This document shows, piece by piece, positions 1 through 64,000 of a DNA stretch of 64,000 nt (positions are counted from its first letter, which is position 1; each line of letters starts with the position of its first letter). Position numbers and translations under genes: made by a program. Under the pieces are notes generated by a model, which worked only from the letters and a program-made list of their open reading frames with translations, was not told where the DNA came from and searched no databases. Source of the DNA: Owenia fusiformis (taxonomy: Eukaryota > Annelida > Polychaeta > Sabellida > Oweniidae); the NCBI GenBank assembly GCA_903813345.2, contig CAIIXF020000001.1:14589915-14653914 (forward strand), written 5' to 3'.

Positions 1-798
1 TATTTAAGGATTTAAGGCCTGGACTGGTGCAATTTGGAATGGCCATTTTTGAAGGTGTTGCTTTCCAAAATTAATTAAGGAAACAACGCCTGAAGAAATG
101 GTCATTCCACGATGCATTCAGTCTTGGGCTTAGATTCTTCACACACATTTCAAAATATTTTCTAATATATCACTTAAAAGATACAAAATCACTAAAAGAA
201 CAAATATTAAATGAACCCTTTTGCGAGGGTCAAGTTGGCAAAGCATTAATTTCAATCTGTAGAGACAAGTTGTCACCTTGACAACCAGATAAGGAATGAC
301 TTTGGATGCGATGATTGGTGATATAATGCACTGCAGTTCTATGAAATACTATGTTCGGATTGGGTGGAATCGGACACACCTTGCCTAGCTATGTGTGAAT
401 ATTTTTTTGTGTAGACTTGAGTGACATGTGTATCCGAAAGCTGACATAATAGACATTAAACCCTTCTGCATATCATAACCTCAAGGTTTTGAGATGGTAC
501 CACTAATTAAAGAGAAGGAACTTGATGCAAGATCATCATAAAGCCAGACTCCCAAGAATTCCTTGTATTTGATACTTGATAAAACATAGATATGTATAAA
601 CAAAATAATAGTCTTGCTCCTTCTGCATTCCTTACCAGTGTGTAGTTAATTGTTTATTTGATTATACGGTCAATGTAATCGTTATAAAACACGAGATGTT
701 TAATATCCATGCATATTTGAAGCAGCTTTAAGTCATGCAAAATGAAAAATAAAATATCTCGTGATATGTGGTGGTGGTTCATCCGTGTTAACAACTTG
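1..798. other. AT-rich sequence, no gene seen
   Basis: I see no coding signal, RNA gene or clear repeat in this stretch. Confidence 0.5.
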
Positions 799-1026
799 CA
801 GGGGCGTAGCCAGTAATTGTCAGAGGGGTGCGCCTTTTGATTTGCATCACTGCGAGCGAAGCGAGCCCCAAAAATTTGAAAATTTACATTGTATATGACC
901 TACATTTTAAGCATTTCAAATTTTAATTTGTTAATTTGTTTTTTCAGCAAATGCAAAATTGCTTTTTTCTTTTGGGGTGGTGGCACCCATCGCACCCCCC
1001 CCCCCTCGCCTCCGGCTACGCCCATG
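799..1026. repeat. Short interspersed element with CAGGGGCGTAGCC ends
   Basis: The left end reads CAGGGGCGTAGCC and the right end reads GGCTACGCCCATG, giving an imperfect terminal inverted repeat around about 200 bp of AT-rich sequence and a C-homopolymer. A second, one-ended match (CAGTGGCGTAGCCAG) occurs at about 17063. No target duplication is clear. It is probably a small non-autonomous DNA transposon. Confidence 0.55.
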
Positions 1027-1424
1027 AAGTTGTGAGCAAAGTGGTGCTATAAACGAATTTTCCTAATCATGATTATTAAAGATTTTAATTTCTTCATTAT
1101 GATATCGTTATATATATCTGGTGGTCTGGTGTTTTTACTTCTCATATCTTTCCCTGGTTTAGAGTTCGTAACTTCGTAATTAATATCTGTCTGCCATGAC
1201 ACGTGTTTTGTGAACTTTGAATGTTGATTAGATAACTCATAGTCTCAGTTTCATATTTTGAATTTTATTGACATTTATTTGGCGAAACCTTATATAAAAG
1301 TAAGATAAAAACGCCAATGTGCAATTGATATGCTCTCTTAATAGTCACATAAAATATGAAGGTATTTGAAGGTTAAGTGCTTGAATATGATACGCAAATC
1401 ACCAATAAAATAAAAAACAAAGCA

Positions 1425-1530
1425 TGCAAAAATGTCGCAACCTACCATTTGTTACAGACGCGACGCCGAACACCAATCGCTGATCACCAACCGCAGACCA
1501 CTTACCACCGAGCCTGTGATAGTGATGTAA
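1425..1530 (-). repeat. Copy of dispersed GTGACATTTTGCATG family
   Basis: Read on the minus strand this matches a family also seen at about 12245-12370 (minus), 28398-28530, 48120-48220, 57820-58400 and 61520-62400 (plus). Shared parts are a GGTTGGTGTTCGGC-like core, TGTAACAAATGG and a terminal GACATTTTGCATG. The open frame at 1377-1565 falls in it and has no gene-like features. Confidence 0.5.
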
Positions 1531-2073
1531 AAACTCTATTGGTTGTCATTTTTAAACCTACATAAAATGTATCATCACAGTACGTATACAAGGATTGACT
1601 TCTTACTTTAAGGAAATCTACTCGGTTTTCGTTCGGTCAAAGAGCGATCGATATTTTTGTGTACTGACGTCGAAATGCATCGGCGATATTGAGATTTAAA
1701 AATGCTGCAAGATAAACGGACAGAAAGGGGCAAAATATGAAACCTTGGTCTCGGCTTATAGTATCAGGACATAATTTTGATAGCTATCAACCTAAGCTAA
1801 AGTAAATAATTGAAGTCAAAACTCTTTTGTCAGTCATTATTAAGTATTGACTAAAAAATACCAATTACTTTTCTGTGCCAATGAAGAAAATTCAATGATA
1901 CCAGAACAGATTGGTCAGAAGATATTTGGTGCACGAGTGTTACCCAAAACGTTTGGCTCGAGTTTCGGCAAACATTATCCTTTTCGTAGTACAATCCTGT
2001 TTCACTTTCAATGATTTTCAAATGTATATTTTGTGTTTTAATTAATTAAGTTTGAAGGAATAACACTCTTATA
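1531..2073. other. Intergenic, nothing recognised
   Basis: No coding or repeat signal recognised. Confidence 0.4.
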
Positions 2074-2687
2074 CAGGGTGGGCCAAAAAACGCCATTTTT
2101 TCAAAATACTATAACTTTTTTATTTTTTGATATTAAATCATAATTTGCATAACAAATGAAACTTGAAGTTGTTATCTAGCAATGGATCATGAATTATACA
2201 GTACACTTTTACTTGAATAAAATATGTCACCAGCGTCTCACTTAAACATGTGGTGTGCCATGAGAAATAAGCATAATTTGCAAAATGTTCCTGAACTGAT
2301 ACGGCCTGATGATCGCTAAGCTAATAGCCCTGATGCAAACCCCAGTGAGTATAGGGTATGGGAAGGTCTCCAGGAGATTGTATGAAGGCACCTAATCTAA
2401 AGCTGGCAATTAAGACAGGTTGAAAAAACTTAGCTAACATTTCATTGATACTGCAATATCAGCAAGGCGACTTAGACTAAAATATATCATCAATTAGGGT
2501 GACGGACCAATTGAACTCGATCCCCTTTTAGATCAAATATAATCCAAGTTGAAGGACTTGTTACATTATATCATATTATTACTAAGAACCCTTGGCACTA
2601 TATAATTGCAAAATTTGGAGTATGTAGTTTGGAAAATAAAAAAGTTGTAGTGTCTTGAAAAAAAGTGCCGTTTTTTGGCCCACCCTG
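2074..2687. mobile_element. Tc1/mariner-type MITE, 614 bp
   Basis: The ends are inverted repeats, CAGGGTGGGCCAAAAAACG on the left and its near-complement ending GGCCCACCCTG on the right, with TA on both sides. A TA target duplication with short CAGGG ends is typical of Tc1/mariner elements. There is no transposase frame inside, so it is non-autonomous. A one-ended copy lies at about 41814. Confidence 0.75.
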
Positions 2688-3215
2688 TATATAGTTTTAT
2701 TTTTATGTAGATAACAAAAGTATGAATTTTGTTCGTTCAGTGCACTTTTAGAAGGCTAAAAACACAGAAGTGATAAACGGTTGAACGGCGATAATAATTC
2801 ACAAATTGTTTCAAGAATGTAAGGAAAGTAATATCAACTAATGTTTTAAGTAGTGAATAACTCAAGGATTAATTTTTAACCAGTGTTTTTACAATCAAAA
2901 GTATAAAGAGTGTGCCATTGTTGCTATAATAAATTAAGCCACACGTTTTTACGTTAAGCAGAATATCATAATGATAACAAAACAGAAAAATGAAATAATA
3001 GATACATCAATTTGATATTTTTGCTTCTTTGCTTTTGGCGGATTTTTCATAAGCTGTCCATCTATTAATAGAACCGCCTCAACGGGCATTCTATGCATTC
3101 ATGTTGACTTAGCGTTTGTTTTGGACGGTTGTCATAAGTTGCTCAAATACATTCAATCACAAATCCAAGCTTTAATCGCAGTGTCTATTGATTTTCTCAT
3201 ACAAGTTCATAGGTG

Positions 3216-3233
3216 TATAAAAGCCTACGTCAT
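3216..3233 (+). promoter_or_regulatory. TATA box with adjacent CRE-like site
   Basis: TATAAAAG at 3216-3223 is followed within 3 bp by TACGTCAT at 3226-3233, a CREB/ATF half-site. It lies about 285 bp upstream of the start codon at 3509 and is the best core-promoter candidate for that gene. Transcription start is inferred, not seen. Confidence 0.4.
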
Positions 3234-3508
3234 CGCATAGGTACTCATGCAAATTTTAAACACAATGGGTTTACGTATACTACTAGACCTATAACAGAGC
3301 TCTAGAATAAATATATTGTCGCAACGAATGGAAAACTCATCACAACACGTATTTCATAGCACAAGAATCGATTTGGAATATACAGTAGATACTTTATGGA
3401 AGAGCATCAAATGTAGAGAGTGTGCGGCATATATGATATCTATATAATTCGTGTGTATATACACATGGCTTGTAATTACTGGATTGTTTATACATAACTG
3501 TTTGTGAA

Positions 3509-4568
3509 ATGGGTAGCGGAGAGAGACGAGGTGGTGGTCGACGAGGAGGCAGAAGAATTGGCCCCAGATCTCATGGTATTCGCTTTGGTGGTCGTTCAAG
3601 ATTTCGTGGTGGATTTGGAAGATCGTCTGGAGGAAGAATTAGAATTCAAGGCAAAGCAGGGATTGCGGTTTTATTAATATTTTTGGGGATTTTCATGTGT
3701 TTCCCGGGCATAGTGTTTACAGCAGCATTTTGTGATTTTGATTTCTCATATAGTTTCAATTCGTTTTGTATAACTGGACCGGTATTACTAGGGACAGGAT
3801 TGTGCCTTTTAGTGGGTGGTATAATCGCATGCATTGTATTCAAAAATAAATTTGGAAACGTTTCTGATAATGATGCAACTGTGGAACATCAACTCCAACA
3901 ACCACAAACTACTGTTACAAATGTGTCAGTCGTTGGTGGATCCACAGACCCATCCCAACAGCCACCTGTAGCACCAGTTCCACCTGTAGCACCAGTTCCA
4001 CCGCCACAACCATTCCCTCCACAGTATAATATGTAAGTACATAGTACCATATATAGTCATTACTAATAGCACATATTCAGGTGAATGTATTTACATTAAT
4101 GATAAGGCATTAGATATTAATATTTGTTCGACGACTATATCCTTTAGCTTAATTGAAAAAGCAATCGATCCCAGCCTATATGAAAGCCTTAAAGTTATTC
4201 TAATTTTTCTTAACAGTTGATCCAGTGTTTCAATTATTTCCAGGGCACCCCAAGCCTATGGTTCATACATGTCGCCACAGTATCAACCAACAGACACTCA
4301 AGCTCAGTATCCACCCTATCAACCAACAGACACTCAAGCTCAGTATCCTCCCCCTATCCCTGGAATGTATGATACAGGACTTCAGCCAATGGGTACAATG
4401 CCTCCTGGATATAACAACACGGGAGCATATAACACGCAGTATAACACAGGACAGTACTATACAAATGCGGACAATCCCGGAAAAACACGAGATGAAGGAT
4501 CAGCGCCTGTTGATACTGGTCCTGATGTGCCACCTCCGACATATAGTGACGTAGTCAATCAAAAATAA
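3509..4568 (+). CDS. Two-pass membrane protein, RGG-rich N-terminus, PPxY C-terminus (2 exons)
   Basis: Exons are 3509-4032 and 4244-4568, joined in phase 2 (donor GTAAGT, acceptor TTTCCAG), giving 282 residues; AATAAA overlaps the stop codon. Residues 1-49 are Gly/Arg-rich with RGG-like motifs. Hydrophobic segments span about 50-74 and 90-111, with Cys75 and Cys87 in the short loop between them. The tail is rich in Pro, Gln and Tyr, holds two exact 12-residue repeats (YQPTDTQAQYPP) and ends with PPTY at 272-275. PPxY motifs bind WW domains, for example of NEDD4-type ubiquitin ligases, so a sorting or ligase-adaptor role is an inference. The basic N-terminus suggests both ends are cytosolic. 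I do not recognise a named orthologue. The first Met was chosen because the frame is closed upstream and the TATA box lies at a sensible distance. Confidence 0.8.
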
Positions 4569-4582
4569 ATGCCTGGACAATG

Positions 4583-5285
4583 GATGTTGACCTTGAAGTA
4601 AGCACGCATAGTACTATCAAGAAATGTGCCCTCCCATGCCGCGCCATAGTACGGATGTTGACCTTGGAGTTAGCATAGTACTATCAAGAAGTGTGATCTC
4701 CCATGCCGCGCCATAGTACGGATGTTGACCTTAGAGTTAGCACAGTACTATCAAGAAATGTGCCCTCCCATGCCATAGTAATAGATGTTGACCTTGGAGT
4801 TAGCACAGTACTATCAAGAAATGTGCCCTCCCATGCCATAGTAATAGATGTTGACCTTGGAGTTAGCACAGTACTTTCAAGAAATGTGCCCTCCCATGCC
4901 ATAGTAATAGATGTTGACCTTGGAGTTAGCACAGTACTTTCAAGAAATGTGCCCTCCCATGCCATAGTAATAGATGTTGACCTTGGAGTTAGCACAGTAC
5001 TTTCAAGAAATGTGCCCTCCCATGCCATAGTACGGATGTTGACGTTGGAGTTAGCACAGTATTATCAAGAAGTGTGCCCTCCCATGCCATAGTACGGATG
5101 TTGACCTTGGAGTCAGCACAGTACTATCAAGAAGTGTGCCCTCTCATGCCATAGTACGGATGTTGACGTTGCAGTCAGCACAGTACTATCAAGAAGTGTG
5201 CCCTCTCATGCCATAGTACGGATGTTGACGTTGGAGTTAGCACAGTAGTATCAAGAAGTGTACCCTCCCATGCCATAGTAATGGA
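4583..5285. repeat. 62/63-bp minisatellite, about 11 units
   Basis: The unit contains GTTGACCTTGGAGTTAGCAC, AAGAAATGTGCCCTCCCATG and a CATAGTA link. Central units are 63 bp, so frames stay open on both strands (4703-5092 plus, 4684-5028 minus). Flanking units are 62 bp (CATAGTACGGAT). The array begins about 15 bp after the stop codon of the membrane-protein gene and may lie in its 3'UTR. Confidence 0.9.
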
Positions 5286-6187
5286 GGTCCTCCAAAATTA
5301 TTCCTAAATGTATAATATTCAAAAGACGTGTATGACAACCGTCTCGCGTCTTCACGTTGTAAATCCTCGAATCCAGCAAATACTGTTAGAGCATCATAGG
5401 GTAAAAAACAAGATATGTGATGAGCATCGCATCGGGACGGTCTAATGGGTATGAGAAAACACTTAACTGCTGCTAAGTATCTTAGGATATTAGTTGACTA
5501 GTATACGTTACTACAACGGATGAAATAAGTTGCTGCAATAGGAAATAGCGTGTAATATAGTACTAAATTATATATATTTTTATAAATAACCATTGCATTT
5601 ATTTTTGCAATTTTTCTTGTGATTTCTAATACGGGAAAATATTCATGGAGACATCTATTTAGGAAGCACATTTTGACGTCGTGCCCAAATGGAATTTTAA
5701 TGAATATTCAAGAATATTCAATATTTTGCCAATCAAAATATAAATATTATTGTAACGAAAACATTGGCATGATTTATGTAGATTGTTTCCAACATTTTCT
5801 CTCTCTTCTATTCCTCAGAGTAAAATACACATCACTATTTTTATTCAAGACAGCCTTTATTCCTTCAGATTTAGTATTCTTAACTGCAGTCTATAAATGT
5901 AGAATCGAAAGCGCAGTATGTATACGGATCTGGAAGTCACCTCAGACTTAGGACTGGGCAGCTAGGCTATATATATGAATGGGACTTTTCTAGATCATTT
6001 AAACAGAGATTATTGGTACCTGCCAAATAGGAAGCATGCAGAATATTCAATATTCCAAACAATGCACACAATTTTATAGAATCATCGCTTAAGTATATAA
6101 ATATGAATGGGTATTCATTGATGTCACAATTTTGTTCCATATGTTCTTTTTCTTGTTATTAATATATACAAGGCCTATAAATAATGA
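5286..6187. other. Between convergent genes; probable 3' UTRs
   Basis: No domain or splice signals are visible. The 110-residue frame at 5619-5951 has no recognisable features. An AATAAA-type signal on the minus strand near 5852 could serve the CCP/EGF gene. Confidence 0.4.
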
Positions 6188-6354
6188 TCATTCGCAACCA
6201 GCTTCATTTGGCCAGTCACAAGTCAATAATTTTGGGCTGAAATGGAGTCCAGCGGGGCAGTTTTTGTGGTAAGCAACCTGTGTTGAGCAATGGAAGTAGC
6301 GCGAACAGTCTGCAGGGTCAGGGAATGTACCATACTCATCAGGACAGGTGAATC
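6188..6354 (-). CDS. Terminal exon: CBM14 (peritrophin-A) domain
   Basis: The acceptor TTGTAG precedes 6354 and the stop TGA is at 6188-6190. Cysteine spacing is C-x12-C-x5-C-x9-C-x12-C-x7-C, matching chitin-binding type 2 domains apart from a slightly short first gap. The aromatic YFHC and CDWP motifs are present. The exon lacks an ATG and so is invisible to a start-based ORF search. Confidence 0.85.
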
Positions 6355-9300
6355 CTACAATACACAAAAAACATACTTGTGCAAGACCAACTCAGTGTGT
6401 TTAGATATGTTTGAGCGGATGCTCATGATCACCCCGGAATAGCCTGACAACGGTAAAGTCAGATACCGTTGTCACAAATGGTGGACATAACCGTCGCTTC
6501 AATTAGATTTTCATGAACTGTATGTTTAATGGAGCACCTAGACTAAATTCCTTTGGAACAACAATCAATCAAAGTGTCTTTATACTCATTGTACAGTTAA
6601 TAATGTTCTACAATCTAACCGATCAAAATGAGATACGGGACAACGGACACTATAATTACCATATGCCGTTGTCTTTCTAAATTACTCAATTTCAGATTCC
6701 GTTGTCATTGACGATATCGAAGACGCTATATTGTGCCGATTCACGACCCAATTTGATCGAAAATGGGATTTCATATGATACACTATCACAAGAGCTTAAT
6801 GCATGCACAGAATTAGCGACAATGAAATAGCATGAAATGAGGACCAAGTGATTAAGCAGTTGAAGTGACGGTTATGTCCGCCATTTGTGAGAACTGTATC
6901 TGACTTTACCGTAGTCAGGCTATTCCGGTGTGATGATAGATCATTTGATTTCTAAATACATCTTTTAATAATATTCATCAATTATCATTTCTGTTGATCC
7001 AGGATATTAAACAGATTTTAACTTTATAGAGTTGTTTCCGAATGTTGCCCTTTATCGTTTCTCTGATGTAAACATACCATTTTCGCAACGCTGGCCGTGA
7101 AAACCAGGTTTGCAAGAACACAAGAAGCTGTCCTCTCCATTCTGGCACATGCCACCGTTCAAACAAGCTCCAGCAGCACAGTGGTCAATGACTACAAGAG
7201 AGCTCAATGGCGTCAAAATTGAAAGTATTGTGAAAATATCCCCATCAGTATGTTAGATGCATTATTGGACGAAACCTTGCTCATAGAGAGAAAAGTCTTG
7301 AACGACAGTATACCACCTATATAACCCTAGTAATTTTTCACTATCAAATTACTTTAATTGATGTATGGATGAGTAGTCAAAGAAGCCAGTGTACAGCAGG
7401 ATTTTCTCAAAATGACCTGGGCGTTTTTTGAAATTGATAAAATTGATAATTTCTCTAAAAATAAAAAAGTACTTTCCACATTACGCTCATGTGCAATATG
7501 ATGAAAGGGTGTCATTTAGAGAAAATCTGGTATATGAATTACATTGATGCATTCTATAAGTAGGCTAGATGAATAATAGAAAGAGAATCTACCTGTGCTA
7601 CAAATCTCTCCACCATAGCCGGGTCTACAAATGCACTGGAAGCTATCAAAACCACTTTTACAGATACCGCCATTTTGACATGGATTTGCCTTGCAGAAAT
7701 CTACATCTGAAAAAATCATTTTAAATGGCAGTCTTAGATAGAGTGCAACTTATCAAATGTATTTTTGTCACATAATATTCCTTTTCACTTGCATATTATC
7801 TTAAACTATTTCACTCATTTATTCAAAAGAAATGCAAATTTTCAAAAATGCACGTGTTTATTTTTCATCAGATGTGGATATTCACATTTATGGTTCTGAA
7901 AACTTATATTAGGATTCGTTAGCCCTAAATAACAGCAAAATTCGGGATCATATCGTGAATTATCCTACACTTAGTGTACTAAATGTATAATAACATTAAA
8001 AAATAAATTTGATATTTATGGGCAAAATGAATATCCGGAGGATATCGTGACGATATACTCCGGGCGGAGGATATCGTGACGATATACTCCGGAAAACCCA
8101 ATATGCGGAGGATATTGTGACGATATACTCCGCTTGTTGATTTCCCGCCAAATTGACTCTATTTGGCATGAAATTCATTTTGCAATGATATTATACATTT
8201 AGTACACTCCTTGTAAGTGTAGGATAATAAGAACATCCTATGATTTTTTCAGAATATCATTTTAATCTACTCGGTGATATTGATATATGCACTCGTTCGC
8301 TTCGCTCTCTCGTGCAGATATCAATATCACCTCGTAGATAAAAATGATATTCCTCAAAATCATAGGATATCCTATAATTATCCTACACTTAGTGTACTAA
8401 ATGTATAATAACATTAAAAAATAAAGTTGATATTTATGGGCAAAATGAATATCCGGAGGATATCGTCACGATCAGACACGATATACTCCGGGCGGAGGAT
8501 ATCGTGACGATATACTCCGGAAAACCCAATATGCGGAGGATATTGTGACGATATACTCCGCTTGTTGATTTCCCGCCAAATTGACTCTATTTGGCATGAA
8601 ATTCATTTTGCAATGATATTATACATTTAGTACACTCCTTGTAAGTGTAGGATAATAAGAACATCCTATGATTTTTTTCAGAATATCATTTTAATCTACT
8701 CGGTGATATTGATATATGCACTCGTTCGCTTCGCTCTCTCGTGCAGATATCAATATCACCTCGTAGATAAAAATGATATTCCTCAAAATCATAGGATATC
8801 CTATAAATATTTTATTTAAGATGATATCAATGATTTCTTCAATTGCCATATCTTCCTTCGAACATTTTTGATTCGAGTCAATAAGGTGGGCTTACTGTAG
8901 TCACAATGAACCCCTTGGAATCCTGTAGGACATTCACATATAAAACCCTCGGGGTAGTTGCCGACCAGACACTTCCCGTCGTGCAGGCAAGGGAAGCTCA
9001 TACACGGGTTGTATCCTAAAAGGCATCGTATTGATGACATACAATACAAGTATTTAATTACACTTGTCTATTAGTGAAAAATACAATTACAAAAATGTTA
9101 ATATAGTTTATTTCTGACAGATGTAACACAAATACAACTGATCTTGCGATGAAACAAATCACTTTACCAGACGAACAATAAATGAAAAAGCGTGGCCCAG
9201 TGGCATGCCATATAATATGGATATCAGTGTTGGCTTCCTGGTCATCTGAACCCCAAGACAACCCAGCCCTGTAAAACTCAACCCCAAGTCAAGTCAACCC

Positions 9301-12300
9301 CAAATTAACACAACCCTGTAAAACTCAACCCCAGTAAAACTCAACCCCTATATTTTTATATATTGATAAACTTATATTCCACATGATATGAAAGTTTATT
9401 TCATAAAAGTACAATGTTTTACTGGGGTTGAGTTTTACAGGGTTGAGTTAACTTGGGGTTGAGTTTTACTGGGGTTGACTTGACTTGGGGTTGACTTGAC
9501 TTGGGGTTGAGTTGGACTGGGTTAAGATGACTTGGGGTTGAGATGACCTGTCACCCAGTGTTGTACTACTTTAGAACCTTTAAATACCATTAATGTGACA
9601 ACTGAACAAGATTTTTTAGATTTCAAGATTTATTATCATCATTATCTATTTATTGTAAAGAAGATAAGAAAAGCACTTACTTGTCTCACATCGTTCTCCA
9701 CGTAGGTCATCCGGGCATTTACAAACAAATCCACCGGTTTGCGTGTTGATACAAGAGCCGCCATTCAAGCATGGGTGATGATCACAAGGGAGAAGTTCTG
9801 GCGAAAAATATGGTTTACAAATGTAAATATAATTTAAGTAGGTTGACTTAAAAAACAATGAATGACACAATATCTTGATTTAACATGCATTCATGGGAAT
9901 ACCCATAATGGGACACTTACGTATTTCACAGAGGGTTCCTCCATAATCACGTGGGCATGTGCACTTAAAGTCTTGCTCGCCAATTTCAACGCATTCCCCT
10001 TGGTTTTTGCAAGGCTTGGAGGCACATACACTCGTCTCTGCAATGAATAACATGATTAGAAATGGTCACATTTACTTGATACTCTGGGGCTATTCGAACG
10101 TGGATTTGTCAACGCTAGATTATTCGAATAAGGAGTACAGTACATCATGACAAGCATGTGTTACTTTAACCAGCCATGGACGCAATAGACCAAGACAAGA
10201 TGAATAAGGGTTATGTACTGGGAGGATTTGGATATTGGGTTTATCCAGAGGGAGATATGCATATCTACCTGAGGGACCGTAGGGACCGAAGGTAGATGTG
10301 CATATCTCACGAGGGATGAACCCAATATCCAAACCGACCGTACATAACTGCTATATCCTATACCAAGTAGAGTTTTCAGTGAAATTACCGGAAGCGGGAA
10401 GATATGCACCGAAGCGGGAAGATGTGCACCGAAGCGGGAGATGTGGCGGGAGATATGGAGGTTCTGGATATGGAAACCTCAAAATCAGGATACGGGATAT
10501 ATCTTACCAACTTATCTCCCTAAAACTCAACTTGGCATAGGATAAAAGTGGCATATATTGATAAGACCTCCATCAAGGAACCTGAGAATTGAGCGTTGAC
10601 CTTTTAAAATACCTTGACCTATATATTTGTGAGCTTTGCCTGTAGGTCATGCCAAATTTGGTACCCGAGAACCCGGGCCCGAGAATCACAGACTGCAGTC
10701 ATGGCTGACGTGTATATATGACATACTTACTCGTCTGACATCTATCGCCTTCAAAGCCAGCTAAACAAGTACAGGTATATCCAACTGGGGTTTCTTGTGA
10801 ATTGACACATTTTCCCCCGTTCTCACACGGCATAACTCCGCAGAAATCTTCCTCTGAAATAATATATCAAACTGTCAGTATTCTGAGTTTAGAAACAGAC
10901 GTGGTAGAATTTTCACACACTGTGCACCGGAATAGAACCTTATTTATGGGTCCCTGTGTATATCAGGATCCTTCATACTAATTACGATGGCACACAAGAT
11001 GGTGGAGCTGCCAGTATTGCACCAACATATGAATATGTTTTTAGTTCAATATACAAGTCAAGGTAGTAATGCCAATAAAATGTAGCTTTTGGTCTATTAT
11101 GCAATTAACAAACTGGTCCCAAAGGGTTATCTCTGTAAACCAATTTTATTTCCGCTTTCAAACACTTTTAAACAGTGAAGATGACACCTTGTTTTATACC
11201 GCAGATCAAACTCGAAGTCACTACAATTTATGTTGATACAAAAATGTCAAGTTAATGTTTTAATCAACTGAACTTGTAAGTCAATAATTAACTCAATATT
11301 TATGACTCTGTGTCAGATCGCCCTTAACTTACACAACAAGTTAAGAGCTCTCTCAACCGTGATTTCTGTTTCTAGGCAATTAAATAGAATTGCAACATCA
11401 AAGTCAGTACCAACTACTTGGAGGGTCAAACTTGTATTGTTGAAAAATCCTATCATAAACCATTAGTACGGTATCTTTTTTGAAAACACTTACAATATGA
11501 GCTGTTATTTTCAAAAAATGATGCATTATTATATTGTCTTGTTAAAGCTAGAAAAATTCAGAAATTAATGGTATAAATCACATGAAGAACAGCATTTACT
11601 GTGACTAAAGTTCCATTAATCAATTTTTTTCTTGAAACATTTAATTTTTTATTTTCAAGACATAAGTTTCTGCATGGCCTTTCAATAGAATGCCCATGGT
11701 TTCTGTTAGCAATGTTTTACCCTCCAAGCTATAGAGGAGGTGACCTCATCCCTCGAAGTAGTTAGTGATGGCAATTCTTTTTATGGCGAGACCATTTGAA
11801 AATATGGCATGTAAATGATACTGCAAGACTGGAGGGTGTGGCATATTGTGGAATAGACCATGGAATACATGTTATAATAATGAAATATGAAGGTACAAGG
11901 ATATGGAATATTAAATATATGCCTGGTGTAGCTACGAGTCGTCCTCCAGCCCAATATCGTCATTGAATTGCACATCTACAAACAATGGGACACTAATTTA
12001 CTACATTGTCTTACTTGAACATGTAGCTGCAATGCCATCCCATTCTCCGGTTGATTGACACGTCCTTTTCTCTGATCCTTTCAAGTTGAAGCCTTTATTA
12101 CATCCAAACGTCACCATATTGCCTACGAAGTTACCCGCCCCACTCTCAAGTTTGAAACCATTAACGGGAGATGGTGCCTCATTACATTGAATACCTATGT
12201 TACAATAATTGAACAACGTGTAAAACATGACATTAACATACAGAATGTCACCACCTGCCATTTGTCAAAGACACCGAACGCCAGACGCTGACCGCCACCA

Positions 12301-13975
12301 GCCGAAAACCATCTTCAAAAAGGTGGAGATGATAACATTATGTCACCACTTGTGGAGGTGACATAATAAAACGCAAAAAAATATTTGGCGGAGTTAATGA
12401 AGTGAGGGATGACAATCACATCAGAGTAATAACTTGTTAATGATGTGCATGCACATAATGGGCCAATAAAAATATTTCATCCGTTTCACAAGGAATGAAT
12501 TTAGAAAAGTGACTTTACTGGCTCACCCTCTGCATGAACTTTTTATGTACAAACTACAGTTACGATTGTAAATCAAAAATTCTTACGCTCTTCACATTTA
12601 TCTCCTCTGAAGCCTTCGTTACAGGTGCAGATGAATCCTTGTTCCTGTTTCAAACAAGACCCTCCGTTTCCACACGGTTTACTGGCACAATAGTCAATAG
12701 CTAGAGAAAAATCAAATAAAAACACGTACGTTTTTTATTCACTATTATGGATGGCAAGATAATAACAAGTATTCATATCTACATAACATTTTCACTTTTT
12801 GTGTTAGTAATGGAACGTATGGTGGCCCTATTGCAATTAATGTAATGACTTCGAATAGAAATCCTTTTGAGATGGTTCAAAAGTGGGGCAGTTTCTATTT
12901 GCAATATATAGTAAATACGACATAAGTCTTTTTTAAAAATACCTTATGATCACCAAGCCCAACATGTACCCCTAAAAGTGAAAAAGATAGAGAAGGAAGG
13001 GCATCTAGCTAGAGATTTGGAGCATTTACCTTCACAATTCGGACTGTTACCACTCCAAGACCCATCTCTCTCGCACGTTCTTACTCCTGGTCCGACCAGC
13101 TTAAAGCCAGGGTCACATAGGTACTTAGCCTTGGCGTTGATACCGATAGGGTCGGCATCGTACTCAATATCACCGGCATCTGGTGGACGCAGTTTCCTGC
13201 ACTCGACCGCTAGAAACAGAGTATACAATCGTGCAAGAGAATAGAGTACGTTATCATGGAATCCTCCGAAGATCGGAAAAATGAACTGACTGCGTTTTTG
13301 ATCCAAATAGTGTCATTTATGTAATCCAAATGGCCTCTACTTAAACTTCAACTATTCATAAAAAGGCTACCCAGACATCTGGACGACTGCTTACTCACGT
13401 TTACATGTTGGAAAAGCATCTTTCCATTTGCCGTTCTCTCCGCATTCTATAACGTCTTGCCCATCAAGCTCAAAGCCATCCCCGCATGAGAACTCTGCTT
13501 TGGCACCAGCTGTTGGTGCTCGAGGGCCGTTTACTTTGCCGTGTTCTGGATCTTTCAGGCTCGGTTGACAGGTTTTTGGCTCATTCTTTTTTTTGATTCC
13601 TGCTGGTTTCGCATCGCGATCAGCTTGAAAAATATGATAAATGGGTCTCTATCAAGGAACATTTCTCGGAGTCATAAGGCATGGCTAAAAATGCTGTTGC
13701 AGTTACTTTGTTGCGCCTCGTTAAGGTCATTGGTTATTTGAAGTCAATTTGAAATGACATACGAGTATGAACTGTAGTACTTACGTTTGCATATAGGTTG
13801 TGAACCAGTCCATGTTCGGTCAATCTGACAGACCCTTACTGGTGTGCCAATTAACTTATAACCATCCTTACACTCAAAGAAAACCATGCCGTACATTTTG
13901 TCAGCATCTTTTCCAACCATCCGCCCACTGGCGGGAGCTGATATGGGTGGGCAGTGCTCATCAGTTTCGGCGCTC
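6188..13975 (-). CDS. Secreted CCP/EGF/chitin-binding (CBM14) multidomain protein, 12 exons seen, 5' end missing
   Basis: Twelve minus-strand exons encode 586 residues in the order CCP-CCP-CCP-EGF-CCP-EGFx6-CBM14, one domain per exon. All internal introns after the first seen exon are phase 1, and the reading frame carries through every junction to a TGA at 6188-6190. CCP (sushi) and EGF modules are disulfide-rich extracellular binding domains. The final CBM14 (peritrophin-A) domain has the six-cysteine pattern of chitin binders. A secreted matrix, cuticle/mucus-associated or pattern-recognition protein is the likely role; chitin binding is inferred from the family. No signal peptide or start codon is visible: the first seen exon needs an upstream exon ending in phase 2. 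Fibropellin- or sushi-repeat-like relatives are known in several invertebrate phyla; I do not recognise the exact orthologue. Confidence 0.85.
6430..6932. mobile_element. 503-bp inverted-repeat element, target duplication ATGAT
   Basis: The ends are CACCCCGGAATAGCCTGAC and the complement of CACACCGGAATAGCCTGAC, and inverted repeats extend about 75 bp inward (GTGACGGTTATGTCC region). ATGAT flanks both sides (6425-6429, 6933-6937). It sits in the last intron of the CCP/EGF gene. No transposase is present; the superfamily is uncertain. Confidence 0.75.
7078..7191 (-). CDS. EGF exon 6 of the C-terminal run
   Basis: The 114-bp exon has acceptor CTTGTAG and donor GTATGT. Six cysteines are present, with the NGGMC and [10 protein letters not shown] motifs of an EGF domain. 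The longer ATG-frame overlapping this position is a different, false frame. Confidence 0.85.
7593..7706 (-). CDS. EGF exon 5 of the C-terminal run
   Basis: The 114-bp exon has acceptor TTTTTTCAG and donor GTAGAT. The [12 protein letters not shown] and [12 protein letters not shown] motifs are canonical EGF. Confidence 0.88.
7961..8805 (+). mobile_element. Double-palindrome element, two tandem copies
   Basis: Copies at 7961-8375 and 8379-8805 are nearly identical, apart from a short insertion in the second. Each has two modules. Module A has inverted ends TATCCTACACTTAGTG / TGTAGGATA around two or three small palindromes of the form GGAGGATATCGTGACGATAT. Module B is an imperfect hairpin of about 140 bp with ends CCTATGATTTT / AAAATCATAGG and loop TTCGCTTCGCTCT. 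The pair lies in an EGF-gene intron. Further copies are at 14792-15207, 47103-47488 and 47709-48007. Confidence 0.85.
8896..9015 (-). CDS. EGF exon 4 of the C-terminal run
   Basis: The 120-bp exon has acceptor CTTTTAG and donor GTAAGC. It holds [12 protein letters not shown] and [12 protein letters not shown], an EGF domain in which HDGK replaces the usual NGG. Confidence 0.87.
9240..9548. mobile_element. Small foldback with tandem-repeat arms
   Basis: Both arms are built of short direct repeats, CTCAACCCCAAGTC and GTAAAACTCAACCCC, in opposite orientation around a loop of about 70 bp (9345-9415). The ends read GGTCATCTGAACCCC on the left and the complement of GGTCATCTCAACCCC on the right. 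No target duplication is clear. It lies in an intron of the CCP/EGF gene. Confidence 0.75.
9681..9797 (-). CDS. EGF exon 3 of the C-terminal run
   Basis: The 117-bp exon has acceptor TTCGCCAG and donor GTAAGT. Motifs are [12 protein letters not shown] and [12 protein letters not shown]. Confidence 0.87.
9921..10037 (-). CDS. EGF exon 2 of the C-terminal run
   Basis: The 117-bp exon has acceptor TTGCAG and donor GTAAGT. Motifs are [12 protein letters not shown] and [12 protein letters not shown]. It has no in-frame ATG, so a start-based search misses it. Confidence 0.85.
10208..10352. repeat. Hairpin of about 145 bp, followed by GAAGCGGGA repeats
   Basis: Left-arm pieces GGTTATGTACT, GGATATTGGGTT and AGATATGCATATCTACC are mirrored on the right, with the centre near 10279. 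Just downstream (10388-10460) is a short array of GAAGCGGGAGATRTG-like units. The pair lies in an intron of the CCP/EGF gene. Confidence 0.7.
10731..10853 (-). CDS. EGF exon 1 of the C-terminal run
   Basis: The 123-bp exon has acceptor ATTTCAG and donor GTAAGT. Motifs are [12 protein letters not shown] and [12 protein letters not shown]. Confidence 0.85.
10860..12014. other. Intron, nothing recognised
   Basis: This is the intron between EGF exon 1 and the fourth CCP exon. It is AT-rich and I see no domain or repeat in it. Confidence 0.45.
12015..12194 (-). CDS. CCP (sushi) exon 4
   Basis: The 180-bp exon has acceptor AACATAG and donor GTAAGA. The sushi pattern is clear: C at the start, [20 protein letters not shown] and a final ATC. 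It is separated from the other three CCP exons by one EGF exon. Confidence 0.88.
12245..12370 (-). repeat. Copy of dispersed GTGACATTTTGCATG family
   Basis: The minus strand holds TTTGACAAATGGCAGGTGGTGACATT-like sequence (read in two parts) and the GGTGTCTTTG core shared with copies at 1425, 28398 and 48120. A small TGTCACC/GGTGACA hairpin follows at about 12340. Confidence 0.5.
12587..12700 (-). CDS. EGF exon between CCP exons
   Basis: The 114-bp exon has acceptor TCTCTAG and donor GTAAGA. Motifs are [12 protein letters not shown] and [12 protein letters not shown]. It is phase 1-1 like its neighbours. Confidence 0.85.
13030..13209 (-). CDS. CCP (sushi) exon 3
   Basis: The 180-bp exon has acceptor TTTCTAG and donor GTAAAT. 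Motifs include [11 protein letters not shown] and [11 protein letters not shown] ending in PNC, a canonical sushi domain. Confidence 0.9.
13399..13623 (-). CDS. CCP (sushi) exon 2 with basic linker
   Basis: The 225-bp exon has donor GTGAGT and a weak TTTTTCAAG acceptor. About 15 residues of basic linker ([12 protein letters not shown]) precede a sushi domain with FSCGDGFEL and [10 protein letters not shown]. The acceptor is non-YAG, but the phase fits on both sides. Confidence 0.75.
13785..13975 (-). CDS. CCP (sushi) exon 1, most upstream secure exon
   Basis: The 191-bp exon has donor GTAAGT and probable acceptor TATTTAAG. The sushi domain shows [17 protein letters not shown] and QIDRTWTG. 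The start phase requires a preceding exon ending two bases into a codon. Confidence 0.8.
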
Positions 13976-13979
13976 CTTA

Positions 13980-14790
13980 AATAATTAAGAATAACTTCGT
14001 CAACACGAGGTTCATATACACTTGGTACAACTAACCCAATAATTTCAATGTTTATAGCATGATGTATGTACGAGTATGTATATGTCTGTGTGTATCATCA
14101 TTACCCTCAATAAAAGCAATTTTTCATATTTTATGTAGTAATGTTGACTGCGACCCTTCCTTCTAACCTCAGACCCCCCTCTCCCCTATAATGTGCACTG
14201 TACAGACACACGCACTTCTGCATTAATAACAATTGCGGATGAATGGCTATAAATACAATAACAGACTAGATGTTAGTCGAAGCAAGGAATCGAACCCTGG
14301 ACCACTTGGACTAATCGGACAGGGTTGTGGATTTCCATTTATCCAAACACAGAAAATAATTACACGTTTCTAGATAAAAGAAGGATTGATTTTATTCTCC
14401 TCCATTTGATAATATTCAAGAATCATCCATGCCCTGTTCTAAGTAAACAGGTATTACCATTGCTTGCGTCACGTCACCACATTTTTCTCCCAATACGAGA
14501 AATTGTTTCCATAAAGGCTAAATACCCATTGGATATGCCATACAACCGAATATATGATATCAACTCCGATGCGATATGTTCCTGATCTTCTCTCAGAACA
14601 CCATTTACCTCGTATTACTTTGTATTTCATTAACTCAAATCGATAGGTAAAATAGAAGACTGTATCCAGATCACACTAAGACAAGCAGATTTGTTAAAAT
14701 ACCTCACCGCGTTATCCTAACTATCCAAAATAACTACTACGGATTACAGAAACCATGATTTATAAGAGAAAAATTTATAATAATCCATAT
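13980..14790. other. Upstream intron region, nothing certain
   Basis: There is no further CCP or EGF exon. A tRNA B-box-like GGTTCGATTCC occurs on the minus strand near 14290 without a matching A box. Confidence 0.4.
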
Positions 14791-14791
14791 T

Positions 14792-15207
14792 TATAGGATA
14801 TCCTATGATTTTGAGGAATATCATTTTTATCTACGAGGTGATATTGATATCTGCACGAGAGAGCGAAGCGAACGAGTGCATATATCAATATCACCGAGTA
14901 GATTAAAATGATATTCTGAAAAAAATCATAGGATGTTCTTATTATCCTACACTTACAAGGAGTGTACTGAATGTATAATATCATTGTAAAATTAATTCCA
15001 TGCCAAATAGAGTCAATTTGGCGGGAAATCAACAAGCGGAGTATATCGTCACAATATCCTCCGCATATTGGGTTTTCCGGAGTATATCGTCACGATATCC
15101 TCCGCCCGGAGTATATCGTTACGATATCCTCCGGATATTCATTTTGCCAATAAATATCAAATTTATTTTTTCATGTTATTATACATTTAGTACACTAAGT
15201 GTAGGAA
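14792..15207 (-). mobile_element. Double-palindrome element, inverted copy
   Basis: This is the same two-module structure as at 7961-8805, in the opposite orientation. The module B hairpin is at 14792-14940 and module A, with three GGAG-type palindromes, at 14945-15207. Confidence 0.85.
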
Positions 15208-16016
15208 AATATCATATATTGTGAAATCCTAATTTTTGTATCCAATCACGACTGTTATCCTATGTTGTATACCTGATGCTGACCCCCAATCCTAGTGCGA
15301 GTAGGGTATACCCCACCACACACCGCACAGCGAGACATCTCATATCCTTATTAAAATGTACCATCAAAGAAATCTTAAAGAATTTTCATGTATCATTTTT
15401 TGATAACGTGTATGATATTGTGGCAAAATATAACAATGGGTGTCGAGTGCTGTTAAATCGAGGTTGTATTTCAAATGTTCAAGAGTTTCAGTGACAGCAC
15501 CTGACGTATTAAAACAGGACTTATGTTTGTCTTTGTGGACTTACTGAAGTTAAATGTTAACGAACTTGAAATGTTCAAGTGTTTTCTCTGTGTTTATTTT
15601 TGAGGACATGTTGCATATTTCGATTGTATTGTATTCAATTTGTTAAGTTTTATTGCCATATTTATGAGAAATTAAGTGCATTATTTTGGTATACGGTGAC
15701 TTATTGATACTTTCATGACGAAATTAAAGTTTTCATGCAATCAAATCACAGAATAAAAAGTATTCAACATATTTTTTGAAACATTGTTTATTTATCATCA
15801 CAAAGATGAATATCGCTGGAAAATATGATTGCGCAAGTTGCTTGGACGTACTATGCTCGGTATTGGATGAAATCATTTTCACAAAGAAAATGATTTATAA
15901 TATTAATTTCCCTAAAGTCAAACTGATTAGAATAGCAGAATAGCATATCAGCATAACATTATTAACTATTTCTGATATAACCTATTCTGATATACCCTAG
16001 AGATAGTTTGCCTTAC

Positions 16017-16102
16017 CTTTTAATGAAGTAAACCATGCTACAGTGACATGGTAGTTTAGCACAGATTCGATCAGAAGCACTCCCTAGTCTTGCTTCAAGA
16101 CC
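16017..16102 (-). CDS. Possible upstream exon of the CCP/EGF gene (weak)
   Basis: An open 86-bp stretch has acceptor GGTTCAG and donor GTAAGG. It ends in phase 2, exactly what the first CCP exon needs. It encodes 28 residues with CAKLPCHC, but matches no domain I know. It could be chance. Confidence 0.22.
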
Positions 16103-16170
16103 CTGAACCCTCTCCCCTTATCTCAAAAACAGGTTGCTGCGTTGGTGAAGTACACGAGGTGGAGGGGTTA

Positions 16171-16476
16171 CACTGGCGGATTAGGCCCCCCCCTTGGGTG
16201 GGCCCAGAAAAAAAATTGGGCCCAAAATTAATTTTGGGCCAAAAAAGGCCTTCAGGCCCCAATAAGTGGGCCTTTTTGGTCATTACTGGGCCTATTAAGG
16301 CCTTATTTTTTAATTTCAGGCCAAATTTTGAAGAAAATGGGCCGCAAAATTTCAAAATTTGGGCCCACTTTTGGGTTTTAGAGGCCCAAAATTTTTTGCC
16401 GCGCAAGCGCGGACGTTTTTTTCTCTGACTTGAAATTTGGGCCCCCCCCCCTTGTTGATTACCAGATCCGCCCCTG
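16171..16476. mobile_element. GGCC-rich short element, full-length copy
   Basis: It begins CACTGGCGGATT and ends AGATCCGCCCCTG. The interior is rich in GGCCCAAAATT-type motifs and in C- or G-homopolymers near the ends. Related copies are at 16790-16970, 17023, 21388-21495, 24070-24270 and 56840-57030. No coding capacity. Confidence 0.65.
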
Positions 16477-16789
16477 GCTTAGAGGGGTTCATAGTCTCAT
16501 AGTCTAGAACCCTCGGCCATAAAATTTGAAAACGGTCGATTTTCTGGTGTTAAATTGCGTGACAGAGTTAGATTTACCTTCTTCTTCTTGCACCACAAAT
16601 AACATGTTTATAATGAATGATGTGCTTCAAAATTATTATCGAAAAATTGCTTAAATGTTCTTTACTGTGATTTTGAATGGAGTTAGGTTATTTACTTTAC
16701 TTTCAATTATTTTGATGGATTGTAGTCGATTGTCAGAGATAATACACAGCGAGCCAAAATGGCGCCATGGCGCACCAAAAATAACCATG

Positions 16790-16970
16790 CAGTGGCGGAT
16801 CCGGGGGGAGGCCCCCCCCCCCCTAATTTGCGCCCAGGAAAAAAATTGGGCCAAAAAGGCCTTCAGGTTTTATGGGCCCAATTTTTTTTTCTGCGCAAGC
16901 GCGGAAGTTTTTTTTCTCTGACCGAAAATTTGGGCACCCCCCTTGTTGGTTCCTCATGGATCCGCCACTG
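16790..16970. mobile_element. GGCC-rich short element with clean ends, 181 bp
   Basis: The perfect 13-bp inverted ends CAGTGGCGGATCC / GGATCCGCCACTG are flanked by CCATG on both sides (16785-16789, 16971-16975), a likely 5-bp target duplication. This copy defines the family's ends. Confidence 0.75.
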
Positions 16971-17639
16971 CCATGTGACCCATTGTCATTGAGCTTGTAG
17001 TTTTATAACAAGTCACACTGGCGGATCTGGGGGGGGGGCTTGGGACGCGGCCACCCCACCTCAGTGGCGTAGCCAGCAATTGGTGACCAGGGGTTCAATT
17101 TTTTATGTTATCCACAAACCTCCCCCTTCATTGGTGTACCTAACATAAAAGCATTTTTTGTATTTGTCATACATACAATTCATCCTTTCATTCACATGTT
17201 CATTCACAGATATGTCAAGTTCTGAAACATGCAATTCCCACGCTTTTAGCTGATTTTTGAAAAGATTCCAAATCAAAAGATTTTTATTTGCTATTTCATT
17301 TTGTTATAGAGGAGGAGTTCATAATGAATTTCAAAAAGACCAAATTGAAAAAACAATATATCCACAGTCTGACAGTGCTCTGTGGGCTCTAACATTCTTT
17401 TCTTTTAAATTTTAATGCCTTGCAACAAAGAACAACTAATGCTGAAAAACCTATTTGTTCTTTCTTTGAATTGAGAATAAAAAATAAAACATTCCATTTT
17501 CTATCACCGTTCCGCTGGGTTTTTTTTTATCACAAATGACGAGAATCGTGAACATTTTGAGAAATGAAAAAAACAGTTTAGATGAACTTGTAAATCATTA
17601 TAAACTATAATTCGTTTTTGAGGAATGCTGTCAAATTCT

Positions 17640-17905
17640 TTTTAGATACACGATTTGAAACTTGTTCGAGGCTAATACACTCGTCTTTCTGGCAAATACA
17701 CTCCCCTTCCGAAGTTTGGCAACCTTAGCCCCCCCCTTTACGTTTGAATTTTTATTTACATAACCTGCGAGGAAAATACTAGTACCTATAATATTGATGG
17801 AAATGTAACTTGACTTCATTTCCAATGCCACAAATTTTCCCAATTTTTTTTCTTCTATTTGATGAATTTTTGAAAATCGTCATTCCCATGTAAACCAAGG
17901 GAAAC
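17640..17905 (+). mobile_element. One-armed copy of mariner-like element
   Basis: The sequence CACTCCCCTTCCGAAGTTTGG through AAATCGTCATTCCCATGTAA (read in parts) parallels the left arm of the element at 49841-50634. The opposite end was not found here, so it is a truncated copy. Confidence 0.55.
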
Positions 17906-18299
17906 CAATGGGTTTCATATTTAATAAGTAGATTAGATTCAGCCGCAGACCATCTGTAATTGTGTCTTTGAAGTTTAAAAATCTCGATAATCCGGTGGCG
18001 ATTATCAGTGGATCAGTTTTTTTAGAAAATAAAAAGTGATTATTATGAAGCAATGCATATTGGTACACTACGTGACTTTTTAAATATTTTTTATTATGAA
18101 CTTTTTCCCTTTTCTCTAACTGTGACAATAAAATACTCATTCGAAATAATAAACCTAGACCTATTTGATATAATCCTTCTTATGCCTTTGCTTTCCTCCA
18201 GAAAGATGACTGCATCTGGCTTTTTTAATGGACGGAACTTTCCACTGCACGTAATGTGGGTACCTTTTTAGCTTACACTTGTTAGTCCGGGCTGTTAAG

Positions 18300-19600
18300 T
18301 GGTCTCGTGGGAAATTTTTGTTACAGCTTGGCAACATAGTGTACTTTATAGAGTTTGAGGTGCTGAATAAGAATTTTGATGTTGCCAAATCTGTAACATG
18401 AATTTTGTTGCTAGGGGCAACCATTTCCATAGCAACCACAAATTTTACCTTGCAACGGGCCTAAAAATACAAAAGTTGTTGTAGATTTTTTTAGTTATAA
18501 TCATTTTTGATAATATTTATTGTGAAGTAAAGGGAAGTAATAGGGGAATTTGTCATTTAACACAATTTGGTGAACAATTGATTTTTGAGCTATTGTGATG
18601 TCATAATAGCCCAAATTTTGTTATTTTTCCTAATTTACATATAATTCCACATTACAATCATTTTTATTACCTCTTCAAAATACCGAAAGTAGGTAAATGT
18701 CTGGGACATTTGTTAATTTTGATGTGCTCTTTCCAGCTATGGCACTGACTTTACATGAAAATAAAACCATTCTGTTCCAGGGGTGATTGAAACTAGGGGG
18801 CCACTACAATAGTGCAATTTCATAGATCTAAATAACATAACATTCACAATTTTTTGAATTACTAATTTATGATATATTTTTATTTGAAATGTTTCCTCAT
18901 CTTATGCAAGTTTTGTTTCAAATTGGCAGTTGTGCATTTTATTTAGTTGGAGTTGTTGATGTTGCAGTCTGTAAATTAAGTGTCGTTGCTAGGGGCAACA
19001 GTGTCCATAGAAATCGTACTTTTAGCTTAGAAACAGACATAAAATACATGAGGAAGCAGTACATTGTAGAGTTTTTATCATTTTCCTGCTCATTACTAGA
19101 AATTAAAGAAAAATAAGGAAACTTGGAATTACGTTTAAACAATCGATTTGTTCGCCATTGTGATGTCATGACTCATGATAGCTCGAATTGGGCTCTTTTT
19201 CAAACTCAAATAAATTCACATTTTAGTTTTCCTTTTCATCCCATGAAAATAATTGTATTTCAACAAAGTAAATGCTTGTTACTGTGCTAATTTTACTATA
19301 TTTGTTTCAATGATGTCTTTGGTTAAGAAATTCAGATATGGACACATCAGTAATTGGAAAACTGTTTCTGGTTACAATGGTTTCCATAGCAACCAGACCT
19401 GTAAGCACAGAAAGAGGCATAAAAATAGAAATTCATTCTGACATTGGTAAAACTTTTTTCAGTTTTAATTGTAATTTTTAAAGTTTAATGGAAAGTTAGA
19501 ACATTTTATTGACTACTGATTTTTTGCTATTGTGACATCATATTATTAGCCTTTTGTATTTCTCATACTGGTATTGTAAAGTAATCTCATATTTCAATTG
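18300..19600. repeat. Three diverged tandem units with X-box-like motifs
   Basis: Anchor motifs recur in the same order: GTTGCTAGGGGCAAC or CCATAGCAAC near 18410, 18987 and 19385, then TATTGTGATGTCAT or a close variant near 18590, 19155 and 19520. Units are several hundred bp and badly diverged. The first motif resembles the RFX X-box; function is not implied. Confidence 0.5.
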
Positions 19601-19754
19601 TTTTAATTCTTTACCAAATTACTCAAATACACTATACATATGTGTACACCTCATAGTCTTATTACTTTTCATCTCCTCTTCACAGCAGTAGTGTTGGTTT
19701 AGTCCATCATTGGGTTATAATATGCAAGGCTTTAATAAATTTGTATATGTAAAT

Positions 19755-19965
19755 TCAGTCATTGGATTCTTCATTTATGTCACCCAATATTTCTGTATTT
19801 TCACAGTCCCCACAGCATCCACATAGTTCAGTACAAACTAGTCCGGATCCAACTTTTCTGCACTGGCATCTATTGTCTTTGCACTTGCCAGGTGAACATC
19901 CACATTTGATGAGTTCAAGCACTGCATCTGGTGCTGGCTTTAGGTTTGTCACTACTGGTGCATAA
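19755..19965 (-). pseudogene. Last exon: CXC-like cysteine-rich tail
   Basis: Acceptor TTTACAG; 70 codons to TGA. At least ten cysteines lie in the CXC-like block (KCGCSPGKC, RCQC, CTELCGCCGDC), which fits zinc-dependent DNA binding in the family. Confidence 0.75.
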
Positions 19966-20133
19966 CTGTAAACAATATATGGAATATACAGGTTTATTAT
20001 TGCTATTTAATTCCATTAGTAAACAAAATTATGCAAACAATTGATTGCCAAAGTTTTATAAAAAAAACATTAGCAGCAATTTCGTCATAATATATCTGCT
20101 CTTCTCAGATTGTTACATTGATGGATAACCTAC

Positions 20134-20294
20134 CAGTCATTCTCAAGCTTCCAACCTTGTTTTTCCGGATCAAGATCTAGAGGTTGGTTCATAGTACTAT
20201 TTGCCCATGTGTTGGCTTGAAGTTGTGCTCGTAGGAGGTGTTGATACAGAGCTTCATATGTAGGGGGAAGTTTCTCAGACTCCGCTTGGTTTTT
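20134..20294 (-). pseudogene. Third exon of the THEEADT gene
   Basis: 161 bp, acceptor TTTCTTCAG, donor GTAGGT. The LPPTYEALYQHLLRAQLQA motif is typical of the region before the CXC tail in this family. Confidence 0.7.
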
Positions 20295-20413
20295 CTGAAG
20301 AAATGATTGGCACTGTAATTAGATCTAGTATGTAGTTTACACTTATCTATCTAGTCTACAAATAATATTAACAAGGTAGTTCACCTTGAGAGAAAAAGAG
20401 AAAAAGAACTTAC

Positions 20414-20529
20414 CAAGAACATTTCCCAGCGTAGCTTGCCAATGTCACTGCTTTGCTTCTTTGTATAGGCCGAACACACAAAACGCGTCAGTGTTGATAT
20501 TTTGGCTTTCGTTAGACATCTTGGTGAAC
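20414..20529 (-). pseudogene. Second exon of the THEEADT gene
   Basis: 116 bp, acceptor TTTTCAG, donor GTAAGT. It encodes RFVCSAYTKK and LRWEMF, again family-typical. Phases match both neighbours. Confidence 0.7.
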
Positions 20530-20679
20530 CTGAAAAGCATGTACAATATACTTATGAAAATAGGTTCATGTATGTTTATGTATAAAATAATAGTTCATGG
20601 TTAATGATAATTGGCGAATAAGTCGAAAATAGTATTGCAAGATCAAATATATTACTTTCATGATAGTCTCGGCACTTAC

Positions 20680-21385
20680 TGAGGTCAATGAGGGCATCAA
20701 GTATGTCATTGTCAGCATCAAGGAAGAGCTTGAGCCATGTTGCCTTAGTAGTCCCATGAAACCTGCTCGTCGAATCACATCCAGTCAGGGCATGAAAACC
20801 AGGCAATGCTAAGCAACGCTGCTGTCCCAGAGCACTGGCAATATCTGCTACTCTTACAGATTCTCTCCCCATATATAATAGGGGATACTGTCCCATGTCC
20901 TGGTTAAATCTAATACTTAGAACTAGAACATCTGTATCAATTGAATATATGGCTATCCTTGCATTCGGTATCCTTTGGTGCACCTCAGAACAATGGAGAA
21001 TTAGTATTGTGTCAGCTTCTTCATGTGTATTCTTGATCTTGCTCATATCATTCATTCGATGACACCACATCACAGGATGAGGACACTATTACATGTTTTT
21101 TCTGGCACTCATGTGGGGAGGAATAATGAGCTGCTAGGTAAGAATGCAAGTACTCTGTGAGATTTCTTTTGTTGGTAGAATTTGACAGGGAATTCTGTGG
21201 ATTCATTATCTTGGTTTTCTCTGTGCATATGTATTTGGTAACTTGCTGCTGTTTTGATGTCTTATGACGCTTGTCTCGTTCATTGTTTTTCACAGACCTC
21301 TCACGATACCGGTCAAATATAATGTGTATTTCACTGACATTATTTGGTGCAATGCTCTCAATTCTGTGAACCAGTGCTCTCCCTG
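20680..21385 (-). pseudogene. First visible exon: THEEADT domain, with frameshift
   Basis: The donor is GTAAGT at the left end. The frame runs from about 21385 (ALVHRIES, FDRYRERS) to 21048, where it meets a stop; the THEEADT frame starts in another register at the same place. A single-base indel would explain this. Sequencing error is possible. Confidence 0.7.
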
Positions 21386-21387
21386 CC

Positions 21388-21495
21388 TTTTAAGGCCTTA
21401 TTTTTTATATCAGGCCAAATTTTGAAGAAATGGGCCTCAAAATTTCAAAATTTGGGCCCACTTTTGGGTTTTGGGGGCCCAAAATTTCTCTGACC
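21388..21495. repeat. Internal fragment of GGCC-rich element
   Basis: GGCCTTATTTTTTA, ATTTTGAAGAAATGGGCC and GGGGGCCCAAAATTT match the core of the element at 16171-16476. The fragment abuts the broken 5' side of the THEEADT gene. Confidence 0.65.
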
Positions 21496-21694
21496 TGAAA
21501 TTCAGAGCAATATATTAGACACATTTTCTGAAAAAATCAAAAGATTCTGTTCATTGACCTTTCCTGAGCACCTACTTTTAGCTATTTTTCAGTCACATTT
21601 TCAGAGGGCTGAAAAGGTTATTTCATCATGTTTATGGTCATTTTGACCATTTTCATTGTGTTCCCGGTCATGTAAATGATATGGAACGAGTTAA

Positions 21695-22108
21695 GGTCAG
21701 GGTGCATGATGGGAAATTTTCTGCATTCCTCAATTGAGTCACATGTTATTTTTCAAACAAGAATCACTCCTTCCCTTCATTGTCTATATCTTCAAGTTTT
21801 GCACAAAGAGTGCACTTATGTGCCTAGAAAAGACTTGTGAGAAGATTGTTTTGATAAAGTGTATAAAAAACAAGAAAATTCAGTGAAAAAAATCAGAAAA
21901 TTTTCAGAAATATTTTTCACTGAATTTTCTCATTTTTTATACATTTTACAAAACAAACCTTCTCACAAGGCTTTTCTAGGCACAGAAGTGCATTCTTTGT
22001 GCAAACTTGGAAGATGTAGACAATGTGGGGAAGGAGTTATTCATGTTTGAAAAATAACATGTGACTCAATTGAGGAATGCAGAAAATTTCCCAACATGCA
22101 CCCTGTCC
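21695..22108. mobile_element. TTAA-flanked hairpin element, 414 bp
   Basis: Two arms of nearly 200 bp are almost mirror images (GGTCAGGGTGCATGATGGG on the left, CCCAACATGCACCCTGTCC on the right), with a short loop near 21900. TTAA stands on both sides (21691-21694, 22109-22112), the duplication used by piggyBac and Kolobok elements. No coding sequence. Confidence 0.8.
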
Positions 22109-22114
22109 TTAAAC

Positions 22115-24069
22115 TGACTGGAGGTCCAGAACTCTTTTATCTTGGTTCAAAAAAAAAATCCAGCCGGTTTTGCCATTTTTTGTTTTGTCATTTCCTGTTA
22201 ACTTCCATAGCACCTTAAACCCAATATGTTCTAGAGCCGCCAGTGGCGAGCCAGTGAGAAGATATGTCATAGAAATAATACCAATTTCCTTATAAATAGT
22301 TACCATATACTTTTAATGTTACATAAGGTATATAGAGGGCAGTATTTGCAAATTAAAAAATGAAAATCAAATACGGATTGCTCCAAAATCGCACTGAACG
22401 AATATTACGGAGATAGGCAAAATTCGAGGACCAGCGAAATTTGAACCGGCGAAACTAAATTCAGTAATTGTAAGTATTTGCAATGTTTGTACAGTTTATA
22501 ATTTATTGGTGTTATCAGCTATGAATAAATCAATCTTTTGATACTATATAATGATCTCACGCACCGTTATGACTGAGTCGTAGGCATTTTATGTTAGCAC
22601 TTGCATCGCCAACTTTATGGTCGATGTTCATTTTTGCTGAGTTCCAGTTTTCTATTATCTAGCTAAGCTTCTAGTTTTAATGAGCATAAGAGTAGCTGGG
22701 CATAGAGCAGATGAGTGAATAGCCTCACAAAAAGATTGCAGTAAAATGATTGAAACCAAGCCAAGTATTGTGTCCGGGGGGGGGGGGGGTGGTTAGGAGT
22801 TACTGTATATGAATTTTGGCTGGGGTCCTAGGCTAAACTCTCAAATATCAATAAGTTCCCATACCAAACTGTGAAATTCCAATGTGTTCCCGTACCAACC
22901 AAAATAACGTCCAAAAGCCATACCCTGGGAGCCATATGGCTAAATATAGGGCCAAAGCCATTCCAAATGTCCAGATACATGTATAAGACCAATGCCATAC
23001 CAAATGTCTAAATATAGGACCAATGCCATACCAGATGTCCAAAGTAGAAAAAGCTAACATTCAAATTGAAGAAGTCCCTGAGAAGAAGTCTGATCCATGA
23101 GGAAAACGATCCAAAACAACCTCAAATTAGGATATATGTAACTACTAGACATTATACCATACCAGAAGTATGAGGTAGCATATTTTCCACGACCATTCTC
23201 ATACCAGAAAGTAGAAAAATCTGACCATTGCCAATTGCCATACCTCATAAGTCATAAGGTGAGGGCATTCTCATACCAGATCCTAAAATATGGCTCCATT
23301 GCCATACCAAATGTCAAAAAAGGTACCCCATGTGCACCGAGGATCCCCATCAAGGTTTACATACAGTGAACCTCCCGGGCCTCCGAGCTTATATGGACGC
23401 CTTGCCTGGCTTAGTTATCAACTCTCTGTGTTGTAGATCATTGGCATTTCAGATTCAGAGAGTACAAAACTGCACCTGACAGGTTTGGTAAAGGGTGCCC
23501 CACCCAACGCCCCAGCACTGATGAGTTAGACTATCAGAGTTTTACATCCATGGGTTTTCAAGAAAAAGTCTATGATCAGACTTACATCATATATTGTTGT
23601 ATCAAGAATTCAAGATCCATATCATATTTATGAATAAAGACAGCCATGCTTGTGTGAAACTCCTGGGTTGTATCATTTCTGGCCTGAGTAGTATTGCCTA
23701 CACCTTAAAATTCTGCCTTTGCCTATTCTAAAATCCCAGCAGAGTTTTAACTTGCTGAACTAGGACTAGGTATTTCTTGGTTTCCTTGAGCTCTAAAAAG
23801 CTTGCATTTAAAATGTAGTTTACATTTTTGTCATTATAAATAGTCTTGCATCAAGTCTCTTGACCCCCTCAGCCCCATCTCAGGGCTATTAAGCCAGCTT
23901 TTACCAGGGGGAGGTACAGTTTTCAAAGATTCCAGGAGGGGGGTTCTTTGGCAATGTTGGCCCAAAATTACTTGAAGTTCTCATAAAAACTGCATAATTT
24001 TGAAAGAACCTTTGGTCTGACCCCCAGAACACCCCCCCCCCACTGGCTATGGCCTGTATCTACTACTTC
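22115..24069. other. Intergenic with irregular CCATACCAAATGTC repeats
   Basis: Between about 22850 and 23320 motifs such as GCCATACCAAATGTCC and AATATAGGRCCAATGCC recur at irregular spacing. Otherwise nothing is recognised. Confidence 0.4.
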
Positions 24070-24270
24070 CAGGGGCGGATCCAGGAACAAACAAGGGGGG
24101 CCCAAATTTCAGGTCAGAGGAACAAACTTTTGGGCCCCAAAAATCGAAAAGTAGGCCTTAGAAGGCCCATTAATGACCAAAAGGCCCACTTTTTCGGGCT
24201 TTAAGGCCTTTTTTGGCCCAATTTTTTTTCTGGGCCCAACTTAGGGGGGGGGGGGGCATGGCCACTGACT
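24070..24270. mobile_element. GGCC-rich element, another copy
   Basis: It begins CAGGGGCGGATCC, carries GGGCCCCAAAAATC and AAGGCCCA motifs, and ends in a G-run followed by GGCCACTG. The orientation is opposite to the 16171 copy. Confidence 0.6.
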
Positions 24271-24952
24271 TCTATTGTGGATAGGTTATTTCTCCTTCAT
24301 GTCTCTTTCTCTTTGCAATCATTTAGATTATGCATTGACACTACATTTTTAAGCCTTAAAAATCTTTTGGATCTGGATAACAAGTCAAGAGTTTGAAGTC
24401 CCTGATGTTAAATCTAATTCTATGAGTACAATATCCAAACCTTATTTAGTCAACATGAGGTCATTGATGTTCTTTGGATGATGTGAGATATGTGGGGACT
24501 AAGTCATCCCCCTCTTATATTCTCTATATAAGTTTCAATATAGAAAATATAAGTGGGAGGGGTTGAATTACCCAATTACCCCCATGGTGAGATATAGCAG
24601 GGAAAGTCTAAGACATTTGTTTTAGAGAGAAGGATGTTATGAATGCCATGGTTGTTTATCTTGAAAACTATGCTGGACAACAATCCGGGATATTGGCCAT
24701 GTGAAAATGAATAGCTTTACCATAAACAAGCCATAATTTAACATAAACATATACAAAAGCCCTCCTTGCTCTGAATTTGGATCCTTCTTTAGTGAGAAAG
24801 ACTAAACAAGATAAACAGAGCCCAAAAAATTGACTATGATTTATCATAAGTATTCAAGAACAAAATAAAAGAATAAAATGGGAGAGAAATCATGTACATT
24901 TAATAATTTATTAAGTAATTATCCTCATACTCAATATGACTGAAAAACAATA

Positions 24953-26246
24953 CACGGTGTATAACCCAAACGCTCCTACATGCACGACGGAGCGTTTCAT
25001 TACTGAAATTTAACAAAGAAACGCTCCGGAGTAGGAAAACTGTCTGGCGGGAATGATGAGCCGTCTGACAATTTCCCCAATAATGGGAATAAGATGTATG
25101 AGTTACATATTTCAAGTATACCATTCGATGGGTGTGATATTCATGTTGTACGTGGCTGGCTGTTGACGTTTGAAGCAATTAGGAAGAGCTGTACGAAGCA
25201 GTATAGTTATCAAAATTCAAAAACGTATTTGTCATTCTACCGGTCAAAACCCCTTTTGTCGATACATGTGATTAGTTGAGCCAAGATTAGAGCACCAACG
25301 TATATTTTAGTCAAATTCCAATGCTTCAACGCACCATACATTATCGTAATAGTGATTTGATGACCGAAAATCCAGTCTTAAAAATGATGACATTCTCATA
25401 TTCAAGAAACGCTCCGATCTGGTTAACACAGTGAATTGGAAACGCTCCGGTAGTCTAGATCAGTTAAGGAAATATATAGCTTGCCTTTCCTTTTCAGGAA
25501 GAGAAAGAAAAGATCTATTATACCCCTTGGCATCAATAGAAGAAAGATTAATTCACATATAACTTTTCGTTTTTTTCTATAGTTTTATGATTTAGCACAT
25601 ATGTAGGCATGACATCATCTAATGTATAGGCTTTAATCAGCTAGTTGCACGTTTAGCACCACCAGGTTCAGATGTTTCAATTTGCCTAACAAGTACAACA
25701 CGTTTTTGAGAGATAGATTCGATTCGGAACTCTTCTCTAATAATCTGAAAATGATATCAAAACAAAATGGTAAGAGCGTTTCTAAAATTGTGTTCTAAAT
25801 CGACGGAGCGTTTCGAGGAAAACAAGCGATTTCTCGAGAACAAGTAATGGATTTGGACTGGGATTTTAGGAAATGAGAATATACAAGTTTGTGATCTACT
25901 ACTTAAACAGAAAGATTAACGTTTTCATAAAAATACTAGTTTAATTCGTAATTTGTGGTCAAATCGTCATCTTCAGATTCGTTCGATCTACACTACGGAG
26001 CTTTGATCAAGCAAATAACAGTTTACCACCAGAAGTTGAATAAATAATATCTTAGCTCACGGTATTGTTCATCGAATGGTACATAATATTTCACCATGAC
26101 ATATGATATGTAAGAGAAACGAGAGAAATAATACTTACGGTCATAGTAGAATCTTCATTAGCCGCCATTTTATTTCGCTCCGGAGCGTTTCCGCGTAAAT
26201 GTAACGCTCCGTCGTGCATGTAGGAGCGTTTGGGTTATACACCGTG
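24953..26246. mobile_element. Transib-like element, 1294 bp, with internal gene-like ORF
   Basis: Perfect 44-bp terminal inverted repeats (24953-24996, 26203-26246) start with CACGGTG. CAATA flanks both sides (24948-24952, 26247-26251). A CACRGTG-type heptamer with 5-bp duplications is the signature of Transib elements, the family related to RAG1 recombination signals. About eight internal GGAGCGTTTC / AAACGCTCC motifs in both orientations may be transposase-binding repeats. There is no transposase frame, so it is non-autonomous. A small spliced ORF lies inside on the minus strand. Confidence 0.75.
25637..26168 (-). CDS. Small two-exon ORF (45 residues) inside the Transib-like element
   Basis: Exon 1 is 26168-26139 and exon 2 is 25744-25637; donor GTAAGT, acceptor ATTTTCAG, phase 0. 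The start context AAAATGGCGG is a good animal initiation site. The product starts MAANEDSTMT and contains EEFRIESISQKRVVLVRQ; it is charged, soluble and lacks a signal peptide or membrane segment. I do not recognise it. It could be part of a captured host gene or element cargo. The splice signals and frame agreement argue against chance, but the short length keeps confidence moderate. Confidence 0.45.
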
Positions 26247-26251
26247 CAATA

Positions 26252-26999
26252 GTGCTGGTATACACATTGTTTGTTAATATTGGGAAGGGATTTGCTATTT
26301 TAGAGGAGTTGTTTTCTCATTACTTCTTCTTTTTGGGTAAATGTTCAAATTCCCAACATTGAAATGTAAAAAAAGTTTCTTACCCTTTGGTAAACCTTTT
26401 TCTATTTCTGTAAACAAGTAATTAATCACACGCATATTGTTTTTCCAATGATTTTTTCTATGTAATTACCTATACTGAAAAAGAGAGTGTCATTTTATGG
26501 AATTTTAACACCAACCACATGACTCCATTCAGCAGTACATGTTTGTTCAGGATAACAAGTTGACATGATTTAGCCCCAAGACAAAGATTTATTTCTCCTG
26601 GCTTGTTGGTCTTGAAAATCATATTACTTTCAGCTGATGCTGTGAATTGTTTACCAAAGTAATTTTTCTGGCTATTCTGTTTATACAAGGAAGTAGTGAA
26701 AGGATAAGGTGATAGCAAAGCTATATAACGATTTGTAATAATATATAATACTGCGTTTCAGGCCCTTCTCAATCAATTTAGTTGATAACTGGTTCTTATT
26801 CCATACTTAGTAGTGTTATAGGTAAATAACATGCGGGAATATAATTGATATCAGAGGTGAGCGGGTGATATATATTAAATTGAGATAAAATATTCATGTT
26901 TTGATCGTAATTATCATCTGTCACTAGATGAAGGTTCCATAGCATTCAATGCTCACTTAATCCTGATAATCTACTAAGTATAGAATAAATCAGTTATTA
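26252..26999. other. Intergenic, nothing recognised
   Basis: AT-rich; no supported feature. Confidence 0.4.
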
Positions 27000-28165
27000 T
27001 CCCATCGAACGAAGTTCGAAGGGATATAGGGAACGCCTCCGTCCGTCCGTCCATCCGTACATACGTCCGTCCGTCCGTCCGTCCGTCCGGGCAATAACTC
27101 AAATACCGTTGGCCCGATTTTATTCATATTTTGTACACATATACTAGTGCCTTACGGTAATGCCGGATTGTCGGCAGCGGCAGTAGATACTCTCAATTGC
27201 CGGTAATAAAATCCATTGCCGATAATCGCCATGCTGCTGCAACATGATTGGCATTGCGATCCATTGTCAAATTTACGAAACAATGTTCGTTTAAGAATAT
27301 TTTATCAATCATGTATATTTCAATCTCCACATTTGAAGAGCTAATCTGTCAATCAACTGCAAATCATTCGTAAAAGGCGGGAGGATAAGCAAAACCCCGC
27401 CCACTTCTGTCAATCATCTCCCATGCCGCGAGATTAACAAATAACGTGACGTGATATTTCGGTGAAGTAAAAACAAACACAAATAATTTGATCAATTTTG
27501 ATCGAATTCACTCTATATTATCATTCAAAGACTTCCTAACAATACACAATCACACACGAGATACACGATGATACAATATATCCACTGTAGTTGATGTGAG
27601 CGGGAAATCAAGCTGAGAAATCGGCTTCGTTAAGGATTTTTCCAAATATTTTAGTTTCACTTTCAGATTTTTCCCCGGGATTTTAGGAACATTATCAGTG
27701 TCAACGATTATCGGTAACGGTAAGGTAATGGAGGTGAAATTTACCGGCAGTGAGATCCATTACCGTTGCAAGCACTAACATATACCCTATGGGAGTAAAA
27801 GTTCTGCTCGAAAGCCGATTTTCAAAATGGCTGCTCATTTAAAAATGGAGGCCATTTTAGTGCCGATTTTACAGTAATTTAGGTGCAATATGTAAAACTG
27901 TAATAGCAATATGTTTTAAATGTAAAAAAAAATATTGTTCATATTTGGTATGTGAATACGTATAAGCATGGCACACTGTCTAATGACACTTTTGGTAGAG
28001 GGCGGTCATTTTTCAAAATGGCCGCCATTTTAATGTATTTTACTATAACTCGAAAAGTAGTGGAGCGATTTTGTTCATATTTGGTATGTGAATACTATAA
28101 GCATGGCACACTGTCTAATGACACTTTTGGTAGAAGGTGCCTCTTTTGAAAAATGTTCGATGGGA
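27000..28165. repeat. Repeat beginning TCCCATCGAACGAAG, interrupted by an hAT element
   Basis: The left end, TCCCATCGAAC, is mirrored by GTTCGATGGGA near 28150, with a GTCCGTCC microsatellite near 27040. Internal direct repeats (GCATGGCACACTGTCTAATG) occur at 27966 and 28101. The parts flanking the insertion (TTTGTAC / CCTATGGGAG) join once the inserted element is removed. Confidence 0.6.
27145..27777. mobile_element. hAT-type non-autonomous element, 633 bp
   Basis: The ends read TAGTGCCTTACGGTAATG on the left and CATTACCGTTGCAAGCACTA on the right (inverted). ACATATAC is duplicated on both sides (27137-27144, 27778-27785). An 8-bp duplication with TA-G ends fits the hAT superfamily. No transposase. 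Confidence 0.8.
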
Positions 28166-28209
28166 TTCGCTACGCTTTGGCGTTGCCGTTGTTCTGGTTA
28201 AATGCTCGA

Positions 28210-28306
28210 TTTTTGATACAGGGTATATCCCTCGGTAAATACAATACATCAACCCTCGGGTAGATATTATTATTGTATTCCCCTCAGATAAACCCTGTAT
28301 CAAAAA
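28210..28306. repeat. Hairpin with TTTTTGATACAGGGT ends
   Basis: The left end is TTTTTGATACAGGGT and the right end ACCCTGTATCAAAAA, with imperfect pairing inward and a loop near 28255. Confidence 0.7.
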
Positions 28307-28397
28307 CCTCCAATTAAATAACCTCTATATATTCCTCTACCTGTATGTTTGTGTACTTATCTTGATATAATATCATAGGATTGTAAATATTTATGTC

Positions 28398-28530
28398 TCC
28401 AACAAAAGTGGTGACATATTGTTATGGGTCTCAAACTTTTTGTGATTTGTTCAAATGTTTGTGTTCAGTGATTGGTGTTCAATGTCTGTCACAAATGGCA
28501 GGTGGTGACATTTTGCATGTTTTTAATAAA
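28398..28530 (+). repeat. Copy of dispersed GTGACATTTTGCATG family
   Basis: GTGGTGACATATTGTTATGG at the left and GGTGGTGACATTTTGCATG at the right, with TTCAGTGATTGGTGTTC between. Confidence 0.5.
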
Positions 28531-28534
28531 ATGC

Positions 28535-31500
28535 CTTGTTCCATATTTGTGTTCTGCAAATAAATGGAAATAAAAATGCTCAAGCATTATTACCCATAGC
28601 TGATCATATTGATTTGAAATATTCTGATATCATAATTTATATTTATTTACATCTGGCCCATTTATCATTGTGTGACCATGCTTGATTAAACACATATATG
28701 CTTAACCTTTAAAAGTTTAAATTAGATGTATAGTATTATATTAGGATATTTAGACCTGATTTTTTACTATTAATGCACCTTCTCACAAAAAGATATACTA
28801 TTTTATTTTGCTTATAGTTTATACGAAGTTTCAAATAAGCTTTTAAGGTATGGGTTTTGCTTAACAGATCAATTTTAAGTAAACATACATTCCTTGAGGT
28901 GGAAAGTTTTCACAAATATTCTTCGTGATTTTTTTGTATGACAATTGTATTTCAACAAAATAATATAAATTTATTACTTGAAGTCTATAATTAAATTGAT
29001 AATGAATGCATTTTAATATAAGTTTTCCTGCCAGCTCCATGACAATTCTGAATGGGATGTTAACATGTGAAAACATGAAAGAAATATACAATTTTAATAT
29101 CAGTATTCCTAGCCTGCGGTCCTATTCTCTATACTGCTCTTAAGAAATACAAAATAAGAATATTTAGAGTTTTTATTCAATAATTTATGTTGATGTATAC
29201 CCATGGTTGACATGATGAGAAATATAACATATAAACATCCACCACTCCAATTCAGCTTCGGAGATGTTTCGTGAGATTCTATTGAAAAGTGATCACCCAT
29301 ATTTAACCTATTCACAACTTGAGATTTCATCGCCTAAAATGAATATGATTCAAATTACAGAAATAGTAACGATGCATATCAAAATGTTGGAAATAGAACA
29401 CAGTTTTTAACATGGAAACCTTTGCTCAGTTTATGTCATTGATAGTGGGGTGATAGGATAAAAAATATCAACAAGACATTCCAAATCAAGACATCTCAAA
29501 GCAAGGTTAAATTAAGCTTATTCCAAAACAACATGACCCAAGCCAACTATTTCCATGACAAGACTTCCAAAGCATTGACATCTTATGTCAACTCTTTCAA
29601 AGTGAAGATATCCCAAAACGAGTCATTTAAAAATCGACTATTTCCATTTGGTTTCAAGTTTGTTTTTGATAAGCTATGATAAATGCTATTTCTCTAATTA
29701 GTTAGTTGGTTTAAGAGTAAATGCATGTAGGATTGATTCTAGTTTTTTATAGACTGAGGGAGAAAGGGAATTATTTAATCACCAGATTTAATATTTTGCA
29801 CCTAAAAATGCATATTGCTCCACAACTTTTCTTTAGGAAAAAGATGTCTAGAATTGATAAAAAGGATTGTAAATTACAATGTTGATCATCTATTGCTCCT
29901 TTATTCAAAATTCAAAACTGTAGCTAAATTACATGGTAGATGGAGATTGAAGAAGTCTGTATTCACATTAGGTTAGGCATTAGCATAGTTCCATTCATAA
30001 AGTCATGTCTCAAGTTAGAATCAAATAAACATCAAATGTTTTCTAAAGACCAAATTGGAATTCAATATATCTCTTTGGAAGAAAGACGTTTTAAACTATT
30101 TAACGGTGTGTCTAAATATCTTTTAAGTGTTATTATTCTTTACGTTTATCAAATAAACTAAATAAAGCTTTGCGATTTAGAAAATGTCAAAGTGGTCATA
30201 TAATTTGAGGCAAAATCACCGAAACTCATATAGGTATAGGTATGTACAACTTAATTGAGTTTATTCCAAATAAAATAGAGATGAAAATCTAGACATTTTT
30301 GGAAATGTGTATATTATAACTTTTAGATCATATCACTTTGAATGTTTTCAAATACTGTCAGTTTTGTATAAATAATAGTTATTCTATAAAATTGTACATG
30401 GTTGTTTTGAGAAATCCTTGTTCAAATGGTGAATGAAGTTTAGTCAAGTGAGATATAACATATTCATGTTCAGATTTCAAGGATAGAAAATTCAGTTTCA
30501 AAATGAGGTCATTAACACCATTTTAAAGCTATTGCATCAAACTAAGATACAAGGGTGTTTAAAGGTGCAATAAAGACTTGAAATGCATTGAGAGTTGCAA
30601 TGAATTTAGAGAAAAGTGATCAAATATTTCAGGTCTTCAGATAATAGAATAAGGATTGTATTCGTGAAACATTATCTTTTCAAGACATTTTAAAATTTTT
30701 ATACTCCATTCTTTGCTGCCCCTTTAACATGATTACGTATTTTCACTGTTATCTATCAGATGATAGTGAAACATGATTGAACCCTTAAAAATGCTCACCT
30801 TTGTTATCTTTCTGACTAAAACCTGTTAAAATCGAAATATAACTTGCAAAACCGGATTATATGTAGAGTGGTGAACATATCCAGAAAAGACCAGTCACAT
30901 CTTTATCAGGAGAGCTGTCAACTCATCTGATAAGAAGTGTTCTAAAGAAGTCCCAGTGAAACTTGATGCTATGTTTTGGTCTCTCACAAGATGTTGCATA
31001 CTTTTAAATAAAATACAGTTTTAATTGTGCGATCTTATATGGTGAAATAAAAAAACTTAAAATGTGTAACATAGGTGGCACATATCAGTGGGTTTGTCTC
31101 ATCATATAATTTTGAAATTATCGTGTTTTTTAAATAAAGTGGCGAAATTAACTAGATAAGAAACTAGTTACGCATTTGTTTAAAGGGTGGTAGTTTATAG
31201 TATGTATGAAACCCCTGCATATATTTAAAAAGGATACAGGATACAGTTAAGTTGCAAATGGAGCGGGTATTCTCTATCTTTGTCTATTGGGCTTTTCTGG
31301 TAATAATACATTGCAAACTGCTCGATGAATCTATACAATGTATACATGTAGTAGAACACTTGGAATATGTCAATAAACAAAAGTCCTCCATTTGCAACTT
31401 CGCTGTAGCTTGTATTTCTTTTAAAGGAACACAGGATACAGTATGGGGGTATAGTAGTGTGATATAGGGCAATTACTTTTTGTATAATCAGACAACTAGA

Positions 31501-32069
31501 CAGTTTTAACTTTCAATTTAATAAGAAAATATACCATTTTTATGAAAATCCACCATTGATAATGAATGAACAACTGTTTTTCCAAGCTTTAGCTTTGAAA
31601 TGTATTTACATTTTTACCCTTTGTAAACACTTTTTTTTAATATGATTCTGTTTTTATTGACTTTTATGGGCCATCTATAAATAAAAACTCCTCTTCCGAA
31701 TTCAATTATTTTTTATTTTTCATTCCCTTTGTTATAGTTGGGACTTCTTGATTTCACAGTATCATCACCAAATGAGCCAACATTGTTCTATTGATATATT
31801 AAAGTGTATAGTCTTTGATATGTGCAAAGTTAGGGTAAATGTTATAAATATGATTAAAATATATGGAAACAATCCAAATATATATAGCATATTTAGATTT
31901 CACCTTGGGGAGCCCAAGTACTTAAATACATGTATTTTGAGAATGAAAATGCAAAAACATATAGCACTTGACATAAACCCGATTGAGGATCACTTTTAAG
32001 GCCAGGGTGTTTTTACATGTAACACTATCTGTTTATGTTGATGCGCTAACAGTTAACTTATTACTTTAG
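28535..32069. other. Upstream of SLC6 gene, nothing recognised
   Basis: About 3.5 kb of AT-rich sequence without repeats or domains that I can name. It may hold promoter elements of the SLC6 gene. Confidence 0.4.
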
Positions 32070-32171
32070 GCACAGCGAAGCATTGGCACCTGACTGTATT
32101 GAAAGGACATCAATTAAAATATATATCGGATGATAAGGAGTTCTAATTGAGATATCACAGCCCAAGAGAAG

Positions 32172-32234
32172 ATGCCCTGTTTTGACAAGCAGAAGAAATG
32201 GGTGTTGAACCATCTTCCTGGTCAGTCTGATAAG
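32172..32234 (+). CDS. SLC6 exon 1 (start codon)
   Basis: ATG in context GAAGATGCCC is followed by 21 codons ([10 protein letters not shown]...) to donor GTCAGT, phase 0, matching the next exon. A TTACTTTAG acceptor at 32069 suggests the exon's 5'UTR begins at 32070 after a further upstream intron. There is no homology to confirm it, since SLC6 N-termini vary. Confidence 0.6.
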
Positions 32235-35200
32235 GTCAGTATTTCACAATTTAATTTTCAAGTTACTTTTCTTTTTCTAGTTTAAGTACATATTTTAAAT
32301 TTTGCACACGCACAAGGCAATTTGTTAATAAAGTGTTGGTAAAATCAAATCAGCAATGTGTTCAATTTTTCTAATAATGAAAAAAAAATTGGGTTCTACT
32401 GTAGAAACCAAAGAAATTGAAAGATGTCTCTTCACTTCATTATGTTTCTTTTCTTTATTGATCAAGAAATTAATTGATATAAAACATGCATGATTGTATT
32501 TACTGCATATAGTTTTTATATCAGATTTTATATCGGGTTATTAAGGCTTAATGTGAATATATTGAAATGCAAATCCCTTATAACTATTTTGTAAACATAT
32601 AATTGTTATAGTTTTCTAATTCTTATCCGTTGTTAAGGTGGATCTTATCCTCTTATTTGAAATCTTAGAATGAGAATGCAATTAATAGCCATGGTAGAAA
32701 TTCAGGGTCCTTCTTCTTGAGAATTAGGTTTGAACAATTTTTTGCCAAGTATAGAATCCGAAAAACATTTAACTTAATCATTCTATTTAGCTGTAAAATA
32801 GGTTTACAGGAAAAGGCTGAAGTGGAAATTTATAGGTTTCATGTAAGAAAAAATCATTATGTACTTATCATTATGAGAGTGGCAGAGAAATTCCTTAAAA
32901 GCCATTAATATAGGCTGCCTGGGTAAAGGGTCTCTTAATTGTTATACAAAGAACAGGGTCTTGATTTATTGCATGTTCAATATTGGAATGAATGACTCTA
33001 CCTTTCAGCTGCGCAGCTAAGGTGAAATTGGATTTGAATTTGATTTCACTGGTGATACTAACAAATTTGTATCCTCTTTATTATGAATATCAATTCAGCA
33101 TTGTTCCAGTTTATTGGTTTTGTTGTCAATTTCCAGCTTTTTGGTATGGTTTTCAAAGATATCAATAGTTCCCTAATTGCTATTGTGATGTAATGCTTTG
33201 ATACCTGACAATCTTTGATTTACTCTTCCTTCCCGAGAAAAAAAGCATTCTATTAAGGTTACGTCTTAAATTGACACATATCTGGTATATTATAAGACTC
33301 CCTTAATTCAATGTCAGATTTAGCTTATAGATGATCTGATCCGTTGCAGTCTTTGGTTGCTACACAACAATACTTATCAGGTGTATCTACCTTATAATAC
33401 ATGTAACAATATGGTTCTCGCTGGGAGTTCAATATGGCAAATAAAGAAAGACAAAAAAACACATGTCAGCATGCAACCTTATTGACTTTCAGACAACTTA
33501 ATTGAAGGGTTTAGGAATTCCATTTACATTTTAAGTCTTATGGATCAATTCCTCTTTTTCTGAGAATAATAAGGTTTGAGTATTCTGCAGTATCATCATG
33601 GTTTTGATACTGGAATCCAAATTCCACCAGTTTCTCCCATATTTTCTTTGTTATCATTATCCATCTTTGATTTGCAAGGTCACGGTTACAATATAAAGTT
33701 GGATCAGCTGAAACCTTTACGATTATTATCATCCCAATTTTTGGTTGATATAAGTACAAGATGATAGCAATTGAACTAAGCCCAAATCAACCTTTACAGC
33801 TGCAAAATGTCAATTATCAGAAAGTTCACCAAATTAGATTAGTCTCTAATCCAAGTGTGGAACTTAGAATATTTTGGAATTTTTTTTCCTTGAGAATTTG
33901 AATAAAATGAACAGCATCATTAAACTAGGATCCAAATAGACAAAATCTCAACCAAACCATGCAACTCAAAATGGCAACATAGATTACAATGACATTAAAG
34001 TGCCTCCGTAAATTATATCTAAGTTTAACGAAAATGTCAGTTTCTACTCCCATCAATTGAAGATTTACGTAATACACATAATCATTCATATGGCTCCATG
34101 TTAACTCTCAAAGACAAAATCAGCGACTGTCTCTCAGAACAGAAACATATTGAGAGTTGATGGGGGCATAACATTGCTTTAATATGATTGGAGCTCTTAG
34201 AAGAGAAGAACCCTTGAGTTATTACAAATCAAATCGGTGTGAAATTCAATTAGAGAAATCGTGATTCCCGATTAGATCGATCTAATTGAGCATTATTTTA
34301 TTTTGGTATTCCTATGAGCATTATCTATTTAACATTGATTTTACATTATTTCATAGAACTGGAGAGAGTCAACATAAATCAGATTTTTGCGCAAAATTGA
34401 TAATGCCACTGCTGCGTGTTTAAGCGAAGGCTATTAAAATCCGTAATTGATTTTTGGAGCTACAGGAAGTTTTAGGATCTTGCCTGTAGTCTCTGGCTGT
34501 ATTTCTTCCAAAGAGCAGACCAGTACCATAATTATGCAGCAGATAATTTGAAAAAACAAGGATTGATTAAGGCGTCAATGAATGACTAGTTTAGGAACTA
34601 ATCCATTTCTTTGGTAACATGAAGGTAATATATATTATTTATTTTCTAGGTGATCGTGCTTGTTATATTTTAAGTATATATACATATATACCAGTTTCAC
34701 TGCTGCATTTTTGTGGGGTTATCTGTTTTGATTTAAGTAAATGTAAAATTGTCTGAGGTATAATTGATTCAAAAATTCAATATGAAAACTATAAAATTTA
34801 TTTTGAATATGAATTCGAATATTAAGCTTCTCAAACTGCAATGTTCTAAAATGTGTGTTTTGTTATTCAAATTATTTGTAGAATAAGTCTCATAGTTATT
34901 TTTTATATACGATAATTTAAGAATTGATGTTCAATTTACTAGAAAGTTATAAAAATTTAATAAAAATATATTATTTTAATTTTAATTGATCTGATCCTGT
35001 CTGAGAGCTAACAATTTTTGTACCCCGCTATATTCTTTTAATAAAAACAAATGAAAATATTAGAAATAGCTAAATTTTGCACACTAATAATTGATGCTGA
35101 TTGTCATGTATACAAGTATTACATAACTCAATGTAAAATGAAAATAAATATCTATTTTGTTAAGTAATTTTTATGAGTGAACTGTATTCTTTAAAAAAAA

Positions 35201-38200
35201 CTTCAAATATTTTCAAATTGTTCATAGATTGCAAAACAGCAATCTGTGAACAATTTGTAATTACATGTATGTCAAAATTGGCAGTGGCGGACATTTGTGA
35301 AAAATTAGGCTAAAAATATTATATCTCTGAAACAACTGATTTAAAAGAGTGATTTTGAACATCAAGATGCCTTTGTATGCCATTATGATTAAAAAATATC
35401 ATCCAAGAGACAATTTCTGCTAATTGTACAGAATTCAAGTTCAAGTGCAAACATGCATGATCTCATGCTCTAAATCAGAGTAGATACAGGTAATGAGGTA
35501 TTTCTTCAGTTTTTAAGAGCTCTGAAAAGTAATTGAAGAAGCGCAGTAGTATTGATATTTTAAGGACACGTCAGCTAAGCATCAATCAGGTGCAGTTATT
35601 TTGCTTTTGTTAGAGCTATCTGAGATAAGATCTCATTATGATGTAATGACCCAGAACTAACTCTGGGGTAATCTGAAACCTAATACTAACCTACACTTGC
35701 TGCTGCACAGAATGTTGAATAACTTATTGTTGCATTGCTTTTTTGAAGTTTTTTTATTAGTTATTTAAACATAATTGTTTTTAGTCATTTAAACACAATT
35801 GTTTTAGTCATTAAAACATAATTGTTTTTAGTCATTTAGCCATAATTGTTTTTAGTCATTAAAACATAATTGTTTTTAGTCATTTAGCCATAATTGTTTT
35901 TAGTCATTTAAACATAATTGTTTTTAGTCATTTAGCCATAATTGTTTTAGTCATTTAAACATAATTGCTTTCAGTCATTTAGCCATAATTGGTTTTATTC
36001 ATTTAAACATAATTTATTTTTAGTCATTTAAACATAATTGTTTTTAGTCATTTAAACATAATTGTTTTAGTCATTAAAACATAATTGTTTTTCGTCATTT
36101 AAACATAATTGTTCTAGTCATTAAAACATAATTGCTTTTAGTCATTTAAACATAATTGCTTTTAGTCATTTAAACATAATTGTTTTTAGTCATTTAAACA
36201 TAATTGTTTTTAGTCATTTAAACATAATTGTTTTTCGTCATTTAAACATAATTGTTTTTAGTCATTTAAACATAATTATTTTATTACATGGATGATTTAA
36301 AAGTTCTCTTATATTTCTTCATTTGAGGTATTCTTTATTAACATTTCTGACTGAGTATTTGGTATTCATAAAGTATAGTATAGACCAATAGAAATGTATT
36401 TCTGACATGTTAAGCTTTTCTTTAAATCTTTTATTAAAGATTCAAACTTTCAGATTATAAATGCCATAAAATGAAAGAATTTGAAAATATCTCTTTACAT
36501 ATTATATCAGTCATTCATATTCAACAATTAAATGCTTATTCAGCATTTTAGTTGACCAAAGCTTGAAACCTTTCTGTAGGGAATGTGTTGTCTACAAGGA
36601 ACATTTTTGGTATTTTGGTGTATTATACATGTAATCCCAATGGTCCATGTGTTGTGGTGTATTATACATGTATTTTAATGGTCCATGTGTTGTTGTTACA
36701 CAAGTATTTCTAATGGTCCATGTGTTGTGGTGTATTATACATGTATATCTATTTCTAATGGTCCATGTGTTGTGGTGCATTATACATGTATTTTAATGGT
36801 CCATGTGTTGTTACACAAGTATATCTAATGGTCCATGTGTTGTGGTGTATTATACATGTATTTTAATGGTCCATGTGTTGTTACACAAGTATTTCTAATG
36901 GTCCATGTGTTGTGGTGTATTATACATGTATTTTAATGGTCCATGTGTTGTTACACAAGTATTTCTAATGGTCCATGTGTTGTGGTGTATTATACATGTA
37001 TTTTAATGGTCCATGTGTTGTTACACAAGTATTTCTAATAGTCCATGTGTTGTGGTGTATTATACATGTATATCTATTTCTAATGGTCCATGTGTTGTGG
37101 TGTATTATACATGTATTTTAATGGTCCATGTGTTGTTACACAAGTATTTCTAATGGTCCATGTGTTGTGGTGTATTATACATGTATTTTAATGGTCCATG
37201 TGTTGTTACACAAGTATTTCTAATGGTCCATGTGTTGTGGTGTATTATACATTAGGGGTCCCACGATACATTATGAAACGATACAATACATATCTCGATA
37301 CTCAGGTCACGCCAGAGCAACGATACGGTACATAATAGTGTAGTTGAACCGGGGGAGGGGGGTGCAAAACTGACGTAGCTGAGGTCGAGTTGAAAGTCTA
37401 TCACCTGCTGTGACATTTGATTAAGATGCAGCATAAAAACTATTGTCAAGTATCAAGCCTACCTGCTGTATAGTAGCCAGCTATGCATATTTTGCAATAT
37501 TTTTTGAAGTCCGGCTGTGCTTTCCCTTTACTGAGGAATGTTACAAAGTACTGCAGTAGATTTTCTATTAGGGGCCGTATTAGGATATCACAACTAACCA
37601 TATTTACACGGCCATAATTCTATCAATTGTTTTCAAAACTTTCAAAAAGTTTCAATTTCTAAACTCTGGTCAACATTAAAACTCCAAACGTAAATATTGT
37701 TCGTTTTTTATTAGAGTTATCAATATTAGTCTAGTAGGCAATTTTTTAATGCGGCGTTCTATCGAATAAAAAGTTCAAAGATTATATTTATTCATACTAA
37801 ATTGTCAAAAAGCATATCGAATAATTATAAAACAAAGTACAATGATATACGAAGACATAGCAGACACGAGTTATTTGTTCGCATTTTGACTGTCAATCCG
37901 CTAAGCATTCTGTTCGCATTTATACACCATTTTGGGCGTGTCATGTCCAGCGAGAAACCAAACAAAAAATATGAGAACAATTTCTCAAAAAAGTCAAATA
38001 TTCAGTAGATTTCGGCAAAATATGATGGATTTCAGGTATGTTAATTATATTTTTGGTGTATCGATATTTGAGTCTTCGTATCGATACGCTCGTATCGTCA
38101 CCAAACGAGCCGATGCATCGATATATCGATGAATCGCGGGACCCCTATTATACATGTATTTTAATGGTCCATGTGTTGTTACACAAGTATTTCTAATGGT

Positions 38201-41200
38201 CCATGTGTTGTGGTGTATTATACATGTATATCTATTTCTAATGGTCCATGTGTTGTGGTGTATTATACATGTATTTTAATGGTCCATGTGGTGTATTATA
38301 CATGTATTTTAATGGTCCATGTGTTGTTACACAAGTATTTCTAATGGTCCATGTGTTGTGGTGTATTATACATGTAATCCCAATGGTCCATGTGTTGTGG
38401 TGCAATATTCACAATTTCTAATGGTAAATTTGTTGTGGTGTTGCAGAAGGAGGTGAGCAGTGGTGAGATGGAGAAAGCTCTAGAGGCTGAAAGACCTGCA
38501 TCCTATAATGATACAGGTGAAGAGGAAGGAGATGAGAACACAGAACGAGGCAACTGGACCAGACAACTTGACTTTGTGCTGTCATGTGTTGGATATGCTG
38601 TCGGCCTTGGCAATCTCTGGAGGTTTCCATATATCTGTATGCTTAACGGAGGAGGTGGGTTGTACATACATGTATATAGTACTGTTGGTTATGCAAATAA
38701 CACAATTCTTTATGTAGATCATTTTGGAATTGTAGAAAAGTTCCAAAACTGTCATGAGATCGATGAGGGAAACCTATGTTAAAAATCTTTAGGTGGCTCT
38801 CAGAAAAGGATACCACAAGCTATTAGATGCCAATTTAATGTATAAATTGTTCATGTAAAATTATTGCTTTATCAAATTCCCTATTATGAGTTCTGCATTT
38901 AAAACTAATGGTATATGTTTCCCTACACTTAAGTTGACTGAAGCTGTATTACTACTGAGAACCTTAGTGTTGTACTGAGCAAGTATGCCAATTAGCCTTG
39001 GGAAATTTGGAAAAGCTGAGCTTGAATGCTGGGATAATTAACCTTAAAAAACAACTTATCCTTAACTGTCAATGTCACTAAAAAACAAAAAGACATTTTT
39101 TATTCATACATGTACAGTACATTCCCTCACTCCTCATGTCACTCTGTCTAATTCATGTGTATTGTTACAGAAGTTATGCATACATGTATTTTTTGTTAAG
39201 ATGCACTTAGTGGCATGGTACTATTGTAGTACATTAAATGATAGCACTGCAAACAAGGTAGCTATCTTTAATCAATCTCTCAGCAGTAAAACATCAATCA
39301 TACCACACCTAACAATTTGTGGTTGCCATTGAACTGAGATTCCAATTTGCCATTGGAAAGAGGAAAGAGGGATGGGGAAACTGATATTTTTACAGATAAA
39401 ACTGGGAACTTATTGAACCTGTTAGCAGTTGACTTTTGCCAAAAGTGCAGTGTAATAAAACATTTTTTAGCATCATAAGAAATAACACCACATGCATGTG
39501 AAATAAATATATACACATGTTATGTAAGGAAACTTACTCAAAATATTGGTCAGTTAACATTTGATGTTTGACGTTACAAAATTAATATATTATCCCAAAG
39601 AATGAGTTTGTATAAGAATTGTAATCTAGAGAATCCATCTAAAATTCATTTTTGCATATGTGTATGCCTGTCTGTCTGTCTATTCATCTATTATCAGTTG
39701 CTAGATTTGGTTGCTCAATTCAAGTGGTCAATTTTGAAAATGTCCTTTATAGTACAGGCCCTGTGTTATATATATTTGTAAGCTTTATTAACTCTACAAT
39801 TGGACTCTTATTATATTGGTAGGATTTATGTTCCATTGTTGTGTCACATTATGGAAGGTGTAATCTTTTTAGAGGACAATATAGTTTCCTGTCCAAAGCG
39901 TATGTAACCAATACATTATAAATTACAAATCATGTTCATAAATGATAGATTTTGAGTGTGTATGTACATGTAATACTAAACTGAATTGTATGTTCTCCTC
40001 ATGTAAGCTAAAATTTCTTCCAACAACCTTATTAAGATCCATGGCCTAATACGTCATACTTTCCCCCAATTGTTAGTATGAACAAGTATTTAATGTGGCA
40101 ATCTTGGCTCCCATTGTAGAGATGTTTTTTATTAATAGCATGATTGGCATTCCTACAGTCAGTGTAATATCACGCTTCATTGAGATTCCACCGTGAATAG
40201 ATAAAAAACTTTTGTGAATTCAGGCTTGAAAATCAATTTAGTCCTCTCTCTTTAAATTGAACTTTTCAGTATATTAATGAAAGATAATGACGTGTATATG
40301 GGACCATCTTGGGATCAAAAGTTACATGCACATATAAAACACAATTTCCTTTCCTGGGCACTAAAAATCCCTGACATCATCTGCATTTATTCATTGCTAT
40401 GGCCTTAAATGATGCTGGGGCTTAGTTCTTTATAATTGAAATCCGGGAGAAGGCTTCTTTCATTGAGACACATATTGATGTTCCTGAAGATAATTGGGTT
40501 GTTTGCTTGTATTGTATTGTGTCAGAACATGGGGTGTTTCCAGTGTACTTTTGACATAGTTAATTCCCCTCTAATTTTGACGTACATTTATTTCTGTAAA
40601 TTGATCTTTTTACCTCTGAATTGTATAGCATGCAATTGCTTTGTTTTAAAATTCTAATATGCATCTGCAAAGGAAACAAAAAGACATACAGTTCTCATGC
40701 TACATACAATTATCCGACAAAAATGTAAAAGATGGATAAAATCAAGAGTAGAATTTGTTTACTGCGTGTGTGACTTTTTACATAATGTTGAATTAAGCTT
40801 CCATTTATCGATGTATTTGAAAAACAAACATTGGAAGCTCCATTTCCCAAGATAAGTTGAGAACGAAATAATCAAAAAAGTGCATAATATTCCAGTTTAT
40901 TTAATTAAAGCTGAGCATTATGATGACATTCAAACGTCAATTTGCTCAATTTCTATTTGAGGTCCACCTTTGTTTAGATCATCATCCAATTAGCAATTTT
41001 ATAGAGTTTTTGCAGTGTTTCTTAATGAATCCTTTTCAAAACAAGTCAAACACCAAATCTTAGCTGTATTTGGATTTTACAATCTCTCTCATCAAACATA
41101 TTACAAGGTGAGTTTGGTGCATCCCTGTGAGACTCAATGATATAATGTTTTTAAATTTGTCATTGATTGAAAGATAATGTTCTATAGGTCAAATCGTGTT

Positions 41201-44200
41201 AATCCAAAAGCATTGATGCAGAAAATTGATTCCATAAATGATAAATGATAGGCAGGTATAAAGCATCCAAAACAATCATATAATATCACATCCAAGTTTG
41301 TATTTTTGTTTGGTAATATTGAACAGATGATAAAGTGGCAATGAAGAATAGAGAACATGAATGTTGAAAGCAATTTATTCTAAAAGCATGCCAATTTCAC
41401 TATCTGCAAAGTGAATCAAGAAATTAGATCAAATAAGGAGGTTTCAAGATTTTAAGATGCCGAAATGTCAAAATTCATTGTTGCCAGATAATCATTAAAA
41501 TCAAAGGCTATTTTTTGAAATGAGCATGATTGGGCAGTTCAAGTAGCTGATAATGTTATAGCTTCGTGTGTTTATGTTTTAATATGTAATGTGAAATAAA
41601 TTCCATAAATTATAAAGAATTGGGCATTACAAAAAATTATATGTTAAAAGCTTTTCTCTTATGTATTGGTCTTTGTTTTACCTTTAGTACTGAGTACCTT
41701 AGTCTTTCACCTGCTTACATGGCAGTTGTATCATCATCAATAATCAAGATATACATGTACTGGTATAATTATATATTATGTATAATTATGAAGTATCATG
41801 TACAGGCCTATGACAGGGTGGGCCAAAAATATCTACCGTGCCAAATATCTAAGTAAGGGGTTTGTACTTAATGCATCAACACTATTTAGATTTGATATGA
41901 AAACTATACATTTATTCTGGAGAGTGGTATTGGTACATAACTGAAATTTCTAGATTGAATTAAAAATTGTTGACAAAAAGTATAGGGTATCCTTTTATTA
42001 GTGCTATAAGTTCATTTGTGTTAGAAAGACATTGTGACTAAATGAGGTGAAAAGAAAAAGACCTATATTGTGTCTAAGTTCAGAGCGACTGAGCTTAACT
42101 TGTCCCATTATCTTTAATTGAACTGTTCTTCCAATAACATCCTTGTAATTTATTGCAGCTAATCATTTTAAAACACTGTAGTGTTACTAGTGTTACAGCT
42201 TCATTATAAGCCCCAAACCCAAAATACATCTTATATGCTGGTTTCCTTACACGATTCTATTAGCAAACATAATCTAACAGGCTTAGATCTTTGGAAGATG
42301 CTACAAATTGAAATCATATCCCATAGGCCTTAGAATGATCCCATGACCCAGTTAACCAATGAAATTGTCAAAGTGACATGAGGCATGATGGGATAGGATC
42401 ACCTCATCTGGGAGATGTATGGATGATCACGAGCAACTTTTCATTGAATCTAGAGCTCATTTGTCTTGTGTTTCCTCTCTTACTACCAATTTCCCCATAG
42501 CAAGCCCAGGCTTTCCCTAGTGGTATTGATTCTCCTGTGTTCCCATCTGACGCAATTGTCAACATAAAACATTGACTTATTGTTTAACTTGAAGTATCTC
42601 ATGTAAACCATGTTGTAGAAAACCTCTAATCTGAAGTGAAATTCCGACATTTGAAACATCCGCATATCCTGCTTATTGGATACAGGATATAGTGTTAAAG
42701 TTGCTTCAATTAGTTTAAAATTGTGTTTATAAAGCTGGTGTGTATTATATTTTAAAATGCGTTTTGGAAATTTGGCTTTGAACTGATAGGTAATCTTTCT
42801 ATCTCAAGCTGTGAGTTAAACCTAGATTTACTTGCTATTTACTCAGCTGCCTTAAAGTGGATGTGACATTTTTTATTTTGATAAAACAATAAAATTGCTT
42901 TTTAATATTTTACTTATGTTATCAGCTAAGTTAATGCTTATTGTTTTATTGGTTCCCATAGAAATGTTTAATACCTTCCTTTGATACAAAATTCTGAATA
43001 AATATGTTATAATGAATTTTCAATTTTTATTGCATATATGCCATCTCCCACATAACAGTATAATAGAAGTCTTTGGAATCAGTGGCCTTGTTTCTAAATA
43101 TATATGTACACTCTATAGTAATCAATCAGGCATGAAACGCATATCAGTAATCTTCTCAGCACTGAAAGCAGATGGTTGCTGCTGCTGCAACCACTTGATT
43201 TTTGAATAACCAGATTACACTGAACGCTTCTTGTATATATGTGACTTGTATGTGAATATTACTTGTATGTGTGTGACTTGTATGTGAACACTGACTTGAG
43301 TATGTGTGACTTGTATGTGGAGACTGCTTGTATATATGTGACTTATATGCTAACACAACATGTGTGACTTGTATGTTGTAGGTGCCTTCCTGATCCCTTA
43401 CTTCACATTCCTGATCATCTGTGGCATTCCTCTGTTCTTCATGGAGCTCACCTTGGGTCAGTTCTCCAGTCTCAGTCCCATCTCTGTCTGGAAGATGTGC
43501 CCATTGTTCAAAGGTAAGAGTAAAGTATTGTTGCATTTTTTATTATTCATCATTAACTTTATTATTCCAGGTCTGAACATTACATCTCAAACGAGCATGT
43601 TTGGAATACATCAAGACAGTAAAAAACTTATTACTTGCATACAAGTTTGATGTTGATGTGCCTATAAATATTTGGGAAGGGGGTAAAAGTTAATTTTATT
43701 TAATCATTATAGTTGATACTTAAAATAAAAATGTTTTTAATTTGAAAAAATCAATAAAAAATCTGTTACATTTGCAAGAAAGAAGTCAATCCAAAATAAA
43801 ATGTATTACACTTTGGGATGAACTTGAAGTTGACCTTGTCTTTTAAGCTGTAAAAAAATTGTAAAATTACAGCATGCAATCAGGGGTTTCATAAGCAGCA
43901 TGCAACAGGCGATTTTCACTGGTTGTTTTCACAAAATCGCCTGTTGTTTTTAGCTTAGGGACTTTTCAACTTTTCCATGTTAAATTTATGATTTTCATTA
44001 ATTTTGTCTGTTGTTTTTATTTATTTAGCCTGTTGTGAGAAATTCTAGTGAAACCCCTGGCAATGTTCATTCTCTTCACATATATTGAGTAATAAGATTT
44101 TTCAAAATAACTCAATGGTCTTGATACTAACAATATTCTATGGTAAAGTATCCAATTGCAATATTATGTTTCCCAGCTTGATTACATAGCATGCAACAAC

Positions 44201-47200
44201 AGATATCATGTACTACCCTCTGTGTACTAAACTGTATACCCAAAGGCATTGGCGGGGACCCTAAACTTCAAAATCTTGACTGAAACAATAATGGCTGTTG
44301 ACAGTTTGAATTAGAAACATCAGTAGGAAATGTGTTTATGTTACACAGTTAATGTAAAACTTGTCAGATTTGTTTCTTTCCAGATATAGATCTCACTTGA
44401 CAGTTGTTGAGAGACGTTTACTTCTTATGGTGAAATACTATCCAAATGTCTTAAGTGAACATGTTACTTTGTGTGATGCATATGATTTTTGACCACTGGT
44501 ATATTTCACTTTAATTATTTTAGCCAAGACAGTGTTGCAAATGAAATAAAATATTTTGTATTTTTATCTTGTACTTTGAGGTTCAAAATTAGAAATTCGG
44601 AAGGGAGTAAAATATTTGAATAAATCAAATCAAAGTTTAATTTTTTGTCAAAGGTTTAGCTATAGAGATCATATAATAACAAGCTTTATACACTGAAGTT
44701 TCCTTTAAGGTAGTTATACACACTCAAAAATAATCAAGTATAAAGTTTATATAATTTTTGGGGAATTTTAGAATGTCCATTATATAATTTTGTTTCATAG
44801 GAGGAGATTAAGAGGATTTATAATTCCCATTAATGAATATTCAAATTGACTCTAGATTTGAGATTTGACCTTCAATGACCTCCTCAACTAGGTCGTGACA
44901 TTTTGTCATGTTCATACCTTGTTTTTGCATACTTTAGTTTAAACACTTTTATATGAAAATTGAAGATCATATGTACGTCACTGATATTTCCTCTTCTTCT
45001 TATTGAATTTCAAAAAAGATCCTCAAAAGTGTGTTTTATTACAACAATATGCCCTAAAGCTGAATGCTTGTCAAATCATTGCTCATATACTATGGCATGG
45101 AGCCATCTTTTGCCAGTGAATAACTACCTTAACCTTATTGAACAATGCATATATTTTGTAACATTTTGTAACATTATATTTTGTAATAGGTTGTTTATAG
45201 AAATTGTCATGCTGTTTAGTTAATAAAAGCTGGCCAAAAAATACATATTGCATGAACATGCATATAATGGCACATTATGGTACATATCTTTATCCAAATT
45301 GAATAATCAACTGTTTTCCCATACTATTTAACTCAACATGCCTTTGTAAATTGAGAATGATCCAAATAGGTTACCATCAACAAAATGAACATGTCAGACA
45401 AAATTAGGTTAAAATATTTAGATTTTTGTTGTCCCTAAAATTGCTTTTCATTTTCCTGAAGTGTAAATGTCAAAAAGGAACAGAGTGTTAACCTTGTCAG
45501 CTGGGGTACTGTTACAAATCATGGAAAAGCAATTCCCTTATTAACTGAGGGTTAATTGCTTCCTTGATATCCCATCTTTTAAAAGCTTAATGATGTGTAA
45601 TGCGCATCATTTATACACTAAAGGTTTGTCTAACTGATTTATATAATAAAAGGCTTTAGGTTTACTCTCCTATAATATCACGTAAAATATGACATTGATA
45701 AACAGTACAACTGTACAGTATTTTATGAAGCCACCTACCCTTCCTTCTGAGACCTGTATTTGTGGTTTTGTAGCTTTAACCATAAGATATTTTCAGTTTC
45801 TAAATGAAAGATAGTATCAAAAGGGTCCAAGTAGGATAAAAACATATTTGATCCTGCTCATAAAATAACAATAAGACAATATTTATATTTGAGTTAGTTA
45901 TTTTCAAAAGGTGGAGTGAAGTAATAGTACCTAGTTTGGTCAATAGAGGGAACATTAATCTGTCCCCGGGAGGATTTTCCCCGGGAATGTAACTATACGC
46001 TTTGTACCTTCCAATCCCATCGTGCATGTCCTACTTTGAATATTTATAATTTCTGATTGGTGAATGTATACCTGGGAATACACCTAATTATTTTTTGCCT
46101 TTGTACAAATCTATATGAAAGAAAATGTAATCAAGCTGAGTAGTTTGTGCGGCTAGTTAGCTTATAACAATCGAAACAAATATAGACGCCAATACTTGAG
46201 TTATGGATGAGTGGTCGGTTTGAAAACACACATTTTGTAAACATTTGTTATGTGAATATATAGGGATAAGGATTGACAAACCATAAAACTGTAAAATTTA
46301 AAACGCTTGCTTGCTCTGCGTGGATAGTGAACTTTATAAATGAATTCACTGGACAGTCCAGCCGGTGAAATATTGTTCCCTGTCATGCAAATGATGGATT
46401 TAACACGAGTTTGAGCTAGTTCATTCTGCCACTGTACGCCCGTCGGATATAACAATTTTACCAATACAGTCAAAAATCTCCTCCATTTTTATTTGAATTG
46501 AAAGATCACATTCAAATCGGATTATTTCCACTTCTATTTGTATTCAATTATCCTATTTCTATTCCATGCTAAATGGGAAATAAAGAGATGTAATAATGAT
46601 AACTGAATATGATCATGGGCAGCTGGATGCCCATTATATAATGTTGAGTTAACCCAAGGATGAAGAGTTAATCAATTTGAAAATATAATATTTTACATAT
46701 TGTACATTTTGAATGCATGTTGATATTAAACCATTTTTTTATTTTTTTATTTATCATGTTTTATTTAATACAATAATATATCTAAAAAGAAAATTTCCAA
46801 AAGGCGACTTTGTTTAACATTATAAGTCGCAGGGTTAATTATAAAGTTTTATTTCAAAAAGATATTAAACCATGGTTTCCGTGATGACCTTTCAATCGCG
46901 ATTCGCGATCACCGTACTGTGTCAACTTGAAGTGTGTATTTTCCCCAGATACGAAGGCAAATGCAGGGTGTCCTTGCGGCAAACGTTCGTTCCAGTTTCT
47001 GCGATCTGCTGCCGATGTCACCTGTCGTATGACAAACGACAAATGTGACTTAGGTTTAACATAGGATATTTTACAACTTAATGTGATTGTTTATAAATAG
47101 ATTATCCTACACTTAGTGTACTAAATGTATAATAACATTAAAAAATAAATTTGATATTTATTGGCAAAATGAATATCCGGAGGATATCGTAACGATATAC

Positions 47201-50200
47201 TCCGGGCGGAGGATATCGTGACGATATACTCCGGAAAACTCCGCTTGTTGATTTCCCGCCAAATTGACTCTATTTTGGCATGGAATTCATTTTGCAATGA
47301 TATTATACATTTAGTACACTACTTGTAAGTGTAGGATAATAAGAACATCCTATGATTTTTTTCAGAATATCATTTTAATCTACTCGGTGATATTGATATA
47401 TGCACTCGTTCGCTTCGCTCTCTCGTGCAGATATCAATATCACCTCGTAGATAAAAATGATATTCCTCAAAATCATAGGATATCCTATAATTATTCGTAA
47501 TTTACTAACGTGTCTCAAACATCTACCAGCGTCGTTTTGACTCCAGTTGCAAAAACAATATGTGGTGAATAAGTGATTAAGTTTTATTTTGACATGATAC
47601 GCTATGAATATGATGGTAATAATGAAATAATAACAATGCATTACGTTAGGATAGATCGGGGGATAGATTTTTGTGGAAATCGTTCCATGATGTTAGAGAT
47701 ATTGAACTGGAGGATATTGCCACGATATACTCCAGAAACCCAATATGCGGAGGATAGTGTGACGATATACTCCGCTTGTTGATTTCCCGCCAAATTGATT
47801 CTATTTGGCATGGAATTCATTTGGCAATGGTATTATACATTTTGTACACTCCTTGTGAAGGATAATAAGAACATCCTATGATTTTTTCAGAATATCATTT
47901 TAATGTACTCGGTGATATATGCACTCATTCTCTTTGCTCTCTCGTGCAGATACCAATATCACCTCGTAGATAAAAATGATATTCCTCAAAATCATAGGAT
48001 ATCCTATAAATACCCCATGGTTGTTGAAAAATATAATTCATATCAATAACTAGATATAATGGACAGTTTTCAAAACCAAAACACTTTTGAAACCATCGAG
48101 TGAACCATCTCTAACTTTTTATGGATGGCATTCGCCTTCGGCTGTCGGTGATTATCGGCGTTCGGCGGTCATGGTGTGTAACAAATGGTAGGTTGTAGCT
48201 GACATTTTGCATGTCAATGAATTGTTTATTTTAGATTACTTTGTAAAGGTATAAAGTTTTAGAAATCGCCGCTGCCAAGCGATTTTGGAAAGTCGATTTG
48301 ATCACTATCCCGGAGACATTAATAAGAGAAACGTAATTGTAGGTTAGAGATGTTGATTTTGTGGTTAGGAAATATATAAATGTCCAAAATGATTTGTCAG
48401 ACCAACCCTGGTCATTGATACTAAATGCGATACTCGGTATAGGATTATTAGGCGATTAGACGAATAATATTTTTGTAAATGGTGGGTAAATATGGATATT
48501 TCAGCCCAATGTAAATGTAATGGTCAGTTCTTGTGCTGTACCAATCTGTATTGTTACTGAGATTGTCCCCGTTGATCATCTCCGTCGCAATACAGAAAAT
48601 ATTGGTGCGAAGGGACAATCTCAGTAGCAATACAGAGGATCACACGATAAAAACGTTATTGAATGATTTGAAGTGGCAAATCCAGATACGGCCACATATG
48701 CCGTCTTCCAATTGCAAAGACAATGGATCCTTAATTTAAAAAGGACGAAGACAATGACAAATGATAATCCCTAATCCGTTGTCAAGTTACAATTTCAATC
48801 GGTAATCAAAGTGAGTAATTTTCTCTCGCAGTTTGAACATATATTACCTTTACCTTAGTAGCGAGATACTTAAATGATTGTTGAACGTATTTGACATAGA
48901 ACGTATTTGACATACTTGTTAAACATGCAAATCACGAACAAAGAACGTTGTTTTATTGCAAAATAAAGAAACATGTATTTAAAATACAAAATAACATTAA
49001 GATAAAACAGTCTTATACAAAAAGCGATATAATGCAAAAAACAATATCGTAAAATGGTACAACATAACGCAATCCTGTGCATTTGACTTGAACAATCAGT
49101 AGTACTACATTGCGATACATACCCCCGGGTACATACCTTACATGATTGCGATAATATGCGCTAAAATTAATGCAAACAAATGCCTATCACTAATGACTAG
49201 CCCTCAAAGGTTTGGTATGTATTTTCGTTGCATGATTTATATGTTCTCGTTACTGATGAAAGATTTTATTTTGTGCTTTTCTAATAAGTGATGCACAATT
49301 ATCTTCCAAACTAATAGAGGGAATTGTATTTTAACGTAATGCGATGCAAAATTAAAAAACAAAAATCAATATTATTGTACACTCTAGTCAATATGACACA
49401 ATACATAACAGTTTGGTGAAACGGCACTTCTGCATTTTCGTCATATTTTTGCTCGTATTTTGCACATTTGTACACCATTCAATTTGCTACCAGTCTAGCA
49501 GTGTACCGTATTTCATGACCATCAGACTAATAATCATAATTATGTTACAGCACTATGTCGCCCAACCTTTTCAACGACCCGACTTCATTCATCAGCACGC
49601 GTGGCCTGATGATATGATCTCCGTTCTGAGGTTATCAATTGTCCTGAGTTCAAGCTTGTATACTCTATTTTTTGTTTAAAGTGCTGTAACATTATGACTA
49701 TTAGTTTGATGGTCGTGAAATATAATAGGCCGGTAGGAATTTGAATGGTGTACACAAAATATGAGTGAGCAACTTGCTAAGGTGTGAGGAAAACAGTGTC
49801 GGGGTTACCGTTTACAACCACCTTTTATAAAACGATGGTACACTCCCCTCCATAAGTTTGGCAACCTTTGCTCCCCCATTGAACAACGTGTTAAAGCCTC
49901 TTTACCTTTTTATTTACTTAATCTGCGAAGAAAATACATATTATCGATGGAAAAGTAATTTGAGCTTATTTCCGATTCCTCCAAATTTTCTTAATTTTTT
50001 CCTCAATTATAATAGGTCGAAAATTAATGATTTTGATGACTTTTTGAAGATCGACATGTCGCAAGTCATATGAGAAAAAAACAGTCATCCGAGTCCTTGC
50101 AAAAATATACAAGTTAGGTAGGCAACTGAATTTGCAACTTATTTACAAAAATTGGTACGTTTCTTCAGGTTCAACAAAGTTATAGGTGTTTAAAGTCAAA

Positions 50201-53200
50201 ATTGTTTTTTCAAAACATCTCCTATTGAAATAACACAAGAGGCGAAAAATGATTTTCAAAAATGACTTTGACGCTCTGCAACTTTTGTATTCATCAAGTA
50301 AAACCAAGACTTAGTGAATGAAATTATTAGAGAATTCTATTTTCTATGTAAAAATATTTTAATCTTTTACTTAATTGATATCTGATTTGCCCCGAACTCA
50401 CAATTTTCCATTGGTTTACATGGGAATGACGATTTTCAAAAATTCATCTTTATCACCAATTTTCGAACTATTGTAATTGAAGGAAAAACTTTTGGAGATT
50501 TGGAGATATTGGAAATATAGTCATATTACGTTTTCATCAATAGTAATAAGTATTTTCATCGCAAGTTAAGTAAAGATGCTTTAACACGTAGTTCAACGGG
50601 GGAGCTAAGGATGCTAAGTTTATGGAGAATAGTGTATCTCGTTCAGTTACAATAATTTAAAAACAAATGATAATAACATGTTGTTGTACAGTAACACATA
50701 GGCTAAATAAAAGGCAACCCGAGAGAATATAAAAAAGTACCCAATAACAAATTCATTACATCTAATATATTGCAGTGCAAAATACTATTTAACGCAATAT
50801 AAAAGAAATTCAACCAAATACTAAAATAGCGTAAAACGGTACAATGTATCAACGTGAAATTAAATACTTCAAAGTACATGTATTTTGAATGTACGTCAAT
50901 AAGAAATATCGGCATGAAATGCTAAAAGTATCTCGTAATTCAAAACAATAAAAAAGCAAAGACAATAGGCTTGAAGAACAACTGTATATAAAACGTTACA
51001 ATATATTGTATGATTTTGTAAAATCTGTATGATAACATGTGAATATAATATTTCCTGATACCATTTTTAATTGACTCACTGATATCAATATCTGTACTCA
51101 TTTTTTACGCTCGCTCGATCGTCAACTCGTATATATTTCCTTATTGCATAATAACACGTTCTCCCTGGGAAATAGGCAGAGAATAGAATTTATATTCAAA
51201 GAATCCCGTAAAAGATCCCATTCATCCAAAGTTCCGTAACAAACCATATTCGATCCCGTATCAGCCGTATCAAGTTGAAAATGTAATTTGATTTCATATT
51301 TTTTTCACATTCTCAAACTAGACTATCTTCCTTAACTTCGAGCCAAATTATTATCCGCAACGTGACTTATAAGTAGGTGTAAATCGGGAAATAAAAAATC
51401 TTACCGAAACCTAGTCCCAGAAGTAGTCCCGCCATGATACACTGACGATACGTCTGTGTAACTAGGTGGGTAGCAGTGATCTTACTATAGTACACTAAAT
51501 ATGCTATTTCTCTCCATGCCAAAGAGTATGTATCAAATAAAGCGTGTACTTTCACCAAATATTTGTTTTATACGTAACTAATTATTCATATTATAATCGT
51601 TTTTTAGTTGAGTCGATTGGTGAGTAAGTACGTTAGTAGGTAGCTGATTACGTAACTGACTTAACCCATAAAGTAATATTTGGTTATCATCATATTGGTT
51701 TTTCGAAATGCAATGCACCATAGAATCTAAAACGGAATTCAGATTTCAATTCTGATTTCAGATTAGGATTTCTGAAAAGATTGTTCACCTTTTTCATAAC
51801 CCACGCGTTAAATTGAGAGAACCCCGTAAAGACCTAGATTTGGACCTCGGCTTTTCAGTGTCCTTACTTTGAATGTCAAAATCAGTAAAAGTAATCAAAA
51901 GACGACGTCTTGCCTTTGAAATTAGATACTTTTTACAAGGAATATATTGAAAAAAGAAGGAGACATATTAAGGGACGGCTGAGAAAAGTGGTAAAATAAT
52001 GTATGTATGACACTAGTACAATAACGTCATTTCAAAGGGCAATATAGTGAAATATTGGACCAAGGGCCCAAGGTCCAATATTTCACTATCTTGCCCGCAG
52101 AAATGACGTTATTACTATTATTACCACCGTTAATGACCAGGGCTGAAATAGCAAATTTGAAATAGAAAATCTTACGCACTGAACGATATCACTTTTTCGG
52201 GAAACATAGCCGGGCGGATAATGTCATTATTGCCCGACTAAAGTCATTAACACCCGACACAATATTGCTCACGTCAATATAGCAATTTAAATGCCTTCTC
52301 AACTAGTACTAAAACCCATAGAACAGGCCCTGCAAGGTGGTAATAATGTAGATTATAATTCAACCTATTCCATTTCTTACAAAAGATCAAATTGAATTGA
52401 CCCGTCAATAATTAAATATAAACTACGGCTGTTTAACCTTTTTGTAAACTCTTCAGCTAAGATCCACCATGTGTTTGGTGTTTTATGGACAGTTAGAAAA
52501 TGAGAAAGGCCTGGATGTAACATGCACCTTATTCTGAAAATTGTCTCCTGAAGGTCTTTCACACGACTACAGATCAAACGTCCCAAGCAGGGATGCGTTT
52601 ACCGTTAACCATAAGTTTAACATTTTCAATAAGGGCGCAATAAGGTCGTATTTCAAAGCAATACATCACATTTGTGCAATTGGGTCATTCGTATACGGTC
52701 AACTTAACTGTCATTCTAAAAAGCATCATCCATTTGTATTTATTTGTCACTGGCAGGTTTAAGAGCATCCATATAAACATTAATTTAAAAATGTCAACTC
52801 TGTATTCATTCCCCACCAACATAGGGATTCGTAAGCAACGGGGCACTCTTCAAAAGCAGGGAGCGATTGAAAGATTAAGCTATTTATTAGAACTACTTTT
52901 ATCTCCATTTTACCAGAACCAAAACAATATTATCAGCACACCATTAGAAGGCTTATCCATTCTTCTTAAATCTTATTTTAAACAAATGTTTGCTGTATGT
53001 GTAGCTATTTAAAATCATAAAAGCGTCTGTAATATTATCTATATATTATGTCAGTCAAATGCATATCACTTCCCAAAAGTCTGATTCAAATCTGTTATGA
53101 AGGACGGTATACGTTTTTCAATGATGCGCCGAATTATGTTAAGTTGCTATCTATTTCATATCGTCCAAACTGTATGTTGTTAGTATGAGGAAAATATTTC

Positions 53201-56200
53201 GCCATTTCCTTTAAACGTTCTATACGTTACAGTTCGTTTTTTAGTTTCCAAATGGGTGTCTACAAAACAAAGACCTAAGACCTAAGACCTACAAAACTAA
53301 GACCCCCCACGTTATAAAACCAAGACCCTGTTATAAAACTAAGACCCCCCACGTTATAAAACTAAGACCCTGTTATAAAACTAAGACCCCCCACGTTATA
53401 AAACTAAGACCCTGTTATAAAACTAAGACCCCCCACATTATAAAACTAAGACCCTGTTATAAAACTAAGACCCCCCACGTTATAAAACTAAGACCCTGTT
53501 ATAAAACTAAGACCCCCCACGTTATAAAACTAAGACCCTGTTATAAAACTAAGACCCCCCACGTTATAAAACTAAGACCCTGTTATAAAACTAAGACCCC
53601 CCACGTTATAAAACTAAGACCCTGTTATAAAACTAAGACCCCCCACGTTATAAAACTAAGACCCTGTTATAAAACTAAGACCCCCCTCGTTATAAAACTA
53701 AGACCCTGTTATAAAACTAAGACCCCCCACGTTATAAAACTAAGACCCTGTTATAAAACTAAGACCCCCACGTTATAAAACTAAGACCCTGTTATAAAAC
53801 TAAGACCCCCCACGTTATAAAACTAAGACCCTGTTATAAAACTAAGACCCCCCACGTTATAAAACTAAGACCCTGTTATAAAACTAAGACCCCCCCACGT
53901 TATAAAACTAAGACCCCCCACGTTATAAAACTAAGACCCCCCACGTTATAAAACTAAGACCCTGTTATAAAACTAAGACCCCCCACATTATAAAACTAAG
54001 ACCCTGTTATAAAACTAAGACCCCCCACATTATAAAACTAAGACCCTGTTATAAAACTAAGACCCTGTTATAAAACTAAGACCCTGTTATAAAACTAAGA
54101 CCCCCCACGTTATAAAACTAAGACCCTGTTATAAAACTAAGACCCCCCACGTTATAAAACTAAGACCCTGTTATAAAACTAAGACCCCCAACGTTATAAA
54201 ACTAAGACCCTGTTATAAAACTAAGACCCCCCTCGTTATAAAACTAAGACCCTGTTATAAGAATCAGTCACCGTGCCTTGCTCTGCTCGCCACAAGGTAG
54301 TCTTGCCTCTGGGCCTTGTGTTCCCCAGTAACATACAACAGCGGATTATATAAAAATGGACTGTAACAAATACCCGGATTTGTTGATTTTTAAAAAAAGT
54401 AATTTTTTGATATCACTTTTTATGCCCGGCATACAAAGTGATATCCCATTTTATGCTGGCATAAAAAGTGATGTCCCATTTTATGCTGAGCATAAAAAGA
54501 GATACTCCATTTTATGCTGGTATTGTTTTGGAAGTGATGTTTAATGGTAGTTCAAGATTTAAGACCCATCATTCTGGCACAGATTGCTGAACCATTGTTA
54601 GTTAAGAATTCCTAATAGAATTAAGAATTATTATTTGAAACTGAGTTGTTTTGCCCTGGCAAACAATTTTCCAACTTGTAGTTCAACTTCTTCTGTCTAT
54701 TTGTTGACAGTCTGTGATGTCATCATCAATCATCACAATAGAAATGAGGTAATTCACGATGACATCACAAAGTACTCTGATGACATCATCAATCATCACA
54801 ATGGAAACGAGATAATTCATGATGACATCACAAAGCATCTCTGTCATAGATAGAACTCTGCCACATTTCTTAGAAATCAAACTACTATGTGACATCATAG
54901 ATAATCTCACTGTCACAGATAGAATTCACCTAATTCCCATTGTGATGATTGATGATGACATCACAGACTGTCAACACATATAGACAAAAATGAATTTCAA
55001 ATGCATATTGGGATATTGTTTGCTAGGACAAACAGAACAGTTTCAGCTATTAATTCTTAATTCTATTAGGAATTCTTAACTAAAATAAGTTGCTTCTGGT
55101 CCTTTTATAACAGGGTCTTAGACCTGTATGTTACTGGGGAACTCGAGGGATAGAGCCGAGACTACCTTAAAATTATGTATATGTGTACGTTACTAGGGAA
55201 AACAAGGGTCAGTGGCAAGACTACCATATGTGTATGTTACTAGAGTAAACAAGGGCCAGAGGCAAGACTACCATGTGTAGATTCTGTATGTGAGAAGAGA
55301 ACACAAGGACCAGAAGCAAGACTACCTTTTGTAGAATCTTTATGTTAGTGGGGAGAATCTGTATATTAGAAGGGAACACGAGGACCAGAAGCAAGACTAC
55401 CTTTTGTAGAATCTTTATGTTAGTGGGGAGAATCTGTATATTAGAAGGGAACACAAGGACCAGAGGCAAGACTATCTTTTGTAGAATCTGTATGTTACTG
55501 GGGAACACAAGGCCCAGAGGCAAGACTACCTTGTGGCGAGCAGAGCAAGGCACGGTGACTGATTCTTATAACAGGGTCTTAGTTTTATTACGTGGGGGGT
55601 CTTAGTTTTATTATGTGGGGGGTCTTAGTTTTATAACAGGGTCTTAGTTTTATAACGTGGGGGGTCTTAGTTTTATAACAGGGTCTTAGTTTTATAACGT
55701 GGGGGGTCTTACTTTTATAACAGGGTCTTAGTTTTATAACGTGGGGGGTCTTAGTTTTATAACAGGGTCTTAGTTTTATAACGTGGGGGGTCTTAGTTTT
55801 ATAACAGGGTCTTAGTTTTATTACTTGGGGGGTCTTAGTTTTATAACAGGGTCTTAGTTTTATAACGTGGGGGGTCTTAGTTTGATAACAGGGTCTTAGT
55901 TTTATTACGTGGGGGGTCTTAGTTTTATAACAGGGTCTTAGTTTTATTACATGGGGGGTCTTAGTTTTATAACAGGGTCTTAGTTTTATAACGTGGGGGG
56001 TCTTAGTTTTATAACAGGGTCTTAGTTTTATAACGTGGGGAGTCTTAGTTTTATAACAGGGTCTTAGTTTTATAACGTGGGGGGTCTTAGTTTTATAACA
56101 GGGTCTTAGTTTTATAACGTGGGGGTCTTAGTTTTATAACAGGGTCTTAGTTTTACAACGTTGGGGGTCTTAGTTTTATAACAGGGTCTTAGTTTTATAA

Positions 56201-59200
56201 TGTGGGGGGTCTTAGTTTTATAACAGGGTCTTAGTTTTATAACGTGGGGGGTCTTAGTTTTATAACAGGGTCTTAGTTTTATAACGTGGGGGGTCTTAGT
56301 TTTATAACAGGGTCTTAGTTTTATAACGTGGGGGGTCTTAGTTTTGTAGGTCTTAGGTCTTAGGTCTTAGTTTTGTAGACACCCGTTTCCAAATGTTTCA
56401 TTCAACTATGCCATAAAGGAGATTGAAACTCCGTGTAAATGAATATTTCCTTTGTATTTTCTCTGCATGTTTTGCTGATCTTTTAACTGTTTTTCAGTAC
56501 CTTAACTAAATGAAAATGTATAGCGAAATTAATTAAATACGCGCTGTGTTTTGAACTTTGTAAAGGATTTACATTTGTAAAATTGTGCTTCCCTGCCTTG
56601 GAAAGCCACGCCTTCTCTATCATCGCCTTCGGGACGCTATGCAAACGGTATACGTCATTCTCATAAAGTTTAAGGGCGGCAATACTTCAAGTATACGTAT
56701 AGGACGGGATGCGTCCAAATGAAACACACAATGGAAGTTGTTCATAGCGTACACGTAAATCATTGAATGACGGGCATATCAGTAGTTCTACGATTGTTCA
56801 CCGTGTTTATACGCCTATTTTTGTAATCATACATGGTCCACTGGCGGATCCAGATCCATCTTGCCCCCCCCCACCCACCTTGTGGGCCAAGAAAAACATC
56901 ATAGGGCCCAAAAAATGTTTTGGTAAAAAATTACATAGGGCCTCATAAAAACCGAGCCTTTTTGGGAATGATTTGACAACCTAGGCCAAATTTTCAAAGA
57001 ATGGGGGTTAAATTTTCTTCTGGATCCTCCAGTTTGGTCTAAGTTGTTAATTCGAAAAGGCCAAATAATTGCGATATTGAATGTGCAACTCATCACGGTA
57101 CACCTCGCCCGACGAGTGACACGTGTTGGTAAAAGCTATCCAATCCTGCACATAGAACTCATGCATAATACAACAAGTTCTGGGATTGCAATTGTATAGT
57201 AGTTTAAGCCAATTTACTGACTGAATTACTCAGTTGGAGTAACATTCCCGGGGAAACTTTCCCGGGGACAGATAATAGTTCCCTCTATTGACCAAACTAG
57301 GTACTACACTTCACTCCACCTTTTGAAAATAACTAACTCATTTATGTGTAAAAATAAAATCAAATATTCTAACTGAGACATGATGATTTAATCATATTTC
57401 GATTTAATATTCAAAGTAGAATATAACGCCCAAGGTTCAGAATCTTAGTTCAGCCGGGAGCCCCCAGAAAACAAATAGGACTAACTCTAATATGATATTA
57501 TCTCAAGAGACATAAAGCAGAAGTTTTCTAATTCAATTTCAGTGATCATTACTGTGGAGTCAATAATATTGATTTAGAAACCCCAGTTATGATTAGAGTC
57601 AGAAGGCTATAGGAGAGTTCTCAATGTAGAATCATGAACGCTATCATTATATCACAGATAACTGCTTTTAGAATACGCTAAGGAAAAAAACAAGTTTTTT
57701 ATGAGACTCACAGGAGAAAGTTTTGATCATGAAGTTTGATTATAGATCTGTTGCCTTTTCTGATAAAAATGAAATATAATGATGTTGAAGACCACACTTA
57801 TTTGAAGGGACAATTACAGTTTTTTTTATGATGTCACAACCAAAAATTGGTGACATATTGTTATGGTCTCCGTTTTTTTTGCGCTGGTCGGCAATTGGCA
57901 ATTGGTAATTTGCAGTTGGCATCTGTAAGTCTTTAGACTGAAATCAATTTTTTTCAAAATCATCTACAGGTTTTCAGAAGTTCAAATCTGACTTTACATT
58001 TAAGATTTGACCTTCAATGACCTTTTCAAGGTAAAAAAAGGTTAAGTAGGTAAAAAAGGTATTTTTCAACTTGCTCAAAATCATCTACAAGTTCTCGAAA
58101 GTTCAAATGTGGCTATAGATTTGACCTTCAATGACCTTCTCAAGGTCAAGAAGGTCTTTTTTCATCTTGCTTCGAATTGACCAATTCTTTTTTTCAAAAT
58201 CATCTACAAGTTCTCAGAAGTTCAAATCTGACTTTAGATTTGAGATTTCACCTTCAATGATCTTCTCAGGGTCAAAAAATGTATTTTTTCAACTTGCTTC
58301 AAATTGACCAATTAAATCATCTACAAGTTCTATTCAAATCTGACTTAAGATTGCATATTGCGATCAACTAGGTGGTGACATTTTGTCATATTAACGCCTT
58401 GTTTAAATTGTTACAATTTTAGGTTCTTTGTATACTTACTTTTTAAAAAATGTCAATGACTTCCCTGATATATTAAAAAAGGAAATTATTTGTAACTTTG
58501 CAATTGCCTATAAGATTTACATTTTATCATTCAAAAAATGCATTATATTTTGTAATAATGACAGCATGTTAAATTGTGACATCACTCCTCTAGGACAGTG
58601 CAACCTTTTGATATATTCCTGAATCTTAGAATCACAGAAGTATTGGTAGAAATATCTGATCAAATCTTAATATTATGAAATAGATATTTATAGCAATAGA
58701 CACTATATTAATAGCTATCTTTGAAAAAATTCATCAGCATCGCATATCCAGTTGAAGTTCTTTCCACCAGTATCCAATAATTAACAATAAATCTACTCAT
58801 TTATTTGATTTACAGCATCTTTTCAAGGTGGAATAGGTTTTATGGTTTATTATTCTGGTATTGCCAAGTGAAATGCAAAACAATAAAAGTAAAAGTTCTC
58901 GATCACCCTGGTTACGAAATACACCAGTGTGATGTACCTCTCTATATGAATTTAATATTTACAAATGCTTGATTTGAATAGCATCTATCTGTTGTTTTTG
59001 TGTTTATTGAATTATGACTCGACACTTCCGACATATGCCTGGGTCACATTTGCTCCGATTGCAGTATTTTGTTCAAAACTGATTTCAACTTGCTACAAAT
59101 TGACCAAACCTTTTTTAGAATCATGTACAAGTTCTACAAGCAAATGTGTATAAGCAAATGTGACATAGGCATTATGAATGAATGTGACTGGAATAAATTA

Positions 59201-62200
59201 AAAAATGAGTTCAAGCATACATGCTACAGGACATCATTGTCATCACTCATGCATGTTAAATATATAAGCTTGAATAATTGAAGCTTAAAAGTGGTCACTC
59301 TGAGAATAGCTTGATCCCATGAATGTATTATAGCAAGTTATATAATTACTTTGTAACTACTTTGACTGATCATAGGGAATTAAACACTGACATGTCTAAG
59401 TATTCTTCAGGCAGAATAGAATGAATGATGTCGCTAATTAACTTGACCCTTTATTGCATGGACTCTTGTTGGAATGTAGCTAAAATATACTAAAAAAATC
59501 CAATAAGTGTTTACATAATATACCACATGTTGAATGCCCTTGGGTTTGGGCATTATATCAAAAGGCATTGTACCGAAAAATATTATACCAAAATCCATAA
59601 TATTCCATATATACATATATTTGAATTTATATAGGTTAATTTTTGATTTTCATTCTAGAGTCGTGTCTTATCTTTTAAAGTCTACTTTTCAAGCCAAATC
59701 ATTTGGTGAATTCTCGAAATCGTTGTTCCCTCTTCAAAAGAGGAGACGCGAAAATCTTTCCTTATAAGGTCAAAATATTTCCCATGATGCAGTTCGCGGA
59801 GGAACAAATTTATACTTCCTTGTTTTCCCTCATAGGTTTAACATGGGGATTTTCACACCTATTTTTCAAACGATATATTCGTTCATATTCCCGTACGAGA
59901 GTACAGAAAAAATTATTAGAAACGATTGATCTCTTATTAATCTTAATATAACAGCTATTTTTTTTCATTGTATTGATTCATAGCGTGGTGAAAACGACGA
60001 TTGAAAAGTGAGAAAATATTCCGGAAGAGAAGGTCACGTGATCAGTTGACTAGTCGCCATATTGGAAAAAACAATTCCATTCGACTTTCAATACTTTCGA
60101 TGCCAATCTTACCGCATTACAAACTGCAACATCGATGCAACAACTGAATAAAAGTATTCATCTTCAAATTACATTATAGAGTTACGTTGAAAACCCACAA
60201 ACAACTGAGCAGTAGACCAAAGAAGACGCGTTGCTATTATCTAGGTCAATCTGTTCTGTGGTCCGAAAGCAAATCTATAGTACTCGTTTCCGAATTTTGT
60301 TGTTCATTGTACAATCTTTTATTGATTAAACTCGGTATACTGACTATTAAAGCAATGACAAAGAAGAATATTTCCGATGGTGTCATTGTTTTATTTAGCT
60401 TGCGGGTGTAAAAACAAAATTGCGTAATTAGTTTGATTTAGAACTTTCGGGTCACGCAAATAGCTACGCGAAATGCATAGTGGGAAAATATTGACCAATC
60501 AAATTTTGTCCTTTTTGAGTGCTTTTTCAGAACATATTTGCGAACGTTCTGATTCAAAGAGCGAACCGCGAAAGGGAGAATTGATCTGAAATTTTTAGGG
60601 ATGTTTTTTGGTATGAAAGTTTAGAGCTGCTTAGTTTTTGGTCATTCTGCGTAGATGTTAAGGTGGCCTGTGATTTTGGACTTTACGTTTCAAAAAATTG
60701 TCTGTTCTATTCAATTGCAACACTGTTCACTCTGTACAAGAGATGATGCATCTACAAATGAGACATTAGATTGGAAATTGTACTTTATGTCAGGCAAATG
60801 CCCCTGCTATAATGAAGACCTCCATAGATCATATGTGGAATAAACAGGTCCAAAAATAAGCCAACTTGGGCAATAAATACATGAAAAACTATTTTAGTTT
60901 CAAGCGTGCTTTTATCAGGTACAATGTATTATTCGTCCACGAAATGAAGTTCTATAACGATCTCACTAAGGCCACCTTAACTTATGAAACCTTCTATTGT
61001 TTCAGGTTTAGGCTGGGGCATGGTGCTTGTATCAGGTATCGTGTGTGTCTACTATAATGTTATCATCACCTGGTGTCTCTACTATCTCATCATGTCCTTT
61101 ACCTCCAAGCTCCCCTGGGGCTCTTGTGACAACAGCTGGAACACCGACTTGTGTGCCACTTCTACAGGGAACAAGACAGAATTTACAAATATGACTATTA
61201 GTAACGTCACTGATCAGTCGAGTGTGTACAGCATGGTGACAGCAGTTACTGAAATGACGGGGAACTTCACAAATGTAACAATGGGAAATGTAACAGAAGT
61301 TAAAAAGATGACATCCGCTGAGGAATATTGGCAGTGAGTATTACTGTACATGATTATATATTTGACGGTTTTAAATTTTAGTTATTCTGGTGTATCATTT
61401 AAGTACAATGCATGACATCTATCAATCTGTATTAATCCACCATACATAAATGCATTGATTATGCACATTGAACAACTCACAGAGCCTTCATTGCTTTTCA
61501 CTTGACAAGCAATGAAGTTATTATGTTACCATCAAAGTGGTGACATGTGATGACTGATGTTTTTTTGTGATGGCAGTTAGTGTCTGTAATGGTGGTTGGT
61601 GTCCATGTTTGGTGTTCTTACAACTTCCAATAACTTAACAAATACTGTGTGGACTTCATATTTCTTCATGTTTTTCAAAATCATCTACAAGTTCCAAGAA
61701 GTTTTTAGACTTTTGATTTGAGATGTGACCTTCACGCATGACCTTCTAAAGGTAAAAAAAGGTCAAAAAGCCAGTTACCATAAGCTAGCTCCTTTTGTCA
61801 CATGCTAGGATTGAACCCAGGACCTTGGCATCAGAAGTCCAGAGTGCTAACTTTTACATCACAGAGCCAAAGACTTTACATTTCAGATTTGAGCTTAAAT
61901 GACCATCTCAAGGTCAAAATGGTCTTTTTTCAACTTGTCTCAAATTGACCAATCTTTTATCAAAAACATCCACAAGTTCTCAGACTAGTCTCTCTGACTA
62001 AGCTTGTATTCGCCAATGCAAATAGTGGCTAACGGATTAACCTATTAATTAATTTATTAACAGTAATCAGTGGTCACATGACTTTTTTATGCCTATGAAA
62101 GGATCGATTATAATAAAGCCGCTCGGTCAAATTTGCAAACAAAACATTGGACATTGTTACATGCTGCTAAATAGGCAGATGAACTGGTTATTTAGGCCAA

Positions 62201-63914
62201 TTACCGGGTCTGAAGTGAGAGGTGGTAGCTAACGGGAATCACGACAGGTACTATTCATATTTAAATGAGTTTGCCTTCAAACTGCAATCAACCCGATAGC
62301 CAGTAGCCATTATTTGCATTCGCGAATACAAGCTAAGACTGAATTCATAATATTGTGAGCAACTAGGTGTTGTCATTTTGTCATGTTAATGCCTTGTAAA
62401 AAAATGTGACATTATATTACGCACCCTAATGTGTACCTTGTTTTAACTGATGATTACATGGCCTTTTAGTCAGTTGAAAATCCATTTGCACCCTGTTCAA
62501 TTGAAAAAGAAACAAGAGGAAAATTTCTGTGGAAGACACTTGTGTGCCAAGAACACCATTGGGTATATTCCACTTTTACAGAAAAGTACAATATCAGAGA
62601 AAATTGAATATGCTTTAATAAGATGGAGATAGATCCCTCAGATTGAATAACATGGCAACTTGCAAAATGTCCCAGTTACACCTCTTGATAATACAAATAA
62701 AAATATTTCCATTTTAGATATAACACTCTTGAGATGACAAAGAGCATGAATGAACTTGGTGGGATCAGATGGCAGCTTCTGCTGTGCCTGGTACTATCTT
62801 GGGTACTTGTCTTTGTATGTCTTTGCAAGGGTGTCAAATCATCAGGCAAGGTAAGCATTCAATCAATTTGAATTCTCATATTTTGTATTCAGAGCCCTAT
62901 GTTCAGAGGTTTGAAGGTCTGTGTTCAGGGAGACCTTTGTTCAGCTCCCTGTGTTCCATGGTGTGAAGACCTATGGAGGAAAGTGATGTATGTAGAAGAT
63001 TTAGTTCAGAGATGCATAGGCCTAAGTTCAGAGATGCATAGGCCTAAGTTCAGAGAATCAGAGGTCTATGTTGAGAAATGAGGGACTGTGTTCAGAGGTG
63101 TTTAGGCCTGGGTTCAGAGATTTATAGGCCTAAGTTCAGAAGTGCAGAGTTCTATGTTCAGAGGTGTAGAGACCTTTGTTCATATCTTCATCTTGGTTCA
63201 GAACTTCAGCTGGGATCAGAGGTATAAAGACTCTGTGTTCAGAGGTTTGAAAACCTTTTGTGTAGAGGTTTGGAGGCCTGAGTTTAGAAGAGTAGAGACC
63301 TATATTCATATTGAAAGGGTCTCTATACAGAGATGAATATGATAATAAAAAAGTACCATATTTTGCATATGAACATGTTTAAATGAGCAGAAAATATTTT
63401 ATATTTTATATCATAAAATCTATAGAAACGTACACATGTTCTTTGGAAATAAAAAGGGCTCAAAATTTGCTTTTATTTGTCAAAGTAGTTATTTGTCACC
63501 AGACTTGAAAAAGAAATTGCTTCTAATTTCACCGGTGGGGATCTGTGCTGTCTTGTAAAACACTGGACTCTCTTGAAAATACAAGATAATACCTCTGATT
63601 ATACCCTTCTAAATTTTTTAACCATTTTTTACTTTCATTTACCTACGGAATGAAATTCTGAACAATGTTAATTTCTAAACCAACATTACATTCTAAGTCA
63701 TAAAAATTGTTGTAAAAGGTTGTTATTTTGGCACTGAGCAAAAGTGTCTTATGAATATATAATGTCTTATATTTTCCAGGTGGTCTATGTAACTGCAACT
63801 GCCCCCTATATCTTTCTAGTCATCCTCCTCATTAGAGGCCTATTATTGCCAGGAGCCATGGATGGAATAAAGTTTTATGTCACTCCAGATTTCAAAAGAC
63901 TACTTGACTACAAG
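32172..63914 (+). CDS. SLC6-family Na+/Cl--dependent transporter, glycine-transporter-like, N-terminal 333 residues (3' end outside)
   Basis: Six exons join in phase: 32172-32234, 38447-38654, 43382-43513, 61006-61333, 62718-62850 and 63780-63914. SLC6 carriers co-transport small amino acids or amines with sodium and chloride across the plasma membrane. TM1 (about 63-86) holds [14 protein letters not shown], with Asn77 and Arg80 at sodium-site and outer-gate positions. It has Gly, not the Asp of monoamine transporters, so an amino-acid substrate, glycine most likely, is favoured. TM2 is about 92-115 (MELTLGQ), TM3 136-166 and TM4 264-280. TM5 (289-308) follows [10 protein letters not shown]. 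The large second extracellular loop has the Cys175/Cys184 pair and six N-glycosylation sequons (190, 196, 201, 221, 224, 229). GlyT1, GlyT2 and GABA carriers are the nearest I recall; the exact subtype is open. Confidence 0.93.
32235..35750. other. SLC6 intron 1, left part, nothing recognised
   Basis: No exon, RNA or repeat identified. Confidence 0.4.
35757..36285. repeat. 24-bp minisatellite, about 22 units
   Basis: Units are variants of TCATTTAAACATAATTGTTT followed by TTAG. TCATTTAGCCATAATTG variants alternate in the left half. Confidence 0.9.
36603..38440. repeat. TGGTCCATGTGTTG minisatellite, split by an hAT element
   Basis: Two unit types alternate: one of about 38 bp (GTGGTGTATTATACATGTA) and one of about 32 bp (GTTACACAAGTATTTCTAA), each beginning TGGTCCATGTGTTG. 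The array spans 36603-37252 and 38148-38400. Its last degenerate unit runs into the acceptor of SLC6 exon 2. Confidence 0.9.
37253..38147. mobile_element. hAT-type non-autonomous element, 895 bp
   Basis: The ends are TAGGGGTCCCACGATACAT and the complement of TAGGGGTCCCGCGATTCAT. TTATACAT is duplicated on both sides (37245-37252, 38148-38155), and since this is also part of the minisatellite unit, the insertion point is exact. CGATAC/GTATCG motifs lie near both ends. No transposase. Confidence 0.85.
38447..38654 (+). CDS. SLC6 exon 2 (acidic N-terminus and TM1)
   Basis: Acceptor GGTGTTGCAG, donor GTGGGT, 208 bp. It encodes an acidic cytosolic stretch and the whole of TM1 to NGG. The frame stays open upstream to 38390 because the preceding repeat lacks stops, so an alternative unspliced start there cannot be excluded; Met at 38468 is another possible start. 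Confidence 0.93.
38655..43200. other. SLC6 intron 2
   Basis: Nothing gene-like. A one-ended mariner-type terminus CAGGGTGGGCCAAAAA occurs at 41814; its partner end was not found nearby. Confidence 0.45.
43225..43381. repeat. TGTGACTTGTATGTGAA microsatellite/minisatellite abutting exon 3
   Basis: Imperfect units of TGTGACTTGTATGTGAA repeat up to the acceptor ATGTTGTAG of SLC6 exon 3. The minus-strand open frame at 43156-43536 is produced by this array plus the exon's antisense. Confidence 0.8.
43382..43513 (+). CDS. SLC6 exon 3 (TM2)
   Basis: 132 bp, donor GTAAGA. It encodes [19 protein letters not shown] and MELTLGQF, then [10 protein letters not shown], all strongly SLC6-like. Confidence 0.95.
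43514..45890. other. SLC6 intron 3, left part
   Basis: The only recognisable item is a short fragment of the GTGACATTTTGTCATG family at about 44860-44925. Confidence 0.4.
45890..45995 (+). repeat. CCCCGGGA repeat, copy 1
   Basis: Contains GAGTTAGTTATTTTCAAAAG, CTAGTTTGGTCAATAGAGGG and TTTTCCCCGGGAATGTAA in order. The same order occurs inverted at 57243-57345. Confidence 0.75.
46854..47042 (-). other. Coding-like orphan open frame
   Basis: About 60 open codons on the minus strand, higher in GC than the surroundings, reading [19 protein letters not shown] and THFKLTQYG. There is no canonical ATG; a CGACAG acceptor-like site lies near its start and a stop at its end, so a terminal exon or gene fossil is possible. 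I do not recognise the protein. It lies inside SLC6 intron 3 on the opposite strand. Confidence 0.3.
47103..47488 (+). mobile_element. Double-palindrome element copy
   Basis: Same order as at 7961-8375, but module A has lost the third GGAG-type palindrome. Module B is complete. Confidence 0.85.
47709..48007 (+). mobile_element. Double-palindrome element, 5'-truncated copy
   Basis: It starts inside module A at a GGAGGATATTGCCACGATAT palindrome and runs through a complete but more diverged module B. Confidence 0.8.
48120..48225 (+). repeat. Copy of dispersed GTGACATTTTGCATG family
   Basis: Contains GGTGATTATCGGCGTTCGG, GTAACAAATGGTAGGTTG and GACATTTTGCATG, best matching the inverted copy at 1425-1530. 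Confidence 0.55.
48542..48635. repeat. Small foldback
   Basis: TCTGTATTGTTACTGAGATTG and its near-complement CAATCTCAGTAGCAATACAG flank a loop of about 45 bp; GTCCCC/GGGAC extends the pairing. Confidence 0.65.
49448..49775. repeat. Foldback of about 330 bp
   Basis: Left-arm motifs GTACACCATTCAA, TTTCATGACCATCAGACTAA and TATGTTACAGCACT are inverted on the right. The loop is near 49590. Confidence 0.65.
49841..50634. mobile_element. Mariner-like element with long inverted arms, 794 bp
   Basis: Ends CACTCCCCTCCATAAGTTTGG and the diverged complement of CACTATTCTCCATAAACTTAG (read in parts) continue as inverted arms for over 200 bp. TA flanks both ends (49839-49840, 50635-50636). No transposase. 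Confidence 0.7.
50637..52019. other. SLC6 intron 3, nothing recognised
   Basis: No supported feature. Confidence 0.4.
52020..52113. repeat. Near-perfect 94-bp palindrome
   Basis: AATAACGTCATTTC, GGGCAATATAGTGAAATATT and GGACC are mirrored around AAGGGCCCAA. It would form a stable hairpin. Confidence 0.85.
53306..54258 (+). repeat. Left tandem array of the foldback element
   Basis: About 22 units of 42 bp, each a dimer of two AAAACTAAGACC-headed half-units. Variants include CCCCCCTCG, CCCCCCACATT and a local loss of the CTGTT half near 53900. Confidence 0.92.
54405..55530. repeat. Core of the foldback: three further repeat sets
   Basis: 54405-54540 holds units of about 32 bp containing TTTTATGCTGGCATAAAAAG. 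54715-54965 holds GATGTCATCATCAATCATCAC units, direct and inverted. 54604 and 55050 are an inverted pair (TTAAGAATTCCTAATAGAAT). 55125-55530 holds repeats of about 60 bp with GGCAAGACTACC, which produce the false open frames at 55221-55605. Confidence 0.8.
55565..56345 (-). repeat. Right tandem array of the foldback element
   Basis: Same 42-bp unit as the left array, inverted, about 18 units, so the two arms differ in copy number. Confidence 0.92.
56395..57240. other. SLC6 intron 3, includes a GGCC-rich element copy
   Basis: CACTGGCGGATCCAGATCC at 56839 starts a diverged copy of the GGCC-rich family that runs to about 57030. The rest is unremarkable. Confidence 0.45.
57243..57345 (-). repeat. 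CCCCGGGA repeat, inverted copy
   Basis: TAACATTCCCGGGGAAA, CCCTCTATTGACCAAACTAG and CTTTTGAAAATAACTAACTC are the complement of the copy at 45890-45995. Confidence 0.75.
57820..58400 (+). repeat. Long copy of dispersed GTGACATTTTG family with internal direct repeats
   Basis: Head GGTGACATATTGTTATGG and tail GGTGGTGACATTTTGTCATA flank three or four imperfect units of about 120 bp, each with TCATCTACAAGTTCTC, TTTGACCTTCAATGACC and TCAACTTGCT. Confidence 0.65.
58401..60657. other. SLC6 intron 3, right part
   Basis: No exon is supported. A short stretch at 60025-60070 is richer in CpG (TCACGTGATCAG, CGCCATATTGG) and could be regulatory, but this is weak. Confidence 0.35.
60662..60976. mobile_element. 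TTAA-flanked short element, 315 bp
   Basis: TTAA at 60658-60661 and 60977-60980 flanks GGTGGCC and its complement GGCCACC. The short ends and TTAA suggest piggyBac- or Kolobok-type mobilisation. Its right edge is 29 bp from SLC6 exon 4. Confidence 0.55.
61006..61333 (+). CDS. SLC6 exon 4 (TM3 and extracellular loop 2)
   Basis: Acceptor TTGTTTCAG, donor GTGAGT, 328 bp. It holds [23 protein letters not shown] and six N-x-T sequons in about 45 residues. Confidence 0.95.
61797..61868 (-). repeat. tRNA-Arg(TCT)-like fossil, probably a SINE head
   Basis: The minus strand starts GGCTCTGTG, has A-box-like GTTAGCAC, an anticodon-loop-like CTTCTGA (TCT) and a B box GGTTCAATCC at correct spacing over 72 nt. 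The acceptor and T stems pair poorly, so it is not a working tRNA. Confidence 0.55.
62000..62338. repeat. Foldback with TAAGCTTGTATTCGC ends
   Basis: AAGCTTGTATTCGCCAATGC on the left and GCATTCGCGAATACAAGCT on the right, plus GTGGCTAAC / TAGCCATTA. It interrupts the surrounding repeat family. Confidence 0.65.
62718..62850 (+). CDS. SLC6 exon 5 (TM4)
   Basis: Acceptor CATTTTAG, donor GTAAGC, 133 bp. [16 protein letters not shown] is followed by CKGVKSSGK, a well conserved SLC6 segment. Confidence 0.95.
62890..63330. repeat. Imperfect GTTCAGAGGTNTRNAGGCCT minisatellite
   Basis: Units of about 25-32 bp with GTTCAGAG and GGCCTA/GACCTA recur across intron 5. They generate the spurious frames at 62899-63336. 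Confidence 0.8.
63780..63914 (+). CDS. SLC6 exon 6 (TM5)
   Basis: Acceptor TTTTCCAG, donor GTAAAG, 135 bp, phase 0. [20 protein letters not shown], then LPGAMDGI and YVTPDFKRL match glycine/GABA-type carriers. The gene continues past the window. Confidence 0.95.
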
Positions 63915-64000
63915 GTAAAGTATGTTATAAAAGAAATATATACTAATATAAATATTGTAGATTTCCAGTACAGTAAAACCTGAATATACAGACACTTCTC

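Follow-up and report, generated by a model that had tools for sequence, protein, structure and literature searches.

The heptamer CACGGTG forms the end of the moth element Hztransib. More generally, Transib and RAGL transposons carry CAC...GTG tips and make strict 5-bp target duplications (PMC7204232). Transib, ProtoRAG and RAG are reported to favour G+C-rich targets (PMC8289069), and CCANTGG is given as the target motif of Drosophila Transib (PMC3276498). Transib is placed in the CMCT clade, whose members are described as having CA...TG termini, 2-5 bp duplications and a C(2)C and an H(3-4)H motif between the second D and the last E; hAT5 families with 5-bp duplications are described as well (PMC12730594). 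ISL2EU (PHIS) elements, which are ~4.8 kb long with GG tips and AT 2-bp duplications, encode a YqaJ protein as a separate ORF of unknown role beside a DDE/HTH/THAP transposase (PMC4482050).

We analyzed a 64,000-nucleotide stretch of the Owenia fusiformis genome (the window), in which a 1,294-bp element with terminal inverted repeats (TIRs) occupies positions 24953-26246 (Table 1). A sequence-only reading had described CACGGTG at both ends inside 44-bp perfect inverted repeats, a duplicated CAATA and a non-autonomous TIR transposon, and had called the element Transib-like and RAG-related. The structural part of this description was borne out. CACGGTG begins at the first base and its reverse complement ends at the last, the arms extend to 49 nt each (98% complementary, with one mismatch and the first 44 bp perfect), and CAATA stands on both sides. 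No long open frame was found in the element; the longest listed there, 92 aa, overruns the left end. Its non-autonomous nature is also evident from the termini that it shares with a coding relative. The lineage assignment was not supported: the one gene-bearing relative found encodes YqaJ/RecE-exonuclease and C2H2 proteins, neither with detectable similarity to RAG or its known transposon relatives. After analyzing these data, we hold with good confidence that the window element, itself non-autonomous, derives by internal deletion from a family of larger DNA transposons that carry two genes.

Table 1. Features of the window element and their counterparts in the 11-kb gene-bearing element
Feature	Window coordinates	Strand	Remarks
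5-bp target-site duplication, left copy	24948..24952	.	CAATA
Left terminal inverted repeat	24953..25001	+	49 bp; tip CACGGTG; inner inverted pair AAACGCTCC/GGAGCGTTT
Left arm homologous to 11-kb element (L090 62-655)	24953..25545	+	489/590 columns identical; gene A 5' noncoding part
GGAGCGTTT motif outside TIR	25019..25027	-	identical in 11-kb element
GGAGCGTTT motif	25407..25415	-	identical in 11-kb element
GGAGCGTTT motif	25440..25448	-	7/9 in 11-kb element
Relic gene A splice acceptor	25485..25497	+	CTTTCCTTTTCAG followed by GAAGAGAAAG; AG kept in 41/41 near-full-length copies
Relic gene B exon 2 start	25637..25744	-	35 codons + stop; IIREEFRIESISQKRVV... vs MIRDELGIEPISPRKVV... of 11-kb element
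Right arm homologous to 11-kb element (10558-11083 of L090+L091)	25728..26246	+	428/518 columns identical
Relic gene B intron 1	25745..26138	-	GT...AG; 394 bp (401 bp in 11-kb element)
Motif AGAGCGTTT	25773..25781	+	identical in 11-kb element
GGAGCGTTT motif	25805..25813	+	8/9 in 11-kb element
Gene B exon 1	26139..26168	-	ATGGCGGC... = MAANEDSTMT, then GTAAGT donor (11-kb: MAAFEDRTMT)
GGAGCGTTT motif outside TIR	26182..26190	+	identical in 11-kb element
Right terminal inverted repeat	26198..26246	-	49 bp
5-bp target-site duplication, right copy	26247..26251	.	CAATA

The element belongs to a numerous family. The exact 15-bp end CACGGTGTATAACCC occurs 206+219 times (425 in total) in the 498-Mb genome, compared with 0+0 for the reversed control, and when 2 mismatches are tolerated the 24-bp end is found 260+266 times genome-wide; from these counts, the family comprises roughly 210-260 copies. 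Target duplications were read in 51 copies whose two ends could still be recognised, with at most 3 substitutions per 24 bp, after removal of L054, a chance match without an element. The duplication was exactly 5 bp in 49/51 and 4 or 6-9 bp in none; in the two misses, L052 and L064, the duplication halves differ by one letter. Seven more copies or elements examined later all carried a 5-bp duplication, giving 56/58 in total. The short copies favour AT-rich targets that tend to have C on the left border and G on the right. G+C made up 59/245 letters of the duplications (24%) but 38.8% of the immediately adjacent flanks (p=8e-7), a preference that is smaller against the wider flanks (35.4% G+C), and the G+C target bias of Transib was not observed by either comparison. 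C preceded the duplication (position -6) in 23/49 copies (p=5e-6) and G followed it (position +6) in 26/49 (p=4e-7), with at least one of them in 40/49 and both in 9/49.

The recent activity proposed from the perfect ends also gained support. The closest pair, L081 and L082, lies on two contigs with distinct flanks and differs by 0.08%. Measured against their majority sequence, 41 near-full-length copies had diverged by a median of 0.85% (maximum 2.9%), a median skewed low because most of these copies had been chosen as best matches to the window. The 1.3-kb repeat is thus supported as a gene-less family that has moved recently.

A coding partner was sought among pairs of family ends. About 300 of the 425 exact ends were listed, with the last part of the genome incompletely covered, and pairs were matched by eye; the long pairs fetched included one gene-bearing element (L090+L091), and other gene-bearing copies may exist given this coverage. 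The remaining long pairs were rejected as coding partners. L004, L005, L006 and L055 are short elements carrying inserts, L088, L089 and L092 likewise contain inserts, and L087 consists of two short elements in tandem order. L052 holds a nested 835-bp MITE (286-1119), which represents another abundant short family (40 best places scored of 724 candidates). A 12,663-bp pair was a short-element copy with a nested 11.4-kb TIR element, L085+L086 (C3:20307716-20319083). Bounded by the inverted ends TAGGCCATCAGC..., the nested element lacks open frames >131 aa, and a 3-bp overlap suggests a 3-bp duplication. The listings also contain a 1,508-bp end pair on C6 (36333180). Unpaired ends were mostly the short element along most of the fetched stretch, in 11/13 of the first set and 12/15 of a further set (L094, L102 and L104 being the others). 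In the first set, L039 departs from the family after 148 bp, into a tandem repeat, and L035 after 207 bp, beside a GT92-like frame. In L083, a lone right family end (1061-1267) is located 3' of a 524-codon frame (1441-3012) with a glycosyltransferase family 92 domain, where it places promoter-like and splice-donor sequence beside a probable host gene.

L090+L091, on contig C3, spans 11,022 bp, with an ACCAC duplication on both sides and two 49-bp ends that are identical to each other. Its left 594 bp and right 526 bp are collinear with positions 1-593 and 776-1294 of the window element. Over these termini, which span 86% of the element, 917/1108 columns are identical (83%), including 89/98 TIR columns. 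As the two are 17% diverged, L090+L091 is a relative of the window element and not its direct parent. Its two genes converge, gene A being read from the left end towards the interior and gene B from the right. The ~4.7 kb between them contain no open frame >103 codons, and the interior includes repeats common to other loci.

Gene A begins at 656 of L090 and runs rightward, with exons at 656-1910 and from 3484 that join in phase across GT...AG borders. Its product of ~1,000 aa contains a YqaJ/RecE-like exonuclease domain within the chain. The spliced product matches Pfam YqaJ at 25.5 bits (cut-off 22; E 1.7e-5), and the second piece alone, unspliced, matches it below the cut-off (E 0.0052). A 283-aa part matches a PHROG RecE-like exonuclease (E 1.1e-7) and also a PHROG virion structural protein (E 2.7e-7). 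The second piece also matched DUF6438 (E 0.057) and SF0329 (E 0.0092 in Pfam and 0.18 in NCBIfam), in each case below the cut-off or at chance level. The last 128 codons are open in another phase, reflecting either a frameshift or a small unrecognised intron, and this sole gene-bearing copy among the listed ends is probably damaged. No transposase was matched by the gene A pieces in Pfam, NCBIfam or PDB sequences, no catalytic domain was recognised by sequence, and neither PF12940 nor an Hztransib or RAG1 chain was matched at E 10. Single-sequence structure models of two pieces were uninformative (pLDDT 33-34), and a search of viral contigs for gene A relatives confirmed none.

Gene B encodes a C2H2 zinc-finger protein according to Pfam. 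Its exon 1 (MAAFEDRTMT) ends at a GTAAGT donor and, after a 401-bp intron, splices in phase to the C2H2 zinc-finger exon. In Pfam, the sole database scanned with gene B, no Kelch, RAG1 or Transib match was obtained, and a PHD-type match reached just E 1.3. The gene B ATG lies in AAAATGGCGGC (window 26161-26171), which we take to resemble a YY1-type promoter element. The TIRs of ProtoRAG are reportedly controlled by a YY1-like factor (PMC7481187).

Both genes have left traces in the short element. Gene B exon 1 with its donor is present in 39/41 near-full-length copies and the gene B acceptor in 41/41, and the exon 2 relic aligns with the 11-kb element (IIREEFRIESISQKRVVL vs MIRDELGIEPISPRKVVV) with a score of 43, compared with 36 for the best of 2000 shuffles (0/2000 reach it). 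From gene A, the short element retains the 5' noncoding part only. These splice sites and exon relics indicate that genes A and B are both ancestral to the family, rather than the product of a chance insertion in one copy. The shared ends, collinear termini and gene relics together mark the window element as an internal-deletion derivative of the two-gene family, with ends and termini in common with a coding element and the coding interior lacking, as in a MITE. The remnant 35-codon gene B frame is open in 38/41 copies, which is no sign of selection because the copies have diverged so little. A spliced transcript from window positions 25637-26168 could encode a 45-residue gene B remnant without zinc fingers, and this remnant could possibly act as a repressor.

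The sequence-only reading had also proposed that interior motifs in both orientations form a transposase-binding array. With up to one mismatch, GGAGCGTTT has 14 matches in the window, a number reached by 0/100 shuffles, and 10 of them lie in the element in both orientations (8 exact and 2 with one mismatch). Each 49-bp TIR contains two of these motifs, mutually inverted. Outside the TIRs, 51/54 motif columns are identical between the window copy and the 11-kb element, compared with 777/956 background columns (p=0.006, a test based on just these 54 columns). The motif has thus outlasted its surroundings relative to an 83%-identical relative, and the proposal is supported in the form of a probable, still putative, protein-binding array.

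We suggest that gene A is rather likely to be the transposase and cut-and-paste mover of the family. A transposase that the large form encodes, in all likelihood through gene A, would cut the element out at its CAC...GTG tips, and the excised element would be joined to the target by a staggered insertion of 5 bp. Together with the inverted pairs in the TIRs, the other GGAGCGTTT motifs of the array would provide a binding platform for gene A or zinc-finger protein B. The short copies keep the ends and the array and could be mobilised in trans through them. We further guess that the exonuclease domain might trim or resect the transposon ends or the donor gap; an exonuclease domain in a likely transposase, if confirmed, would bear on how such ends or gaps are processed.

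The nearest competing view is that gene A belongs, in highly diverged form, to a known DDE superfamily with a large insertion domain (hAT, including hAT5, or P) and that YqaJ was inserted later. The 5-bp duplications agree in length with those of hAT5, and candidate acidic motifs (SVDGK, SFDGQW and NENFFGEL, read by eye from the translations) flank YqaJ. However, a hAT match in Pfam is lacking, as are transposase matches of any kind in the three databases searched, and the structure models offered no help at their low pLDDT. To our knowledge, CACGGTG is also not a usual hAT end. We regard this view as rather doubtful.

Less probable still is a true Transib/RAG-like transposase, missing from the assembly or missed by us, that recognises CACGGTG and for which genes A and B are passengers; we consider it quite unlikely. 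The likeness to Transib (Hztransib and Drosophila hopper/transib2) is real at the letter level, with CAC...GTG-type tips, strict 5-bp duplications and C and G bordering the target, and it does not thereby identify the enzyme. The bordering letters agree with the outer letters of CCANTGG, whereas the AT-richness of the duplications contrasts with that motif and with the G+C preference reported for Transib, ProtoRAG and RAG. The family also differs from Transib in having two genes and a 49-bp TIR with an inner inverted motif pair, and no Transib/RAG1-type protein was detected in its gene-bearing relative, which is one probably damaged copy. Two convergent genes, RSS-heptamer-like tips and 5-bp duplications recall the RAGL elements (ProtoRAG, TransibSU and protostome RAGL), but the proteins are YqaJ-domain and C2H2 proteins instead of RAG1L and RAG2L, and the duplications are AT-rich rather than GC-biased. 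With the CMCT clade as a whole, the family shares CA...TG termini and a duplication length within 2-5 bp, whereas CxxC and Hx3-4H are absent from all three gene A pieces.

In the genome searches, Transib queries gave no significant match. A Transib-motif query, which retrieves Hztransib in PDB at E 5.7e-61, gave 0 candidates in the genome, and Hztransib segments matched one place at E 9.4, although a genome miss does not prove absence. Approximately 125 of the 425 exact ends lie outside the listings, and other coding copies may exist among them. Nevertheless, the gene B exons and gene A 5' part in the short elements argue that both have long been constituents of the family and are not passengers. 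The sequence-only reading had itself named two observations that would count against a Transib identity, a coding copy with a transposase of another superfamily and duplications other than 5 bp. In part, the first was found, as the coding copy has no RAG1 or Transib match, and the second was not, as the duplications stay at 5 bp. CAC tips and 5-bp duplications tempt one to a Transib/RAG reading when the transposase is missing, as they did here; the family proteins, without detectable RAG1 similarity, suggest that an element cannot be assigned to the RAG lineage from its end motifs alone.

The Pfam RAG1 model (PF12940) found three places in the genome, all at 14.8-14.9 bits and below the cut-off of 25, and these lie in a family of 5.3-kb elements whose copies are nearly identical (L024 3334-8674 on C8 and L026 260-5625 on C1). 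This element has 24-bp inverted ends (CATATCGAGATTTT...) and a frame of ~726-729 codons, whose protein weakly resembles RAG1 (PF12940 E 0.0013-0.0035; best PDB RAG1 match E 4.5e-4) in the neighbourhood of the last catalytic region. It was rejected as the mover because its ends differ, with no CACGGTG and no GGAGCGTTT motif, and it stands as a RAG1-like transposon lead of this genome in its own right. Two further groups were rejected for want of these ends, namely the transposase-like families L040-L046 (open frames of 484-667 aa) and the RAG1-ish fragments L047-L051. Three scattered CACGGTG words occur in L044 and two motif words in L042. L040 (1103-4117) and L042 match DUF1280 (E 8e-17 and 2e-17, respectively), with zf-AD in the upstream frame of L040 only, and a 2,570-bp piece common to L040 and L041 at 99.6% identity suggests recent spread of these related families.

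That the 11-kb element is merely an old short copy invaded by an unrelated gene-bearing element, as the 12,663-bp pair and the inserts in other long pairs might lead one to suppose, is highly improbable, since self-comparison shows no inverted pair at its inner boundaries, the gene A acceptor and the gene B exon 1 and acceptor sit inside the shared arms, and gene B exon 2 crosses the boundary with its start recognisable in the short element.

Returning to gene A as the transposase of a two-gene family, ISL2EU offers a partial parallel as a eukaryotic DNA transposon with a YqaJ protein. It differs from the present family, which has 5-bp duplications, CAC tips and YqaJ inside a ~1,000-aa chain with no DDE or THAP match in Pfam. 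Fish Harbinger elements and YqaJ are reportedly the subject of one paper (PMC9179366). Among the papers listed by our searches on YqaJ and transposons, there was no family like this one, which could still be catalogued. We tentatively raise the possibility, to which we give somewhat less than an even chance, that the family represents an undescribed eukaryotic superfamily, in which a single transposase chain with an internal YqaJ/RecE-like (lambda-exonuclease-class) nuclease is accompanied by a convergent C2H2 partner and the RAG-heptamer-like ends were acquired independently. If so, the 5-bp joining and the RAGL-like two-gene layout would be independent as well, and its short family would have amplified recently. 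On our main account of a two-gene family moved by gene A, too, the RAG-like heptamer would reflect convergence, or a trait common to many CA...TG-ended transposons, and not a RAG1-type enzyme.

Elsewhere in the window, positions 6429-6933 hold a repeat that is also present in the flanks of L087 and in the interior of the 11-kb element, and positions 38390-38782 contain an exon-like frame that matches the sodium:neurotransmitter symporter family (PF00209, E 1.3e-16).
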